Part shown: positions 1-64,000 of the stretch, piece after piece
Layout of the letters: each line of letters opens with the position of its first letter
Position numbering within the stretch: the stretch's first letter is position 1
Assembly (NCBI RefSeq): GCF_000379025.1
Contig: NZ_KB900617.1
Span: 922,820-986,819 of the forward strand
Direction of reading: 5' to 3'
Source of the DNA: Orenia marismortui DSM 5156
GTDB taxonomy: Bacteria > Bacillota > Halanaerobiia > Halobacteroidales > Halobacteroidaceae
Length of the DNA stretch: 64,000 nt
Notes under the pieces: generated by a model
Told to the model about the DNA's origin: nothing
Database searches by the model: none
What the model saw: only the letters and a program-made list of their open reading frames with translations
Position numbers and translations under genes: made by a program

Positions 1-711
1 GGTTAATAAAATACCAGTAGACAAACCAGCTATAATACCAAAGCTAGCATCAAGTCCATAATTGAATTTATATGCTCCAGGTACTAGCTCAAAAATAGTA
101 ATATACAACATAGCACCACCTGCAGATCCCAAAATAATAGATAAAAAAACAGGAGAAATATCACCTATAACAGCCCCACAAAAAGCCCCAATTCCCATTG
201 GTATCCCTGGTAAAATAGTAGAAAATAATATTTTACTAGGACTCCAACCTCCAACATTCATAGGTGTAGCCATCGAAAGACCCTCGGGAAAATTATGAAA
301 AGCCATAACTAGAGCCAATCCAAAACCTAATTGCTCAGTCACAGCATAACCAGCTCCAATAGCTAAACCTTCAGGAAAATTATGGAGTGCAATCCCTACT
401 CCCAATAAGATACCAGTTTGGATATACTCACTTTCCTTAATATAATGGCTAAAATAACAAGAAGACATATTAAGTAAAATAAAGCCTAAAACCATCCCCA
501 ATATGGCACAAAAAAGATTACTATTTTCAATAGCCTCAGGAAGTAAATCTATTATTACAATAGAAAACATTATTCCCCCAGCAAATCCCAATAATACACT
601 AACTGATCTATTAGTAGGCTTTCGCCAAAAAAAAGTAACAAGACCACCAAGTCCTGTTCCTAACATACCAGCTACTAAGCCAACCATTGTTGTTAATAAG
701 ATAGAATTCAT
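1..711 (-). CDS. ZIP-family divalent metal transporter, C-terminus cut by window edge
   Basis: Integral membrane permease of the ZIP family, which imports zinc or other divalent metals. The reading frame starts at an ATG behind a GGTGAAATA stretch and stays open to base 1, giving 237 residues; family members are usually 240-270, so little is missing. Two copies of the family signature HNFPEG are present, at residues 110-115 and 139-144, in the two central membrane helices that hold the metal site. The rest is a run of hydrophobic Gly/Leu/Ile-rich helices. The metal (Zn, Fe or Mn) cannot be told from sequence. The plus-strand open frames here are shadows. No partner gene is visible; prfB follows downstream of an AT-rich gap. 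Confidence 0.9.
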   Translation of the reverse strand, partial: MNSILLTTMVGLVAGMLGTGLGGLVTFFWRKPTNRSVSVLLGFAGGIMFSIVIIDLLPEAIENSNLFCAILGMVLGFILLNMSSCYFSHYIKESEYIQTGILLGVGIALHNFPEGLAIGAGYAVTEQLGFGLALVMAFHNFPEGLSMATPMNVGGWSPSKILFSTILPGIPMGIGAFCGAVIGDISPVFLSIILGSAGGAMLYITIFELVPGAYKFNYGLDASFGIIAGLSTGILLT

Positions 712-829
712 TATTTCACCCCACACAATCAAAATAAATTCTTTATATAGATTTATGTAAGGCATCTATCGCTTATAACTAAAAATAGGGGCTCAAAATT
801 GCAAGCCCCTTGAAGATTTCTTGATTTAA

Positions 830-1925
830 TTATGACTGTTTCAAATAACTTTCAATAAAGATATCTAAGTCCCCATCCATTACATCATTGGTCTTACTTG
901 TCTCACATGATGTTCGATGATCCTTAACCATTTGATAAGGATGAAAGACATAGGATCTAATTTGGCTCCCCCAAGCAATCTCTTTGTGCTCTCCACGAAT
1001 CTCCTCTAATTTTTCTGCCTCTTTTTCTTGCATATATTCAAACAACTTAGATTTAAGTATCTTCATGGCACTTGCTTTATTCTTATGCTGAGAACGTTCG
1101 TTCTGACATTGAGCTACAATTCCAGTAGGTAAGTGAGTAATTCGAACAGCTGAATCAGTTGTATTAACATGTTGACCTCCAGCTCCACTAGCTCGATAGG
1201 TATCTATCTTTAAATCACTTTGCTCAACTTCAATTTCGATATTATCATCAATTTCAGGCATAATATCTACAGAAGCAAAAGATGTATGCCTCCTTCCAGA
1301 AGAATCAAAAGGAGAAATTCTAACTAAACGATGCACACCTTTTTCTGATTTAAGATAACCATAAGCATAAGGTCCTGTTACTTCTAAGGTTACACTTTTC
1401 ACTCCAGCTTCTTCTCCAGCTAAAAATTCTAAAGTACTAACCTTATAATCATGTTGTTCTGCCCACCTAGTATACATCCTTAACAACATCTCAGCCCAAT
1501 CCTGTGATTCTGTTCCCCCTGCTCCAGGATTGATTGATAATAAAGCATTATTCTCATCATATTCTCCCGAAAGTAAAGTCTTCAACTCTAATTTCTCTAA
1601 TTTTTTCTCTAAGTTCTTAACTCTTGATTTAACTTCATTTATGACATTCTGATCATCTTCCTCTATAGCTAGCTCTAATAATAAATCTAGTTCCTCTTGC
1701 TCTTCTACTAAAGTATCAAAATCAGAAATTTTTCCTTTAATTGTACTTAGTCTTTGGGCAACCTTTTGAGCTTTTTCATTATCATCCCAAAAATTTGGAT
1801 CTGCCATTTCAAATTCTAACTCTTTTTTCTTCTCCTCTAAACTATCATAGTCAAAGAGACTCCCTCAAATCTGATAATTTTTCTGCAATCACTTCTAACT
1901 TTGAACTCAATTCATTTACAATCAT
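830..1925 (-). CDS. prfB: Peptide chain release factor 2, programmed +1 frameshift
   Basis: Cytoplasmic class-I release factor that recognises UAA and UGA and triggers peptidyl-tRNA hydrolysis. Translation starts at the ATG at 1925 (GAGGTGG ribosome site), runs 24 codons to an in-frame TGA at 1851-1853, then shifts +1 and continues to 830, giving 364 residues, the usual family length. In full-length numbering the stop-codon-reading SPF tripeptide is at residues 204-206 and the catalytic GGQ at 249-251. Only the fragment after the shift (325 residues from an internal ATG) is seen by simple ORF calling. The gene lies just downstream of secA on the same strand, the common Firmicute order, with a weak terminator between them. 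Confidence 0.97.
1850..1865 (-). promoter_or_regulatory. RF2 autoregulatory +1 frameshift site
   Basis: Read on the minus strand, an internal Shine-Dalgarno-like AGGGAG is followed three bases later by CTT TGA C. This is the classic RF2 recoding signal: when RF2 is scarce, the ribosome pauses at the poor-context UGA and slips +1 from CUU onto UUU. The frame downstream (GAC TAT GAT) continues the RF2 sequence without interruption. Confidence 0.96.
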
Positions 1926-1950
1926 TTTACCACCTCATAATTGATATAAT

Positions 1951-1978
1951 TAAAATAAAGACGAACATAAGGTTCGCC
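1951..1978 (-). terminator. Possible intrinsic terminator between secA and prfB
   Basis: Seven-pair stem (GGCGAAC with GTTCGTC) and a 5-base loop, followed on the minus strand by TTTATTTTAATT. It could end or attenuate secA transcription; the T-run is interrupted, so readthrough into prfB is likely. Confidence 0.5.
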
Positions 1979-2014
1979 TCTATTAATGATCATCTAGTAT
2001 TAAAATAGCAATTT

Positions 2015-4570
2015 TTATTTATTTAAGCAACATTTTTTATATTTTTTGCCACTACCACACGGACATGGATCATTACGTCCTGGTTCATCTTCTTTTACAA
2101 TTGGTTTAAGTTTTACCTCTTCAGGCTGCTGACCTTGGCCTTGAACTTCTGGTCTAACTGTATCATAGGCTGTTAATAAAGGGCCTTGCCCATAATCTAG
2201 TTTTCTCTTATCTTCCTGTTCACCTGTTACAACTTCAATTGTAAATAAATACTTAATGATATCTTCTTTAATCCAAGAATTCATCTGTTTAAACATCTCA
2301 AAACTTTCGAATTTATATTCAATCAACGGATCGCGTTGACCATATGCTCTTAAACCAATCCCTTGTCTTAGTTCATCCATCGCATGTAGATGTTCCATCC
2401 ATTTTTGATCAATCAATTTAAGCATAACTACCTTTTCCAACTCTTCCATAGCTTCATTACCAAGTTCTGATCTTTTAGCACTATAAGTGTCAGTGAATTT
2501 ATTAAATAATTTATCTTTGATCTCTTCTCTAGTTAATTTAGATAGTTCTGCCTCAGATATTCCTAAACCTCCTAATTGATTCTCTAAATAATGAATTAAT
2601 CCTGATAAATCCCATTCATCAGGGGAATATTTCTCATTAACATAAATATCTAAAGTCTCTTCTAACCAACTATCAGCCATAGAGAAGATAATTTCTTCTA
2701 AATTTTCTCCCGTTAAAACCTGAAGTCTTTGATCATAAATAACCTTTCTTTGTTGGTTCAATACATCATCATACTCTAAAATACTCTTTCTAATTTCAAA
2801 GTTACGAGATTCTACCCTTTTTTGGGCATTAGCTAAAGATCTACTAATTAATTTATGTTCAATTGGCTGATCATCTTCTAATCCTAAGCTATCCATAATT
2901 CCAGCAATCTTTTCTGAACCAAATAATCTCATCAAATCATCTTCTAAGGATACATAAAAACGAGAAGCTCCCGGATCCCCTTGTCTCCCTGAGCGACCTC
3001 TTAGCTGATTATCAATTCTACGACTTTCATGACGTTCTGTACCAAGAACATATAATCCTCCAATATCTTGAACTCCATCGCCTAATACAATATCAGTACC
3101 ACGACCAGCCATATTAGTGGCAATTGTAATAGCACCTTTTTGACCTGCTCTTTTTATAATATCAGCTTCACGTTCATGATGCTTAGCATTCAATACTTCA
3201 TGAGGAACATGAGCTTGCTTTAATAATCTACTAAGCTTTTCAGAATTCTCAATTGAAACAGTACCAACTAAAACTGGCTGCCTTTTCTTATACCTTTCTT
3301 TAATATCAGCTACAACAGCTCTAAACTTTGCCTCTTCAGTTTTATATATAACATCAGGATGATCCTCTCTAATAACCGGTTCATTAGTAGGTATTACTAC
3401 TACTTCTAAATCATAAATTTCTTCAAATTCTTCTTCTTCCGTTGCAGCAGTACCTGTCATTCCTGATAGTTTATTATACATTCTAAAATAATTCTGGAAG
3501 GTAATACTAGCTAAAGTTTGACTTTCTCTTTGAATTTTAACTCCTTCTTTAGCTTCAATAGCTTGATGAAGACCTTCACTATATCTGCGTCCAGACATCA
3601 ATCTTCCAGTAAATTCATCAACAATATGGACTTCTCCATCTTTAACAATATAATCTTGATCTCTTTTCATTAAAACTTCTGCTTTTAAGGCTTGATTAAG
3701 GTGATGTAAATGATCCATGTATTGATTATCATATAGGTTTTCAATACCTAGCATCTCTTCGACTTTATCAGTTCCCTCTTCTGTTAAGGTTACAGAACTA
3801 GCTTTTTCATCAACTGTATAATCTTCTTCTTTCTTTAATTTTGGTACTACCTCAGTAAATTTATAATACAAACCTGGTGATTGCTGTGATGGACCTGAAA
3901 TAATTAACGGAGTTCTTGCTTCATCAATTAAAATACTATCTACTTCATCAATAATAGCAAAATTTAATTCGCCTTGTACTAATTGTTCTGCATCTATAGC
4001 CATGTTATCTCTTAAATAATCAAAACCAAATTGATTATTTGTCCCATAAGTAATATCAGCTTCATAAGCCGCTCTTCTTTCCTCATAATCCATATCTGCT
4101 AAAACTAGTCCTACCTCTAATCCTAAAAATTCATATATCTGTCCCATCCATTCACTATCACGCTCAGCCAAATAATCATTAACTGTAACAATGTGAACAC
4201 CTTTTCCAGTTAATGCATTTAGATAAGCTGGTAAAGTAGCTGCCAATGTCTTACCTTCTCCTGTTTTCATCTCTGAAATCTTACCTTGATGTAATACAAT
4301 TCCACCAATTAACTGTACATCATAATGTCGCATTCCTGTTACTCTTTTAGAAGCCTCTCTTACAACAGCAAAAGCTTCTGCTAAAATATCATCTAAAGAC
4401 TCCCCTTGACTTAAACGATTTTTAAATTCATCTGTCTTTGCCTTTAAATCATCATCATTTAAAGCAGAAATTTGATCTTCTAAAGAATTGATTTCTTCTA
4501 CTAAAGGTTCTAGCTTTTTTAATTTCTTTTCATTTGGATCAGTAAATAACTTCTTCAAAAAACCCAACAT
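2015..4570 (-). CDS. secA: Preprotein translocase ATPase SecA
   Basis: ATP-driven motor that pushes unfolded preproteins through SecYEG at the cytoplasmic membrane. At 851 residues it is full length for the family. Walker A MKTGEGKT is at 101-108 and the DEAD-type box (IIDEVDS) follows near residue 208. The helicase core motif [10 protein letters not shown] lies in NBD2. The protein ends with the zinc-binding tail that binds SecB or ribosomes, with cysteines at 836, 838, 847 and 848. A consensus promoter lies 80-110 bases upstream, so secA probably heads the secA-prfB transcript. Nothing is unusual. Confidence 0.98.
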
Positions 4571-4650
4571 ATATTAATTCACCCCATTATATAATTTGCA
4601 TATGATTCTTATTTTATAGAAAGTAATTTTGATTATTAGTTCTTAACCTT

Positions 4651-4679
4651 ACTATATAACATTAACCATATACTGTCAA
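4651..4679 (-). promoter_or_regulatory. SigA-type promoter of secA
   Basis: Minus-strand TTGACA, 17-base spacer, TATAGT, about 80 bases upstream of the secA ATG. Near-consensus housekeeping promoter. Confidence 0.8.
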
Positions 4680-4752
4680 TAAACTAAATTATCTGAATAT
4701 ATATTATTGTATACAATAATATATATTATTTCCTAATATTAATTATTTATAT

Positions 4753-4785
4753 AAAAAAGACTAGCCATTAAACTAATAGCTAGCC
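4753..4785 (-). terminator. Intrinsic terminator of hpf
   Basis: Twelve-pair stem with two G-U pairs (arms 4759-4770 and 4774-4785), a 3-base loop, then TTTTTT on the minus strand, just after the hpf stop. Confidence 0.85.
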
Positions 4786-4803
4786 TAAATAATTATCATT
4801 TTT

Positions 4804-5349
4804 TTAGAAAGTTGGTTCTATTAAACCATAGTCACCATCTTTACGTTTATAAACAACATTCACTTCATCAGTTTTAGCATTTGAGAATACGAAGAAATCA
4901 TGATGTAATAAATCCATTTGCATAACTGCTTCTTCAATATGCATTGGTTTAATAGCAAATTTCTTAGTTCTCACAATCCTTGGATCAGATTCTTCTTCCT
5001 CTTCAGATTTATTTGAATCAACTAAATTACTTAGTATCTCTTTTTTATCTGCTCTAATTTTATTATGAATCTTAGTTTTATATTTACGGATTTGACCTTC
5101 TAATTTCTCAACAACTCCATCTATAGAAGCATACATATCGTCTCTTTTTTCTTCTCCTCGTAGAATTAATCCATCTACAAAAAGTGTTACCTCTACAATA
5201 TGTCTTCCTCGTTCAACTTCTAAAGATATTTGAGCTTCTATAACATCATCATAGTCAAAATACTTTCTCACCTTGCCAACTTTTTCTTCAGCATAATCTC
5301 TTAAAGCATCAGTGATTTCTATGTTTTTACCTCTAACCATGAATTTCAT
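4804..5349 (-). CDS. hpf: Ribosome hibernation promoting factor, long form
   Basis: Binds the 30S decoding and mRNA channel and dimerises ribosomes into inactive 100S particles in stationary phase. The N-terminal half is the RaiA/YfiA-like beta-alpha fold (begins MKFMVRGKNIEIT); an acidic linker leads to the C-terminal dimerisation domain with the motif MHIEEAVMQMDLLHHDFFVF. At 181 residues it is the long form typical of Firmicutes. The start chosen is the ATG at 5349: an upstream in-frame TTG would put the GGAAGGAG ribosome site inside the coding region. The gene has its own terminator and is flanked by secA and csp on the same strand. Confidence 0.95.
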   Translation of the reverse strand: MKFMVRGKNIEITDALRDYAEEKVGKVRKYFDYDDVIEAQISLEVERGRHIVEVTLFVDGLILRGEEKRDDMYASIDGVVEKLEGQIRKYKTKIHNKIRADKKEILSNLVDSNKSEEEEESDPRIVRTKKFAIKPMHIEEAVMQMDLLHHDFFVFSNAKTDEVNVVYKRKDGDYGLIEPTF

Positions 5350-5496
5350 TACTAGACCAACTCCTTCCAAAATAATATCTCTATATATACTAATTCGATA
5401 TTTTGTTTGAAATTCCTTTTTTTAATAATATTTATTTTTACAAAGAACAATAAATATTATTATACAAAATAAAATTCATTAGTTATATTAGATATT

Positions 5497-5525
5497 AAAA
5501 AAACCCCCAGAAATAATCTGGGAGC
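5497..5525 (-). terminator. Intrinsic terminator of the cold-shock gene
   Basis: Minus-strand stem CTCCCAGA with TCTGGGGG, 5-base loop, followed by seven T. Strong rho-independent terminator 30 bases after the stop codon. Confidence 0.92.
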
Positions 5526-5554
5526 TTTATAATGCTCTAATCATTCATATATAA

Positions 5555-5758
5555 TTAAAGCTTAGTTACGTTATCAGCTTGAGGTCCACGTTCTCCTTCA
5601 ACGATTTCAAACTCTACAGCTTGACCTTCTTCTAAAGCCTTGAAACCTTCTTCTTGAATTGCAGAGAAGTGTACAAATACATCGTCACCTTCTGGTCTTT
5701 CAATAAATCCATAACCTTTTTCATTGTCAAACCATTTTACATTACCTTCTAATCTCAT
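5555..5758 (-). CDS. Cold-shock-domain protein, CspA family
   Basis: Small single-domain OB-fold RNA/DNA chaperone. Both RNA-binding motifs are intact: KGYGFIER (RNP1) and VFVHFSAI (RNP2). The start at 5758 (MRLEGN) gives 67 residues, the usual length. An ATG nine bases upstream sits only two bases from the AGGAGG site, so the downstream ATG with a 10-base gap is preferred. The leader holds a small perfect hairpin (5797-5811) followed on the coding strand by a T-rich run, a possible attenuator or cold-responsive structure. A consensus promoter and terminator make it a single-gene unit. Confidence 0.96.
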
Positions 5759-5822
5759 TCTTTTCATTCCTCCTAAATATTGCTTAAAAAATTTCTAGTG
5801 ATCTTATCACTTTCCAAATAAA

Positions 5823-5851
5823 ACTATAACATAATACTCAAATATTGTCAA
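5823..5851 (-). promoter_or_regulatory. SigA-type promoter of the cold-shock gene
   Basis: Minus-strand TTGACA, 17-base spacer, TATAGT; predicted start gives a leader of about 60 bases. Confidence 0.78.
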
Positions 5852-5891
5852 TAGAATTCAGGATATAATTTATATTTTAATAAGATAAAAT

Positions 5892-6614
5892 CTATAATAT
5901 TTTAGCTAAGAATTCTTTAGTTCGTTCTTCTTGAGGATTATTGAAAATATCTTCTGGTGTTCCAGACTCTATAACAATCCCATGATCCATAAACAATACT
6001 CTATCCCCAACTTCTCGAGCAAATCCCATCTCATGAGTCACAACTACCATAGTCATACCTTCATTTGCCAAATCCTTCATAACCGCTAATACTTCTCCTA
6101 CCATTTCAGGATCTAATGCAGAAGTCGGCTCATCAAACAGCATGACTTTTGGCTGCATAGCTAAAGCTCTAGCAATAGCAATCCTTTGTTTTTGTCCACC
6201 CGATAATTGACTAGGATAACTATCTGCTTTATCCTTTAGCCCTACCCTATCTAATAGCTCATAGGCTATATTCTCTGCTTTATCTTTAGACAATCCTTTA
6301 ACTTTTATTGGAGCTAAAGTAATATTGTCTAATACATTTTTATGAGGAAATAAGTTAAAGTGTTGAAAGACCATTCCTGTCTCTTGACGAATAAGATTAA
6401 TATTAGCATTTATAGAATTAATCTGTTTCTCCTCAATTAACACCTTACCTGCTGTAATATCTTCTAATAGGTTTAAACATCTTAAAAATGTACTCTTTCC
6501 CGAACCACTTGGCCCAATAACTACTACCACTTCTCCTTGGTGTATCTCTTCTGTAATCCCTTTTAAAACTTCTAAATCACCAAAGCTCTTGTGTAAATCA
6601 TCTACTTTAATCAC
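5892..6614 (-). CDS. Polar amino-acid ABC transporter, ATP-binding subunit
   Basis: Energises import of a polar amino acid such as glutamine, arginine or cystine. Walker [10 protein letters not shown] is at residues 34-42, the ABC signature [10 protein letters not shown] near 135, and Walker [14 protein letters not shown] follows; the switch His is in VVTHEMGF. At 240 residues it matches GlnQ/ArtP-type subunits. It overlaps the upstream permease gene by 8 bases and is the last gene of a binding protein-permease-ATPase operon. Substrate cannot be decided from the ATPase. Confidence 0.96.
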
Positions 6615-7266
6615 TGATACTCACCCTTCTCTCAGCATAGTTAACTAATCGAGTCATAATAAAGGTCATAATAAAGTATAGTACCGCTACTGCTGCAAAA
6701 ATTAGGAAAGATTCATAAGTTCTACTAATTATTAATCTACCTTGCCGAGTTAAATCCTTAACTGCAATTACTGATACCAATGATGAATCCTTTAAAAGTG
6801 CAATAAATTCATTTCCTAAAGGTGGAATAACTTGTTTAATAGCTTGAGGCAAGATGACATATCTCATTGACTGGAAGTAAGACATTCCTAGAGAACGAGC
6901 TGCTTCCATCTGCCCCTTATCAATGGCATTGATTCCAGATCTCACAATTTCCCCTACATAAGCACCACTATTTAAACCTAAGCCTAAAATAGCTGCCAGA
7001 TAGCCACCTAAATCTATTCCTAAATTAGGTAGTCCAAAATATAATAAAAATAACTGAATCAATAAAGGCGTTCCTCTAAAAAATTCAATATAAACTTTGG
7101 CTATATTATTAAACAACTTATTTTTAGAAACTCTTGCTAAACCTAATATAGTACCTAAAACAATTCCAATAAAAACAGAAAAGGTTGTTAATTTAATTGT
7201 CATTAATGCGCCCTTTAGTAAATAAGGAATTGATTCCTTTAAAATTAATATCTTATCTGCTAGCAT
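6607..7266 (-). CDS. Polar amino-acid ABC transporter, permease subunit
   Basis: Membrane subunit of the HisMQ/GlnP type, 219 residues with about five hydrophobic helices. The cytoplasmic EAA loop that docks with the ATPase is visible as [21 protein letters not shown] single permease gene implies a homodimer. It lies 17 bases downstream of the binding-protein gene and overlaps the ATPase gene. Confidence 0.95.
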
Positions 7267-7283
7267 CTATTTCTGTCCCCTTT

Positions 7284-8057
7284 CTATTTAAACCACTTAG
7301 CATAAATCTTATCATAGATTCCTTTTTCTTTAATATTACTTAGAGCTTCATTAAGCCTTTTTTCTAACCCATTATCGTCTTTTCTAATAGCCATACCATA
7401 ATTCTCTTCTGTAAATGGAGCTCCTACAATTTTAACTCCTTCTACCTTCTTTACAAAAGTAGCTGTAACAGGTAGATCATTAACAATAGCATCAATTCTA
7501 CCATTTTTTAAATCTATAAAAGCTTGTGGTATCTTTTCATATCTTTTAATTTCTAAACCATCAATTTCACTTACTTTTAAATCTCCAGTTGTACCTAACT
7601 GTACACCTACAGTCTTCCCAACTAAATCTTCTACATTCTCGATTTGATCTTCACTATCTAAAACAGCAATTACTTGACCTGCATTAAAGTATGGAGTACT
7701 AAAGTCTACTGATTTTTTTCTACTCTCAGTAATAGTCATTGCTGCAATTACCAGATCAAATTTTTTAGTCTTTAAACTAGGAATCAAACCATCAAAAGCA
7801 ATATCTTTTATCTCTAACTCAACACCCAACTCTTTAGAAAGAGCTTTAGCTATATCTATATCAAAACCTACAATCTCATCCTTTGCATTATGATATTCAA
7901 AAGGACGATAAGAAGCTTCTGTTCCTACTACTAATTTTCCTTCTTCTTTGATCTTTTCTAAAGTACCTAGCTGGGTACTATTTGAACACCCTACTATTAA
8001 TAACATCATCAACAAACTTAATAAAGTCAGTACCAAATTATTAGTAATTTTTTTCAT
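7284..8057 (-). CDS. Polar amino-acid ABC transporter, substrate-binding lipoprotein (copy 1)
   Basis: Extracytoplasmic receptor of the SBP_bac_3 family, 257 residues. It begins with a lipoprotein signal (lipobox LIVGC). The family pattern EGKLVVGTEASYRPFEYH, GFDIDIAKAL and the ligand-site segments AMTITESRKK and LGTTGDL are intact. It is the first gene of the operon with the permease and ATPase. It is closely related to the next two upstream genes (copies 2 and 3), the only copy linked directly to membrane components. Confidence 0.95.
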   Translation of the reverse strand: MKKITNNLVLTLLSLLMMLLIVGCSNSTQLGTLEKIKEEGKLVVGTEASYRPFEYHNAKDEIVGFDIDIAKALSKELGVELEIKDIAFDGLIPSLKTKKFDLVIAAMTITESRKKSVDFSTPYFNAGQVIAVLDSEDQIENVEDLVGKTVGVQLGTTGDLKVSEIDGLEIKRYEKIPQAFIDLKNGRIDAIVNDLPVTATFVKKVEGVKIVGAPFTEENYGMAIRKDDNGLEKRLNEALSNIKEKGIYDKIYAKWFK

Positions 8058-8088
8058 TGTCTTCCTCCCTTTTATTTCATCCTTTATA

Positions 8089-8117
8089 ATTATACATTAA
8101 TGTGTTTTTTTATTCAA
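8089..8117 (-). promoter_or_regulatory. Promoter of the amino-acid ABC operon
   Basis: Minus-strand TTGAAT, 17-base spacer, TATAAT, 30 bases upstream of the binding-protein start. Confidence 0.7.
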
Positions 8118-8165
8118 GGGATTTATTGAAATTAAATCAGATATGATAATTACTTAATTTAATAT

Positions 8166-8205
8166 AAAAAACTTAGGATAGAATAAATTCTACCCTAAGT
8201 TTTTA
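8166..8205 (-). terminator. Terminator after binding protein copy 2
   Basis: Long stem of about 18 pairs with one G-U pair, centred on 8185, A-rich on one side and T-rich on the other; strong terminator that separates copy 2 from the ABC operon. Confidence 0.9.
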
Positions 8206-8220
8206 AAAAGAATTCAATTC

Positions 8221-8976
8221 TTAAAACCATTTATTATATATTTCATCATAAGTACCATTCTCTTTAATTCTTTTCAAAGCTTTATTAACCTGAGTCAGCA
8301 ATTCTTCATCACCTTTTTTTAATGCTATTCCATATTTTTCTGAAGTAAAAGGCTCTCCAACAATTTTAACTTCCGGATGCTTACTAACATAAACTGCTGT
8401 TACAGGTAAATCATTAACTACTGCTGACACTCTTCCATTTTGTAATTCAATAAATGCTTGAGGTATATCTTTATAACGAGTAATTTCTATACTATCTTCC
8501 ATTTTACTAATTTCTATATCACCTGTAGTACCTAATTTAGTTCCAACTTTCTTACCTTTTAAATCATCTACAGTTTTAATCTCATTATTATTAGCTATAG
8601 TAGCAATTACCTGTCCAGCATTAAAATATGGATCAGAGAAATTAACAGCTTTTGCTCTTTGCTCTGTAATTGTCATAGCTGAAATTGCTAAATTAAACTT
8701 ACCAGTCTTTAAACCAGGTATTAAGCCATCAAAAGCAATGTCCTTTATCTCAATTTCAAGATTTAACTCATCAGCAATTGCTTTAATTAAATCAATATCA
8801 AAACCTACAATCTCATCTTGATTATTATGATACTCAAAAGGTCGATAAGCAGCTTCTGTCCCAATTAGCAACTTTCCTTCTTTTTCTATTTTACTCCAAG
8901 TTGTATCTTCTACTCCATTACATCCTGTTACCACTACTAAAGTAATTAATAGTAAGATAAATAATATCTTTTTCAT
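8221..8976 (-). CDS. Orphan polar amino-acid binding lipoprotein (copy 2)
   Basis: SBP_bac_3 family receptor, 251 residues, lipobox VVTGC. It keeps the same ligand-site segments as copy 1 (EYHN..DEIVGFDID, AMTITEQRAK, LGTTGDIEI). It has its own terminator and no adjacent permease or ATPase, so it probably feeds the transporter encoded just downstream, or acts as an alternative receptor with different ligand preference. Tandem duplication is the likely origin. Confidence 0.93.
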   Translation of the reverse strand: MKKILFILLLITLVVVTGCNGVEDTTWSKIEKEGKLLIGTEAAYRPFEYHNNQDEIVGFDIDLIKAIADELNLEIEIKDIAFDGLIPGLKTGKFNLAISAMTITEQRAKAVNFSDPYFNAGQVIATIANNNEIKTVDDLKGKKVGTKLGTTGDIEISKMEDSIEITRYKDIPQAFIELQNGRVSAVVNDLPVTAVYVSKHPEVKIVGEPFTSEKYGIALKKGDEELLTQVNKALKRIKENGTYDEIYNKWF

Positions 8977-9141
8977 CTAAACTCTCCTCCTATAAGATAA
9001 TCTATTTAATATGTCACTTATATTTTATGTCTGTGTTGATTATATCCTTTTACTATTTGGCTAGTTGGCTAGGCAACTTAACTTATAATTTTAATCAAAT
9101 TTAGCCCAAAACAAATATAATCTATAGATTTAGTATTGGAT

Positions 9142-9174
9142 AAAAAAGTAGCAGGATTTCCTGCTACTTTTTTA
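9142..9174 (-). terminator. Terminator after binding protein copy 3
   Basis: Stem of about 15 pairs (AAGTAGCAGGA with its complement) flanked by A6 and T6; it abuts the stop codon of copy 3. Confidence 0.92.
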
Positions 9175-9930
9175 TTACTTAAACCATTTATTATAGATTT
9201 CATCATAAGTACCATCAGCTTTTAAATCAGCTAAAGCAGCATTAATCTTTTCTAGTAGCTCAGTATCAGCTTTTCTCATAGCAATACCAAAGTTCTCTGT
9301 AGTAAACGGCTTACCTACAATTTTGACTCCAGAATGATCTAAAGTATACTTAGCCACTACTGGTAAATCGGCAGCTACCGCATCTACTCGACCATTATTT
9401 AACTCAATAAAAGCTTGTGGTATCTTCTCATAACGCTTAACTTCTACTCCTTCCACCTTGCTAGCCTCTATATCAGCTGTTGTTCCTAATTGGACTCCAA
9501 CTATTTTACCTTTTAAATCCTCTACATTTTTAATACTATCATTACTTTCTGATACAGCAATTATCTGGCCTGCATTAAAATAAGAATCAGAAAAGTTAAC
9601 TGCTTTCTTTCTATCTTCTGTAATTGTCATAGCTGACATTATTAAGTCATATTTACTAGATTGTAACCCTGGAATAATCCCATCCCATGCAGTATCCTTT
9701 AATTCTAACTCAAGATTTAATTTTTTGGCAATTTCTTTTAAGACATCAACATCAAAACCAACAATATTATCATCTTTATCATGGTACTCAAAAGGCTTAT
9801 AATCAGCACTCATCCCAACCACTAATTTACCTTCTTTTTCAATCTTTTGCCAAGTTCCTTGCTCTTCACTAGAACATCCTGCCATTACTAATAATCCAAC
9901 TAATAATGTAAATAAAATTATTTTTTTCAT
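9175..9930 (-). CDS. Orphan polar amino-acid binding lipoprotein (copy 3)
   Basis: Third SBP_bac_3 paralogue, 251 residues, lipobox VMAGC. It differs from copies 1 and 2 in the ligand region: GTEAAYRPF becomes GMSADYKPF, and IKDIAFDGL becomes LKDTAWDGI, so ligand preference may differ. It has its own promoter and terminator and no linked membrane subunit. Its order relative to copies 1 and 2 suggests two rounds of tandem duplication. Confidence 0.93.
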   Translation of the reverse strand: MKKIILFTLLVGLLVMAGCSSEEQGTWQKIEKEGKLVVGMSADYKPFEYHDKDDNIVGFDVDVLKEIAKKLNLELELKDTAWDGIIPGLQSSKYDLIMSAMTITEDRKKAVNFSDSYFNAGQIIAVSESNDSIKNVEDLKGKIVGVQLGTTADIEASKVEGVEVKRYEKIPQAFIELNNGRVDAVAADLPVVAKYTLDHSGVKIVGKPFTTENFGIAMRKADTELLEKINAALADLKADGTYDEIYNKWFK

Positions 9931-9959
9931 TAGTTCTCTCCCCTTTGTCTTTTTTAATA

Positions 9960-9988
9960 ATTATACATTATAAATTATATTTATGCAA
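9960..9988 (-). promoter_or_regulatory. Promoter of binding protein copy 3
   Basis: Minus-strand TTGCAT, 17-base spacer, TATAAT, about 30 bases upstream of the start codon. Confidence 0.65.
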
Positions 9989-10012
9989 GGATTGGTCCGA
10001 TTTTATTCATAA

Positions 10013-10060
10013 TAATAAAAACTACAATTAAAAGGAAGATATCTTCCTTTTAATTGTAGT
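10013..10060 (-). terminator. Perfect 40-bp palindrome overlapping the uvsE stop codon
   Basis: Bases 10021-10060 form a perfect 20+20 palindrome followed on the minus strand by TTTTTATTATT. The last three codons and the stop of uvsE lie inside the 5' arm, so a ribosome finishing uvsE must open the stem. Confidence 0.92.
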
Positions 10061-10976
10061 TAAAATCCATCGCATCTAAATCTTCTCTTAATTTTAATAA
10101 AGCCTTATCTTTATTTTTACACTCTAGCATAATATCAAAATCTTGATCACTTATATCTCTTAAAGTATCAACAAATAGATAAAAATCTATAGGATCAATA
10201 TTATCAGCATGGCTTGAATATTCATCTTCACTTCTAGGTGAAGAAAAATGAAACTTCGGCCTTTCATCTTTCCAAGTATCAAAAACTCGCGGTAATATTT
10301 TATTCAAATTTTCATCTTCACTATGGTTACAATTGAAATGATGAATATCAAAAACAATAGGTATGCCTAATTCTTCTGCTATTTCTAACACTTCAGTTGC
10401 AGTATATGATTTATCATCATTCTCAATAATTAATCTATTCTTTATATCATCAGATAACCTAGAAAAATTTTTCTTAAACCTATCTATTGCCTTATCTTTA
10501 TTTCCATAAACACCACCGATGTGTAACACAATTTTGACACTTGTATCCAATCCCATTGCTAATAAAAATTTAGAATGATATTCTAGTTCCTCTATAGATC
10601 TTTCTACAACATTCTTTCTATTACTATTTAATATAGTATATTGACTAGCATGCATACTAACCCTAAGATTATGCTTCTTTACAAAATCTCCTATCTCTAA
10701 AAATTCATCTTTAAACTTTTCTAAATAACCCCAATTGTCTGTAGATTCATGAGTTGCTAAAGGAACAATATTAGAAGAAAAACGATAAAAATCAATATTA
10801 TAATCTCGATTAAATTTCAAAATCCTTAATGTATTCTTTAAATTATCTTTTAATAATGAATTAAGTTTAATTCTTTGCCCTTCTGGAGAAAGTTTTTTTA
10901 AATATCCTACAGTAGTTCTACGATTAGGTGTACAATCTTTTAAACTAAGATTAATACATGCATAACCCAATTTCAT
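10050..10976 (-). CDS. uvsE: UV damage endonuclease UvsE (UvdE family)
   Basis: Light-independent endonuclease that nicks DNA 5' of UV photoproducts, starting alternative excision repair; TIM-barrel fold with a metal cluster. It begins MKLGYACIN, the family N-terminus. Expected metal-binding segments are present: LRVSMHASQYTILNS, VLHIGGVYGNK, RLIIENDDKSY and IPIVFDIHHFNCNH. At 308 residues it matches bacterial UvsE. The ATG at 10976 is preferred over an upstream TTG because GAGGGG would overlap that TTG. It is downstream of perR on the same strand, beyond perR's terminator, so any promoter must lie within perR or depend on readthrough. Confidence 0.93.
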   Translation of the reverse strand: MKLGYACINLSLKDCTPNRRTTVGYLKKLSPEGQRIKLNSLLKDNLKNTLRILKFNRDYNIDFYRFSSNIVPLATHESTDNWGYLEKFKDEFLEIGDFVKKHNLRVSMHASQYTILNSNRKNVVERSIEELEYHSKFLLAMGLDTSVKIVLHIGGVYGNKDKAIDRFKKNFSRLSDDIKNRLIIENDDKSYTATEVLEIAEELGIPIVFDIHHFNCNHSEDENLNKILPRVFDTWKDERPKFHFSSPRSEDEYSSHADNIDPIDFYLFVDTLRDISDQDFDIMLECKNKDKALLKLREDLDAMDFNYN

Positions 10977-10995
10977 TCTAATCAATCCCCTCTAA

Positions 10996-11028
10996 TAATA
11001 ATAAAAGTCTCCTGATATCAGGAGACTT
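10996..11028 (-). terminator. Intrinsic terminator of perR
   Basis: Perfect 24-bp palindrome at 11005-11028 followed by TTTATTATTATTA on the minus strand, directly after the perR stop. Confidence 0.88.
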
Positions 11029-11036
11029 CTTTATTA

Positions 11037-11426
11037 TTATTCACTACATTCTTTACAATAACCAAAAAACTCTGTACGACGATATTCTACTTCCCCATCA
11101 ACAAATTTAGCTACCTTATCTTCTAACTCTTCATTCATCTCCAAATCAACATCCATTACTTTACTACAAGATAGACAAGTAAAATGATAGTGATCTTCAG
11201 CATTAGCATCATAACGACTATAGCTGCTACCATAATTTAATTCTATAATCTGTCCCATTTCTCTTAAAACATTTAAATTACGATAGACCGTTCCTAAGCT
11301 GATATTGGGAATATCTTTTTTTACCTTATCATAAATCCAGTCTGCAGTAGGATGAGATTTGATCGATCTTAAAACCTCTAAAATTTTCTTGCGCTGCTTG
11401 GTCATTCTCCTTTTTTTCTTAGGCAT
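11037..11426 (-). CDS. perR: Peroxide-responsive Fur-family repressor PerR
   Basis: Metal-dependent repressor of oxidative-stress genes; the regulatory iron site catalyses oxidation of its own His ligands by peroxide. The protein has 129 residues. Compared with Bacillus subtilis PerR with an offset of 12, all five regulatory-metal ligands are present (H25, D73, H79, H81, D92), as are the four structural-zinc cysteines (C84, C87, C124, C127). The Asp at 92, rather than the Glu of Fur, supports PerR over Fur or Zur. The winged-helix recognition segment is SLGTVYRNLNVL. A strong promoter with a PerR-box-like repeat precedes it, suggesting autoregulation. Confidence 0.9.
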   Translation of the reverse strand: MPKKKRRMTKQRKKILEVLRSIKSHPTADWIYDKVKKDIPNISLGTVYRNLNVLREMGQIIELNYGSSYSRYDANAEDHYHFTCLSCSKVMDVDLEMNEELEDKVAKFVDGEVEYRRTEFFGYCKECSE

Positions 11427-11465
11427 AAATTGTCATCCTTTTTATAAGTAATTATTCTTAATTAG

Positions 11466-11494
11466 ATTATAACAATTATCAAATCAAGTGTCAA
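11466..11494 (-). promoter_or_regulatory. perR promoter with overlapping PerR-box-like operator
   Basis: Minus-strand TTGACA, exactly 17 bases, TATAAT. A 15-base imperfect inverted repeat (TGATAATTGTTATAA, 11467-11481) overlaps the -10 and resembles the PerR box TTATAATNATTATAA. Promoter is clear; operator is inferred. Confidence 0.75.
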
Positions 11495-11540
11495 TTAATG
11501 GTGAAATAATATATTTTAAAAAAATACATTTTCAAAGCAG

Positions 11541-11557
11541 GAATAATTATCATTATC
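11541..11557. promoter_or_regulatory. Fur/PerR-box-like sequence in the perR-ldh gap
   Basis: The minus strand reads GATAATGATAATTATTC; its first 12 bases match the classical Fur consensus GATAATGATAAT. It lies between divergent perR and ldh. The AT-rich background makes chance matches easy. Confidence 0.35.
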
Positions 11558-11634
11558 GCGAAGAATACATATAAAAGAGAATATAAAAAATAAGAATATC
11601 ATAGTTTGTTATTCTAATCACAAATTTTAATATA

Positions 11635-11643
11635 TGCTATAAT
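11635..11643 (+). promoter_or_regulatory. Probable extended -10 promoter of ldh
   Basis: TGCTATAAT, an extended -10 element, about 90 bases upstream of the ldh ATG; no good -35 hexamer at the right distance. Confidence 0.45.
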
Positions 11644-11729
11644 AGATGTTAAGAAGTTCTCTTGTATAAGAATATAAGAATATACTCTTTAGTTAATAAT
11701 ATTTGTATAAGAAAAAGGAGAGGATAATA

Positions 11730-12689
11730 ATGAAATGCCATTCAAAAAATGATCCAAATAAAATCGCTATTATTGGTGCAGGTGGTGTAGGAGCTACTAC
11801 TGCTTATGCTTTAATGGTTCAGGGAATAGCTTCTGAAATTCCATTAATTGATATTAATAAAGAAAAAGCAGAAGGAGAAGCGATGGATTTAAACCATGGA
11901 GCTTCCTTTGTTAAACCAGTCGAAGTTTATGCTGGTGATTACTCTGATTGTGTAGGAGCTAATATCATAATTATTACTGCTGGAGCTAATCAGAAGCCAG
12001 GAGAAACTCGTTTAGATTTGGTTAAGAAGAATACAGCTATTTTCAAAGAAATAATTCCACAGATTACAAAATATAATCAGGATGCTATTTTATTAGTTGT
12101 AACTAATCCTGTAGATATCCTAACTTATGTGACCCTCAAGCTTTCTGGATTCCCAAAAGAAAGAGTCATAGGATCAGGTACTGTACTAGATAGCTCTAGG
12201 TTTAGGTCATTAATCAGCAGAAACTGTGGAGTAGCAGCAAGTAATGTACACGGATATGTTATTGGTGAACATGGAGATAGTGAAGTTCCAGTCTGGAGTT
12301 TAGCAAATATTGCTGGAACAAACTTAGATAACTATTGCCCTATCTGTGATAAGACTTGCCAAAGCAATAACAGAGAAGAAATTGCTAATAAAGTTAAGAA
12401 TGCAGCTTATGAAATCATTCAACGAAAAGGTGCTACTTTCTATGCTGTTGCCTTAGCTGTAGCAAGAATTGTAAGAGCTATTATTAGAGATGAAAATGCA
12501 ATCCTAACAGTTTCTAGTTTAATGGAAGGACAATATGGTATAAAAGATACTTGTTTAAGCCTACCTACTATTGTTAATAGTACAGGAATTGGAAAAGTAT
12601 TAGATTTACCTCTAAATTCTAAAGAAGAGAATAAATTTGTTGAATCAGCAAATACTCTAAAAGAAACTGCTAAAAAATTAAATTTGTAA
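11730..12689 (+). CDS. ldh: L-lactate dehydrogenase
   Basis: NAD-dependent reduction of pyruvate to L-lactate, regenerating NAD in fermentation. The start at 11730 (MKCHSKN) follows AAGGAGAGG; an upstream TTG would place this site inside the gene. The protein has 319 residues. Glycine motif GAGGVG is at 16-21; Q88 in NQKPGETR indicates lactate rather than malate specificity; the substrate arginines are R94 and R157, and the catalytic His is H181 in GEHGDSE. It is divergent from perR; nfu follows within 60 bases on the same strand with a terminator only after nfu, so the two may be cotranscribed. A cysteine-rich insert (CPICDKTCQ, about 204-212) is unusual for LDH. Confidence 0.95.
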
Positions 12690-12748
12690 AAGGAATTCAA
12701 TAATTGTTATAGAATTAGTCTAAGAATAACAAGGAGGTGAAATTTTTC

Positions 12749-12970
12749 ATGACAGAAAAAGTAAAAGAAGTTTTAGATAAAATTAGACCTTCTCTACAAG
12801 CTGATGGCGGTGATGTTGAACTTGTAGAAGTTACTAATGACGGAATTGTAAAACTTAAACTTACAGGTGCTTGTGCTGGTTGTCCTATGTCTCAAATGAC
12901 TTTAAAAATGGGAATTGAAAAAAATCTTAAAAAATTCATCCCTGAAGTTAAAGAGGTACAATCTGTATAG
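12749..12970 (+). CDS. NifU C-terminal-like Fe-S scaffold protein (Nfu)
   Basis: Small Fe-S cluster carrier, 73 residues, consisting only of the NifU C-terminal domain. The cluster-binding CxxC is C42 and C45 in ACAGCPMS. The ATG at 12749 follows AAGGAGGTG with correct spacing; the GTG inside that site is not the start. Its terminator is at 12979-13006. Role: delivery of a [4Fe-4S] cluster to apo-enzymes such as the radical SAM and aconitase proteins in this window (inference). Confidence 0.93.
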
Positions 12971-12978
12971 ATTATTAA

Positions 12979-13006
12979 TAAAAACTCGGTTAAAACCGAG
13001 TTTTTA
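12979..13006 (+). terminator. Intrinsic terminator after nfu
   Basis: ACTCGGT and ACCGAGT arms with flanking A5 and T5; short loop. Confidence 0.92.
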
Positions 13007-13099
13007 TTCTATTTTAAAAATTCTTAGATCACAAGTAAATAAAATTATACATGATTATCATCATCTAACTAGTAAATAGTATGTTTTTATTGAAAATAG

Positions 13100-13128
13100 T
13101 TGACAAAACAAAATAGTAGTGTTATATT
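13100..13128 (+). promoter_or_regulatory. tRNA operon promoter P1
   Basis: TTGACA, 17-base spacer, TATATT, upstream of the nine-tRNA cluster. Confidence 0.8.
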
Positions 13129-13177
13129 ATTATTTGTCGCAAGAAAAATTGTATTTGATATTAGCTTTTATTTTTTC

Positions 13178-13206
13178 TTGACAGCTTTCGAGAAATTAGT
13201 TATAAT
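13178..13206 (+). promoter_or_regulatory. tRNA operon promoter P2
   Basis: TTGACA, 17-base spacer, TATAAT: full consensus. The region around it (CTTGACAGCT, AGTTATAAT, TATTGTTG) is almost the same as the promoter of the lone tRNA at 19816, so both use a common stable-RNA promoter module. Confidence 0.9.
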
Positions 13207-13245
13207 AACTATTGTTGAATTGAGAATGTTTCTTATTTGAAATAT

Positions 13246-13322
13246 CGGAGCATGGCGCAGTTTGGTAGCGCACCTGGTTTGGGACCAGGGGGTCGCAGGT
13301 TCAAATCCTGCTGCTCCGACCA
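13246..13322 (+). tRNA. tRNA-Pro(TGG)
   Basis: Complete cloverleaf with 7-pair acceptor (CGGAGCA/TGCTCCG), anticodon loop TTTGGGA giving anticodon TGG, and encoded CCA. First gene of the cluster. Confidence 0.96.
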
Positions 13323-13384
13323 AATTATTAGTTACCAATGTATAATTGATAGTTAATAATTAAAAACCAAAAATAATTTATTGT

Positions 13385-13461
13385 GCGCCTGTAGCTCAAC
13401 TGGATAGAGTAGCAGACTTCGAATCTGAAGGTTGGGGGTTCGATTCCTCCCGGGCGCGCCA
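13385..13461 (+). tRNA. tRNA-Arg(TCG)
   Basis: Acceptor GCGCCTG/CGGGCGC, anticodon loop CTTCGAA giving TCG (CGA codon), the A20 in the D-loop expected for Arg tRNAs, and encoded CCA. The anticodon stem has one G-A mismatch at its base. Confidence 0.9.
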
Positions 13462-13496
13462 CTAAGATTATAACCGTTTTTATAATATAAGAAATA

Positions 13497-13572
13497 GGAC
13501 CATTAGCTCAGTTGGCAGAGCACCTGACTCTTAATCAGGGGGTCGCAGGTTCGAACCCTGCATGACCTACCA
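13497..13572 (+). tRNA. tRNA-Lys(CTT) with defective acceptor stem
   Basis: D, anticodon (loop CTCTTAA, anticodon CTT) and T arms are intact and CCA is encoded, but the acceptor arms GGACCAT and ATGACCT pair in only five of seven positions (A3-C70 and C4-A69 mismatched, G1-U72 wobble). Shifting the 5' end by one base leaves an asymmetric internal loop instead. It may be decaying, since the neighbouring Lys(TTT) can read AAG. Confidence 0.8.
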
Positions 13573-13592
13573 TTTAGTTTAATAACTAACGT

Positions 13593-13668
13593 GGGCCATT
13601 AGCTCAGTTGGTAGAGCATCTGACTTTTAATCAGGGTGTCGGAGGTTCAAATCCTCCATGGCTCACCA
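13593..13668 (+). tRNA. tRNA-Lys(TTT)
   Basis: Acceptor GGGCCAT/ATGGCTC (one G-U), anticodon loop CTTTTAA giving TTT, encoded CCA. Confidence 0.95.
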
Positions 13669-13760
13669 TTTTAAATCAATTAACAATGTATAATTAATAA
13701 TTGATAATTAAAGGTCTTCTAATTATAGATTTTAAATTATTAATTATAAATTAATCCTAT

Positions 13761-13836
13761 GCCCCCATCGTCTAGTGGCCTAGGATAACGGGTTTTCATC
13801 CCGTCGACAGGGGTTCGAATCCCCTTGGGGGTACCA
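13761..13836 (+). tRNA. tRNA-Glu(TTC)
   Basis: Acceptor GCCCCCA/TGGGGGT, anticodon loop TTTTCAT giving TTC, encoded CCA. Its 3' end is the start of a 56-bp tandem repeat. Confidence 0.96.
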
Positions 13837-13947
13837 AAATACTTTAAGATTTCACGAAGGGTTTTTGTTTTGAAAAACCCGAAGGGGTACTAAAATACTT
13901 TATAATTACACGTAGTGTTTTAGATTTGTAAAACACGAAGGGGTACC
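13828..13947 (+). repeat. 56-bp tandem repeat grown from the tRNA-Glu 3' end, with covarying hairpins
   Basis: GGGGTACC at the tRNA-Glu 3' end recurs at 13884 and 13940, exactly 56 bases apart each time. Two full units align without gaps. Each holds an 8-pair hairpin with a 6-base loop; arm bases change in a compensatory way between units (GGGTTTTT/AAAAACCC in unit 1, GTGTTTTA/TAAAACAC in unit 2). Confidence 0.85.
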
Positions 13948-13953
13948 ATTAAT

Positions 13954-14043
13954 TAGCTACTAGCTTCTAGCTATTAGTCACTAGCTTAAAACCTTTTTAA
14001 GGTCTAAGCCAGTAGCCAAAAGCTGGCAGCCAACAGCTAAAAC
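13954..14043. repeat. TAGC/GCCA-rich long imperfect hairpin repeat, copy 1
   Basis: Left half rich in TAGCTACTAGC-like words, right half rich in GCCAGTAGCC-like complements; folds as one long imperfect hairpin. Related copies at 14127-14210, 14385-14460 and 50168-50255. Confidence 0.65.
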
Positions 14044-14045
14044 AA

Positions 14046-14121
14046 GGGCGAATAGCTCAGTTGGGAGAGCACCTGCCTTACAAGCAGGGGGTCACAGGTT
14101 CAAGTCCTGTTTCGCCCACCA
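14046..14121 (+). tRNA. tRNA-Val(TAC)
   Basis: Acceptor GGGCGAA/TTCGCCC, anticodon loop CTTACAA giving TAC, encoded CCA. Confidence 0.96.
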
Positions 14122-14126
14122 AAAAT

Positions 14127-14210
14127 TTAGCCATTAGCTACTGGCTATTAGCTTTTAGCAAAATCTTAAAAGATTTAGCCAGAGGCCAACAGCTAGAAGC
14201 CAAAAGCTAA
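14127..14210. repeat. TAGC/GCCA-rich long imperfect hairpin repeat, copy 2
   Basis: Same family as 13954-14043, sitting exactly between two tRNA genes: TAGCCATTAGCTACTGGC on the left and GCCAACAGCTAGAAGCC on the right. Confidence 0.65.
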
Positions 14211-14216
14211 CAATAC

Positions 14217-14294
14217 GGGGATGTGGTGGAGTTGGTTTACCACGCCGGCCTGTCACGCCGGAGGTCGCGAGTTCGAGTCTCGTCATCCTCGCCA
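14217..14294 (+). tRNA. tRNA-Asp(GTC)
   Basis: Acceptor GGGGATG/CATCCTC, anticodon loop CTGTCAC giving GTC, encoded CCA. Confidence 0.95.
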
Positions 14295-14299
14295 TTTAT

Positions 14300-14375
14300 G
14301 CTAACGTAGCTCAGCTGGCAGAGCAGCTGACTTGTAATCAGCAGGTCGTCGGTTCGATTCCGACCGTTAGCTCCA
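14300..14375 (+). tRNA. tRNA-Thr(TGT)
   Basis: Acceptor GCTAACG/CGTTAGC, anticodon loop CTTGTAA giving TGT, encoded CCA. Confidence 0.96.
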
Positions 14376-14384
14376 TTAAATCAA

Positions 14385-14460
14385 TCAGCTACTAGCTTCT
14401 TGCTATTAGCCATTGATTTAAATTACTTTAAATTTTTAAGCCAGCAGCCAATAACCAAAT
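14385..14460. repeat. TAGC/GCCA-rich long imperfect hairpin repeat, copy 3
   Basis: Third copy in the tRNA cluster, between Thr and Tyr; shortened left arm, right arm AAGCCAGCAGCCAATAACC. Confidence 0.6.
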
Positions 14461-14464
14461 ATAC

Positions 14465-14549
14465 GGAGGGGTTCCCGAGTGGTCAAAGGGAGCAGACTGT
14501 AAATCTGCCGGCGACGCCTTCAGAGGTTCAAATCCTCTCCCCTCCACCA
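14465..14549 (+). tRNA. tRNA-Tyr(GTA)
   Basis: Class-II tRNA with long variable arm, acceptor GGAGGGG/CCCCTCC, anticodon loop CTGTAAA giving GTA, encoded CCA. Last gene of the cluster. Confidence 0.96.
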
Positions 14550-14559
14550 TTTATTCCAA

Positions 14560-14591
14560 ACTTGGTAATTAACCAAGTCCTTTTGTTTTTT
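14560..14591 (+). terminator. Terminator of the tRNA operon
   Basis: ACTTGGT/ACCAAGT stem with a 5-base loop, then CCTTTTGTTTTTT. Confidence 0.88.
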
Positions 14592-14619
14592 GAATATATT
14601 AATTATATCCAAGAATAAA

Positions 14620-14663
14620 TTAAGAGCATAATTTTCTATAGCTATAGAAAATTATGCTCTTAA
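14620..14663. terminator. Perfect 44-bp palindrome, terminator of the thioredoxin-like gene
   Basis: Perfect 22+22 palindrome between convergent transcripts, 6 bases from the stop at 14670. The T-run is short on both sides, so it may act mainly as a transcript-end stabiliser. Confidence 0.75.
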
Positions 14664-14669
14664 TGATAT

Positions 14670-14993
14670 TTATAGAAAAAAAGATTTAAGCTGATAATAT
14701 AAATCATTAGGATTCCTTACTCCAAATCCCGTATACACTAATTTACCATCACTAAATAATTTTAAAATCGGAACACTCGATATATTATATCTAGCTATAG
14801 TTTTGGGAGCTTTAGAAATCATACACTCATAAATAGCTAGCTCAGGAAAATTGTCAATAACCTCAAGTAAATTATTCTTTGATAGTTGACAATAACCGCA
14901 ACCCTTTGAAGAAAATATAATTAACAATTTTTTATTATACCTAATTACTTCTTCTATATTATTATCTTCTACTTTAGGAAATTTAGATATCAT
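14670..14993 (-). CDS. Thioredoxin-fold protein with CGYC motif
   Basis: Thioredoxin-like protein of 107 residues with the redox motif CGYC near residue 32, cis-proline segment SVPILKLF, and the Thr/Arg-rich AKTIARYNI region replaced by APKTIARYNI. The motif CGYC and lack of a signal peptide suggest a cytoplasmic thioredoxin-like reductant or thiol carrier rather than standard TrxA (CGPC). The start at 14993 follows AGGGGTG. Single gene with its own palindromic terminator. Confidence 0.85.
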   Translation of the reverse strand: MISKFPKVEDNNIEEVIRYNKKLLIIFSSKGCGYCQLSKNNLLEVIDNFPELAIYECMISKAPKTIARYNISSVPILKLFSDGKLVYTGFGVRNPNDLYYQLKSFFL

Positions 14994-15106
14994 AATCACC
15001 CCTAGGCTAAAATCAACCTCTATGTTAATAGTATTTTAGTAAAGTTGTTTATCAATATATAATTTTAATTCTAACCCTATCCCCTAAGTTATATTCTTAT
15101 ATTAAA

Positions 15107-15964
15107 TTAAAAATTATTTAAATCTTGTTTATATTCTCTATATAAGTTATGCAATTCTTTAGTTATCTTACCTACCTTAGCTTGATTGATTACTTTATCA
15201 TCTATCTCTACTACAGCTAACACTTCTTTGGTTGTACTAGTAATAAAGACTTCATCTGCATTATAAAGTTCTTCTAAAGTAAATATCTTTTCCTCTACAT
15301 CAAAGTTTTCCTCAGCCAATTCCAATACTATCTCTCTAGTAATACCACTTAATAACTTCTTATTGATTGGATGAGTAATGACTCTTCCATCTTTTACAAT
15401 AAAAATATTACTACTTGTTCCTTCAATAACTATATTATCATCAGAAATAAATACCCCTTCAAAAGCCCCTTCTTCCTTTGCCGCTTGATTAGCCAATATA
15501 TTAGGTAATAAATTAGTAGTTTTAATATTACAATAACTCCATCTAGTATCAGGAAGAGTTACTGCATTAACACCACTTTCCCATAATTCACTTGGAAAAG
15601 GTTGAGGAGGTAAAAGATACATAATTACCGTTGATTTGAGATCAAAATCAAAGCTATGATTTCTAGGAGCAATACCACGTGTTACCTGAATATACAGACT
15701 TCCAGATTGATTATCTGTATTTTTATCAACAACTTCTAAAGCAATCTTCTTTAAATCTTCTAGGTTATACTCTAGATTCAATCTAATCATTTCTGCACTA
15801 TTTAATAATCTACTAAAATGCTCATCTGCCTTAAATAATTTCCCATCATACAATTTTATTACTTCATAAATACTATCGCCAAACTGAAATCCTCTATCTT
15901 GTATTGAAACTTTGGCATCATCTAATTCAATAAATTCTCCACTTACGTAAGCTATATTTCCCAT
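15107..15964 (-). CDS. dat: D-amino-acid aminotransferase (PLP class IV)
   Basis: PLP enzyme that makes D-amino acids (D-Ala, D-Glu) for peptidoglycan. The protein has 285 residues. PLP lysine K148 sits in CNIKTTNLLP. The carboxylate-binding R101 and H103 in APRNH, and Y33, match the D-specific Bacillus enzyme (R98, H100, K145, Y31) and separate it from branched-chain aminotransferases and aminodeoxychorismate lyase. Tail motif EGTSSNIFIV is conserved. Probably cotranscribed with the minus-strand genes upstream (trmL, DUF523), which are closely spaced. Confidence 0.88.
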   Translation of the reverse strand: MGNIAYVSGEFIELDDAKVSIQDRGFQFGDSIYEVIKLYDGKLFKADEHFSRLLNSAEMIRLNLEYNLEDLKKIALEVVDKNTDNQSGSLYIQVTRGIAPRNHSFDFDLKSTVIMYLLPPQPFPSELWESGVNAVTLPDTRWSYCNIKTTNLLPNILANQAAKEEGAFEGVFISDDNIVIEGTSSNIFIVKDGRVITHPINKKLLSGITREIVLELAEENFDVEEKIFTLEELYNADEVFITSTTKEVLAVVEIDDKVINQAKVGKITKELHNLYREYKQDLNNF

Positions 15965-16001
15965 TATTATCCCCCTTAGATTTATAAAATAAAGTAATTT
16001 A

Positions 16002-16460
16002 TTATAGCAAATCTAAAAAATCAACTTGTCTTAATGCTTCATATAAAACTATACAAACAGAATTAGCTAAATTAAGGGATCTAGTATTCTCTTGCATAGG
16101 AATTCTAATACAATTGTCAGAGTAATCTTTCAAAATATGATCTGGTAAACCAGTAGTTTCCCTTCCAAAAACTAAGAAATCATCTGCTTGATAATTTATA
16201 TCTGTATGATGTTTCTTAGCATATTTAGTTGAAAAGTAAAAATTACTATCACTGTATTTTTCAAAAAGTTCTTCTAAACTATCGTAGTAATGAATATCTA
16301 ACTTATCCCAATAATCCAAGCCTGCCCGTTTTACAGTTTTTTGATCTGTAGAAAAACCTAAAGGTCTTATCAAATGCAAACTAGACCCTGTACAAGCACA
16401 AGTTCGTGCAATATTTCCAGTATTAGGTGGGATTTGTGGTTGATATAAAACTATATTCAT
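16002..16460 (-). CDS. trmL: tRNA (cytidine/uridine-34-2'-O)-methyltransferase
   Basis: SPOUT (SpoU-class) methyltransferase that 2'-O-methylates the wobble base of tRNA-Leu species. At 152 residues it is the minimal TrmL form. Family motifs are clear: N-terminal LYQPQIPPNTGNIARTC, central VFGRETTGLP, and C-terminal RSLNLANSVCIVLYEALRQ that forms the deep-trefoil knot around SAM. It lies between the DUF523 gene and dat on the same strand. Confidence 0.93.
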   Translation of the reverse strand: MNIVLYQPQIPPNTGNIARTCACTGSSLHLIRPLGFSTDQKTVKRAGLDYWDKLDIHYYDSLEELFEKYSDSNFYFSTKYAKKHHTDINYQADDFLVFGRETTGLPDHILKDYSDNCIRIPMQENTRSLNLANSVCIVLYEALRQVDFLDLL

Positions 16461-16502
16461 TATAATAATTCCTCCTTAATTATGTAATGATTAATTTCTT
16501 CT

Positions 16503-16976
16503 TTATTTATGATATTCTTTAAATATTACCTCGTCTAACTCTTCTTCATTATATACTCTAATCCCTTCTTTTTCTAATAAAGCAGCAGTAACTCCTATAC
16601 CAGCTTTCTTTTTAGCACTAAAACTACCATCATATATCTGCTTACTACCACATGAAGGACTTCTAGCTTTTAAAATAGCAAAACTACAATTCTTCTTCCT
16701 TAGTAAGTTAATAGATTTATTCGCTCCTTTAACAAAGTTAGCAGTTATATCTTCATTATTCTTATTTATAACCTTAGCTTCTCCTAATAATACATCTTTA
16801 CCATCACCATCTATAATTTCGGCAGCTAATCTAGGAGTAGATAAACCTCCTAGTTCCTCTGGACAGATAGTAATAATCTCTTTACCCTCTAACAACTCTA
16901 TTAATCTCCTATTATAATTATTTTGTCCATTATATTTACAGTTTTCACCTAATAGGCAAGCACTTACCGCTATCAT
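16503..16976 (-). CDS. DUF523 family protein, TudS-like
   Basis: 157 residues, complete DUF523 domain. Conserved cysteine segments VSACLLGENCKYNG at the N-terminus and ARSPSCGSKQIYDG near residue 107 are those proposed to hold an Fe-S cluster; a family member (TudS) is known to desulfurate 2-thiouracil. Function here is by homology only. It starts 5 bases after the stop of the upstream gene, so the two are translationally linked. Confidence 0.85.
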   Translation of the reverse strand: MIAVSACLLGENCKYNGQNNYNRRLIELLEGKEIITICPEELGGLSTPRLAAEIIDGDGKDVLLGEAKVINKNNEDITANFVKGANKSINLLRKKNCSFAILKARSPSCGSKQIYDGSFSAKKKAGIGVTAALLEKEGIRVYNEEELDEVIFKEYHK

Positions 16977-16980
16977 GACT

Positions 16981-17328
16981 TTACTCCTTCTTTAACCATT
17001 TTTTACCTTCTTCAAAAGTTAAAAATTGTTCTATACTTACATATTGACTATATTTTCTTCTCCATAATCTAAATTTTATTTTATTAATTAATTCAGGTAA
17101 AATAATTGATATCTTATCTATATTAAACTTCGATAGAGATTGAATAAAAATATCAAATTTACTATCTTCTAAATTTACTTCTCTAACATCTAGCATTAGT
17201 TTATTGCTATCTGCTCTTAATGCTAAAAGATCTTTTAATTTTCTACAAATTGCTCTTGCTTCTATCTCATCTATTATATCACTTCCACTCACAACTATAA
17301 ACTCCTCTTTCACTTTCATATGATACAT
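16981..17328 (-). CDS. Hypothetical protein, alpha/beta STAS-like
   Basis: 115-residue soluble protein, not recognised as a named family. Alternating segments (EFIVVSGSDI, NKLMLDVREVNL, IDKISIILPELI) and length resemble a STAS or SpoIIAA-like fold, which is only a guess from pattern. The ATG at 17328 follows GGAGGGG at good spacing. It heads a short operon with the DUF523 gene (5-base gap) and probably trmL and dat. Confidence 0.6.
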   Translation of the reverse strand: MYHMKVKEEFIVVSGSDIIDEIEARAICRKLKDLLALRADSNKLMLDVREVNLEDSKFDIFIQSLSKFNIDKISIILPELINKIKFRLWRRKYSQYVSIEQFLTFEEGKKWLKKE

Positions 17329-17446
17329 TGATACCCCTCCTTTATATCCTTATCTCTTTATCATATTATATTTATATCTATTCTGTGTTTATTGATGATA
17401 AAAAGAATTTATATAATCTTCTTATCAGTTAGGAGGATTAAAACAA

Positions 17447-18379
17447 TTATTTTTTTCGTCTTAAATGCAGAGGTAATATTTCATATTTATCTAATACTAT
17501 CTTATATCCATAAGCAGCTTGGCTAAATTTATCTTCAGCTTGATTAAGAGGTAATCCCATTAGATTAACCTTCTTTAAATCTCCTTCTCCTATCTTCTCT
17601 CTAATTAAATTATGTAGATAATGAATAGCTTGTTGGCGAAAACCTAATAGCCTAGCTCCTACTACATCAGTTGCTATAGGATCTGTTCCTACTACTACTA
17701 AATCAGCATTAACAGGCTTGCCATGGGAAGGCCCTGTACCTACCATAGCATTATCCGCACTTAAAATACTCAAATCTATAGGAATCAATTTGCCCATAGC
17801 AGTTATAAATTCATGTAAGTATTCATGTATTCCCCGATCAGCTTTGGGAAATCCATGTATCTCAGCTGGTGGCCATGCTAAAGCTATATTCTTGATTCCT
17901 AAAGATACTGTTGCTTCTTCATGATGCTTTATTTGAGTATAAGAGATTAAAAAATCAGTCTCAGCTAATAATTTATTCAGCTTAATCTTTTTAATAATTG
18001 GATGATCTAATTGAAACTCTTCATATGGACCATAATTAAGATCAATAAATTCTACCTCCTCCTCTTCGATAATCTTTTGATATCCAGTCTTTTTCATTAC
18101 TTCCTTGGTATCAGCTCCACCAGAACCAGTAGCAATAACTACCCTAGATGGTGACTTGCTCTTTACATACTGAATTAATTTTCTCAAAGACTCTGGCCCT
18201 ACTACAGTACCTGTTTCAGGAGCATTAGTATTAACCCAATTTGGAGTAATAGTAACTGTATGTTGTGAACTAATTTTTTTATCAGTCCCTAACATATTAA
18301 GTAAAGCTTGAATAACATCACCTTCTAATCCCTCACCTATGGCTACACAAGAATCCTTAACCCTTCTCTCTCTTAACAT
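17447..18379 (-). CDS. DUF362 domain-containing protein
   Basis: 310 residues covering one DUF362 domain, a family found in anaerobes, often with ferredoxin domains; this copy has none. Visible conserved segments are GSGGADTKEVMKKTG, LISYTQIKHHEEATVSLGIK and DLVVVGTDPIATDVVGARLLG. No signal peptide. Molecular function of the family is unsettled. The start follows AGGAGG. No clear operon partner. Confidence 0.85.
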   Translation of the reverse strand: MLRERRVKDSCVAIGEGLEGDVIQALLNMLGTDKKISSQHTVTITPNWVNTNAPETGTVVGPESLRKLIQYVKSKSPSRVVIATGSGGADTKEVMKKTGYQKIIEEEEVEFIDLNYGPYEEFQLDHPIIKKIKLNKLLAETDFLISYTQIKHHEEATVSLGIKNIALAWPPAEIHGFPKADRGIHEYLHEFITAMGKLIPIDLSILSADNAMVGTGPSHGKPVNADLVVVGTDPIATDVVGARLLGFRQQAIHYLHNLIREKIGEGDLKKVNLMGLPLNQAEDKFSQAAYGYKIVLDKYEILPLHLRRKK

Positions 18380-18579
18380 CTTTACCTCCTTTAATAGTAG
18401 AAACTAATTTTAATTAAACTTTAGTTTATACTAAAGACTTATATCTAATTCAATATCGAAAAAATTATTCAGACATAAGAACAAGATCCTATTATTCAAA
18501 AACAATTATTAAAATTCTTAAATACATCTAAGCTTCTTATATCATGAAATTTCAAAATTATAATAATTAATGTTGTACA

Positions 18580-18620
18580 AATAAAAATAGAAGAGTTAAT
18601 CAATTTTGATTAACTCTTCT
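18580..18620 (-). terminator. Terminator of the DUF4282 gene
   Basis: Perfect 15-pair stem with a 2-base loop (18589-18620), followed on the minus strand by ATTTTTATTT. Confidence 0.9.
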
Positions 18621-18661
18621 AATATAATAATTATCATTCTAATAATAAGCTATAGCATCTA

Positions 18662-18931
18662 TTAACTATCTAGCTTCTCGTTTATCTCATTTATAGAATC
18701 ATTGAGCTTAAAAAATAAAATAAGCATTTCACAATATATTCGCACAGATAAAGGACCAACTACTAATATCATTAGTCCCATAAAGACTGTCATTCCTCCA
18801 CCATAAGGACTAGAAAAGCCTGAAATCATAGTTCCTAAACCAACTAAAATTGAAACAACTACTCCTATCCAAAAAATAGCCTGGATAATAATTGGGGAAA
18901 TCATTTTCTTAAACTTTAAATACTCATTCAC
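18662..18931 (-). CDS. DUF4282 membrane protein
   Basis: Small membrane protein, 89 residues, with two hydrophobic helices (about 13-36 and 45-70) and the family pattern FKKMISPIIIQAIFWIG and GPLSVRIYCEMLI. Start chosen is the GTG at 18931, eight bases after TTGGAGG; a TTG further upstream would contain this site. Role unknown; members often sit near stress or envelope genes. Stand-alone gene. Confidence 0.8.
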   Translation of the reverse strand: MNEYLKFKKMISPIIIQAIFWIGVVVSILVGLGTMISGFSSPYGGGMTVFMGLMILVVGPLSVRIYCEMLILFFKLNDSINEINEKLDS

Positions 18932-19148
18932 AGTTAAAACCTCCAATATAATATTTTAGTATGTTAATTCTTTAATTAAATTCTATATTTCAACAGAAAA
19001 ACCTTTAATTTTTAGAATAAAAAGATAATATTGGTTAAAAAATATAGAAATAAGAGATTATAAACTATATAGCTATATTCTTTAGCAAAAACTTAATTCA
19101 AAATAATAAATATTATGAGTTAATAAATTTAAATTAAATAGCAATATC

Positions 19149-19634
19149 CTAAGACCATTTAATTACTCCGCAAGCTAATCTCTTTCCAGCATCACCTGCT
19201 GGTTGAGTACGATAATCATCAGGGTTCTGATGAATAATAACAGAACGACCTACTACACCCTTCACTCTAAATCCATTACTGAACAGATTCATTTTAGCAT
19301 AGCCATCATTAGAAAATAATACGGGAAGATCTCCAGCATGGTTGCCATGAGACTGATTGTCAGGGTTATAATGTCCACCAGCGGCCTGGAAAGGATTATT
19401 AGGATCTCCTATCTCACAATTACCAAATTCATGGATATGGAATCCATGAGGACCAATAGGATCTTCACCATCCATAGCAGATTGATAAGGAGGAAGTCCT
19501 TTCACTTCTACCGAAACCTTAGTACCTCCTAATACTGGAATAAAATAGACTATTCCTCTTATATTCGGAGCTAAAGGACCACCTTTGATTTTAGCACAGG
19601 CTATTCTTCTAAAAGGATTAGATAAACTTACCAT
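19149..19634 (-). CDS. sodC: Cu/Zn superoxide dismutase family protein, no signal peptide
   Basis: Dismutes superoxide. Copper ligands H66, H68, H88 and H135, further zinc ligands H96, H99 and D102, and the active-site arginine R152 (in GKRLACGVI) are all present, as are the disulfide cysteines C73 and C155. It should therefore be active. At 161 residues it begins directly with MVSLSNPFRR and lacks the secretion or lipoprotein signal usual for bacterial SodC. This predicts cytoplasmic location, like some clostridial and Bacillus relatives. Aerotolerance role in an anaerobe, alongside PerR, is an inference. Confidence 0.92.
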   Translation of the reverse strand: MVSLSNPFRRIACAKIKGGPLAPNIRGIVYFIPVLGGTKVSVEVKGLPPYQSAMDGEDPIGPHGFHIHEFGNCEIGDPNNPFQAAGGHYNPDNQSHGNHAGDLPVLFSNDGYAKMNLFSNGFRVKGVVGRSVIIHQNPDDYRTQPAGDAGKRLACGVIKWS

Positions 19635-19748
19635 AGATATTCACTCCTCTTTCTTATATAATAACAAATGTCACTTGAACACTTTATAGATATTATATTA
19701 ACCTTAGCTAGAATTGTGCTTAAGCTAAAATTAATATTTGATTTTTTC

Positions 19749-19777
19749 TTGACAGCTAAAGAGATTTTAGTTATAAT
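19749..19777 (+). promoter_or_regulatory. Promoter of the lone CAT tRNA
   Basis: TTGACA, 17-base spacer, TATAAT; near-identical in context to tRNA cluster promoter P2 at 13178. Confidence 0.9.
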
Positions 19778-19815
19778 ACTAATTGTTGTTGCAAAAATAA
19801 TAATTTTAAAATCAT

Positions 19816-19892
19816 GGACCTGTAGCTCAGTTGGTCAGAGCAATCGGCTCATAACCGATTGGCCGGAGGTTCGAATCCTCCCAGGTCCACCA
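19816..19892 (+). tRNA. tRNA with CAT anticodon (Ile2 or elongator Met)
   Basis: Complete cloverleaf, acceptor GGACCTG/CAGGTCC, anticodon loop CTCATAA, encoded CCA. The GGACC acceptor and CTCATAA loop resemble tRNA-Ile2, whose C34 is modified to lysidine, but elongator Met cannot be ruled out; initiator features (three G-C pairs, unpaired first base) are absent. Confidence 0.93.
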
Positions 19893-19912
19893 TTAATTTA
19901 ATTATCCAAAAA

Positions 19913-19944
19913 ACTGCCCTTGATAGGCAGATTTTTTATTTTTT
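19913..19944 (+). terminator. Terminator of the CAT tRNA
   Basis: CTGCC/GGCAG stem, 7-base loop, then ATTTTTTATTTTTT. Confidence 0.88.
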
Positions 19945-20080
19945 GTAAGAAAAATTATAATTTATATAGTTCTTATAGTAATTTATTAGAATGAGATTGC
20001 GACACTTTTCTCCCTCTATATTTCATGATATTTTTAATATATCTATTTCTATCTACTTTTAACTAAGTATTTGTTTTATA

Positions 20081-20437
20081 TGTTCATTTTTTCAATGATG
20101 AAAAAACGAACCAAAAAAATCACTTTGAAAAACGCTTTCTTTATATTATTAATTTTGCAAACTGTTTAGATAAATTATATTTAATTGTTAGTAATTCGCT
20201 CTAAAGAAAGTCCGCTTACTTTTCAAGATTTATAAAAACAAATTATCAAATAATTGCGTTATTATTTTATCTTTTAGTTCTTTTAGGAAAGAAAGCGGTA
20301 TAGTTAATAAAACTAAATTTTAATAACTACTCTATAATGGTTAATTAATCTGATATTACTAATTAAGCACAAGCGTTTTCCACATTATTTTAAATGATTT
20401 TTTGGTTACTTTTTTATCTATGGAAAAAAGGTAACCC
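20081..20437. repeat. Inverted pair of repeat elements in a 600-base gene-free stretch
   Basis: Two related 65-bp sequences lie head to head: one on the minus strand at 20081-20145, one on the plus at 20370-20437. Shared order: AAGCGTTTT, TGATTTTTT, GGTT, TTTTTT, ATC, then A6-rich and GAAC/TAAC, i.e. each is itself a hairpin (GGTTACTTTTTT/AAAAAAGGTAACC in the plus copy). No ORF lies between; 19945-20543 otherwise shows nothing but AT-rich DNA. Confidence 0.65.
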
Positions 20438-20533
20438 GCCCTTAGGCGGAACCTAAAAGTTTTGTTTGCTTTTAAAAAGTAAAAATGTCTCTTTATATCT
20501 ATTAAGCAATACTTTCTTTCTACTATTACTACA

Positions 20534-20569
20534 AAAAATTATTAAACTGAGGAATTAACTCCTCAGTTT
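20534..20569 (-). terminator. Terminator of the HD-GYP gene
   Basis: Ten-pair stem AAACTGAGGA with its complement, 6-base loop, then AATAATTTTTT on the minus strand. Confidence 0.9.
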
Positions 20570-20582
20570 AACATATAAACAT

Positions 20583-21878
20583 CTATTTATTAGCACAAAG
20601 ATTATAATCTGCTTTTATATAATTTTGAGCCAAATAACGAGCCCTATTTATTTGATCATAATTCTCCTCTAATAATCTTAGTAAATCTATGTCTATAGCA
20701 TTCTTTTTAGCCATGGAATTTAGGATCATTAAGACCTTATTCTTGTCCATACCCTCTCTATAAGGACGATCTTCACTAAGTGCTGTAAAGATATCCGCAA
20801 CTGCTAAAATTCTACTTCCAACAGATAATCTATCTCCGTGATGTTTAAAAGGATAGCCATTACCATCTAGTCGTTCATGATGAAAAGATGCCCATTCTTT
20901 AATCTCCTCTAATCCTTCTATAGAGTCTAAGGCATGGTAAGTATAAAAAGTATGGCTCTTAATAATGTTCATCTCATCATTAGTCAACTTACCTGGTTTT
21001 TCTAATATTTCAGTGGGAACAGCTAATTTTCCTAAATCATGTAAGTACCCAGCTATCTCTAATTTTATACTTTTAATTTTAGACCATCCTAATAAATTTG
21101 ATATCTCTTTCGCCGTTACAGCAACACCTTTAGAATGGGTTGCTGTAAAGTTACTTCTAAAATCTATGATTCTACTATAAAATTTACTCAAATCCAATAG
21201 ATCACTTAATTTCAAATTTAATTTCCAAACTTTAAATACTCTCCTAAGTTCTTTTTGGATTATACCTGTATTTATAACTGAAAACCAGAAATCTTCTTTT
21301 GCTGATAACTCCTCAAAAACATCAATTAAATCTGGATTAAGCATATTACCAGAATATTTTTTTACAATTCTTAATATATCATCTCTCTGCGATAATATAT
21401 TAATGTTATTATTAATTAAAATTGCCACTCTATCTGCTAAATGAAGCAGATGGCTCAATATAGGCACATTTTTACCCTTAGATTTAACTCCTTGACCATA
21501 ATTCCATTCCAAATGATGATACTTAATTATAGGCGCCAACTCAGAAAAAGGTTCAAAAGTGTTTACTAAATAAGCCCCTGCCTCAGCATGTTCAAATATA
21601 TTATTAGATTCAAAATTTAAAGTTTTTAATCTGCTTTTTATGGAAAAAGCACCAATATCATGGATAGATGCTGCTAATACTAATTTCTTCTTTTCCTCTT
21701 CTTCTAGCTCTAACTCTTGAGCAATTCGGAAACTTATATAAGCTACTTGTTCATGATGATTATTTAAGTTTGAATTTACCATATCTGTAATATTGGAAAT
21801 ACTAAATAACAAATCATATAAGGAAAGATTAATTTCATCTGACATTTTATTTATTTCTATCACTTTACCCAACTCCAA
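20583..21878 (-). CDS. Tandem HD / HD-GYP domain protein, probable c-di-GMP phosphodiesterase
   Basis: 431 residues, no membrane segment. The N-terminal HD domain carries NNHHEQVAYISFRIA and AASIHDIGAFSIK; the C-terminal one is HD-GYP, with AGYLHDLGKLAVPTEIL, HHERLDGNGYPF (the GYP motif) and ILAVADIFTAL. HD-GYP proteins hydrolyse cyclic di-GMP; the complete metal-ligand set in the second domain suggests activity. Both HD pairs are kept, so this is a tandem-HD protein of the kind common in anaerobic Firmicutes. The TTG start has a GAGG six bases upstream; a downstream GTG is an alternative. Monocistronic. Confidence 0.88.
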   Translation of the reverse strand: MELGKVIEINKMSDEINLSLYDLLFSISNITDMVNSNLNNHHEQVAYISFRIAQELELEEEEKKKLVLAASIHDIGAFSIKSRLKTLNFESNNIFEHAEAGAYLVNTFEPFSELAPIIKYHHLEWNYGQGVKSKGKNVPILSHLLHLADRVAILINNNINILSQRDDILRIVKKYSGNMLNPDLIDVFEELSAKEDFWFSVINTGIIQKELRRVFKVWKLNLKLSDLLDLSKFYSRIIDFRSNFTATHSKGVAVTAKEISNLLGWSKIKSIKLEIAGYLHDLGKLAVPTEILEKPGKLTNDEMNIIKSHTFYTYHALDSIEGLEEIKEWASFHHERLDGNGYPFKHHGDRLSVGSRILAVADIFTALSEDRPYREGMDKNKVLMILNSMAKKNAIDIDLLRLLEENYDQINRARYLAQNYIKADYNLCANK

Positions 21879-22025
21879 ACTAACCTCTTTTTCATTATTC
21901 TGCTACAGTATAGCAGCTTAAAACTAAAGATACTGCACCATATATATATCACTAAAATAACTTATAATAGTTAAAATTTGATATTACTATAAGGTTTAAT
22001 AATTATATTAGCTTATTAAAATCAG

Positions 22026-22307
22026 TTATGACAATCCATTAAATTTATCCCTTAATCTTTTACTATTAAGATGAACCATCAATATAGTTCCTATAATTAG
22101 TGCTATATTAAAATAATTTTTATAATTTTCACTTATGTATAATGATACAATAAAAATTAAAGCTATTATTGCAACTTTAAAAAATATCTTCTTTATAGAT
22201 ATTTTATTCTCTCCTTTATCAACCAATCTATTTAAATATAAATTAAGTAAAATTGAAGGAATCCAAACTAAAAATAACAGAATTACTAACAAAATATTAA
22301 TAGAAAT
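22026..22307 (-). CDS. Small membrane protein, possible ATT start
   Basis: About 93 residues with three hydrophobic segments (IIVL-type helices at about 3-25, 42-60 and 65-80); not recognised as a family. The open frame extends upstream to a TTG at 22373, but no ribosome site precedes it. An excellent GGAGGTGG lies inside the frame at 22313-22320, and no ATG, GTG or TTG lies at a usable distance; the codon at the right place (22307) is ATT. ATT is therefore proposed as start, with the upstream TTG as alternative. The structured repeat at 22400 lies upstream in its possible leader. Confidence 0.5.
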   Translation of the reverse strand: MSINILLVILLFLVWIPSILLNLYLNRLVDKGENKISIKKIFFKVAIIALIFIVSLYISENYKNYFNIALIIGTILMVHLNSKRLRDKFNGLS

Positions 22308-22399
22308 CTTGACCACCTCCAAATAATATATATTTAGTAGTACAATTATACTCTTTCTTAATTTCACAAACAATTCTTAGCCAACCTTTTGTATCTTCT

Positions 22400-22571
22400 A
22401 TAAAGTAAATTCTTAGTTTCAAAGGAAGTTTTATGCCAAGTCGATTCGGTAGTACCAGGATCAACATTCCATATAAAATAGGAGATAGTAGTTATCTCCC
22501 TCTGAAACTTAGTCCCAAGGGATAACCTAAAGAACAGACCCTAGAACGAACCCAGAATCATAGTGTTCGAT
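22400..22571. repeat. Structured repeat related to the insert in the TPP riboswitch
   Basis: Bases 22400-22433 match 41225-41258 with about two differences (TAAATTCTTAGTTTCAAAGG core). Further shared blocks follow: ATCTCCC, TGAAACTTA and TAGAAC..AA.CCA.AA.CATAGT. The copy here has two extra segments, about 60 and 30 bases, each able to form hairpins (GGAGATAGTAGTTATCTCC). Outer arms pair in both copies (AGTTTCA with TGAAACT). Not matched to any RNA family I know. Confidence 0.7.
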
Positions 22572-22660
22572 AAGATCTATTATTACTTACATAATATCAG
22601 AATTTAATACTTTTTTCATCTTAATTATCTAAAGATCAAATATATATAAATTGCAATATA

Positions 22661-23864
22661 AAATGCACGGTTTTTTATTTACTCAATACCTCATAAATTT
22701 TAAGCTGCCTTTAACTGTTCTTCAAATATATAATTTGCATTCTTAAACCCAAACATTTTTCGTGGATAATTATTTATCCATCGCTCAATTCTTTTAACTT
22801 CATTTCTGCTAATATTCTTAAAGCTACTTCCTTTTGGTAAAAACCTTCTAATCATTTTATTTAAATTCTCATTACTACCTCTTTGCCAAGAACAATAAGC
22901 ATCAGCATAATATTGACTAGTTCTTGAGATATCACTTCCTGTAAAGGAAGTTTCTATCCCTTCATAATCATAGAATTCTTTACCATTATCTGTAGTTATA
23001 GTTTTAAATAAGTCTCTAAATTTTCTAACTCCTATTCTTCTTTCTACGCGATCTAATCCTTTTATTACAGATTCTTGAGTCTTATTAGGTATTAGTTCTA
23101 TTATTTCTTTGCGACTATATCTCTCTGTTAAAACTAATAAAAAGGGCTCATCTTTACCTTTCCTACCCTCTACTAAGTCCATTTCCCAATGACCTATTTC
23201 TGACCTTTTATCAGCTTCCTTAGGCCTATCTGATATCTTTCTTCCCTCTTTTCTCCTTTTTGTTGATTCTTTTTCTTTCTGTTTAGATTTATTAGTCTTT
23301 TTATATCTACCATAAACCAAATCTTCTCTATCTATAAACAGAATGCCTTTATCTATATAATTATATATCGTCTTCCAATGTATTTTAATTTCAAACCCAT
23401 CATCCTCTTTAATCATCTCTGCAATTACCTCTGGAGAATAATTTCCTTTTATTTTTTCTTCTATGAATTCAGCTAATTGATGATCTTTTCCTATTTTAAT
23501 CTTAGCTCCTTTAGCAGTCGCATTGTTATCATATAAGTTTTGAGCTATATCAGCATCGTATTCTATTCTTTTAGTGTAATCTGAATTTAATAATACAAGC
23601 TTTCCCCTTTCAATTTCTCGACTTATTGTCGTCCTATGCCTCCCTAACTCTCTTGCTATTGCTGTCTTCGATTTGTTTTGTATATTATATAAATGTTCTA
23701 TTATCTTTCTCTCTTCCCACTTTAAATGTTTTCCTTTTCTACTTTTTGTGTTATAATTATTTTGGCACATATTTAATACCTCCAATGTTTGCTTTGGTCA
23801 GTTAACATTATATATGAGGTATTAATGTGTGTCATTTTTTATTTTTTGAACTATCCGTGCATTT
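22661..23864. mobile_element. IS30-family insertion sequence
   Basis: 1.2-kb element with one transposase gene. Terminal inverted repeats AAATGCACGG (22661-22670) and CCGTGCATTT (23855-23864) are perfect over 10 bases. No clear short target duplication touches the ends, but a 14-bp direct repeat (AAAGATCAAATATA) lies 16 bases outside each end, at 22631-22644 and 23881-23894. Confidence 0.88.
22700..23770 (-). CDS. IS30-family transposase
   Basis: DDE transposase of 356 residues from the ATG at 23770 (an upstream TTG would contain the GGAGG site). N-terminal helix-turn-helix: KHLKWEERKIIEHLY and KTAIARELGRHRTTISREIERG. Catalytic residues: Asp in GHWEMDLVEG, Asp in TITTDNGKEF, and Glu in RGSNENLNKMIRRFLPKG. 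The frame is intact from end to end, so the copy may be active. Confidence 0.95.
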   Translation of the reverse strand: MCQNNYNTKSRKGKHLKWEERKIIEHLYNIQNKSKTAIARELGRHRTTISREIERGKLVLLNSDYTKRIEYDADIAQNLYDNNATAKGAKIKIGKDHQLAEFIEEKIKGNYSPEVIAEMIKEDDGFEIKIHWKTIYNYIDKGILFIDREDLVYGRYKKTNKSKQKEKESTKRRKEGRKISDRPKEADKRSEIGHWEMDLVEGRKGKDEPFLLVLTERYSRKEIIELIPNKTQESVIKGLDRVERRIGVRKFRDLFKTITTDNGKEFYDYEGIETSFTGSDISRTSQYYADAYCSWQRGSNENLNKMIRRFLPKGSSFKNISRNEVKRIERWINNYPRKMFGFKNANYIFEEQLKAA

Positions 23865-24069
23865 AATTATACAATGCACCAAAGATCAAATATAATCTAC
23901 ATAACCTTAACTAAAACTTCTTATTTTAACAACCACAACTTCTATTAAAATTCCATAATAATATCTAATTGCTTGGGATTTCTTATTTGAAGCTACTTTT
24001 ATCTCTTCTCACCTTTTCTTCTATTTCACATATAATATTCTAATGATAATAAGAAAGGTGGTGAAATTT

Positions 24070-24711
24070 ATGTATCATGAACCATATTATCTAAACACCG
24101 ATAATGATGCTAAAGCCTATATTCGTATTCTCCATGCTGCACCACAAGCACCTGCTGTAGATGTATATGCTAACAATAATTTAATTGCTCAAAATTTAAG
24201 TTATAGAAACTTTACCGATTACATTTCAGTTATGCCTGGCAGATACAATATTAAGGTTTATCCGGCAGGTAAAAAGAGAAATCCAGTTATAGATACTTCA
24301 GTAAATATAATAGAAAATACAATTTCTACTGTAGCTGCTATTGGTCAATCTCCTAATCTCAGTTTACTTCCTATTGAAGAACCTCGTATTCCAATAAGAC
24401 CTAATAGAGCCTATGTTAGAGCAGCTCATTTATCTCCCAATGCACCTAGTGTGAATGTAACTCAAGAAAATAATGTGATCCTCTTTAGAGATATTGGCTA
24501 TAAAGAAGTGACCGATTATATATCTCTAAGACCTGGTACTTATACCTTTGAAGTAAAACCTACTGGTAGTGATCAAACTGTATTATATGTCCCTAATGCA
24601 AGGTTAACAGGTAATAGATTCTATACTCTTTATATTATTGGTCTGGTTGGTGAAACTCCACCATTACAAATGTTAATTCCTCTTGACGGGAACTCCTATT
24701 TAAGATTTTGA
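24070..24711 (+). CDS. DUF4397 repeat protein
   Basis: 213 residues with two DUF4397 units: AYIRILHAAPQAPAVDVYANN (about 20-40) and AYVRAAHLSPNAPSVNVTQ (about 118-136), each followed by a NFTDYISVMPGRY or EVTDYISLRPGTY strand pair. The family occurs in cell-surface and spore-coat-like proteins, but no signal peptide is seen here. Start at 24070 follows GAAAGGTGGTG. Isolated on the plus strand beside the IS element. Role unknown. Confidence 0.8.
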   Translation: MYHEPYYLNTDNDAKAYIRILHAAPQAPAVDVYANNNLIAQNLSYRNFTDYISVMPGRYNIKVYPAGKKRNPVIDTSVNIIENTISTVAAIGQSPNLSLLPIEEPRIPIRPNRAYVRAAHLSPNAPSVNVTQENNVILFRDIGYKEVTDYISLRPGTYTFEVKPTGSDQTVLYVPNARLTGNRFYTLYIIGLVGETPPLQMLIPLDGNSYLRF

Positions 24712-24753
24712 TTTATACTTAATTTAATAAGACTTAAAATGAGAGTTAATGGG

Positions 24754-24872
24754 TATAAAGAGACACTTTTAGGTGCTAGGTTATAGGTTATAGGTTATAG
24801 GGGTTAGTAAGGTCTTCCTACTTCCCACTTCCTAACGCCTAACTCCGAAACTGTCGCTTTATCTTTCTATAG
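24754..24872. repeat. Dispersed repeat with imperfect inverted ends, copy 1
   Basis: Ends ATAAAGAGACACTTTTAGG and the complement of CCGAAACTGTCGCTTTAT form imperfect inverted termini. Internal block GTTAGTAAGGTCTTCCTAC is identical to one at 61115-61133 in a second copy (61073-61183). A short tandem array of TAGGTTA words lies inside this copy. Confidence 0.75.
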
Positions 24873-24904
24873 TATTACTTTGATTTTAATGACAAATTCA
24901 AAAA

Positions 24905-24944
24905 ATACATAAAGGCTCGAAACTAAGCTTAGTTTCGAGCCTTT
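24905..24944 (-). terminator. Terminator of the flavin reductase-like gene
   Basis: Perfect 34-bp palindrome 24911-24944, followed on the minus strand by ATGTATTTTTTG. Confidence 0.88.
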
Positions 24945-24953
24945 ATATAGAGT

Positions 24954-25457
24954 CTACTCCTCTAGATAAGCACCTACAATTTCACCAAAATAAAGTGTAT
25001 GATAATCTTTTTGAGGATACCATTTTTGATCATATTGATCATTCAAGTTATCAGGATCCATTATCTGCTTAAACTTAATCTTACATTCATAGTGTAGATC
25101 ACACCCTTTTATGATTGGAGTATCTACTTCTTGACCTGGCTGAATTGATAGCTTACATTCGCTAAACTTATCATAATCTCTACCTGACTTAGTTCCACAA
25201 AACTTTAATTCCTCCTTAAATTTACCTTTAAAAGGAATACTTACTGTAAATTCATCACTGTTCTCTATTAATTTATATGTATAACGTGAATCTCTAACCA
25301 TCACCATAAAAACTGATGTACCCCAGATATAAGCAATACTTCCCCAGCCAATGGTCATAGTGTTTACTTCATCTCCAGATTTAACCGTTAAGAAAGCACC
25401 TTTACTTAAAGCTTGAGTAGCCTCTTTAATATATTCATCATAAGCAATCTCCTTCAA
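24954..25457 (-). CDS. Flavin reductase-like FMN-binding protein
   Basis: 167-residue FMN-binding split-barrel protein of the flavin reductase (DIM6/NTAB-like) family. Family features: TVKSGDEVNTMTIGWGSIAYIW for FMN binding, FMVMVRDSRYTY, and FTVSIPFKG. Likely transfers electrons from NAD(P)H or a partner to FMN; substrate unknown. It is followed by a strong palindromic terminator; the tautomerase gene lies 60 bases upstream on the same strand and may share its transcript. Confidence 0.88.
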   Translation of the reverse strand: MKEIAYDEYIKEATQALSKGAFLTVKSGDEVNTMTIGWGSIAYIWGTSVFMVMVRDSRYTYKLIENSDEFTVSIPFKGKFKEELKFCGTKSGRDYDKFSECKLSIQPGQEVDTPIIKGCDLHYECKIKFKQIMDPDNLNDQYDQKWYPQKDYHTLYFGEIVGAYLEE

Positions 25458-25519
25458 TCCTATACCTCCCTAAATAATATTATATCTTTTACCTATTTAT
25501 ATTATTTATAACAAAGAGA

Positions 25520-25708
25520 TTATGATTTAATCTCAGATAACATTTTACCTCCAACACCAACATTCTCAGCTGAGTTCTCTTTAATTAAGATAGAAAAAGA
25601 ACTCTCTGGAATAGCTGTAATCTCACTAGCTGTTTTAGTGAATTCAGATATTAACTTAGCTTTTTGTTCCTTAGTTAATTTTGGGCCTTCCATAGTGATA
25701 ATTGGCAT
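25520..25708 (-). CDS. 4-oxalocrotonate tautomerase family protein
   Basis: 62-residue member of the smallest tautomerase family, which uses the N-terminal proline exposed after removal of Met. Begins MPIITMEGPKLTKEQK, with Pro2 as catalytic base; the arginines usual near positions 11 and 39 are not obvious (K11 and I38/L39 region instead), so activity on classical substrates is doubtful. RBS GAAAGGATG. Possible transcriptional partner of the flavin reductase-like gene. Confidence 0.85.
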   Translation of the reverse strand: MPIITMEGPKLTKEQKAKLISEFTKTASEITAIPESSFSILIKENSAENVGVGGKMLSEIKS

Positions 25709-26163
25709 ATTAAATCATCCTTTCTTGTTGATTATATGATTACTTTTATTATATCAATTCATTTCTAATTATTAAAATTTAATATTAAAAAACTTTATTT
25801 TAATTAAATTCAACAACAAAGCTCAACTCAGTAAAAACACTCGTCTATATTATATCTAAATACAATATCAAAAATAACAAGAATAATCCTATCAATAATA
25901 CCACTGTAGAAATTTAGACTTAGTATTTATTATAAAATATAATTCTGCTTATCCAAAGTTAATGATTAAATATATTATAATTGATTATAAATATTATAAA
26001 GAATATTTCATATAACGGTTGAAGTAAACTTTAGAACATTAATCTTAAACCACACAAGCTTAATTGATTAATAAAACATTTATAAAATACAAGTTATATA
26101 AAAGTTAACTTTTAAAGTATAATCTAATTTAATTATGGGCTTATTTAAAATTAGAATTAAATC
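25709..26163. other. Gene-free AT-rich stretch
   Basis: About 455 bases with no credible ORF, RNA fold or recognised repeat. Presumably holds the tautomerase promoter near 25745 and the 3' flank of the Na/Pi cotransporter gene. Confidence 0.5.
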
Positions 26164-26201
26164 TCAAAAAAACACCACTGTTACTTTATTAGTAACAGTG
26201 G
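26164..26201 (-). terminator. Terminator of the Na/Pi cotransporter gene
   Basis: Eleven-pair stem CCACTGTTACT with its complement (26175-26201), then TGTTTTTTT on the minus strand. Confidence 0.92.
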
Positions 26202-26215
26202 CATTTTTTAAATTA

Positions 26216-27859
26216 TTATTTATTTTCTATATAAGTATGGGCAATATCAGCAGATTGATCACTAATATGTTCTAACTTCTCTAGAGTTTCTAAGTAAATA
26301 ATAGCTGCTCCTGGTACACAACTACCTTTACTAAGTCTTTTCATATGTTCTTCTCTATATTGTAATTGTAAATCATCAACATATTGTTCAGACTTAATTA
26401 ACTCTGTTGCAAATGAAAGATTTTCTACATCTACCAATCTATATGTCTTTTCTAATATCTCTAATATAATATCAAAGATATTTTCTACACTATCTTGGGC
26501 ATCTTTAGAAAATTCATTTTTACTATCTGAAAGTTCAATTAGCAATTTAGCTAATGAGTCAGCATCATCAGCAACACTTTCTATAGCATCAATTATAATA
26601 AAATACATATCGATCATTTTAATATCTTCTTCTGATAATCCCGCTTGAGGTATCTTAGTCAAGAAGACTAATAATTCTTCCTCTAACTCATTAATAATTT
26701 CTTCTTTCTTCTGAATAGATTTAATCAAGTCTTTATTTTCAGTTCTAAATGCCTCTTTTGCATCACTAACCATATCAGAAGAAATTTCTAGCATTCTTGC
26801 AACTTCATGCTTGAGTTGTTGTGCAGCAACACTAGGAGTTTCTAGCATTCTCTCATCAAGATAACTCAAACCACGTTTAATATCCTCATCTTCACCTGGT
26901 ACAATATAATTTACTAACTTAACTATAAATGGTACAAAAGGTAACCAAATAAGAGCATTAATAATATTAAATGCAGAATGAGTATTAGCTATCATTCGAA
27001 CCGAGTTAACTTCATGTCCTGCACTTAAAGCTCTATTAGTAAAGAAATCCTGTAGAACACCTGTAAAGTTTGGAATAATATATAAAACTGTTAAGAAAAC
27101 TAAAGAACCAATTACATTAAATACGGTATGGGCTGCAGCAGCACGCTTAGCATTTCGATTAGTTCCAATACTTGATAATATAGCAGTAATAGTTGTACCT
27201 ATATTATCTCCTAAAAGAATTGGTACAGCAGCATGATAGTCAATTACACCGACAGATAATAAACTAATTAAGATACCAATACTAGCGCTACTACTTTGTA
27301 CCATTACTGTCATAATAGTACCCACTAATACTCCTAAAATAGGAGATTTACCAAAAGTTCTCATAGCATGCACAAAAGCTTCAGAATCCCTTAATGGCTT
27401 CATTGTATCCTTCATAATTGTCATCCCTAAGAACAAAATACCAAAACCTAATAGAACTTGTCCTAAATGTTTAGTTCTATCCTTTTTACTAAATAAATAT
27501 AAAACAGAACCAATAGCAATTGCATGTAATGAATAATGACTTAATTTAAAAGAAATTAATTGAGCAGTAATCGTTGTTCCTATATTAGCACCTATTATTA
27601 CTCCTATAGATTGTTTTAAAGTCATTAACCCTGCATTAACAAAACCTACTACCATTACTGTAGTTGCACTACTACTTTGAATTATAGCAGTTACACCAGT
27701 TCCTACTAATACCCCAGCCACACGATTAGTAGTTAACATCTCTATTAATCTCTTTAACTTACTACCAGCAGACTTTTGTAAGCCATCTCCCATCTGCTTC
27801 ATTCCATAAATAAAAAGCCCCAAACCACCTAACAAAGAAAATATCATTTCTAAAGACAA
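26216..27859 (-). CDS. Na/Pi cotransporter family protein with PhoU-like tail
   Basis: Membrane protein of the NptA/YjbB type, about 547 residues. Two inverted repeats carry the signature QSSSATT (near residue 65) and QSSSASI (near 190), each followed by an NIGTTIT segment. The C-terminal third (from about 330) is a soluble helical PhoU-like domain. The open frame runs on to 27988, but the best start is the TTG at 27859, seven bases after AAGGGGAG; the extra N-terminus would precede the normal family start. A promoter at 28071-28098 implies a leader of about 200 bases. Substrate may be phosphate or another anion. Confidence 0.9.
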   Translation of the reverse strand: MSLEMIFSLLGGLGLFIYGMKQMGDGLQKSAGSKLKRLIEMLTTNRVAGVLVGTGVTAIIQSSSATTVMVVGFVNAGLMTLKQSIGVIIGANIGTTITAQLISFKLSHYSLHAIAIGSVLYLFSKKDRTKHLGQVLLGFGILFLGMTIMKDTMKPLRDSEAFVHAMRTFGKSPILGVLVGTIMTVMVQSSSASIGILISLLSVGVIDYHAAVPILLGDNIGTTITAILSSIGTNRNAKRAAAAHTVFNVIGSLVFLTVLYIIPNFTGVLQDFFTNRALSAGHEVNSVRMIANTHSAFNIINALIWLPFVPFIVKLVNYIVPGEDEDIKRGLSYLDERMLETPSVAAQQLKHEVARMLEISSDMVSDAKEAFRTENKDLIKSIQKKEEIINELEEELLVFLTKIPQAGLSEEDIKMIDMYFIIIDAIESVADDADSLAKLLIELSDSKNEFSKDAQDSVENIFDIILEILEKTYRLVDVENLSFATELIKSEQYVDDLQLQYREEHMKRLSKGSCVPGAAIIYLETLEKLEHISDQSADIAHTYIENK

Positions 27860-28070
27860 GCAAAATCTCCCCTTCCCAAGTATAAAATCAAAAATAAAAA
27901 AGTCCCAAACATACTTATTTTTCGACAAAAAATGACGAATTCCTCTTAAATTAATAAAATTTATAATTGAAATATATGTAAATCTCATTAAATCTAATTA
28001 ACTATAAATTTTAAAAATCATAGAAAAATTTAAAATAAATAATACATTCTTATAAAGCCATACAATTAAT

Positions 28071-28098
28071 ATTATATCATTTTTTTAATTTTGGTCAA
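28071..28098 (-). promoter_or_regulatory. Promoter of the Na/Pi cotransporter gene
   Basis: Minus-strand TTGACC, 16-base spacer, TATAAT. The interval to the start codon (27860-28065) contains no other obvious signal. Confidence 0.7.
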
Positions 28099-28129
28099 GC
28101 TAATAACAGTTTATTAATCTTATCAAAAA

Positions 28130-28170
28130 TAATAAAAACCTATATTATCATTTTCAAATGACAATATAGG
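28130..28170 (-). terminator. Terminator of bioA
   Basis: Fifteen-pair stem with one G-U pair (28139-28170), then TTTTTATTATTTTTG on the minus strand. Confidence 0.92.
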
Positions 28171-28181
28171 CAAATTAAAAG

Positions 28182-29537
28182 CTATTCTGTTATATCTATA
28201 ATTGAATCGTAAAGTATATCTAACATCTCTACTAACTCATCTTTTCTACTACATAAGGGAGGCATAAAAACAACAACATTGCCTAAAGGTCGAATAATCA
28301 TTCCCTTTTCTCTTGCTGCCATACAGACTTTAACTCCTATTCTTTCCTCCCATGAATACTCTTCTTTGCTCACTTTATTCTTAACTAGCTCTATTCCTAT
28401 CATCAACCCTTGTTGGCGAATATCACCGACATGACTTAGTTTCTTAAAAGATTCTAATTTCTCTTTAACCAACTCAACCTTATCTTGCATCTCTTCAATG
28501 ATCTCTTCTTCTTCAAATAACTTTATATTGGCTAAAGAAACTGCTGCAGCTAATGGATTTCCTGTAAAAGAATGTCCATGAAAGAAGGTCTTCTGACTTA
28601 CATAGTCATCATAAAAAGCATTATAAATCTCATCAGTAGTTAAAGTAGCTGAAATAGGTAAGTACCCACCACTAATACCTTTAGCTACTGTCATAATATC
28701 TGGACTAACCTCTTCATGTTCACAAGCAAACATCTTCCCAGTTCTACCAAATCCTACAGCCACTTCATCAGCAATCATTAGTACATTATATTTATCACAT
28801 AATTCCCTAACTTTAGCAAGATAACCTTCTGGAGCTGTAATCATTCCTCCAGCACCTTGAACCAATGGCTCTATCACTAAAGCTGCTATCTCTTTATGTT
28901 GCTTTTTTATCATCTTTTCTAATTCTTTAATACAGCTGAAGTTACATTTGTCTTTCTCCTCTTCAAAAGAACACCGATAACAATAAGGCGAAGGAGCTTT
29001 AAGACTATCAAATAACAATGGTCTGTAAATTTGATGGAAAAGATCAACTCCTCCAACACTAACAGAACCAACTGTATCACCATGATAAGCATTCTTTAAG
29101 GTAATAAACTTATTCTTAGCTCCATAATTTCCATCTATTTGTTGCCAATATTGAAAAGCCATCTTCAAAGCAATCTCTACTGCCGTTGACCCACTATCTG
29201 AATAAAAGACCTTATTCAATCCGCTAGGAGTAATTTCTACTAATTTCTCTGCTAATTCTGTTGCTGGCACACTAGCTAAACCTAGCATAGTAGTATGAGC
29301 AACTCTATCTAACTGCTCTTTAATAGCTTCATTTAGCTCTTTCTTCTGATGTCCGTGAACATTTAGCCAAATAGATGAAACCCCATCATAATATTCATTT
29401 CCTTCAGTGTCATAGAGTTTAACTCCTTCTCCATACTCTATAATTAATTGATCATTCTCTACCCACTCTTTCATCTGAGTAAAAGGTTGCCAAACATACT
29501 TTTTATTCTTCTCTAGTAACGATAATTCTTCTGTCAT
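28182..29537 (-). CDS. bioA: Adenosylmethionine-8-amino-7-oxononanoate aminotransferase
   Basis: PLP enzyme converting KAPA to DAPA in biotin synthesis with SAM as amino donor. 451 residues, full length. WQPFTQMKEW near the N-terminus and SGSTAVEIALKMA are BioA hallmarks; IADEVAVGFGRTGKMFACE holds the PLP-aspartate and TVAKGISGGYLPISA the PLP lysine. It is last in the group bioB-bioD-bioA on the minus strand, but a 550-base gap rich in repeats separates it from bioD, so it may need its own promoter. Confidence 0.96.
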   Translation of the reverse strand: MTEELSLLEKNKKYVWQPFTQMKEWVENDQLIIEYGEGVKLYDTEGNEYYDGVSSIWLNVHGHQKKELNEAIKEQLDRVAHTTMLGLASVPATELAEKLVEITPSGLNKVFYSDSGSTAVEIALKMAFQYWQQIDGNYGAKNKFITLKNAYHGDTVGSVSVGGVDLFHQIYRPLLFDSLKAPSPYCYRCSFEEEKDKCNFSCIKELEKMIKKQHKEIAALVIEPLVQGAGGMITAPEGYLAKVRELCDKYNVLMIADEVAVGFGRTGKMFACEHEEVSPDIMTVAKGISGGYLPISATLTTDEIYNAFYDDYVSQKTFFHGHSFTGNPLAAAVSLANIKLFEEEEIIEEMQDKVELVKEKLESFKKLSHVGDIRQQGLMIGIELVKNKVSKEEYSWEERIGVKVCMAAREKGMIIRPLGNVVVFMPPLCSRKDELVEMLDILYDSIIDITE

Positions 29538-29767
29538 CTTTTTCCTCCCTATTATATATATACAAATAATATTTCTATATTGCCATCATAAATATCTTTA
29601 AAGATTTATAATAAAACAATTTTTGGCCACTAATCACACAACTCTTCATGAATTAGTTCAAAAGAGCTTTAAAATTTATGGTTATATTTAATACTTGATG
29701 AATTTGTATTAATATAGACAAACAACTCTAAAAAGAGGTTTAAAACCTTATTTTGACCACTATTATA

Positions 29768-29946
29768 CACGAATGGACACTAATAAAAGATTAAAAACTT
29801 TTGAACATTTATTTTTCTTATTCGTGGGTATTCACCCCAAGAGTACTTCCTCAGAAAATAAAAATCAATTCTTCGGGTTTGAAAACACAACCCTTCGCGG
29901 GATTTTAATTTCTAAGGTCCTTCTTCAGGGCGCGTGACCATTCGTG
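29768..29946. repeat. Repeat-rich, GC-richer patch between bioD and bioA
   Basis: Bounded by a 9-base inverted repeat (CACGAATGG at 29768, CCATTCGTG at 29938). Inside, 29871-29896 is a hairpin (TTCGGGTTT..AACCCTTCG) clearly related to the reverse complement of the hairpin unit downstream of tRNA-Glu. No ORF is credible in 29538-30085. Confidence 0.6.
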
Positions 29947-30085
29947 GTTTCAAAATTTTGAGTTTACTTTTATTTCACTTTGGGATTAAACATCTATATC
30001 TAAATAAATTTTTGAACTTTTATTTTTAAGATCTTTTTTATCTATGTTAATCCGTTGTTATCAATTTTTAGCATTATATATTTTT

Positions 30086-30820
30086 TCAATTATCAATTGT
30101 AAATTGTACATTGTCAATTATCTTTTCCATATTAACATGATCCTCAAAAATCTTAGCCAAATCTAACTTTTTAGAACTGCTATTCAAATCTTCTATGTAA
30201 GGAATTATCCCTAAAATCTCTACATCTGCTAATTCAGCAATCACCTGTGGATTTGTCTCTTCTGCAATTCCGGCTTCCTCTTCCTTGAATCCATTAATGA
30301 TCACACCCAATACTTCAATTCCTAATTGTCTAGCTAATTTTACCGTTAAGACTGTGTGATTAATTGTCCCCAAATTGGGTCTAGCTACAATAATTAATGG
30401 TAGATCCAACTTCTTGATTAAATCAGGTATCAAAAAATCTTTAGTTAAAGGAACCATCAAACCACCTGCTCCTTCAACAATTAATCCTCGATGTATAGTT
30501 AATAATTCTTCATAAGCTCTATCTACCTTAGTCAAATCAATTTCTATTCCTTCAACCTCAGCAGCTACACTTGGAGCCAAAGGCTCTCTTAAGCGAATTG
30601 GATTCATCAAATCATAATCTGTATCTAAATCTACAAAAGGTAATACATATTCAAGGTCTGGCGATAATATTTCACCATCCTTCTCAATAAAATCAGTTTG
30701 AAATGGCTTCATTAAGCCAATATCATGACCTCTTTCCCTCAAAGCAGCCAATAATCCAGCTGTAACAACTGTCTTACCTACATCAGTATCTGTTCCTGTA
30801 ATAAAAAGTCCTCTACTCAT
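30086..30820 (-). CDS. bioD: ATP-dependent dethiobiotin synthetase
   Basis: Closes the ureido ring of dethiobiotin from DAPA, CO2 and ATP. Walker A GTDTDVGKT at about residues 8-16, then KPFQTDF and EGAGGLMVPL. The enzyme core ends near residue 230; the final residues (IIDNVQFTIDN) are encoded by a dispersed AT-rich repeat that seems to have inserted at, and extended, the 3' end. 244 residues in all. Downstream of bioB with a 126-base gap, on the same strand. Confidence 0.95.
   Translation of the reverse strand: MSRGLFITGTDTDVGKTVVTAGLLAALRERGHDIGLMKPFQTDFIEKDGEILSPDLEYVLPFVDLDTDYDLMNPIRLREPLAPSVAAEVEGIEIDLTKVDRAYEELLTIHRGLIVEGAGGLMVPLTKDFLIPDLIKKLDLPLIIVARPNLGTINHTVLTVKLARQLGIEVLGVIINGFKEEEAGIAEETNPQVIAELADVEILGIIPYIEDLNSSSKKLDLAKIFEDHVNMEKIIDNVQFTIDN
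30087..30122. repeat. AATTG-rich dispersed repeat overlapping the bioD 3' end
   Basis: TATCAATTGTAAATTG followed by TACATTGTCAATTA, the same word family as near 13328-13360, 13680-13720 and 59529-59588. It encodes the last residues of BioD. Confidence 0.6.
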
Positions 30821-30946
30821 TGTTAACCTCCTTATAAAAGATAAATTTAAAATTTGCTCACATATTACTTATATAGACACAGCATGTTTACTTAGGAAAG
30901 TAAGTGATATATTGAGCAACAACAAATTAAAATAAATACTTACTAC

Positions 30947-31912
30947 TTACTCCCCTAATCCTAAATCTTTAATCATCTGTAAATCTTCTGCTGTTTCTCT
31001 TCCTTCAGTAGTTAAATAGTTCCCAATTAATAAACCATTAACACCAGATAAAAGACTTAGTGATTGTAAATCCCGTAAGTTATTCTCTCTTCCTCCACAT
31101 AACTTGATTACCTTGGTAGGTAAGATAAATCTAAAGATAGCTGCAGTCTTTAAAGTCTCCATCGGTGCTACTGGATTATTCCCATATAAAGGTGTTCCTT
31201 CAACAGGATTTAGAATATTGATTGGTACTGAATCAACATCTAACTCCTTAACAGTAAAAGCTAAATCTACTCTATCTTCAAAACTCTCTCCTAAACCGAT
31301 AATTCCACCACTACATACTTCCATACCTCTTTCTTTTAAGAACTTAACAGTATTTAGTCTATCCTGATATGTATGAGTAGTACAGATCTCTGAATAATAA
31401 CTTTCGGAAGTCTCTAAATTATGGTTATATCTCTTAAGCCCTACATTAGCCAACTTCTCTGCCCGCTTCTCATCTAAAGTACCTAAAGAAGCACAAACCT
31501 CTAAATCAGTCTCTTCTCTGATCAATCTAAAAGCCTCTATCAACTGCTCAAAATCTTTATCACTAACAACTCCCCGTCCACTAGTAACAATCCCAAAATG
31601 CTCTGCTCCACTACCTTTCATCTCTTTTGCTCTAGCCAGAATATCCTCTTTAGCCATTAATGGATAAGTAACAGTCCCGGTATTATAATGAGCCGATTGG
31701 GAACAGAAAGTACAGTCCTCTGAACAACTACCAGATTTGGCATTAACAATCGAGCACAAATCTACTTTTTTACCAATAAATTTATTCTTAATCTCATTAG
31801 CTGCTGCTAATAATTCCATTGTTCTACTTTCATCTAAATTCACTAAATACATTGCCTCTTCTTTAGTAATACTCTCTCCAGTCAAAACCTTCTTCTTCAA
31901 TTCCTGTATCAT
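30947..31912 (-). CDS. bioB: Biotin synthase
   Basis: Radical SAM enzyme that inserts sulfur into dethiobiotin. The [4Fe-4S]-SAM cysteines form CSEDCTFC near residues 63-70; GSGAEHFGIVTSGRG, YNHNLETS and the [2Fe-2S] segment VEVCSGGIIGLGE follow. 321 residues, full length. First gene of the biotin group; its promoter region carries two BirA-type operators. Confidence 0.97.
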   Translation of the reverse strand: MIQELKKKVLTGESITKEEAMYLVNLDESRTMELLAAANEIKNKFIGKKVDLCSIVNAKSGSCSEDCTFCSQSAHYNTGTVTYPLMAKEDILARAKEMKGSGAEHFGIVTSGRGVVSDKDFEQLIEAFRLIREETDLEVCASLGTLDEKRAEKLANVGLKRYNHNLETSESYYSEICTTHTYQDRLNTVKFLKERGMEVCSGGIIGLGESFEDRVDLAFTVKELDVDSVPINILNPVEGTPLYGNNPVAPMETLKTAAIFRFILPTKVIKLCGGRENNLRDLQSLSLLSGVNGLLIGNYLTTEGRETAEDLQMIKDLGLGE

Positions 31913-31928
31913 AATATCCTCTCCTTTG

Positions 31929-31960
31929 TTAGTTAACTCATTTAAATAAAGGTTAACAAT
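31929..31960. promoter_or_regulatory. BirA-type operator 2 in the bioB leader
   Basis: Plus strand TTAGTTAAC, 14-base spacer, GTTAACAAT. Matches the Firmicute biotin-repressor pattern ATTGTTAAC-N14/15-GTTAACAAT with two mismatches in the left arm. Lies just upstream of the ribosome site. Confidence 0.75.
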
Positions 31961-31991
31961 ATATTTAAAATTTTTTTACATAGTTATTTAT

Positions 31992-32020
31992 ACTATATAT
32001 AAAATAACACCTATTGTCAA
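31992..32020 (-). promoter_or_regulatory. bioB promoter
   Basis: Minus-strand TTGACA, 17-base spacer, TATAGT. The -35 hexamer is part of BirA-type operator 1. Confidence 0.8.
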
Positions 32021-32051
32021 CTTTTAGTTTTGATAGTTAACAATAGGTGTT
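32000..32051 (-). terminator. Terminator of the beta-barrel gene, built on operator 1
   Basis: Sixteen-base arms AACACCTATTGTCAAC and GTTAACAATAGGTGTT (one mismatch) with a 14-base loop, then ATTTTATA on the minus strand. The BirA-type half-sites are the inner part of the stem. Confidence 0.75.
32013..32044. promoter_or_regulatory. BirA-type operator 1 overlapping the bioB -35
   Basis: Minus strand ATTGTTAAC, 14-base spacer, GTTGACAAT: one mismatch from the palindromic consensus, covering the -35 element. Confidence 0.82.
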
Positions 32052-32095
32052 TCAATATTAGAAGCTGATAAATAAAAATCTAAGTAGTTAATAAA

Positions 32096-33406
32096 TTAAA
32101 ATTTTCTAGTAACAGATAACCCAAATTCCATATCAAATCTCTCTGTTTGACCATTTGAATCTTCATCATCATATTCTCTCTGTCCAATATTCATTTCAGG
32201 GGTATATGAAAGATCTATTGTTGTTAATTCATCATATTTATAACCCAAACCTATATTTACTGTTTTAATTGAAGGAAGAGAAAATTCTTTGCTATCATAA
32301 TCTCTGGAATGATGTTTCGACTTTATATTTCTAAACATTTCACAACTATCCCCAATTCTAACTGTTAATTTATCAGTAACTTCCTTTTCTACTCCCCACT
32401 TTAAATTGATGCTAGTGGTTTCTTCAAATTCTTCCAAATATCCTAATTCTTCATCTTTACTATGCTCTAATTCAAAGGCATATGCTAATAATGTATCTTT
32501 ATAATTTATATTTTGACCAATTGTTAATTTCTGACTTAAATTCTTATCTCCAAAATAACCAGATTCCACCTTTGACTGTTTAATTTCACCCAACAAGACT
32601 AAGTTAATTTTTGAGCTTAACTCTTTAACCTTCCTGATAAACAATGAGAAATTATCTTGAAACTTAACTTTATCATTTGAATCATCCTTTTCAATCTTCC
32701 AAGTACTGATACTTCCATCTAAAGTACTATCATCACTTAAACGATAAATAAAACCACTAGATAGATCAAAATGTTTTTGAGTAGCTTTATCTTTATCTAT
32801 ATCAATATCATTATATATTTGATCACTATCATAATCCTCATCATAATCTTCATCAATCTCTTTATTGTACACCATTCCTAAGCTTACACCTAAAACTAAT
32901 TTTTTATTTATCCTTATTGCATCTGCTAGTCCAAGAGAATAAATATCTCTTTCCAATTCATCTTCACTTTTGTCTTTAGACAATATATCCCCAGATTCTA
33001 AATCCCTAGTCTTCCAAATTCTTGACCTATCTCTATTATAACTATCCAAGCCTAATTCTAAGCTTAATACATTATCTTTACTAAGCCTATAAATAAATGT
33101 GGGAGAAGCCAAAATACCTATTCTATCTGATTTATATTTACTCCTCCTCTCTTCTCCCTCGCTCTCATCATTATAATAATCTTCATCCTCATCCTTTGAT
33201 AAAAATAAGTTAAAATCTAAAAACATCTTATTCTCTTCAATATTATATAATTGAGCTGGATTTAATTTGATATCAGTAGCTTCATCAGCTATTATTCCTT
33301 CTAGCCCTCCTAAAACTTTTATTCGATTCGAGGTAGCTCCAACAAGTGAATTATTCATTGTTAATAATGTCAAAACTAGAATAACTATTATACTACTTTT
33401 TTTCAT
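32096..33406 (-). CDS. Predicted outer-membrane beta-barrel protein
   Basis: 436 residues; not assignable to a named family. N-terminal signal peptide (MKKSSIIVILVLTLLTMNN, cleavage near VGA-TS). The region after it, ATDIKLNPAQLY, resembles the NPA motif of FadL/PorV-like barrels. The rest is a succession of amphipathic strands (TFIYRLSKDNVLSLELGL, LGYKYDELTTIDLSYTPEM) separated by very acidic Asp/Glu-rich loops, and the chain ends in Phe, the classical outer-membrane assembly signal. It implies an outer membrane and hence a diderm Firmicute. The acid-rich loops would fit a halophile. Own terminator; no operon partner. Confidence 0.75.
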   Translation of the reverse strand: MKKSSIIVILVLTLLTMNNSLVGATSNRIKVLGGLEGIIADEATDIKLNPAQLYNIEENKMFLDFNLFLSKDEDEDYYNDESEGEERRSKYKSDRIGILASPTFIYRLSKDNVLSLELGLDSYNRDRSRIWKTRDLESGDILSKDKSEDELERDIYSLGLADAIRINKKLVLGVSLGMVYNKEIDEDYDEDYDSDQIYNDIDIDKDKATQKHFDLSSGFIYRLSDDSTLDGSISTWKIEKDDSNDKVKFQDNFSLFIRKVKELSSKINLVLLGEIKQSKVESGYFGDKNLSQKLTIGQNINYKDTLLAYAFELEHSKDEELGYLEEFEETTSINLKWGVEKEVTDKLTVRIGDSCEMFRNIKSKHHSRDYDSKEFSLPSIKTVNIGLGYKYDELTTIDLSYTPEMNIGQREYDDEDSNGQTERFDMEFGLSVTRKF

Positions 33407-33513
33407 TTTTACCCTCCTGTAAATTACATGTTTTTGATATAATGTAATAATTAAACAACAGAAGGTGAAAATCCTCTCTTTTTATGGGAATATATTAATA
33501 TATTTGGATAAAA

Positions 33514-34644
33514 TTAAATTTTTAACTTTCCTATAGCCTTCTTCAACTCTTTAATTACATTATCTTCTTTCTCCTTGGCTAAAGTTTTTTCTAATTTATC
33601 TAAAGCCGCCTTATCACCAATCTCCCCTAAAGCCCAAGCTACATTAGCTCTAACTATCGGCTTAGGATCAACTAGAGCTTCTAAGAGATATGGTACTGCT
33701 CTATTATCCTTTAAGTTTCCTAAGATAATAGCTGCATTACGCTGAATTGGTCGTTTACCCCTCCAATTCATTGGAGTAATCATAAACTTCTCTTTATACT
33801 CTTTATTAGTCAAGGTTAATAGAGGGGCTAATTCAGGATAAGCATCTAAATTTTGAGGTCTAAATTCCTGGTGGTCACCCACTTTTGCTCTTTGATTATG
33901 GGGACAGACACTTTGGCAACTATCACAGCCCCATAATCTATTCCCCATCTTCTTCCGTTGCTTTTCATCTAGATATCCCTTACTTAAGGTAATGTAACCT
34001 AAGCATTTACGACTATCCAAAGTATAAGCATCTACCAAAGCTCCTGTAGGGCAAGCATCTATACACCTTCTACAATTACCACACTTATTCTCTATAGCAG
34101 AATCATACTCTAAATCTAAATCAGTGATTATCCCTCCTAAGAATATCCATGAACCATATTCAGGATTGATAATACTACAGTTCTTACCTTGCCAACCAAT
34201 TCCCGCTCTTCTAGCCAAAGCTCTATCAACAGTAGGACCTGTATCCACAAACTTGAATACCTCTGCCTCCTGTTGCTTACTTTTAATAAATTCCACCAAT
34301 TCATCTAGTTTATTACCTAGCACATGATGATAATCCTGTCCCCAAGCAAATCGAGAAAGACTTCCCCTAAGTTCTTCTTTGGCCTTATTTCTACTTTCAC
34401 TTATATATCTATCATCTACACTATAAGAGATAGCACACACAATTACTGAGCTAGCCTCTGCTAGTACTTTTTTAGGATCACTTATCTTTTCTAAATCATC
34501 ATTAACAAAAGTAGATAAGTACTCTTTCTCTTTAAGCTCTATTAAAAATTCCTTTAATTCTGGAAAAGATTCGGCATCAGTTATCTTCATATCATCTATG
34601 CCCATAGATTTAGCATAAGATTTTATTTTTTCTGTTATATTCAT
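33514..34644 (-). CDS. queG: Epoxyqueuosine reductase
   Basis: Last step of queuosine biosynthesis in tRNA: reduces epoxyqueuosine using a cobalamin and two [4Fe-4S] clusters. 376 residues. Cluster cysteines in CGNCRRCIDACPTGA and CDSCQSVCPHNQ; the N-terminal domain has VDTGPTVDRALARRAGIGW QGKN as in characterised QueG; the C-terminus carries HEAT-like repeats (NRAVPYLLEAL.DPKPIVRANVAWALGEIG). Start follows GGAGGACT. Not in an obvious operon with the downstream small gene cluster (separate terminator upstream). Confidence 0.95.
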   Translation of the reverse strand: MNITEKIKSYAKSMGIDDMKITDAESFPELKEFLIELKEKEYLSTFVNDDLEKISDPKKVLAEASSVIVCAISYSVDDRYISESRNKAKEELRGSLSRFAWGQDYHHVLGNKLDELVEFIKSKQQEAEVFKFVDTGPTVDRALARRAGIGWQGKNCSIINPEYGSWIFLGGIITDLDLEYDSAIENKCGNCRRCIDACPTGALVDAYTLDSRKCLGYITLSKGYLDEKQRKKMGNRLWGCDSCQSVCPHNQRAKVGDHQEFRPQNLDAYPELAPLLTLTNKEYKEKFMITPMNWRGKRPIQRNAAIILGNLKDNRAVPYLLEALVDPKPIVRANVAWALGEIGDKAALDKLEKTLAKEKEDNVIKELKKAIGKLKI

Positions 34645-34712
34645 AGTGTAGTCCTCCTTTCTATTTATTTTAGCACAGTATTCTAACTTTCTAAAGCAGG
34701 CTAATTTATAAT

Positions 34713-34740
34713 ATAAAAAGAGACAGCATAAGCTGCCTCT
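34713..34740 (-). terminator. Terminator of the 79-residue gene
   Basis: AGAGGCAGC and GCTGTCTCT arms, 4-base loop, then TTTTATATTATA on the minus strand, abutting the stop. Confidence 0.85.
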
Positions 34741-34980
34741 CTAATTATCTTCTTTTTTAGCTTTAATAAAAAAGTCATCATCTGCATGTCCGCCTTTAGT
34801 CTGACAATTATAATTATTCTCTCGTAAAATATTTAGGATTTCATCAGCTTGATGAGCATCTTGTCTTTCTAAAGTAATAGATAAGTGTTGTCCTGCTTCC
34901 ATATCAGAAGCTACCTTTCTTAACTTTGCCAACTCCGCTTTAGTGATTTCTGGTCTAAAATCAAGCGATATATATCCCAT
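34741..34980 (-). CDS. Hypothetical small protein
   Basis: 79 residues from the ATG at 34980 (AAGGTGGTGTGAT upstream; an ATG 27 bases further up lacks such a site). No recognised family. The pattern is alpha/beta, soluble: GYISLDFRPEITKAELAKLR, then QHLSITLERQDAHQADEIL and a C-terminal FFIKAKKEDN. It lies 47 bases downstream of the ferredoxin gene on the same strand with its own terminator, so the two are likely cotranscribed; a redox link is only suggested by position. Confidence 0.65.
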   Translation of the reverse strand: MGYISLDFRPEITKAELAKLRKVASDMEAGQHLSITLERQDAHQADEILNILRENNYNCQTKGGHADDDFFIKAKKEDN

Positions 34981-35027
34981 ATCACACCACCTTAATTTAA
35001 GAGACATATTTCATCCTTATTCTAAAA

Positions 35028-35216
35028 TTATACTTCTTCAATAGCATCTGTAGGGCAAGAATCGATAGCATCCTCAACTTCTGCTTCTAACTTTTCTGGT
35101 ACATGATCAGTCATAGCAAGAGCTTTTTCATTGTCATCCCATTCAAAAACAGCTGGTACAGAGTTTACACATAATCCACAACTGATACAATCATCTGCTA
35201 TTACTTGTACTTTCAT
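35028..35216 (-). CDS. Single-cluster [4Fe-4S] ferredoxin
   Basis: 62-residue low-potential electron carrier. Cluster ligands are C11, C14, C17 (CISCGLC) and C54 (SCPTDAI); the second cluster motif of 2[4Fe-4S] ferredoxins is absent, as in the Bacillus or Thermotoga type. Highly acidic. First gene of a two-gene unit, divergent from the cysteine-desulfurase-like gene at 35348. Confidence 0.94.
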   Translation of the reverse strand: MKVQVIADDCISCGLCVNSVPAVFEWDDNEKALAMTDHVPEKLEAEVEDAIDSCPTDAIEEV

Positions 35217-35347
35217 TCTATCCCATCCTTTCTTATTATAAATTCCTCCTTAGTATTGCAACTTTTCAAAAGAATTATTCACTCTCACCTCACAGTCCAT
35301 TAGTCTAATTCATAAAATAATCTAAAACTAAAGATTGGAGGATATAG

Positions 35348-36763
35348 ATGATAGATAAAACTTTTTTACATAAAGTTAGAAATCAAATTATCGGTATTAA
35401 TACTAAGGTGCCCCTAATAAATGGAAAGAGAATAAAGTATATCAACTTCGATAATGCAGCTAGTACTCCCAGTTTTAAAAGAGTTGCTTATAAAGTAAAA
35501 GAATTCCTGTACTGGTACTCTAATGTACATCGTGGAACAGGATTCAAATCTCAAATTTCCACCAAAATATATGATGAAGTACATGATCTAGTTGCAAATT
35601 TTTTTGGAGTAGATACTAAAAATAATACTATAATCTTTGTTAAGAATACAACAGAAGCAATTAATAAACTATCAAATAGCTTGAACTTATCATCTAAAGA
35701 TATTATTATAACAACTCCCATGGAACATCATTCTAATTTACTTCCCTGGCGAGATAAATCAAAGGTAATATATATAAATTTAGATCAAGATGGAAGATTA
35801 GATTTAGAGGATTTAGAGGAAAAATTAAAAGAATATAAAGATCAAATAAAACTTGTTGCAATTAGTGGTGCTTCCAATGTTACTGGATATATCAACCCAA
35901 TTCACAAAATTGCCAAATTAGTCCATAACTATGATAGTAAAATCTTAGTTGACGCAGCTCAATTAGCACCCCATCGCCCAATTGATGTAAAGGACGATAC
36001 TAGCTCAGAGCATATAGATTACCTCGTTTTCTCTGCACATAAGCTTTATGCTCCTTTTGGTACAGGAGTTTTAATCGCTCCCAAAAGTACCTTCGCAGGA
36101 AATAAACCAGACTATACAGGGGGAGGAACAGTAAAAGCAGTTACTTTAGATGATGTTATCTGGGCAGACTTACCTGATAAAGAAGAGGCTGGTACTCCTA
36201 ATATAGTAGGAGCATTGGCATTAGGGGAGAGTATTCAACTGCTTAATGAATTAGAATGGGAAAAGATAATTCAAAATGAGGATTACTTAAACAACTATAC
36301 TTTAAAACAATTGCGAAAGATTGATGAAGTAATACTTTATGGCACAATGAAATCAGATACTACAACTAATCAGGTTGGAGTAATACCTTTTAATATTAAA
36401 GGAATAGAAAATACTTTAGTTGCCTCAATTTTGGCCAATGAATTTGGAATAGGTGTTAGAAATGGCTGTTTTTGTGCACACCCTTATATCCATCATCTGT
36501 TTGGTCTGAGTAATGACGAGATAGCTCGAGTGAAAGATGATATTGCTAAGGGAATTTATACCCATAAATATGGTTTAATTAGAATCAGCTTTGGCTGCTA
36601 TAATACCTTAGCAGAAGTTGATCGTTTAATCTATGCTGTAAAAGATATTATAGCAAGAAAGAAAGCAGGAATTGATTTAACTACTAATTATGAATTTGAT
36701 AGTAAAAAAGCAGAGTATAAACCTAAAAACAATATAAATTATAGCAAATATTTCAAATTATAA
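35348..36763 (+). CDS. Cysteine desulfurase-like class V aminotransferase
   Basis: PLP enzyme of 471 residues in the SufS/CsdA/Isd branch. Substrate and PLP motifs: NFDNAASTP, MEHHSNLLPW, PLP lysine in YLVFSAHKLYAPFGTG, and the active cysteine in RNGCFCAHPYIHHL near residue 370. About 40 residues longer at the C-terminus than SufS. Likely releases sulfur from cysteine or a related substrate. No SufU/IscU gene is adjacent, so its acceptor is unknown; it might serve Fe-S or thiamine sulfur supply (thi operon 1 kb away, inference). RBS GGAGG. Confidence 0.88.
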   Translation: MIDKTFLHKVRNQIIGINTKVPLINGKRIKYINFDNAASTPSFKRVAYKVKEFLYWYSNVHRGTGFKSQISTKIYDEVHDLVANFFGVDTKNNTIIFVKNTTEAINKLSNSLNLSSKDIIITTPMEHHSNLLPWRDKSKVIYINLDQDGRLDLEDLEEKLKEYKDQIKLVAISGASNVTGYINPIHKIAKLVHNYDSKILVDAAQLAPHRPIDVKDDTSSEHIDYLVFSAHKLYAPFGTGVLIAPKSTFAGNKPDYTGGGTVKAVTLDDVIWADLPDKEEAGTPNIVGALALGESIQLLNELEWEKIIQNEDYLNNYTLKQLRKIDEVILYGTMKSDTTTNQVGVIPFNIKGIENTLVASILANEFGIGVRNGCFCAHPYIHHLFGLSNDEIARVKDDIAKGIYTHKYGLIRISFGCYNTLAEVDRLIYAVKDIIARKKAGIDLTTNYEFDSKKAEYKPKNNINYSKYFKL

Positions 36764-36865
36764 CTCTATTTGAATATATATTAGATTTGATTTATAAATA
36801 AAAAGGAAATTTAGTATTAATGTAGAATAAAAAGTAAAAAGAATATTATTTAGGAGGTTTTTATA

Positions 36866-37045
36866 ATGGCTGAAATTAGATATTGTGAACTATGCGAAAG
36901 GAATGTAGAACCTACAAAAAAATTCAACTGGCTTGTATTTATATTTTTATGTGGACTATTTTATATTCCTTTTTACCTTTTGAAAGATAAAAAATGTCCA
37001 CTTTGTGGTTCAACTCATTTCTCTGCTCCTAAGAAAAAAGGCTAA
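36866..37045 (+). CDS. Small membrane zinc-ribbon protein
   Basis: 59-residue protein with good RBS (TAGGAGG). Two CxxC pairs (C7, C10 and C44, C47) flank a hydrophobic segment at about 21-39; together they can bind one zinc. Resembles LITAF-like or small zinc-ribbon proteins of anaerobes but not assigned. The DUF2085 gene begins 17 bases downstream, so the two are probably one transcript. Confidence 0.75.
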   Translation: MAEIRYCELCERNVEPTKKFNWLVFIFLCGLFYIPFYLLKDKKCPLCGSTHFSAPKKKG

Positions 37046-37062
37046 GAACTGTAGATGGTACT

Positions 37063-37572
37063 TTGATAGAAAAAAAGATTACTTTTTGGTATTTATTTTT
37101 TTCTCACCATCCTTACTCAGAATTAGATAGGACTTTAAAACTTAACCTATTTAATAAAAAAGTTTATCTCTGTGCTAGATGTACTGGCCAATACCTTGCA
37201 TTATTCTTATTTATGTTATTTCAAGCTAAAATTGATTACAGCAGTATTCCTTTTGAAATAATTTCAATTCTACCTTTATTTGCAACATTAGACTGGTTAA
37301 CTCAAACTTTAGAAATTAGAAAGTCTAATAACTATTTACGAGTAATTACAGGAGGCGTATTTGGAGTATGGCTTGGTATAATATTATGTTCTATAATAAA
37401 TTTAAATTTTAACTTATTAATTAAGTTATCTATACAGAGTTTGATATATTTTATTATAGTATTAAGTATATTGTTTTTTAGACGAGATAAGCTAAATAAG
37501 TACTTAAAACCTTATGAAAAATTTATTCAAAAATATGAGCAGCAGAGATGTTATGAAGATTTATCAACTTAA
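37063..37572 (+). CDS. DUF2085 membrane protein
   Basis: 169 residues, TTG start. Four hydrophobic segments, and the conserved N-terminal HHPYSELDRTLKL and cysteine pair VYLCARCTGQYLA that mark DUF2085. The cysteine pair may bind metal or act in redox. Function of the family is unknown. The upstream zinc-ribbon gene shares CxxC chemistry and is probably in the same unit. Confidence 0.8.
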   Translation: MIEKKITFWYLFFSHHPYSELDRTLKLNLFNKKVYLCARCTGQYLALFLFMLFQAKIDYSSIPFEIISILPLFATLDWLTQTLEIRKSNNYLRVITGGVFGVWLGIILCSIINLNFNLLIKLSIQSLIYFIIVLSILFFRRDKLNKYLKPYEKFIQKYEQQRCYEDLST

Positions 37573-37580
37573 AATATAAT

Positions 37581-37618
37581 AAAAAACCTTAAAAATAATA
37601 TTATTTTTAAGGTTTTTT
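37581..37618. terminator. Bidirectional terminator between DUF2085 and thiE
   Basis: Perfect 38-bp palindrome, A6 on one side and T6 on the other; serves both convergent transcripts. Confidence 0.93.
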
Positions 37619-37635
37619 TACTATAACAAATAACT

Positions 37636-38268
37636 TTAATTTAACTTTTGTCTAATACTTCTTATCTTAGCTTTAATATCCTCTGCTCCAACTATCTCTG
37701 TTACCATACAAATACATCTTCCACCTAATTTCCACACTTGATCAACATTATGTTCTTTAATCCCACCTATTGCTACAAAAGGAATATCTAAATTTTCTAC
37801 AACATACTCTAAATACTCTAATCCAACTGGATCACAGACATCATCTTTAGTATTAGTTTTAAAGATAGGACCTACCCCAATATAGTCTGCCCCTCTTTTG
37901 ACAGCATCTTCAGCCTCTTGAGGTGAATGGGTTGATAAGCCTATTATTTTATCTTTACCAAGAAGTCTTCGTACCTCCTCTAAAGGTAAATCCTCTTGGC
38001 CAATATGTACACCATCAGCACCTATTGCCATAGCCAAATGGATATCATCATTGATGATAAAGCTTACTCCTGCCTCCTTAGTCATCTCCCTTAACCTCTT
38101 ACACTCCTGATACTTATAGAGCATCTTCTTCTTCTTTTCACGATACTGAATAATCTTGATTCCAGCATCAATCATCTCCTTTACAACCTCAATATTACTT
38201 CTTCCCAAAGAAAATTTTTCAGCAGTAATGCAATATAAATCTGTACTTAATCTTTCTTTTTTATTCAT
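37636..38268 (-). CDS. thiE: Thiamine-phosphate synthase
   Basis: Couples HMP-PP with thiazole phosphate to make thiamine phosphate. TIM-barrel, 210 residues. Motifs: YREKKKK, FIINDDIHLAMAIGADGVHIGQEDLP, GLSTHSPQEA, YIGVGPIFKTNTKDD and FVAIGGI. Overlaps the thiF stop by 4 bases (ATGA), so tightly coupled. Last gene of thiS-thiG-thiH-thiF-thiE. Confidence 0.96.
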   Translation of the reverse strand: MNKKERLSTDLYCITAEKFSLGRSNIEVVKEMIDAGIKIIQYREKKKKMLYKYQECKRLREMTKEAGVSFIINDDIHLAMAIGADGVHIGQEDLPLEEVRRLLGKDKIIGLSTHSPQEAEDAVKRGADYIGVGPIFKTNTKDDVCDPVGLEYLEYVVENLDIPFVAIGGIKEHNVDQVWKLGGRCICMVTEIVGAEDIKAKIRSIRQKLN

Positions 38269-38879
38269 ATTCTCCCCTCCAATACTGCTTCCAAAATCAA
38301 ATCTGCCTGTTTAGCTGCTACTATATTAACCCGTGGAGATAGAGGTGGATTATCAGCACTTACCTCTGTAGTAAAATCTCCTACTATATAAAATTTATCG
38401 TTGAATTTTTTAGTATGAATCTTATCCGTATCACCCCAACCAGCCAAACCTGAAGCAGAGACTAAAAATTTATTAGAATTGATATATTTATCTACTATCA
38501 TCTTCTTACTCTTTATTTCATCAAAGGCTTCTACTATAATATCACAATCATCAAAGAATCGAATAATATTATCACCATTTACTCTTTCTATTATGGTTTC
38601 AATCTCTAAGTCAGGATTAATCTTTAAGAGATTCTCCTTTAAAGCCAATACCTTCTCCTGACCTACTTGTTCACTAAAATAGAATTGGCGATTCAAATTA
38701 GAGTACTCCACCTTATCAAAATCTACAATAACAAAGTGTTTAAAACCACTTCTTACTAAATTAAAGGCTGAGTTAGAACCAAGTCCACCTGCACCACCAA
38801 TTCCAACCTTAAGCGATTGTAATCTCTCTAAACCTTCTTCTCGAATATATCTTAACAATGATTTTTCAAAATCATTCAT
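38265..38879 (-). CDS. thiF: ThiS adenylyltransferase ThiF
   Basis: E1-like enzyme that adenylates the ThiS C-terminus for sulfur loading. 204 residues: the short clostridial form. Nucleotide motif GIGGAGGLGSNSAFNLV, then VDFDKVEYSNLNRQ. The usual CxxC zinc site is not obvious. 95 bases separate it from thiH; this gap holds an AATT-rich repeat. Overlaps thiE. Confidence 0.93.
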   Translation of the reverse strand: MNDFEKSLLRYIREEGLERLQSLKVGIGGAGGLGSNSAFNLVRSGFKHFVIVDFDKVEYSNLNRQFYFSEQVGQEKVLALKENLLKINPDLEIETIIERVNGDNIIRFFDDCDIIVEAFDEIKSKKMIVDKYINSNKFLVSASGLAGWGDTDKIHTKKFNDKFYIVGDFTTEVSADNPPLSPRVNIVAAKQADLILEAVLEGRI

Positions 38880-38912
38880 TTAACAAAAAACCTCCACTTA
38901 TTATACTGAGAA

Positions 38913-38971
38913 TGGATAATTAAGTTCTTAAGCACTTCAATTCTAAATTATACATTTTTAATTCTCAATTA
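38913..38971. repeat. AT-rich dispersed repeat between thiF and thiH
   Basis: Shares GGATAATTAAGTTCTTAAG and CAATTCTAAATTATAC words with the repeat at 59529-59588; probably the same family as the one at the bioD 3' end. Confidence 0.5.
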
Positions 38972-38974
38972 TTA

Positions 38975-40075
38975 TTATATCTGTTCCCAATCTTTAAAGA
39001 CAGGTTGATATCCTCTAGCTAGCAATAAACCCTTTACTTCTGTTACTGTTCTAGCATCAGAAATATCAAATTGCTTTACCCCTTGATCCTTAGCATATCC
39101 ACCAACAGCTGTTGAAGATTCTGCCGACATCTTAGTAATACCTAAAGGCAAAAGATTGTCTCTTAATTCATCACTCTCTCTAGTAGACAAACTGATACCC
39201 ACTCGTGGTAAGAACAACCTATAAGCTAATATAATCTGTACTAAAGCAGGATCATCTACAATCGAATTTGGTTGAAAAGAACCTATATGAGGTCTTAATC
39301 TTGGTAATGATAGACTAATCTCAGTATCCAAATATTTATTTTGCAGATAATTAGCATGTAAACCAGCAAAAAAAGCCTCTTTTCTCCAATCATCAAGCCC
39401 TAATAACGGGCCAATATTAACTCTTCTCATCCCTGCTTTACAACCACGTTCTGGAGCATCTAATCTAAATCGATAATTTTTTTTGGGTCCTGTAATATGT
39501 ACCTTATCATAAACATCTTCATTATAAGTCTCTTGATAAATAGTCAGTCCATCCACTCCAACCTCTACTAATTGACCATATTCAAACTCTTCCATAGCAT
39601 AGACCTCAATCGCTATCGAAGGAAAATATTCTTTTAAAATATTTATAGAATCTTTAATATAAGAGACTGGACTATGTTTTCTTGATTCTCCTGTTAAGAC
39701 CACTAAATCCTTAATCCCTTTATCCACTATAGCTTTAGCTTCTTCTTCAACTTGATCTAAAGTTAATTTATCTCTTTTGAATCCATTTTTTACATTAAAA
39801 CCACAATAAGCACATTGGTTTACACAATAATTGGCTAAATAAAGTGGGGCATATAAAAAGATAACTTTACCAAAGTTTTGCACTGTTAATCTATGAGCTT
39901 TTTCTGCCATCTCCTCCAAATAATTACAAGCTACTGGTGATAATAATGCTAGAAAATCCTCTTGGTTTAACCTCTCTTTAGCTAATACTCTCTCTATATC
40001 ATATTTAGTCACTTGATTAAAGAAGCTATCAAACTTAAAATTTTTAACCTGTTTATATTCTTCATAAAAACTCAT
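38975..40075 (-). CDS. thiH: 2-iminoacetate synthase ThiH
   Basis: Radical SAM enzyme that cleaves tyrosine to 2-iminoacetate for thiazole formation in anaerobes. Cluster cysteines C84, C88, C91 (CVNQCAYC). 366 residues, full length. ThiH rather than the oxygen-dependent ThiO fits anaerobic life. Its ribosome site lies in the end of thiG. Confidence 0.97.
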
Positions 40076-40077
40076 AA

Positions 40078-40851
40078 CTACTCTCCTTTTAAAAAACCTG
40101 TTAATGGTGAAGAAGCGGAAGCATAATCTTTGACTGCACCTGGTCCAGCTAAATAAGCTATTCTTCCTGCTTGGACTGCATAATCAAAGGCTTGTGCCAT
40201 CTTAACTGGATCATTTGCTGTTGCAATAGCTGTATTTACAAGTACTGCATCTGCACCCATTTCCATTGCTTCTGCCGCATGAGAAGGCTTACCTATTCCA
40301 GCATCCACAATAATTGGCAAATTAATCTCACTGATTAAGATTCTGATCAACTCTTTAGTCTTTAAACCACGATTAGATCCTATTGGAGCTCCTAAAGGCA
40401 TTACTGCTGCTGCTCCTGCTTCTTCTAATCTTTTAGCAACCATTAAATCTGGACTGACATAAGGTAGTACAACAAATCCTTCTTTAGCTAAAACTTCTGT
40501 TGCCTTAATAGTCTCTTGATTATCTGGCATTAGATATTTATTATCAGAAATAACCTCAATTTTAATCCAGTTTCCACAACCTGCTGCTTTAGCAATTCTA
40601 GCTATTCTCACTGCTTCCTCTGCTGTTCTAGCTCCTGAAGTATTAGGCAATAAAGTAAAGCTGTCTGGAATATAATTGATTACATTATCTTCTGGATTAT
40701 CAAAATCAACTCTACGTAAAGCCATAGTCACGACTTGAGAATTAGACGCTTCTAAAGTTTCTCTAATAGCCTCCTTGCTTGGAAATTTACCTGTTCCTGT
40801 GAACAATCTACTTTTTAACTCTATTCCTCCAATTACTAATCTATCTTCCAT
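40078..40851 (-). CDS. thiG: Thiazole synthase ThiG
   Basis: Condenses DXP, iminoacetate and ThiS-thiocarboxylate to the thiazole. About 257 residues. Schiff-base lysine in GNWIKIEVI (residue 97), [14 protein letters not shown], and phosphate-binding [11 protein letters not shown]. The ATG at 40851 is chosen: a GTG 12 bases upstream abuts the AGGAGG site. It starts 4 bases after the thiS stop. Confidence 0.96.
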
Positions 40852-40855
40852 CTTT

Positions 40856-41056
40856 TTATCCACCTCCTACAAATCTAAGCACTTCTAAACTATCTTGATC
40901 CTTTAAAATAATATCTTCCCACTCTTCTTTACTAACAACTCTTTTATTGTACTCAATTACTAAGCGATCCAACTCTAAACCTTTTGATTCCAAAAAATCT
41001 GTTAGCTTTACTTCTTCTTCTAAAACTTGCTGTTGACCATTAACTTTTAGTCTCAT
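40856..41056 (-). CDS. thiS: Sulfur carrier protein ThiS
   Basis: 66-residue ubiquitin-fold carrier whose C-terminal Gly-Gly is adenylated by ThiF and thiocarboxylated. Ends VGGG. First gene of the thiazole operon, preceded by AGGAGGTG and by the TPP riboswitch. Confidence 0.95.
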
Positions 41057-41106
41057 AATCCACCTCCTTATTAAAGTTTTATAGGAATTAAGTATTAGAT
41101 AAATTA

Positions 41107-41136
41107 AAAATGCTCCCTATATAGGGAGCATTTTTT
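41107..41136 (-). terminator. Riboswitch-controlled terminator of the thi operon
   Basis: Stem TGCTCCCTAT with ATAGGGAGCA plus T5, between aptamer and thiS: the expected expression platform for transcription attenuation. Confidence 0.92.
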
Positions 41137-41179
41137 AGTAAAAAGCCTAATTGATCATTAAGCTTATATATCTAAATCC

Positions 41180-41397
41180 ACTTCCCTACGCTGGCACTAA
41201 CCAGATCAGGTTAAAGAGTTAGAGATAAATTAAATTCTTAGTTTCAAAGGGAGTTTTTATCTCCCAATGAAACTTAATAGAACTAATCCAAAACCATAGT
41301 ACTTCTTTATCTCCCACTTATTAGATGTGAGAGTTTTAGAAGCACTTAGATGTCGGATAAATCTCCTCTCAGCCTATAAACTTAGGCACCCCTAGCT
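41180..41397 (-). promoter_or_regulatory. TPP (THI-box) riboswitch with a long inserted arm
   Basis: Minus strand: GGGGTGCC, GGCTGAGAGGAGA, then after a long arm ACCTGATCTGGTTAGTGCCA and GCGTAGGGAAGTGG, the full THI-box core. TPP binding should favour the terminator downstream and shut off thiSGHFE. Between CTGAGA and ACCTGATC there are about 150 bases, far longer than usual; part of it is homologous to the repeat at 22400. Confidence 0.95.
41225..41305. repeat. Insertion in the P3 arm of the TPP riboswitch
   Basis: Plus strand AGTTTCA-AA-GGGAG, 7-base loop, CTCCC-AA-TGAAACT forms a clean stem-loop; flanks and stem match the repeat at 22400-22571. Confidence 0.75.
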
Positions 41398-41465
41398 TTT
41401 CATATTCTATTTTAACTATATTATATTCCATTTCTTTGATTATTTCAATTAACTTTTCTTAGACC

Positions 41466-43301
41466 TTATTTCGCCAACTTATCATTTGCTTCTACCACTT
41501 GCTTTATTAATTCTAACTGTTCTTGAGATTGATCAGACTGATCTTTAACCTTCTCATTTAATTCATCATTAACCTCTATTACTTCTTTCATAATCTGAGT
41601 CAAGTTATTTGTATCTAATAAATTGTCTTCAGTTTGAGCCGATATCTCTTCAGTAGCTGCAGAAATCTCTTCAGTCAAAGCACTCATCTCTTCAGTGGCT
41701 GCTGCTTGATCTTCTGCTGCTGCAATAACTGCTTCCATCTTATTAGTTACACCTTCCGTTAGAGTACTAATTTCTTTGAAGATACTAACAATACTATCTT
41801 CTTGCTTACTATCATCAGATATCATAACTTCAACTGCTTTTTTAGCAACACCTTGAACATTAGAGACAATATCTTTAACCTCTTTAGTAGCAAGCATACT
41901 TTCATCAGCTAAACTCTTAATCTCTTCAGCTACTACTGCAAATCCTCGACCAGCTTCTCCAGCTCTTGCTGCTTCAATAGCAGCATTTAAAGCTAACAGA
42001 TTGGTCTGATCACCAATCTTCATAATCTTATCTGATATTTGGTTGATTTTACCCACACTTTGCTGCAACTCTTTCATAATATCAACAGTATTATTCACAA
42101 GTTTATTTCCTGAATTAATTCTTTTGTAAGTATTCTTTATAGCTTGATAAGTATCACTACCTGAAGTTGATATATCCTCTGCTTGTATAGCTAAGCCTTC
42201 TACTCCAGTTGTTATTTCTTTAATAGAAACTGAGACTTCCTCAATAGAGGTAAATACCTCTCTATTGATATTTAATAAGTCTTCTAAGATATCATATGAA
42301 TGATTGATCTTCTCATTTACTAAATCAGCCGATTTTGTCATTGACTCTGCAGAAGATAAGACCACTTCTGACTTATTAGCAGCTTGATATGTTCTCTTTT
42401 TGGTTTCTGCAGTTATTTGCCGTATTCCCATTCTAACAAAAATTATTAATCCACTACCAATAATAAGAGTTACTATAGTCATTATAATAATCGCATCTCT
42501 ATTACTTTGTGATTCCTCTGCAATAGTAGTTATCTTCTGATTTAAATTATCCATATTAGTATTTAAATGATTCCAAACATCTTTATTTAAAGCAGCCAAA
42601 GACATATTTAAATTAAAGGTAATAGAATCATTAATTTCATTTAAGATCATCTTTTCGTCAAAAGAACTCTTTTCTATAGTCTTCAATTCAATAACCTTAT
42701 TTTGAAATTTATTATTCCATTTAGATAACTTATCCAAAGTTTTAAGTAGTTCTGGATCATCAATTAATTCTTTGATCTCCTCTATACTTTGAGAGGTTAA
42801 ATTACTTTCAGCAGCCCCTAAATTTGCAAAACCTGCTTTCCATCTAAATAAACTACTTTGCTTTTGATTAACTTCTCTTATAATATCACTACTAGTTCTA
42901 ACTACTGGTATATATTCATTCTCTAACTTATTCATTTCAACTGTAATTGATTCTATTTCTTCTACTACCTTATTACTATTATTATAGACACGTACTCCCA
43001 CAAATAATAACATTATTAACAATAATACAAAAGCAATCTGTACCTGTCTAATAATAGTTAAAGAGAAATCAAATTTCCCATTACTTCCCTTATCTTTATT
43101 TTGCTCTTTTAATTCCTTAAGATCATCTTTCTTTAATCTCATATAAACTTTGATTATAAATTCCTTAATAACTAATATCTTATCTACTAAAAATTCTTTG
43201 ACCTTTCTTCTTCTAGCCTCTGATAAAAACTTCTTTAGATTTTTAATTAAATTATTAGAGAATGATTTTAAACTACTCAATAATTTTTTTAAAACATCCA
43301 T
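41466..43301 (-). CDS. Methyl-accepting chemotaxis protein, extended N-terminus, no HAMP seen
   Basis: Chemoreceptor of 611 residues. A basic, helical cytoplasmic N-terminus of about 85 residues (unusually long) precedes TM1 (about 88-110); the external four-helix sensor region runs to TM2 (about 270-290, [19 protein letters not shown]). No HAMP domain is recognisable after TM2. The signalling hairpin contains the highly conserved [20 protein letters not shown] near 440. Coupling would be through CheW such as the one at 53116; no cheA is in the window. Confidence 0.9.
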
Positions 43302-43384
43302 TTTATGAACCTCCTTTTAAGATCAATTCTATAAATTAATTATTAGGAAGTCTTATATTATTATTTTTTTCTTATCTTCTTTGA

Positions 43385-45139
43385 TTATAATTTAATCTTA
43401 GCAAAATTAGCTTTATCAAATAATCCTTCTTTATCATAATAATCAAATAAAATATTAGTTAATTTCTTTTTATGGTCTTTATCCATATCTTTAATAACTT
43501 CTACAATATCATAAGCAAAGCCTTCTACTTGAACCTTTCTTTGAATTCTACGTGAACTATATTCACTTAAGTTGGGTAAATATTTTTTTATATTATTATC
43601 ATCATTGATAAAAGATTTGAATTTAGATTTATAATCCTCAATTTCATATTTGCTTAGAAACTTTGGCAAGTCTATCTTTCTTTTATTTAATAAGAAGTCA
43701 AATTTTAATATCTCTCCAAAAATATCCAAACTATCTTTACAATACTCACGATAGAATTCTTGTAGATATTTATATAGATTTTGAAACTTATGAGCATAAC
43801 GGTAATATCCTTTTTCTTCCCAAAAACTAGCTAAATCCTCATAAAAATCAAAAGGAGTATCATAAAAATTTGATATAACAAACTCTAAACTATTTTGAAA
43901 TTTATGTGAATTCCCATAGGTTTCCAGTACTTCTTCTATCATTTTTAATTTTAATATCTCTTTATAACTTAACTCTTTACTTGCTAAAACCTCATATGGT
44001 GGATTATCCATCCATACAAATTCATATTCTACAGCCTTATTTCTTAAGCCTGAACCCTTTAATAATTTTAAGAATCCTAATTGTAATCTGCCAGGATTCA
44101 AATTATAGACATCATTAAAAGATTGTTTAAAACTTTGATAGTCCTCTTTAGGTAAACCAGCAATCAGATCTAAATGTAAATGAATATTTTCTGGCTGGGA
44201 TAAGCTTTTAACCACCTTACTCAACCTTTTAAAGTTCACCCTACGATCAATTACTTCTAATGTATCTTTATTGGTCGATTGTACACCAATTTCAAATTGA
44301 AAATATCCTTTAGGTACATCAGCTAAAAATTCAATTACTTCATCAGTTAATAAATCGGCTGTGATCTCAAAATGAAAGTTCATTTCATGATCTTCTGCTT
44401 TATTCTCTAGTAAAAACTTAAAAATCTCCAAAGCTCGATTTTGATTACAATTAAAAGTTCTATCTACAAACTTTACTTGCCTTACCTTAGCTTTGATTAA
44501 CTTCAATAAATCTTCTTTTACTCTATCTAAAGAAAAATATCGTACTGATGAAAGAGTAGAAGATAAGCAATATTGACAATTGTAAGGGCATCCACGATTA
44601 GATTCAAAATAAATAATTTTATTATCTAAACCTTCCAAATCACTATAAGGTGAGGGAATTATATCTAAATCCTCAATAACTGCTCTAGATTTATTTTTTA
44701 TAATAGAGCCTTCTTTACGGTAAACTAATCCCTTTATCTCTTTAAACTCCTCTTTATTTTCCAATTGAACAAGTAATTCTTTAAAGGTAATCTCACCTTC
44801 ACCATATACAATATAATCTATCTCTGGGTTTTCTTTCATTACTTGCACTGGATCATAAGAGACCTCAGGCCCTCCTAAAATAACCTTTACTTCTGGTTGA
44901 ACTTTTTTTAGAAGTTTAATTACTTCTAAGGTCTTTTCTATATTCCATATATAACATGAAAAACCTATAATATCAGCCTGCTGTCGATAAATCTCTGCTA
45001 CAATATCATCACTATGCTGATTAATTGTATATTCAAGTAAATTTATGTTAAACTGATCTTTACAGTAACCTCTTATATACCTTAAAGCCAATGATGAATG
45101 AATATATTTTGAATTTAAAGTAGTTAATAATATATCCAT
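43385..45139 (-). CDS. B12-binding domain / radical SAM protein, DUF4080
   Basis: 584 residues: N-terminal cobalamin-binding Rossmann domain (about 1-130; VILGGPEVSYDP, YIVYGEGE), radical SAM domain with GCPYNCQYCLSS near 185, and a C-terminal DUF4080 region. The usual His of a base-off B12 site is not evident. Such proteins act as methyltransferases or related radical chemistry; substrate unknown. Single gene, not linked to a biosynthetic cluster here. Confidence 0.88.
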   Translation of the reverse strand: MDILLTTLNSKYIHSSLALRYIRGYCKDQFNINLLEYTINQHSDDIVAEIYRQQADIIGFSCYIWNIEKTLEVIKLLKKVQPEVKVILGGPEVSYDPVQVMKENPEIDYIVYGEGEITFKELLVQLENKEEFKEIKGLVYRKEGSIIKNKSRAVIEDLDIIPSPYSDLEGLDNKIIYFESNRGCPYNCQYCLSSTLSSVRYFSLDRVKEDLLKLIKAKVRQVKFVDRTFNCNQNRALEIFKFLLENKAEDHEMNFHFEITADLLTDEVIEFLADVPKGYFQFEIGVQSTNKDTLEVIDRRVNFKRLSKVVKSLSQPENIHLHLDLIAGLPKEDYQSFKQSFNDVYNLNPGRLQLGFLKLLKGSGLRNKAVEYEFVWMDNPPYEVLASKELSYKEILKLKMIEEVLETYGNSHKFQNSLEFVISNFYDTPFDFYEDLASFWEEKGYYRYAHKFQNLYKYLQEFYREYCKDSLDIFGEILKFDFLLNKRKIDLPKFLSKYEIEDYKSKFKSFINDDNNIKKYLPNLSEYSSRRIQRKVQVEGFAYDIVEVIKDMDKDHKKKLTNILFDYYDKEGLFDKANFAKIKL

Positions 45140-45302
45140 AACTTGCTCCTTTCTTTGTTATTTAGCTTATTTCTATATCTCATTAATAAAAACCTTCTTT
45201 ATTAGTAAAGTAATTAATTAATTTCCATTAAATTAATACTAACTTTATTTAAATTAATTTTTAAACTATAATTATTAATTTTTATATTTTATTAAGAATA
45301 AA

Positions 45303-45328
45303 AGTCCCTACTCTTATGAGCAGGGACT
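45303..45328 (-). terminator. Terminator of the CBS-domain gene
   Basis: Eleven-pair stem with one G-U (AGTCCCTGCTC with GAGTAGGGACT), then TTTTATTC on the minus strand. Confidence 0.88.
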
Positions 45329-45341
45329 AAAAGCAAATAAA

Positions 45342-45767
45342 TTATTTTTGAGGATTACTTGGAAGTGAAATAGTTGATAAAGCACTACCTGCTTCCATAT
45401 CACTCTTATTTTGCACTGCCAAATCTCCTAAAGCAACAATACCAACTAAATTCCCATTCTCAACTATTGGTAACCTTCTAATCTGATTCTCTGCCATTAA
45501 ATTGGCAGCTTCCTCAGCACTCATTTCTGGATTACCATAAACCAATCCACTAGACATGATTTGCTCTACTGGAGCATTAAAATCTCCACCTTCTGCTGCA
45601 TTACGAATAGCAATATCACGATCAGTAATAATACCTACAGGCTGAGTCCCATTTGTAATCGGAACAGCTCCTACATTTAAATCTTTCATGATTTTAGCAG
45701 CTTCATTCACACTAGAAGTGGGAGAAACTGTTGACACATTACTAGTCATAATGTCTCTAACATTCAT
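45342..45767 (-). CDS. CBS-domain protein (two CBS motifs)
   Basis: 141 residues, two CBS domains forming a Bateman module: VRDIMTSNVSTVSPTSSV with GIITDRDIAIR, then VEQIMSSGLVYGNPEMSAEE with GIVALGDLA. These bind adenosyl ligands. Start at 45767 (MNVRDIM) follows AAGGAGGAGG; a longer in-frame extension lacks a site. Stand-alone. Confidence 0.9.
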   Translation of the reverse strand: MNVRDIMTSNVSTVSPTSSVNEAAKIMKDLNVGAVPITNGTQPVGIITDRDIAIRNAAEGGDFNAPVEQIMSSGLVYGNPEMSAEEAANLMAENQIRRLPIVENGNLVGIVALGDLAVQNKSDMEAGSALSTISLPSNPQK

Positions 45768-45833
45768 ATTAATATCCTCCTCCTTTTCAAGATTAGGATA
45801 TGTAATTACAAAAATTTTAATCATAAACTTATT

Positions 45834-47024
45834 TTAATTAACTCTAGTAACTTTCTTATCAGTATGGACTGTTTTTAAATAAAATACTAATCCTGCTAAG
45901 AGAAGCAAGTAAAAGATCATGATAGAATAGCCTATTTTTACACCTAATAAATCATTAATAAATCCAATTAAAAGATTTGCTAAAAAGATATTTCCCAACT
46001 CTCCAGCTGCTAAAGTAAGACCGATAATTACAGAAATATTATCCTCAAAAGTTTCAAACATTGCTGCTTGAATTGTAGGGAAATTAGCTGCTGCAAAGAA
46101 ACCTGTTAATGATAGAAAGAATACAAAATAATTAGGACCAACTACTCCAAGAAAAATAGAAATGGCAGACCCTAAAACACAAATTAATACCATCTTTAGA
46201 TATCCAAGCTTTTCTACTATGAAACTAGCTAAAAACCTTCCTAAAGTAAATAATCCAAAATATAAAGAGATATAGAATCCAATTTCTACTTTACTTCTTT
46301 CCTGAACAGTATCTAAATAAACTCCCAACCAACTTACAGAACCAATCTCTACCCCAACATTTATCAAAAACATTAATACAAAGATAATTACCCGAGTATC
46401 CTTTAAAATATTCCAAACATTAACTTCTCTCTGCTTATCTTCTTGTTCTAATCCCCTTTCTTCTTTTGGAAATTTACAAAAAGTAGCAAATAAAATTATG
46501 TAAAAAATAAATATAATACTAAAAGAATAAGTAGCTTCCCATTCAAACCCCAGACTAAAAACCCGATTAGCATATAAAGGTGCTAAATAACCTCCTACAC
46601 CAAAAAATAAATGGAATAAATTCATCATTCTTCCCCTGTTCTTCACAAACACCCTAGAAGCTAACGAATTAGCTACTACATTAATAGCACTAATACCAAT
46701 CCCCATAAACCCCATTATGATCATTAATAAATAATAATTATTAATATAGCTAAGTGTAATTAAACTAATTATTGCAATCAATGCTCCACCTAAAAAGAAT
46801 TTTTTTAGGTTAAATTTCTTAATTAATTCTCCACTAAACAAACTTACCATAATCCCGCCTATAGAAAACAAGGTCAGAACAAGACCTAATTTTGTATTAT
46901 TAATCCCGTAATCTTCCTGTATCAAAGGATTTATTTGCCCTTTTAGATTAACAATAATTCCAAAAACCAACATTATACTGAAAGTTAATACAACTAAGAT
47001 CTTATGGTTTTTAATTTTCTTCAT
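45834..47024 (-). CDS. MFS transporter
   Basis: 396 residues with 12 hydrophobic helices; conserved loop LIKKFNLKKFFLGGAL between TM2 and TM3 and KNRGRMMNLFHLFFGVGGYLAP resembling the FucP/sugar-type MFS branch. Substrate cannot be told. Neighbour of two further permeases (EamA and AEC) on the same strand but with separate terminators. RBS AGGAGG. Confidence 0.85.
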   Translation of the reverse strand: MKKIKNHKILVVLTFSIMLVFGIIVNLKGQINPLIQEDYGINNTKLGLVLTLFSIGGIMVSLFSGELIKKFNLKKFFLGGALIAIISLITLSYINNYYLLMIIMGFMGIGISAINVVANSLASRVFVKNRGRMMNLFHLFFGVGGYLAPLYANRVFSLGFEWEATYSFSIIFIFYIILFATFCKFPKEERGLEQEDKQREVNVWNILKDTRVIIFVLMFLINVGVEIGSVSWLGVYLDTVQERSKVEIGFYISLYFGLFTLGRFLASFIVEKLGYLKMVLICVLGSAISIFLGVVGPNYFVFFLSLTGFFAAANFPTIQAAMFETFEDNISVIIGLTLAAGELGNIFLANLLIGFINDLLGVKIGYSIMIFYLLLLAGLVFYLKTVHTDKKVTRVN

Positions 47025-47101
47025 TTATATACCTCCTAAAATACAACTTCAATTATTATAGCATATCATAAAATATATCTTCTTAAAAGAAATTGACAAA
47101 G

Positions 47102-47131
47102 AATAACTTCAGTTCTAGAACTGAAGTTATT
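47102..47131 (-). terminator. Palindrome after the EamA gene
   Basis: Perfect 30-bp palindrome (AATAACTTCAGTTCT and complement); T-run after it is weak. Confidence 0.7.
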
Positions 47132-47148
47132 TAGATTAAAGATATTTA

Positions 47149-47997
47149 TTAGTTTTTGGAAATTACTAAGTAACTACTAAGTAGAATTAATATTCCTCCT
47201 ATAAAGGTTGACAAGCTAGGAATCTCACTTAAAAATAACATAGCAAATAAAATTGCACTTAGAGGATCTAAATAGCTTAATATACCTACATCTTGTACTT
47301 TGCTTAATCTTAAACCTTTAATATAAAGAACTAAAGCTAATGCTGTATGTAATACTCCCATAATAACTAATAAAACTATAGAATGAAGATCAGGTAATTC
47401 ATATCCTAAAACTATAGGAAATAGAATTATTGTAGCAATACCTGTTTGAATTAAGGTTAACTTTTGAGCAGATAGATCAGTTATCATCTTACTACTTAAA
47501 GTAAATAATGAATAACAGAAAGCAGCTAACAGTCCATAAACTATTCCAACTCTTCCATCTAAAAGTAGATTTTTAGGACTAAAAATCATAATACTAATAC
47601 CTAATATACCCAATAACAAAGAGATTATCTCTCTAACTCTCAATCTTTCTTTTAAAAACAATACCGAAAGCAAAACTACCATAACTGGTGAAGTATAATA
47701 ACTTAAGGTTGCATTAGCAATAGTGGTCTTCTTTACTGCTTGGAAGAAAAAGAGCCAATTTAATGATAATGTAACTCCAGATCCTAATAGTAATAACTTA
47801 TTATCAATCAATAAATTAAGCTTTAAATCTTTTTTTAATACTGATAAAAGTAATAAAAATAAAAAAGCAAATAAAACTCTATAAAAGACAATAAGTTCTG
47901 ATGAATAAGGAACCCAACGAACAAATACACCTATACTCCCCCAAATTAACATGGCAATAATAATAAATAGATAACCTATTTTATCTTTATCAAACAA
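47149..47997 (-). CDS. EamA (drug/metabolite) family transporter
   Basis: 282 residues, ten hydrophobic helices arranged as two EamA repeats (IGYLFIIIAMLIWGSIGVFVRW and RVGIVYGLLAAFCYSLFTLSSK). TTG start directly behind AGGAGGAATATAGA. Exporter of amino acids or metabolites in general; specific substrate unknown. Confidence 0.9.
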   Translation of the reverse strand: MFDKDKIGYLFIIIAMLIWGSIGVFVRWVPYSSELIVFYRVLFAFLFLLLLSVLKKDLKLNLLIDNKLLLLGSGVTLSLNWLFFFQAVKKTTIANATLSYYTSPVMVVLLSVLFLKERLRVREIISLLLGILGISIMIFSPKNLLLDGRVGIVYGLLAAFCYSLFTLSSKMITDLSAQKLTLIQTGIATIILFPIVLGYELPDLHSIVLLVIMGVLHTALALVLYIKGLRLSKVQDVGILSYLDPLSAILFAMLFLSEIPSLSTFIGGILILLSSYLVISKN

Positions 47998-48024
47998 TCT
48001 ATATTCCTCCTATACTTATTTCAC

Positions 48025-48960
48025 CTATATTAAATAAACAATTAGTGGAATTGTCAATATAGATATTAATGTAGTCAAAAATACACCCTCTGAAGCTAAG
48101 GCTGCATCTCCATTAAATTCTGAAGCAAAGATAGCTGTATTAGCAGCAGCAGGCATTGCAGTTAAGATAACTGATATTCCTAATACTAAGATATCAAAGT
48201 CCCATGGCAAAATCTTCAGCATAACTAAAACTATTACTGGCAAAATTACTAATCTAACTATTGTAATAATCCACAGTCTCCAGTTATAAAATATCTCAGT
48301 TAATTTAACTTGAGCCAAAATAGAACCTACTACTAGCATAGATAAAGGAGTAGTAGAATGTCCTAATATTTCTAAAGTATCGGAAATTGCTGTAGGTAAC
48401 TTAATAGAGAAAATAAATATGAACAAGCCAATAACAATAGATATAATTCCTGGATTAAGTAATTGACTAAAATTAATCCCTTCTTCTTTGGAATGGCTTC
48501 TACTCATAATCATAACCCCTAAAGTCCAAAGCATAATATTAAAGACTAAATTATAAATAGCTGCTAGAAATACCCCTTCAGAGCCATATATAACATTTAC
48601 TATAGGATAGCCCATAAAACCTGCATTAGAAAAGATTAAAATAAATTGATAGATATCCTTTTCTGATTGCTCTTTTGATAAAAATGGAACTAATAAATAG
48701 GATACTAATATCATTAATAAGTAAATACCTAAAGTAATTATAAATACATTAGCTAATTTACTTAATCGTTCAAAGCTAAAATTATAATTCATTGAATTAA
48801 TAATTAGAGCTGGTAATGTTAGGTATATAATAATATTAGTTAAGTTCTTATTAAGATGATCATCTACAATCTTCAATCTTTTAATAATAAAACCTGCTAA
48901 TAATAATAAAAATAATATCAAAGTCTGATTAAACACTGTCCAAAAATTAATCTTCATCAC
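48025..48960 (-). CDS. AEC (auxin efflux carrier) family transporter
   Basis: 311 residues with ten helices in two halves. The AEC marks are LTNIIIYLTLPALIIN early in the sequence and LTAMPAAANTAIFASEFNGD late, both with the broken-helix prolines. Members export or import organic acids; substrate unknown. The start is GTG or the adjacent ATG. Separated by 27 bases from the EamA gene, so the two could share a transcript. Confidence 0.9.
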   Translation of the reverse strand: MMKINFWTVFNQTLILFLLLLAGFIIKRLKIVDDHLNKNLTNIIIYLTLPALIINSMNYNFSFERLSKLANVFIITLGIYLLMILVSYLLVPFLSKEQSEKDIYQFILIFSNAGFMGYPIVNVIYGSEGVFLAAIYNLVFNIMLWTLGVMIMSRSHSKEEGINFSQLLNPGIISIVIGLFIFIFSIKLPTAISDTLEILGHSTTPLSMLVVGSILAQVKLTEIFYNWRLWIITIVRLVILPVIVLVMLKILPWDFDILVLGISVILTAMPAAANTAIFASEFNGDAALASEGVFLTTLISILTIPLIVYLI

Positions 48961-49225
48961 CCTTTTCTTATTTTAATTTAAATTATCAACTTCCTAATTT
49001 AACTTTGATTAAAATCTCTTTCTATACTAATCAAAAATAATCTTCAATAACCTAAAGCAATCAAGCTACTAACAAGCAAAAGTATCGCAGAATTTATATT
49101 AAATAATAAATATTTAGTTAATACCAAGAGAATATTATATTATATAACTTTATTAGAAACTTGTTCCCATAACTTAATTTTAGAACTAAGCCAATAGCAA
49201 CAGCTACATATCTCTAGAAGTATTA

Positions 49226-49921
49226 TCAATTTCTATCAATAACAATTTCAGATACATTCATATTCTTAGGTTTATCAAGTAATTCTAAAATAGCTTCTGC
49301 TACATTATCAGCTGACATAAATGCTGAAATATCATCTCTAACCCCTTCCCAAAATGGTGTTTCCATCCCACCTACATAAACTCCTGTAATTTTAATTTTA
49401 CTTTCTTTTAACTCTTGTTGTAAACTTTTAGTCAAACCACTTACCCCAAATTTACTAGCAGAATAAACACTCTCTTCTGCCTTTCCTCTTTTACCTGCTG
49501 TAGAGATAATATTTACTATTTGTCCTTGATCTTCTAACTTCATTAAAGATAATGCTTTTTGTGTACAGAATATAGTTCCTTTTAAATTTGTATCTACCAT
49601 CTTATCAATCTCCTCTAATGATAAGTCTTCCAATTTACCAAAACTTCCTACTCCAGCATTATTAATTAGAATATCAACCCTATAATATTCTGCTTTGACA
49701 AACTTAAATAATCTCTTTACCTCTTCATAAACTGTAATATCTGCTGTAAATATATCTGCATAACCTTCTATATCTCTAACCAGCTTAGCAGTCCTCTCTA
49801 GCTTATCTAAACCTCTCCCAACTAATATAAGCTTAGCTCCTTTTTGGGCAAATAATACTGACATTACTTTACCTAAACCACTTCCTGCACCAGTAATTAC
49901 TATAACTTTATCTTTTAGCAT
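49226..49921 (-). CDS. Short-chain dehydrogenase/reductase
   Basis: 231-residue SDR. Cofactor motif TGAGSGLG (residues 10-17), NNAG, and catalytic Ser/Tyr/Lys in IISTAGKRGKAEESVYSASKFG. Classical small SDR likely using NAD(P)H; substrate unknown. Confidence 0.92.
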   Translation of the reverse strand: MLKDKVIVITGAGSGLGKVMSVLFAQKGAKLILVGRGLDKLERTAKLVRDIEGYADIFTADITVYEEVKRLFKFVKAEYYRVDILINNAGVGSFGKLEDLSLEEIDKMVDTNLKGTIFCTQKALSLMKLEDQGQIVNIISTAGKRGKAEESVYSASKFGVSGLTKSLQQELKESKIKITGVYVGGMETPFWEGVRDDISAFMSADNVAEAILELLDKPKNMNVSEIVIDRN

Positions 49922-50053
49922 CTCTACAACTCCTTTTGTATTATTTTAAACTATGATTTAAAATATATCTATTAATCTTAGCTTTACCCTATAACTATAT
50001 TATTATAAAGTAGAGAGGGATAGTTAGATTTCGACTAATGATACTTAATAGAT

Positions 50054-50140
50054 ATAAAGCTCACACCTCACCCCTTAGTCCCCTCTCCTGTACGACGGGT
50101 TGATAAATCCAGAGGAGTTAGAGTGAGGTGTGAGGTTTTA
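50054..50140. repeat. Long imperfect hairpin repeat downstream of aconitase
   Basis: Arms CTCACACCTCAC (50060-50071) and GTGAGGTGTGAG (50123-50134) are perfect 12-mers; inner arms also pair (CCCCTCT with AGAGGAG). C-rich on one strand, unlike its surroundings. Confidence 0.7.
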
Positions 50141-50167
50141 AATTTTAAAACTGTCGTAATACCTATC

Positions 50168-50255
50168 TTTAGCCTCTAGCTATTATTATTATTTTTTTGA
50201 ATTTTTATAAGCTCTAAGCCAGCGCCTAGTAGCCAATAGCCAGCAGCTAAAAATA
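50168..50255. repeat. TAGC/GCCA-rich hairpin repeat, copy 4
   Basis: TTTAGCCTCTAGCTATTA on the left, AAGCCAGCGCCTAGTAGCC on the right; same family as the three copies between tRNA genes. Confidence 0.6.
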
Positions 50256-50302
50256 TCTTAATGTCTATCTTATCTAACACCTTGACTTTCAAATATATAT
50301 TT

Positions 50303-50334
50303 AAAGACCCTCCTGTTTAAACAAGAGGGTCTTT
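50303..50334 (-). terminator. Terminator of aconitase
   Basis: AAAGACCCTCCTGT stem with its complement and a 4-base loop, then TAAATATATATTTG on the minus strand. T-run is poor but the stem is strong. Confidence 0.8.
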
Positions 50335-50361
50335 CTATTATACTCAAATTAAATCTAAGTT

Positions 50362-52869
50362 TTATTTAAACATATCAAAATATTCTTCTACTGTTGGAAA
50401 CTTACCTAACACAGCTGCCATAGCTGCTACATGAGCACTACCTAAGTAGGTTTGAGAATCAGCAGGTCCAATTCTAGATTGGTAATTTCTAGTTGTAGTT
50501 GTTAATGCAGTTGACCCTGCTCCAATCCTACGCTTATTACCCATACATAATCCACAACCTGGCATAGTAATTGTAGCTCCTGCTGCTGTTAATTTAGCTA
50601 AACTTCCGTCTTTAGCTAACTCATTATAAATATCTCTAGAAGCAGGACATACCACAAAGTTAACCCCATGAGGTACCTTCTGACCTTCTATAATTCTAGC
50701 CGCAGCCCTAATACTCTCTAAATCTCCTCCAACACAGCTACCAATAAATACTTCATCTAACTTAGTTCCAGCTACTTCTGATAGTGGTGCTACATTATCA
50801 GGGTGATGTGGTTTAGCTACTAATGGTTCATCTACCTCATCTAAAGGAATCTCAATAGTAGCTGCATAGTCTGCATCTTCATCACCTTTTAATAATACTG
50901 GATCAGCTAAATAATCCTCTATAGCTTTGATTGTATCCTTTACAGATGGACAACTATCTGCATCAGGTCTAGATTTTAAATATTCTAGATTCTTCTCAAC
51001 CGCTGCAATAGTCACTTCATCGGCTGGAACTGTACCAGCAGAAGCACTTCTCTCAGCTACTGCATTTGTTAAAATATAGCGTTCATCGGCATCTAAGAAC
51101 TCTACACCTTCCATCTCAATAATTCTACCCGTATAAATATCTTTACCAACAGTCTTATCAGCATAAACTACTAAAGTAGAGACTAAATCTCTAGCTGTAA
51201 TACCTTCTTTAGGATTGCCTTTAAAGATAACTCTAACAGATTCATCCATAGTTAAGTCTTGTTTACCATACTTCATAGCACCAGCAATAATATCAGAAGC
51301 CGCTGGGAAGGAAACCCCTTGTGGAGTTCTAGTATGAGAATCTCCACCTACAATTACATCAGTAGGTAATACAAAACGGTTACCGATAGTATGGATAATT
51401 CCTTCTCCTGTCTCTAAGCATACTCCACCACGTTTAGTCACAAATTCATCAATAAACTTATGTCTATCTCTATCTTCACTAGATGGGCATTCTCCAGTAT
51501 GGCATAGGCTTTGAACTACAAATGATCCAAAATCTCCCCCAGCCATAGCTTGATACTCTTCTAAAGTCATTGGACCTGTAGTATCCTGAGAAAATGCACC
51601 TCTAATTTTAACCTCAGCCGTCTCTCCTGCTAAGATAGTATCCTTACCATCTAATCTATTCATTCCTACAATCTTTTGCGCTAGAGTCTGTGGTACTCTA
51701 TCTTCTGCTTGTTCAACTTTAGCAGGTATTTTAGTCTGATCAAAATCAATGTTATTATCTAAACAGTATTCAACTGCCCATTTCTGTAGCTCATTTCCTG
51801 CATCAAAGGTAGTCATTCCTCCAGCAGCTATCTTATCTAATTGGAATGGAATAGGAAGTTTTACCTCTATCACTTGCTCTCCATTAACTATTAATTTTCT
51901 ATTCTCTAAATCTAACTCTAAAGCATCTCCTTCTTTGATATTATCTGTATCACAAATAATAGGTAAAATACCAGATGCCACTAAAGAAACCTTAAATATA
52001 GGAGCCATACTTTTAGCAATAACTACTCCTCCAGCCTTCTTTTCTGGTTCTCCATCTACTGGCTTACCTAAGACTTGTAACATAGTATAAGTAGCTGACT
52101 TTCTAGAAGAACCTTCTCCTAATGCTGACCCTGCTACAAAAAAGATATCTTCATTTTTCTCTTTTAAATTCTGCAATCTATCTAAGAAATCTGCTTCATC
52201 TTCTCTACCATCCATAATAAATTGTGCATGTAAGGGATGGTCAGTTCTACTGTCAGCATTTTTAGATGGGCTTAAGTGCCCTGTAGTAATATTATCTCCA
52301 ACTTTAATAGATAATCCCTGATATTTATCTTTTAAGTTCCACTCTTGTGCAAATTCCCTTTCAGCCCAACTTTTAATTAAATCTACAACCGTATTATTCT
52401 CCTTAGCTAAATCAATTAATCTATCAAATTCAGATCGATTGACCAAGACTGTATCCTTTAATAATTTTAATATCTCTTCAAAATAATGATCTTCTTCTAA
52501 TAAATTAAGCAACTCAATAGTAGCTGCTCCACCTTGCATCTTATCTAACAATTTTAAGGCTTCATCTGAAGATAAATAATCACTTTTTAAATCTCCACTA
52601 ATGATTTTAGCTAGTCCTTGAGCCTTAGCATAAGAAGATGGGAAAGTCCCTCTTCTTACCTCTTGTGATAATAACCTTAACACTAACTTATCTAAGCTCT
52701 CTTCTTCAAAGATAGTAAATTTCTTTTCTGATAACCCATCTAAGGTTAAAGCATTAACTAGCTCTTTAACCTGATCCTCATTCAAAGGCCTTGGATCTAA
52801 ATTATAGTTCTTTCTTCTCTCTATTGCTTTCTGCTTATAATCTTTTAAAACCTTTAATAGCTTCTCCAT
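50362..52869 (-). CDS. acnB: Aconitate hydratase B
   Basis: [4Fe-4S] enzyme interconverting citrate and isocitrate (and acting on 2-methylcitrate in some species). 835 residues, AcnB-type order: N-terminal HEAT-like domain (to about 160), then the swivel domain (HPLHAQFIMDGREDEADFL), then the catalytic domains. Cluster cysteines in IGSCVGGDLESIR and PGCGLCMGN; SHTRTPQGVSFPAASD is the active-site loop. Alone, with its own terminator; no other citric-acid-cycle gene is in the window. Whether the cycle is complete cannot be judged here. Confidence 0.95.
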   Translation of the reverse strand: MEKLLKVLKDYKQKAIERRKNYNLDPRPLNEDQVKELVNALTLDGLSEKKFTIFEEESLDKLVLRLLSQEVRRGTFPSSYAKAQGLAKIISGDLKSDYLSSDEALKLLDKMQGGAATIELLNLLEEDHYFEEILKLLKDTVLVNRSEFDRLIDLAKENNTVVDLIKSWAEREFAQEWNLKDKYQGLSIKVGDNITTGHLSPSKNADSRTDHPLHAQFIMDGREDEADFLDRLQNLKEKNEDIFFVAGSALGEGSSRKSATYTMLQVLGKPVDGEPEKKAGGVVIAKSMAPIFKVSLVASGILPIICDTDNIKEGDALELDLENRKLIVNGEQVIEVKLPIPFQLDKIAAGGMTTFDAGNELQKWAVEYCLDNNIDFDQTKIPAKVEQAEDRVPQTLAQKIVGMNRLDGKDTILAGETAEVKIRGAFSQDTTGPMTLEEYQAMAGGDFGSFVVQSLCHTGECPSSEDRDRHKFIDEFVTKRGGVCLETGEGIIHTIGNRFVLPTDVIVGGDSHTRTPQGVSFPAASDIIAGAMKYGKQDLTMDESVRVIFKGNPKEGITARDLVSTLVVYADKTVGKDIYTGRIIEMEGVEFLDADERYILTNAVAERSASAGTVPADEVTIAAVEKNLEYLKSRPDADSCPSVKDTIKAIEDYLADPVLLKGDEDADYAATIEIPLDEVDEPLVAKPHHPDNVAPLSEVAGTKLDEVFIGSCVGGDLESIRAAARIIEGQKVPHGVNFVVCPASRDIYNELAKDGSLAKLTAAGATITMPGCGLCMGNKRRIGAGSTALTTTTRNYQSRIGPADSQTYLGSAHVAAMAAVLGKFPTVEEYFDMFK

Positions 52870-53056
52870 ACTCTCCTCCTATAAAATATTTTATTCTATT
52901 ATCACTTATCCAAAAGTAATTTGGAAATGATATAATTTAAATGACTAGTTTTATTTTATAATTATATAATAAAACTTATAAATTTACAAATACATGACAT
53001 TACTCCAAAGGAAACTTTAGCTAGATTAATTAAAATCATAAAACTATTTTCACATT

Positions 53057-53086
53057 AAAACTCCCTAAGTTAACTTAGGGAGTTTT
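53057..53086 (-). terminator. Terminator of cheW
   Basis: Perfect palindrome AAAACTCCCTAAGTT with complement, T4-5 on the minus side. Confidence 0.9.
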
Positions 53087-53115
53087 TGGTCAGTTATATT
53101 TAATTATATTAAGAC

Positions 53116-53583
53116 TTATTGATGACTTTCTGCTATTTCTTCTAAAGTAACCTTTTCTTCGGTAGATAATAACTTATCAAGATTTAATAATATAATTAAC
53201 CTGTCTTCTAATTTACCAATTCCATCAATGTATTCATTTTTGATTCCTGCTATACCTCCACTAGACTTACTTATCTTTTCACTATCAATTCTAATCACTT
53301 CAGATGCATCATCAACAATAAATCCAACATCTACACCATTAATCTTCACCACTAAAATCCTATCCTCTGAATCAGTATTAAGTTCAAAGTCTAGCCTCTT
53401 TCTTAAATCAATAATAGTAATTATATCTCCTCTTAAATTAATGATTCCTTCAATAAAATTAGCTGTCTGAGGTAACTTAGTAACAGCTTGCGGCTTAATG
53501 ATCTCTTGTACTTTAGTAATTTCAACCCCAAATTCTTCTGTAGCTAACTTAAAAATAATAAATTGGTTAATATCTGACATCAT
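53116..53583 (-). CDS. cheW: Chemotaxis coupling protein CheW
   Basis: SH3-like adapter that links chemoreceptors to CheA. 155 residues. Signature NLRGDIITIIDLRKRL and DRILVVKINGVDVGFIVDD. It stands alone with its own terminator, 10 kb from the chemoreceptor gene at 41466; other che genes are elsewhere. RBS AGGAGGAG. Confidence 0.95.
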   Translation of the reverse strand: MMSDINQFIIFKLATEEFGVEITKVQEIIKPQAVTKLPQTANFIEGIINLRGDIITIIDLRKRLDFELNTDSEDRILVVKINGVDVGFIVDDASEVIRIDSEKISKSSGGIAGIKNEYIDGIGKLEDRLIILLNLDKLLSTEEKVTLEEIAESHQ

Positions 53584-53675
53584 TAACTCCTCCTTTAGTT
53601 TGTTAGTTTATAGATAAATTAAATAATTAATTTATTTAATTATTAGAACCTTAATTAAAGAGAATCTAGCTTTAC

Positions 53676-55568
53676 TTATTTATAAAGAACCATAGCACTA
53701 ATACCAGGAACCAAAACTTCAGAACTATTAATAGTCTCCAAAACTTCTACTCCAGCCTTTTGGTCTTTAACTACTACCTTCCATTCTTCTTTATCTGGTA
53801 AATCTACAGTCTTAAATTCATGATTAGGATTTAAAATTACTAAAATTTCCTCCCAATCATCACCATTTGCATGATCTATTAACCGATACATAATTATCCC
53901 ATCCCTAGTATCAATAAATTCTAAATGTTCTTTGATATCCTTAGAATTATTCATTCTAAAGGCAGGATGTTCTTTTCTAAGCTTTATTAAACCTTTATAA
54001 TATAAAAAGCTATCTAAATTTTCAGCTTTCTTTTCCCATTCAATTTGGTTAATTCTATCAGGAGCATTATAACTATTTTCAACACCATATTTAGTACGTA
54101 ATATCTCAACTCCCCCATGTAAGAAGGGAATCCCCTGAGATGTCAATACAATAGCATTACAAAAGTTATTCATTTTAATCTTACTTTCATTACTATCTAC
54201 AGGATTGCTCTTCTCAATTTTATCCCATAGGGCCAAATCATCATGAGCAGAAACATAATTAATAACTTCTTCTGGGTTAGCAGCAAAAGAATTAATAGCA
54301 GCAACAATACCTTCTTTCACATAATTAATATTACTGATTTTACCAGTAGCATAACCTCTATCTTCTCCTCGAGTACTACCTTTAATAGCATCTCTTAAAT
54401 TATCATTAAATACCCCAATTCTTAAGTTCTTCTGCTCTCCTTTTCGCATTTGTTCTTCTTCAGCTAATGGAGAATAATCTGCCATCCAGGGTTCACCATA
54501 AATTAAAATATTAGGATCAATTTTGTGAAGAGTTTGCTCAATTAACTTCATAGTATCTTTATCATGTAAGGCCATTAAGTCAAATCTAAAGCCATCAATG
54601 TGATATTCTTCAGCCCAATATTTAACAGAATCAACAATAAATTTACGAACCATCGGATTCTCTGAAGCCACTTCATTACCACATCCTGAGCCATTAGAAA
54701 ATTCTCCACCTTCTTTCAGACGATAATAAGATTTAGGAGCTAACTTCCCAAAGCTTGAAGCCAAAGTTCTATAAGTATGGTTATAAACAACATCCATAAC
54801 TACTCTAATACCATTCCTATGTAATGCTAAAACCATCTCTTTAAACTCTCTAACTCTTGATAAAGGGTCTGTAGAATCGGTAGAATAAGAACCTTCTGGA
54901 GCATTGTAGTTCATTGGATCATAGCCCCAATTATATTCTTCATCTTTACTTTCATCGACACTACCATAATCAAATACAGGTAATAAATGAAGATGAGTAA
55001 TTCCTAACTCCTTCAAATGATCAATTCCCGTTCTAATCTTACTCCCTGCTAAAGTTGTTCCTTCCTCTGTAAAAGCTAAATATTTACCTTTATATTTCAT
55101 TCCTGAATTCGGAGAAATAGAAAAATCTCTAACATGCATCTCATAAATGATAGAATTCTCAGGTGTTTTTAAACTTGGTCGCTTATCACTCTTCCAACCC
55201 TTGGGGTTTGTTTCTTCTAAATCAATTATTGCTCCTTTTAGACCATTTTGTGACACAGATCTAGCATAAGGATCTACTGCATAATATACTTCTTCTCCAC
55301 GTTCTACTCGATAATGATAGAACTTATTCTTATGATCACCAGATAAGACTAAAGTCCAAATCCCATTATCCCCTTTATTCATCTCATATATATTATCAGC
55401 TTCTTGGAGATCAAAAGCTTCTTTATACAGAACTAGATCTACTCGCTTAGAATTAGGTGACCAAACCGAAAACTTCGTTTCTTTAGGACTATAACAAGCT
55501 CCTAATCTGTTTTGAGTACCTTGTAATCCTTTAACTTTAATATCTGAAAGATACTTAAACTGAGCCAT
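53676..55568 (-). CDS. pulA: Type I pullulanase, cytoplasmic
   Basis: GH13 debranching enzyme cleaving alpha-1,6 links in pullulan, glycogen or limit dextrins. 630 residues. N-terminal CBM48-like domain (FSVWSPNSKRVDLVLY); pullulanase signature YNWGYDP near 212; catalytic Asp in DGFRFDLM, Glu in IYGEPW and Asp in YVSAHDD. There is no signal peptide, so it acts inside the cell. Together with the phosphorylase gene just upstream it forms a route for stored or imported alpha-glucans. Confidence 0.95.
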   Translation of the reverse strand: MAQFKYLSDIKVKGLQGTQNRLGACYSPKETKFSVWSPNSKRVDLVLYKEAFDLQEADNIYEMNKGDNGIWTLVLSGDHKNKFYHYRVERGEEVYYAVDPYARSVSQNGLKGAIIDLEETNPKGWKSDKRPSLKTPENSIIYEMHVRDFSISPNSGMKYKGKYLAFTEEGTTLAGSKIRTGIDHLKELGITHLHLLPVFDYGSVDESKDEEYNWGYDPMNYNAPEGSYSTDSTDPLSRVREFKEMVLALHRNGIRVVMDVVYNHTYRTLASSFGKLAPKSYYRLKEGGEFSNGSGCGNEVASENPMVRKFIVDSVKYWAEEYHIDGFRFDLMALHDKDTMKLIEQTLHKIDPNILIYGEPWMADYSPLAEEEQMRKGEQKNLRIGVFNDNLRDAIKGSTRGEDRGYATGKISNINYVKEGIVAAINSFAANPEEVINYVSAHDDLALWDKIEKSNPVDSNESKIKMNNFCNAIVLTSQGIPFLHGGVEILRTKYGVENSYNAPDRINQIEWEKKAENLDSFLYYKGLIKLRKEHPAFRMNNSKDIKEHLEFIDTRDGIIMYRLIDHANGDDWEEILVILNPNHEFKTVDLPDKEEWKVVVKDQKAGVEVLETINSSEVLVPGISAMVLYK

Positions 55569-55861
55569 ATCATCCCCCCTCTTTTCTAGATAGGATAATT
55601 ACCATTTATCAATAAGAAAAATATAAAGTCTGATTTACAATATCTAATTCAAAAATTACTCCTTATAGTTAAAATTAGACATTATAAAGATAAATCCTTT
55701 AATAAGCAATTTAAAACTTAGATAATACTTCAAAATTATTGGTCAACATAATATATCTATAATATAATTTTTTATAAAATATTCCTTTATCATAAATATA
55801 ATACCCTTAGAAGAAACATTTTAGTTACATTCTAACTAATAATTTATTATCTTACTTAAAA
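55569..55861. other. AT-rich gap upstream of pulA
   Basis: About 290 bases with no ORF, RNA or repeat recognised; must hold the pulA promoter. Confidence 0.45.
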
Positions 55862-55893
55862 AAAAAGGTTAACCATAAATGGCTAACCTTTTT
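55862..55893 (-). terminator. Terminator of the 52-residue zinc-ribbon gene
   Basis: AAAAAGGTTAGCCA stem with its complement (one wobble), then T9 on the minus strand. Confidence 0.9.
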
Positions 55894-55903
55894 GAAGATC
55901 AAA

Positions 55904-56062
55904 TTAAAATATAAAAGAAAAACCTAAGATAGAATACATTCTATCCATTAGACTTCTACCTAAATCCTTCTTCTCTTTCAAATCACCACTACAATGCATA
56001 CAATGATCTGTAACAGTATAATTCACACTACCACAATCTGGACACTTAACTTTACTTCTCAT
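55904..56062 (-). CDS. Small zinc-ribbon protein
   Basis: 52 residues, GGAGGAG ribosome site. Four cysteines, C7-C10 (CPDCG) and C21-C24 (CMHC), make one zinc ribbon; the C-terminus (RSLMDRMYSILGFSFIF) is amphipathic to hydrophobic. No family assignment. Own terminator; sits between glgP and pulA. Confidence 0.75.
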   Translation of the reverse strand: MRSKVKCPDCGSVNYTVTDHCMHCSGDLKEKKDLGRSLMDRMYSILGFSFIF

Positions 56063-56229
56063 ACTTTACTCCTCCTTATTAACTTATTTTCTTATAGAGT
56101 TATATTTTTATACCCGTATTATAACACAACATACTAATATTCACAAGTAGCTTTTTGAGTTCTTTTTTTTGCCAAAAAATATAAATATCTTACATGATAT
56201 CTCTATTATATAAGGTTATTTAAAATAAA

Positions 56230-56267
56230 AAAAAGTTCAAGCAGCTTCCAAACTGCTTGAACTTTTT
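56230..56267 (-). terminator. Terminator of glgP
   Basis: Fifteen-pair stem AAGTTCAAGCAG with complement, 8-base loop, then T-rich run on the minus strand. Confidence 0.92.
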
Positions 56268-56275
56268 ATCTTAAA

Positions 56276-57946
56276 TTAGTTATTTTTTGGATCATAAACC
56301 AATTCATAGTAATCATTTAACATTCTGTGAGCAGAGAATTTCTCATAAGTATCTTTATGACTTTCTTTCATCATATTTACCCACTTCTCTCTATTGTCAT
56401 AGTAAGTAGGTAATACTTGATTTAATAATACATCATAAAGGTTAGTTACATCATATTCATCTAATTGAGCAAGCTTTTCATCATAGCTTCCTTCAAAGTC
56501 TTCAGCAGTCTTAGCTTCTATACCATCTGGAGAAATTGCCCAACCATTTACACCATGATTACAAGCTTCTGGCCACCATCCATCAAGTGTACTTAGGTTT
56601 AATACTCCATTCATAGCAGCCTTCATACCAGAAGTACCACTAGCTTCTTTAGGACGACGTGGGTTATTTAACCATACATCTACACCTCTAGTTAATGCAG
56701 CACCAATAGTCATATCATAATCTTCTAAGAATACTACACTATTAGGATACTTATCAGTCATAGCGATAAGGTTAGTAACAATCTTTCTACCCATATCATC
56801 TAATGGATGTGCTTTACCAGCAAATACAATTTGTACTTTACCAGACTTTAAGTATTCTTCAATGATTTCTGGCTTACTGAAGATTAAATCACTTCTCTTG
56901 TAAGGAGCGGCACGACGAGCAAATCCAATTAATAGCTTGTCTGTATCTAACTTCACTCCATTTCTTTCTTCTACAAGATCAATTAACTCTTGCTTAGCTG
57001 CTTGGTGAGCATCCCAAATCTTATCATTGTCATCATCAGCAAATGCACTAACAACTCCTGCGTCAGTCCAAGTTCCTCTATGAACTCCATTAGTAATACC
57101 TACAATTGGAGCTGCACCATCTACATGGCTCCACATTTCATTAGCAGTTTGCTCATGTAAACTAGCAACAGAGTTAGCATTTCTAGATAATCTTAATCCT
57201 GCAGCTGTCATACTAAATGGTGCTCCACCGATAGCTACCATTTGTTCTACAGTTAAGTGTTGGTAAGCTCCCATATATTTTAATAAGTTATGTGGATGAA
57301 CTTCATTTCCTGCTAATACAGGCGTATGTGTAGTAAATACTACATTCTTTCTAACTTCTCTTAATGCATCATCAAACCACATACTCTCATCTTCCATCTT
57401 TTCTCTTAATAACTCAACACCTGCAAATACAGGATGACTATCATTAAAGTGGTATACATCTGGCTCAATACCTAAAGCTCTAAGAGCTCTAACTCCACCA
57501 ATACTTAATACCATTTCCTGAGCAATTCTGTGCTCATTGAATCCACCATAAAGTCTATCTGTAATCCACTCATCACCAGCATAATTTTCTGGTACATCAG
57601 TATCTAACAAGTATAAGTCAGCATTGTCAAAACAGTCTACTTTCCATACTTTAGCATGTACATCTCTTTCTCTAATATTTACTTTTACTTTAACACCAGT
57701 ATCTTCTAAGAAATCATATCTTTCTGTTTCAAATGGGTAAGCTTTGTAAGGCTTTCCATCCTTAATAATTTGTTCATTATAACCTTGCTTCCAAAGCATC
57801 CCAATACCAATTAGATCACGATCTTGATCATAAGCAGCTTTCATGTGATCGCCAGCTAGGATACCTAAACCTCCAGAATAAATTTTAAAATCACTTGTGA
57901 TTCCATATTCCATACAGAAATATGCAACTTTTGGTTCATTAGACAT
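56276..57946 (-). CDS. glgP: Alpha-glucan phosphorylase, short GT35 form
   Basis: PLP-dependent phosphorolysis of alpha-1,4-glucans to glucose-1-phosphate. 556 residues, the short form typical of Thermotoga and anaerobic Firmicutes (classical GlgP has about 800). Begins VAYFCMEYGITSDFKIYSGGLG; PLP lysine in EASGTSGMKAAMNG. No signal peptide. A promoter at 58090-58117 precedes it; the small RNA unit lies further upstream. Partner of the debranching enzyme downstream. Confidence 0.94.
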   Translation of the reverse strand: MSNEPKVAYFCMEYGITSDFKIYSGGLGILAGDHMKAAYDQDRDLIGIGMLWKQGYNEQIIKDGKPYKAYPFETERYDFLEDTGVKVKVNIRERDVHAKVWKVDCFDNADLYLLDTDVPENYAGDEWITDRLYGGFNEHRIAQEMVLSIGGVRALRALGIEPDVYHFNDSHPVFAGVELLREKMEDESMWFDDALREVRKNVVFTTHTPVLAGNEVHPHNLLKYMGAYQHLTVEQMVAIGGAPFSMTAAGLRLSRNANSVASLHEQTANEMWSHVDGAAPIVGITNGVHRGTWTDAGVVSAFADDDNDKIWDAHQAAKQELIDLVEERNGVKLDTDKLLIGFARRAAPYKRSDLIFSKPEIIEEYLKSGKVQIVFAGKAHPLDDMGRKIVTNLIAMTDKYPNSVVFLEDYDMTIGAALTRGVDVWLNNPRRPKEASGTSGMKAAMNGVLNLSTLDGWWPEACNHGVNGWAISPDGIEAKTAEDFEGSYDEKLAQLDEYDVTNLYDVLLNQVLPTYYDNREKWVNMMKESHKDTYEKFSAHRMLNDYYELVYDPKNN

Positions 57947-58089
57947 ATTAATCCCCCTCTAGGTTATTTTTATTATATAGCTAGTTAGATTTATTTAAAT
58001 GCTTCAACAAAAGAAGCTTAAACCAAATAACTTTTTGTTATTTAGTTATAAATAATCTTCTATTATTATAAAGCAATTCAGAAAAATCT

Positions 58090-58117
58090 ATTATAATTAG
58101 ACAAAAACAGATATCAA
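58090..58117 (-). promoter_or_regulatory. Promoter of glgP
   Basis: Minus-strand TTGATA, 16-base spacer, TATAAT, about 145 bases upstream of the start codon and downstream of the small RNA terminator. Confidence 0.6.
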
Positions 58118-58171
58118 GTATAGAATTTTCTAACAATTTAAAGTTTAGAATTACTTTATAATTACAAATTA

Positions 58172-58294
58172 CAAAAAACAAATCCCCGGATTAACTTCGA
58201 AGTTAATCCGGGGAGCTCACAAAATGTAACCTTGCCCTCAAATTTTAAATAAATCAAAGACTTTATATGTAATGTAGTACTTTTTCCTCTTACA
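58172..58294 (-). ncRNA. Candidate small RNA between dinB and glgP
   Basis: Promoter-like TTGATT, 16-base spacer, TATAAT (58301-58328, minus strand) is followed by about 120 bases without an ORF and then a perfect 16-pair terminator stem (58183-58214) with TTTGTTTTTTG. An internal helix TTATGTAA with TTACATAA is visible. It could be a free small RNA or a leader of glgP. It does not match any riboswitch family I can recall. Confidence 0.55.
58183..58214 (-). terminator. Terminator of the candidate small RNA
   Basis: Perfect 32-bp palindrome TCCCCGGATTAACTTC with complement, GC-rich for this genome, then TTTGTTTTTT. Confidence 0.85.
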
Positions 58295-58300
58295 TAACAT

Positions 58301-58328
58301 ATTATACCACAATATTATAAAAAATCAA
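58301..58328 (-). promoter_or_regulatory. Promoter of the candidate small RNA
   Basis: Minus-strand TTGATT, 16-base spacer, TATAAT. Confidence 0.55.
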
Positions 58329-58466
58329 ACACAAAAGTATAGTATTTTTATAAAAAGCAATAAATCCTTTTAATAATGAAAAAAAGATAATTATAACTAT
58401 AAAATCAAAGATAATCAACTTAAATAATAATTCAAAGCTAATATTCAACAAATTATACTAAATAAA

Positions 58467-59510
58467 TTATAATAATTTTAATTGTTCGACATTATTTTTT
58501 ACTAAATTGCTTAATGTAATTCCAATTAATCTAAGCTTTTTACTTAAATCTAATTTATTAAGAAGTTGATATCCCAAGTCATAGATATCTTCTTCCTCAT
58601 AAATATAATGATTAATACTTTTACTTCTTGATAACTCCTCAAAGTCTTCATATTTTAACTTTAATACTACAGTCTTTCCTTTTACATTATTCTTAATTGC
58701 TCGATCACTTACTTTTTTACTTAAATCTCTTAAATAACCTCTTAGAACTATTTTATCTTTTGTATCACGCTTAAAAGTTATCTCTTTACCAATAGATTTT
58801 GGCAAACTAGGTGGACTTACTTTTCTATTATCTACAGCATGAGCTAAATTATACACTTGATATCCTTTTTTACCTAATAATCTGATTAAGAAATTTCTAT
58901 CTCCTTTAGCAATATCTTTAATCTTATAAAAACCCATCTCTTTTAACTTATCCTCAGTCTTAGGTCCTACCCCCCATAAATAACTGACATCTAAGGGGAA
59001 GATTATATCTTTTGCCTTAAAAGGAGATATAATTTTAAATCCATTAGGTTTATTAAAATCTGAAGCTAATTTAGCCAAGAATTTATTATAACTAACACCT
59101 ACTGAAGCTGTTAACTTTAGTTTACTTTTGATCTTTCTTTTAATTTCTTTAGCAATTTTAATACTATTCTTATCATTAGCACTCACATCTAAATAAGCTT
59201 CATCTAAAGCAAGTGGCTCTACTAAATCTGTATACTGATAAAAAATTTCTCTTATCTGTTGTGAAACCTCTTTATATTTCTGATGATTCGGTCTAAGATA
59301 AACCCCATGTGGACATAATTGCCTCGCCTTAATAATAGGCATAGCAGAGTGTACGCCATATTTTCTTGCCTCATAAGAAGCTGTACTTACTACCCCTCTC
59401 TTACTCTTACCTCCAATAATTACAGCTCTACCTTTTAGCTTGAAATTATCCCGCTGTTCAATAGAAGCATAAAAAGCATCCATATCCACATGTATAATAT
59501 TAAGTTCCAT
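58467..59510 (-). CDS. dinB: DNA polymerase IV (Y family)
   Basis: Lesion-bypass polymerase, 347 residues. Catalytic acidic residues in HVDMDAFYASIE and LALDEAYLDVS; HhH region YLWGVGPKTEDKL; little-finger domain to the end. The C-terminus lacks an obvious beta-clamp QL motif except EQLKLL, which could serve. Start ATG at 59510 behind TCTGGAG. Not linked to lexA here. Confidence 0.95.
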   Translation of the reverse strand: MELNIIHVDMDAFYASIEQRDNFKLKGRAVIIGGKSKRGVVSTASYEARKYGVHSAMPIIKARQLCPHGVYLRPNHQKYKEVSQQIREIFYQYTDLVEPLALDEAYLDVSANDKNSIKIAKEIKRKIKSKLKLTASVGVSYNKFLAKLASDFNKPNGFKIISPFKAKDIIFPLDVSYLWGVGPKTEDKLKEMGFYKIKDIAKGDRNFLIRLLGKKGYQVYNLAHAVDNRKVSPPSLPKSIGKEITFKRDTKDKIVLRGYLRDLSKKVSDRAIKNNVKGKTVVLKLKYEDFEELSRSKSINHYIYEEEDIYDLGYQLLNKLDLSKKLRLIGITLSNLVKNNVEQLKLL

Positions 59511-59528
59511 AATTAACACTCCAGATGT

Positions 59529-59588
59529 TCAATTTACAATGTACAGTTAAGTTCTTTAATTATAAATTGTTAATTATTAATTATAAAT
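59529..59588. repeat. AT-rich dispersed repeat between dinB and plsC
   Basis: CAATTTACAATGTACAG and AATTATAAATTG words like those at the bioD end and in the thiF-thiH gap; overlaps the stop codon of plsC. Confidence 0.5.
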
Positions 59589-60291
59589 TACTTTTTATCT
59601 TTTCCCGTACAATCAAGGTTAAATCATTTCTCTGTTCTTTACTTAAGCTCTCAACATAAATTGGATCTGATAAAATCAGCTCTACTTTATCACCTTTAAT
59701 CAAACCATTATTTGCTTCCCTTAACTTATAAGAACCTTTAATTGTCACTGGTACTATTGCTACTTCTTCTCTCAAAGCTATCTTTAAACTACCTCTTTTA
59801 AAATCTCCTAATTTATTAGAGCAGCTTCTTGTCCCTTCTGGAAAGATAACTAAAGATTGACCAGCATCAAATACTTTTCCTGCATCTTTAAATGCTCTCA
59901 AAGTCTGACGAAAGTCATTTCTTTTTATGAAAATACACTTCATATTTTTCATCCAACTACTAACAAAGGGCATATACCTTAATTCCCATTTTGCTATAAA
60001 AGCCTTTGGTTTATTAATATAACCTAATAATAAGGGAATATCAAAAGATCCTTGATGATTAGCTACAAATAATACTGGCTCTTCTGGTATCTTATCTTCT
60101 CCTTTAACTATAATCTCACTACCTGTAAAATCGACCAGACTTTTAGCCCAGTTTTTGGCTAATTGATTGGTATAATTTTTAACCCTATCATCTTCTCCTT
60201 TTAGCTCTAAAAATTTCATCTTAATTAGTGAGCCTAATAATGCAATTTGATATAACCAAAAATAAGTAAACCAACTAATTGTTTTAATCAT
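59581..60291 (-). CDS. plsC: 1-acyl-sn-glycerol-3-phosphate acyltransferase
   Basis: Membrane-associated acyltransferase making phosphatidic acid. 236 residues; catalytic NHQGSFD (residues 78-84), and FPEGTRS (150-156) for substrate binding; an N-terminal hydrophobic segment anchors it. The last codons lie in a dispersed repeat. Upstream of dinB on the same strand. Confidence 0.93.
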   Translation of the reverse strand: MIKTISWFTYFWLYQIALLGSLIKMKFLELKGEDDRVKNYTNQLAKNWAKSLVDFTGSEIIVKGEDKIPEEPVLFVANHQGSFDIPLLLGYINKPKAFIAKWELRYMPFVSSWMKNMKCIFIKRNDFRQTLRAFKDAGKVFDAGQSLVIFPEGTRSCSNKLGDFKRGSLKIALREEVAIVPVTIKGSYKLREANNGLIKGDKVELILSDPIYVESLSKEQRNDLTLIVREKIKSNL

Positions 60292-60368
60292 ATGTTTCCC
60301 CTTCTTCCCAAATATATAATCTTAATTCTATAGATAATTATAAATTATTTGAGCTTTTAAAGCAAAAA

Positions 60369-60394
60369 TAAGTTGCCTACTTAAAGGCAACTTA
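60369..60394 (-). terminator. Terminator of the glutaredoxin-like gene
   Basis: TAAGTTGCC and GGCAACTTA arms with an 8-base loop, then TTTTTG on the minus strand. Confidence 0.9.
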
Positions 60395-60401
60395 CAAATC
60401 T

Positions 60402-60635
60402 TTAACTATATTTTCCTTCTAAATATTCTATAATTTTTCTAGAATCATTAACTACAGTTCCATCACTATCTTCTATTACCGGAACTTTAATTTGGCCTGA
60501 TAATTCTTTAATCTTAGTTCTCTTTGCTTTATCCTTAGGGACTTCAACAGTCTCATAGTCCAATTCCATCTCATCTAATTTATTACGTACCTTAATACAG
60601 AAAGGACAAGTTTGAAATTGATATAACTTAATCAT
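60402..60635 (-). CDS. Glutaredoxin-like protein with CPFC
   Basis: 77 residues, glutaredoxin/GST N-terminal fold. Redox motif CPFC near residue 10, cis-proline in IKVPVIED, and SRKIIEYLE at the end. Start ATG at 60635 has a 7-base gap from GGAGGG. Likely cytoplasmic thiol-disulfide exchange. Sits upstream of the next minus-strand transcripts with its own terminator. Confidence 0.88.
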   Translation of the reverse strand: MIKLYQFQTCPFCIKVRNKLDEMELDYETVEVPKDKAKRTKIKELSGQIKVPVIEDSDGTVVNDSRKIIEYLEGKYS

Positions 60636-60788
60636 TAACATTCCCTCCTTTAAGAATTTTATCTAGCTTATAACTATTACTATTGTTCTGGATAATAGGA
60701 ATAATTCCTGCTTGGATTTAAAATTAATATCTACTTTATTATATATTATTCCAAATAAAAGTATTCTTAAAACTAAGAGGATAAAATA

Positions 60789-60998
60789 TTATGTGAAGAA
60801 ATCAAATATATTACCTAACATACTGACATCTGCTTTAAATAGTTCTGTATACTTACACTTAGTACAGGTAACAGTAGTAAATTTCTTATTCTGTATATCA
60901 AACATCTTAGATAATCCACTACCAGTAGCTGCAAACTTATCAGTCTCATAATTTCTATTACCACATTTAGGACATTGATAATTATCTATTTCAGACAT
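60789..60998 (-). CDS. Zinc-ribbon protein, COG3478/DUF2082 type
   Basis: 69 residues. Two CxxC pairs (CPKCG and CTKC), followed by ATGSGLSKMFDIQNKKFTTV that is the hallmark of this predicted nucleic-acid-binding group, and the C-terminal LGNIFDFF. Function unknown. Confidence 0.85.
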   Translation of the reverse strand: MSEIDNYQCPKCGNRNYETDKFAATGSGLSKMFDIQNKKFTTVTCTKCKYTELFKADVSMLGNIFDFFT

Positions 60999-61072
60999 TA
61001 TAATACCTCCTTTGCTATTATTATACTAATTATTTCTATTATTTAATAGAGTAAATAGTAATATTTTATAAG

Positions 61073-61183
61073 TGTAAAGAGAGATTTTTGGGTGATAGGA
61101 GTTAGGTGATAGGAGTTAGTAAGGTCTTCCTACCTCCTATTTCCTAAAGACTAACTCCGAAAGTGTCGCTTTATCTTTCTATA
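61073..61183. repeat. Dispersed repeat with imperfect inverted ends, copy 2
   Basis: Shares GTTAGTAAGGTCTTCCTAC and CTAACTCCGAAA..TGTCGCTTTATC with 24754-24872; contains a tandem GTGATAGGAGTTAG. Confidence 0.75.
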
Positions 61184-61207
61184 ATCTAATCAAAATTTAT
61201 ATTCTGA

Positions 61208-61237
61208 TATAGAAAAGGTGCCAAAAGGCACCTTTTT
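61208..61237 (-). terminator. Terminator of the sulfur-transfer fusion gene
   Basis: AAAAGGTGCC and GGCACCTTTT with a 4-base loop, then CTATATC on the minus strand. Confidence 0.88.
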
Positions 61238-61238
61238 A

Positions 61239-63725
61239 TTAAATGAATAAACTCATATTTGATTCTTCAGCATCACTTAAGAAGCTTGCTACTCCTCCAA
61301 CTTCTACACCCTCAATTAATTCTTCTTTCTTAATTCCCATTACATCCATAGACATTTGGCAAGCTACTAATCTAACTCCATTTAATTTAGCTTGACCGAT
61401 TAATGCCTCTAAAGAGTCAACTCCTTTATCATTCATTACCTTTCTAATCATCTTAGGACCCATTCCAAACATATTCATATTAGATAATGGTAACTTTTCA
61501 CTTCCTTGCGGCATCATCTTGCCAAACATCTTGTCCATCATAGTTTTTTCAACCTTAACATTTTCCTTCTTACGTAAAATATTTAATCCCCAGAAGGTAA
61601 AGAATAGTGTAACTTCACTTCCCATTGCTGCTGCTCCATTAGCAATGATAAAGGAAGCAATTGCCCTATCTAACTCTCCACTAAATACTACCATCGTCTT
61701 TTTATTCTTATCATTTGTATTAGCAACTGCTGTTCTTCCTTGACCTTTTTGGATACTAGCTGTAAAATTATGACCTTCTTGACCACTATCTAGCAACTTA
61801 TTTCCTGTACTTTTGCACCATGCTCCAATATCTGCTACAAATCCTGGGTCTGTTGCTACAACCTCTAATACATCACCTTGATCTAACTCTTTCATCTTAT
61901 TAGCTACCTGCATAATTGGTCCAGGGCATTGTAATCCACAAGCATCAAGGCTCACCCTTTTACCACTTTGATTACTTTCTAATTGCTTTCCCACTATCTG
62001 CCCCTCCTCAGGATTAGAAGCCGTTGTCATTTTCTGATAATCAGGAGTATTGCAATCATCTATTACAGCTTCTTTATCATTCTTAATCTCTTTATATAAT
62101 TTATATCCTCCAGATAGATTCTTAACCTTATTAAATCCATGTTGCATTAAGATTCTAGCTCCAATATAACCTCTCAATCCAACTGCACAATAAATTACAA
62201 TCTCTTTATTCTTATCTAACTCATCTAATCTATCTCTTAAGCTATTAACTGGAATATTGATAGAACCTTCAATCTTCCCTAACTGAACCTCTACCTCTTC
62301 TCTTACATCTAAAATAATAGCATCTTCACTTAAATCTTCAATTTCATGCCAATGAATTACATCAACTTTCCCCTTTAAAATATTACCGGCAGCAAAACCA
62401 GCCATATTTACTGGATCTTTAGCAGAACCAAAAGGTGGAGCATAAGCTAATTCTATCTCTTGCAAATCAAAAACTGTCTTCTCAAATCTAATTGTAGTAG
62501 CAAGAACATCTATTCGCTTATCTACTCCATCATATCCAACTGCTTGAGCACCTAATATTTTACCTTCATCAGGCGTGAAGATAATCTTAATAGTCATTGG
62601 AATTGCACCTGGATAATATCCTGCATGATTCTTGGAATTAGTATAAGATACTTCATAATCAATTCCTGCTTTTTTAAGTTGCTTTTCATTATTTCCAGTA
62701 GCAGCTACAGTTAAATCAAAGACCTTAGCAATTGCTGTACCTTGAGTTCCAATAAACTTCTCTTTATTCCCTACTAGATTATTAGCTACAATTCTTCCTT
62801 GCTTATTAGCAGGTCCAGCTAAAGGAATATGAGCAGGTTGTTTAGTTACAAAGTCAGTTACCTCAATAGCATCTCCAATAGCATAAATATTTTCATCAGA
62901 AGTCTGTAGATAATCATTAACTTTAATAGCTCCTGTCTTACCTAATTCTAATCCTGCTTCTTTAGCTAGCTTAGTACTTGGCTTAACCCCAATAGACATA
63001 ACCACTAAATCAGTTTCAATCTCTTCTCCACTCTGTAACTCTACAATTGTCTTATTCCCTTCTTCTCTAAAAGCTTTAACTCCGTCAGATAAGTGTAGAT
63101 TAATTCCCTTACTACGCATATGATTGTGAACCATTGCTGCCATATCAGCATCAATTGGACCTAATACTTGTGGTGCTAATTCTACTACTGATACATCTAC
63201 ACCACGATGGTGTAAATTCTCAGCCATCTCTACTCCAATATATCCAGCTCCAACAACAACAGCACGTTCAGGATTATTATTATCAACAAATCCTTTAATC
63301 TTATCAGTATCAGGAATATTTCTTAGTGTAAAGATATTCTTGCCATCAATTCCTGGTAAGGGAGGCTTAATTGGATCTGCACCTGGAGATAATACTAAAG
63401 CATCATAACTTTCAGTATATACTTCATTTTTGGTCCAATCCTTTACCTTAACTTCTTTCTTCTCTTTATCAATGTCTAATACTTCATTCATTACTCGTAC
63501 ATCAATATCAAATCTAGCTTCCATTGCTTCTGGAGTCTGTACTAATAATTTATCACGTTCTTTAATCACTTCACCAATATGATAGGGCAGACCACAGTTA
63601 GCAAAAGAAATATGCTCTCCTTTTTCAAAGATAATAATCTCTGCCTCTTCATCAACTCTTCTCAATCTAGCTGCTGTACTTGCTCCACCAGCTACACCAC
63701 CAACAATTAATACTTTTTTACCCAT
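61239..63725 (-). CDS. CoA-disulfide reductase-like / rhodanese / TusA / DsrE-like fusion
   Basis: 828-residue, four-domain sulfur enzyme. Residues 1-450: FAD/NAD(P)H disulfide reductase with the single active cysteine C44 (SFANCGLPYHIG), as in CoA-disulfide or CoA-persulfide reductases. About 455-550: rhodanese domain with YCAVGLRG. About 590-660: TusA-like with CGLQCPGPIM. About 670-828: DsrE/F-like, with LVACQMSMDVMG. Together the set could take a persulfide, pass the sulfane sulfur along rhodanese and TusA, and reduce or hand it on. An ArsR-type regulator lies directly upstream, so regulation by sulfur species is plausible. Full length; start behind AAAGGGGG. Confidence 0.92.
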   Translation of the reverse strand: MGKKVLIVGGVAGGASTAARLRRVDEEAEIIIFEKGEHISFANCGLPYHIGEVIKERDKLLVQTPEAMEARFDIDVRVMNEVLDIDKEKKEVKVKDWTKNEVYTESYDALVLSPGADPIKPPLPGIDGKNIFTLRNIPDTDKIKGFVDNNNPERAVVVGAGYIGVEMAENLHHRGVDVSVVELAPQVLGPIDADMAAMVHNHMRSKGINLHLSDGVKAFREEGNKTIVELQSGEEIETDLVVMSIGVKPSTKLAKEAGLELGKTGAIKVNDYLQTSDENIYAIGDAIEVTDFVTKQPAHIPLAGPANKQGRIVANNLVGNKEKFIGTQGTAIAKVFDLTVAATGNNEKQLKKAGIDYEVSYTNSKNHAGYYPGAIPMTIKIIFTPDEGKILGAQAVGYDGVDKRIDVLATTIRFEKTVFDLQEIELAYAPPFGSAKDPVNMAGFAAGNILKGKVDVIHWHEIEDLSEDAIILDVREEVEVQLGKIEGSINIPVNSLRDRLDELDKNKEIVIYCAVGLRGYIGARILMQHGFNKVKNLSGGYKLYKEIKNDKEAVIDDCNTPDYQKMTTASNPEEGQIVGKQLESNQSGKRVSLDACGLQCPGPIMQVANKMKELDQGDVLEVVATDPGFVADIGAWCKSTGNKLLDSGQEGHNFTASIQKGQGRTAVANTNDKNKKTMVVFSGELDRAIASFIIANGAAAMGSEVTLFFTFWGLNILRKKENVKVEKTMMDKMFGKMMPQGSEKLPLSNMNMFGMGPKMIRKVMNDKGVDSLEALIGQAKLNGVRLVACQMSMDVMGIKKEELIEGVEVGGVASFLSDAEESNMSLFI

Positions 63726-63839
63726 TAATAAAACCCCCTTTAAATTTAAATATCTTTATATTAGAATTTTAGAATATTTATTATTAAATAAAAGCTTAAG
63801 TTATCCTTAACTAAAATTTACTTAAGCCTAATTTTCAGA

Positions 63840-64000
63840 TTAAAATAAAGCCTTTATAAGCTTTTTAGCATCTTCATTAATTACATAATAATTAATCTCT
63901 ACTCCATTTCGCTTTCCTTCTAAAATACCTAAATTTCTTAACTTAGCCAGGTGTTGAGAAAGAGTAGATTGTGGAATTTCCAAGCAATTTTGCATCTTAG
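63840..64000 (-). CDS. ArsR-family transcriptional regulator, N-terminus cut by window edge
   Basis: Last 52 residues of a winged-helix repressor: recognition region LEIPQSTLSQHLAKLRNLGIL, wing EGKRNGVEINYYVIN, tail AKKLIKALF. A Cys (in KMQNCLEIPQ) lies just before the recognition helix. Position beside a persulfide-handling enzyme suggests a BigR/SqrR-like sulfane-sulfur sensor, or a plain metal sensor; the missing N-terminus is needed to decide. Confidence 0.85.
   Translation of the reverse strand, partial: KMQNCLEIPQSTLSQHLAKLRNLGILEGKRNGVEINYYVINEDAKKLIKALF

What the first reader, a model, noticed from the sequence alone, without database searches (positions are those of the whole stretch)
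22400..22571. Structured repeat shared with the TPP riboswitch arm
A 34-bp block nearly identical to the insertion in the thi-operon riboswitch is followed by further homologous blocks in the same order, interrupted by two extra hairpin-forming segments. Paired outer arms and modular insertions look like a structured RNA element that can move and vary in size. I know of no family that fits; it could be undescribed.
Basis: seen in the sequence. Interest (0 to 1): 0.75.

Follow-up and report, generated by a model that had tools for sequence, protein, structure and literature searches.

The report
Mobile two-hairpin element, also inside riboswitch
The stretch is a decayed copy of a small mobile DNA element that folds into two hairpins, jumps next to the sequence ATAAA, is scattered through many Bacillota genomes, has even landed inside a vitamin-B1 riboswitch here, and has no entry in the RNA-family database; what moves it is still unknown.

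Summary
22400-22574 and 41225-41361 are two copies of one repeat family. The 41225 copy is full length (132 nt plus the target ATAAA) and sits inside helix P3 of the thi-operon TPP riboswitch. The 22400 copy carries two extra modules and has lost its 3' hairpin. The own genome has about 18 sites. Covariance models find the family in 38 of 398 sampled genomes of the phylum (31 genera), with up to 51 hits in one genome. It is not in Rfam 15. The two-hairpin fold is strongly supported: 194 paired changes against 49 expected.

A clean empty site (and a second, less clean one) shows that the unit inserts directly 5' of ATAAA (3' of TTTAT on the other strand) without duplicating the target. It has no terminal inverted repeats, and its ends are subterminal hairpins: the marks of IS200/IS605-type single-strand transposition. 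However, no transposase gene with these ends was found, and four genomes with 8 to 51 hits have no Y1 transposase at all. Wobble pairs are rare (26 of 958), so the fold looks maintained at DNA level. Best reading: an uncatalogued, modular, non-autonomous hairpin element with an unidentified helper. 'Undescribed mobile structured element' is right; 'RNA element' is not shown.

The parts
22400..22574 (+). Element copy with modules X and Y; second hairpin deleted; right-hand target-like 5-mer ATAAG at 22570-22574
   Evidence: R1/R2 hit G000:C1:945219-945393, E 2e-4 and 1e-4
22412..22428 (+). Hairpin 1, 5' arm (CTTAGTTTCAAAGGAAG)
   Evidence: Read; helix 1
22429..22495 (+). Module X in the loop of hairpin 1; tandem in other copies (edges approximate)
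22496..22512 (+). Hairpin 1, 3' arm (CTCCCTCTGAAACTTAG)
   Evidence: helix 1
22513..22543 (+). Module Y in the linker (edges approximate)
22544..22569 (+). Linker plus remnant of the 3' end; hairpin 2 deleted between about 22563 and 22564
41225..41356 (+). Complete core element (132 nt) inserted in TPP-riboswitch helix P3, antisense to the riboswitch
   Evidence: E 5e-23; orthologous copy in G001 (L049), deletion scar in G002
41357..41361 (+). ATAAA target of this copy (TTTAT on the transferred strand)
   Evidence: Insertion rule from the empty site
41166..41224 (-). TPP riboswitch, 3' part (host of the insertion)
   Evidence: Rfam RF00059, 45.8 bits, below gathering score
41362..41403 (-). 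TPP riboswitch, 5' part (host of the insertion)
   Evidence: Weak RF00059 hit 41287-41403; G002 aptamer without the insert passes at 74.3 bits

Best explanation
A non-autonomous mobile element of about 130 bp, spread over the phylum, whose two ends are each a long hairpin with fixed mismatches. Written on the transferred strand it lies 3' of TTTAT, starts CCGATAGCTAAC.. and ends ..TTTAT or ..TTGAT. It behaves like the ends-only derivatives of IS200/IS605 elements: an enzyme recognises the folded single strand, cuts it out next to the pentanucleotide, and rejoins it 3' of another TTTAT without duplicating the target (mechanism inferred). Optional internal modules are added or lost in the hairpin loops. 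In the window one copy landed in TPP-riboswitch helix P3 before the sampled Orenia species split, and the 22400 copy is a decayed relative. Shown: family, fold, covariation, boundaries, target, absence of duplication. Inferred: single-strand transfer and action of a helper in trans. The helper is unidentified.
For: Dispersed copies in the own genome and relatives; 38 of 398 genomes and 31 genera; 51 hits in G398, 41 of the copies read there being nearly identical, end to end, with random flanks. Clean empty site..GGCTGGG-ATAAA-AAACTT.. against ..GGCTGGG-[ATCAACAGAG...CTATCGG]-ATAAAAAACTT..; a second site follows the same rule. In G398 the left 5-mer is ATAAA in 37 of 41 copies, the right one in 27 of 41, more variable than the element body (p 0.007), so the right one is host sequence. 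Tandem copies share one 5-mer. Covariation 194 against 49 (shuffled) and at most 40 (slid). G-U 26, A-C 18 of 958 cells. IS200/IS605 elements lack inverted repeats and duplications, carry end hairpins and insert 3' of a tetra- or pentanucleotide (PMC7290912); TTTAT is a known left-end motif of tnpB elements (PMC10640517).
Against: No Y1 transposase with these ends was found. G164, G186, G329 and G398 hold the family without any Y1 match. A guide at the 5' foot of the hairpins, as in IS608, is not evident. Only one fully clean empty site was read. Single-strand transfer was not tested.
Confidence: 0.62

Rival explanations
1. A true structured RNA (small RNA or cis-regulatory leader) whose RNA is the selected form, possibly copied back into DNA by a reverse transcriptase.
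For: Strong covariation. A divergent set of copies lies mostly sense and just upstream of genes (polC-rimP, gpsA-spoIVA, pstA-pstB, modA-modB, before rpoB), with G-U 42 against A-C 13.
Against: Across genera G-U is nearly as rare as A-C (26 and 18 of 958). Recent copies in the class and in G398 are more often antisense than sense (37 against 16). The G-U excess of the divergent copies may come from model-fitted alignment or transcription-linked mutation. No fixed gene association. No transcript data.
Confidence: 0.12
2. A classical MITE moved by a DDE transposase that duplicates a fixed 5-bp target (ATAAA).
For: ATAAA stands at both ends of many copies.
Against: The empty site shows one ATAAA, and the filled site has ATCAA at the left and ATAAA at the right. 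The two 5-mers differ in 14 of 41 G398 copies. No terminal inverted repeats.
Confidence: 0.05
3. A BOX-like modular repeat with no transposase of its own, of uncertain mover, that grows by adding modules and can fuse with riboswitches.
For: Variable number of internal modules between fixed ends and a composite with a riboswitch; BOX elements show both features (PMC3049150). No mover found.
Against: No sequence link to BOX was tested. The insertion rule (TTTAT, no duplication) is more specific than this label. This view overlaps with the best explanation.
Confidence: 0.13

Closest known systems
IS200/IS605 ends-only derivatives (palindrome-associated transposable elements, PATEs; PMC7290912, PMC3119063)
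   Same: End hairpins, no inverted repeats, no target duplication, insertion 3' of a fixed pentanucleotide, no gene of its own.
   Different: No parent IS with these ends found; present in genomes without Y1 transposase; conserved over many genera; long covarying hairpins with repeated CTTA/TTAG mismatches; extra modules.
BOX elements of Streptococcus pneumoniae (PMC3049150)
   Same: Modular short repeat with a variable number of internal modules, strong secondary structure, a composite with a riboswitch reported.
   Different: Restricted to streptococci in the cited paper; target and module sequences differ (read, not aligned).
Classical prokaryotic MITEs (PMC10969869)
   Same: Short, intergenic, AT-rich targets, high copy number, folded.
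   Different: No terminal inverted repeats and no target duplication here.
TPP riboswitch, Rfam RF00059
   Same: It is the host of the 41225 copy, split by it in helix P3.
   Different: The element is not part of the riboswitch family; it occurs at unrelated sites elsewhere.

Membership tests
IS200/IS605 (as a non-autonomous derivative) | no target-site duplication; insertion 3' of a fixed tetra- or pentanucleotide | tested here: met
   Empty site G186/G069, TTTAT, no duplication; last 5-mer behaves as host target
IS200/IS605 (as a non-autonomous derivative) | no terminal inverted repeats, a hairpin near each end | tested here: met
IS200/IS605 (as a non-autonomous derivative) | parent element with a Y1 transposase and the same ends | tested here: not met
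   No end motif or model hit at 38 Y1 loci; no Y1 at all in four carrier genomes
IS200/IS605 (as a non-autonomous derivative) | guide sequence at the 5' foot of each hairpin that pairs with the cleavage site | tested here: inconclusive
   CTAA stands 5' of the hairpins but matches TTTAT in 3 bases only; the better complement (GGATAA) is on the 3' side and not conserved
IS200/IS605 (as a non-autonomous derivative) | single-strand excision and insertion by an HUH enzyme | not testable with these tools
   needs an assay
Any Rfam 15 family | score at or above the gathering threshold over the element | tested here: not met
   permissive search of the 22400 copy
Classical MITE | terminal inverted repeats and target duplication | tested here: not met
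BOX element | sequence homology to boxA, boxB or boxC | not tested
   no BOX sequence was aligned

The most novel reading that the evidence does not exclude
A phylum-wide mobile hairpin element that uses single-strand, TTTAT-directed transfer without any IS200/IS605 transposase, i.e. moved by an unrecognised or host-encoded enzyme, and that is a free-standing lineage, not a cut-down insertion sequence.
Probability: 0.2. Interest if true: 0.85.

Novelty: new variant of a known kind. Interest (0 to 1): 0.57.

Why it matters
Non-autonomous bacterial elements are usually confined to a species or genus and tied to a resident insertion sequence (general knowledge). This one keeps the same fold and target over at least 31 sampled genera and reaches 51 model hits in a genome with no Y1 transposase, so it offers a direct handle on an unknown mover. 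It also shows a riboswitch that has kept a 137-nt mobile insertion in P3 through a species split, which pushes the aptamer below the database threshold. A covariance model would annotate many unexplained intergenic hairpins in Bacillota.

Tried and rejected
Rfam family: rejected. Plain IS end: no IS with these ends among 38 Y1 loci, and no longer version in G398. DDE MITE with ATAAA duplication: rejected by the empty site. IS30 next to the window copy as mover: the element ends show no inverted repeats; neighbourhood only. HEARO, group II intron and IS110 bridge RNA: considered from memory; Rfam gives no match over the element, and flanks beyond ATAAA are random, which argues against a long guided target. 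Clean empty TPP site: the G002 riboswitch turned out to hold a deletion scar (ATAA-TCGGATAAA), not an empty site. Apparent kinship of hairpin 2 with the IS605 left-end hairpin of G405 and G069 (CTCCC..TCTATA..GGGAG): limited to the palindrome, not pursued. Plasmids (one 30-bp match), phages and viral contigs: essentially nothing. Papers: no report found in the open-access library for the terms tried.

Full report
OBSERVATION. The 33-base block at 22400-22432 recurs at 41225-41257 at 94% identity, and a 25-base end probe has exactly two hits in the window against none in 100 shuffles. The following blocks are in the same order, with two additional segments in the 22400 copy. The own genome (3.46 Mb; a same-genus relative is Orenia metallireducens MSL40) gives 27 BLAST matches that merge into about 18 sites. 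So the finding is a repeat family, not a pair.

ANATOMY. Collecting both ends shows complete units that begin ATAAAGTGA(G/C)TTCTTAG and end TCGGATAAA, 56 to 408 nt long. The core is about 136 nt: hairpin 1, a linker with CGAATCC or CTTATCC, then a long stem containing hairpin 2 and closed by ATCC/GGAT. Optional module X (GCCAAGTCGATTCGGTAGTACC..GATCAACATTGCG) lies in the loop of hairpin 1, singly or in tandem, and in hairpin 2 in genome G025. Its own stem changes in step between copies (CCACGATC/GATCGTGG, CTGGCCTC/GAGGGCAG, CTGGGATC/GATCGCAG; read). Module Y sits in the linker. The window copy 22400-22574 has X and Y but has lost hairpin 2. The copy 41225-41361 is complete.

THE RIBOSWITCH. 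The thi-operon TPP aptamer runs on the minus strand. Its 5' part (about 41403-41362) and 3' part (41224-41166) flank the 41225 element, which sits in P3. The aptamer scores 45.8 bits here and 41.9 in G001, which has the insertion at the same place (gathering score 54.3). In G002, which keeps only the scar GGAGATAA-TCGGATAAATCC, it scores 74.3. The insertion therefore predates the split of these Orenia genomes and was later deleted internally in one. On the transcribed strand the insert folds well (-47.4 kcal/mol, z -6.8).

FAMILY AND FOLD. Model R1 (14 cores) found 37 hits in six genomes of the class, including divergent copies. Model R2 (31 cores) found hits in 38 of 398 genomes drawn from the phylum, 31 genera, to E 1e-17 outside the class. 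No element copy matches Rfam. Covariation: on A3, 97 cells with changes on both sides against 27 in shuffles and at most 29 when the partner is slid; on A4, mostly one copy per genome, 194 against 49 and at most 40, with 92% of cells paired. These alignments were fitted to the model, so the percentage paired is biased upward; the slid and shuffled controls and the original MAFFT alignment (9 pairs with double changes) point the same way.

DNA OR RNA. Among 27 aligned copies, 869 cells are Watson-Crick, 26 G-U, 18 A-C. A folded RNA under selection would be expected to carry many more G-U than A-C cells (general knowledge). Recent copies in the class and in G398 lie more often antisense (37) than sense (16) between codirectional genes (p 0.005). 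A divergent set looks different: mostly sense, G-U 42 against A-C 13. This could reflect later use in mRNA, transcription-linked mutation, or fitting bias; it is left open. Orientation was judged with a simple ORF caller.

INSERTION RULE. G398 has 51 model hits, and 41 copies were read in full. They share no flanking sequence; the left 5-mer is ATAAA in 37 of 41 and the right in 27 of 41. Body divergence predicts 17% off-consensus 5-mers; the right one is off in 34% (p 0.007), so it is host target. The direct test is G186 against G069. The empty site reads GGCTGGG-ATAAA-AAACTTTT; the filled site reads GGCTGGG-[ATCAACAGAG...CTATCGG]-ATAAAAAACTTTT. The insert is 129 bp, placed directly 5' of ATAAA, without duplication, and its own left 5-mer is ATCAA. 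A second site on the other strand follows the same rule, with GTAT in two empty relatives against TTAT in the filled one. Tandem copies share one 5-mer. On the transferred strand this is insertion 3' of TTTAT. Those are features of IS200/IS605 elements: no inverted repeats, no duplication, insertion 3' of a fixed tetra- or pentanucleotide, hairpins at both ends (PMC7290912). TTTAT is a reported left-end motif for tnpB elements (PMC10640517).

THE MISSING MOVER. Y1 transposase genes occur in 13 of 17 genomes checked but in none of G164, G186, G329 and G398, which have at least 8, 14, 11 and 51 hits. None of 38 Y1 loci holds a model hit, and direct end searches failed. A 48-nt fragment of the element lies about 200 bp upstream of one Y1 gene in G239; with many copies per genome one such neighbour is not surprising. 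In G398 BLAST found no gene-bearing version. Drafts can miss collapsed repeats, so absence is not final.

VERDICT. An uncatalogued, widespread, modular, non-autonomous hairpin element with an IS200/IS605-like insertion rule and no identified enzyme. Modular growth and a composite with a riboswitch recall BOX repeats (PMC3049150). No published description was found in the open-access library, which does not include most subscription papers or ISfinder.

Noticed in passing
window 22700-23785 (-); L003, L020, L101: IS30-family transposase genes lie within about 300 bp of four element copies, including the window one. Possibly shared intergenic hot spots.
   Followed up: partly
L101, L107, L114, L118, L136, L137 (genome G004): In G004 the diverged copies all lie in sense just upstream of genes (rpoB, rimP, a SPOR-like gene, spoIVA and two others), unlike recent copies elsewhere.
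   Followed up: partly
L106 1501-1624, L122 1501-1632: Orthologous copies upstream of modB in G001 and G002 have diverged strongly while the flanks stayed alike; possible co-option.
   Followed up: no
L111 1501-1620, L135: An element copy sits in a group II intron of G004, apparently copied along with the intron.
   Followed up: no
window 41103-41135: Terminator-like hairpin (GCTCCCTATATAGGGAGCATTTTTT) just downstream of the TPP aptamer on the minus strand, as expected for a riboswitch expression platform.
   Followed up: no
L142, L145: Two congeneric genomes (G073, by its exact length probably Syntrophomonas wolfei, from memory; and G189) share an orthologous insertion next to a PyrR binding site.
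   Followed up: no
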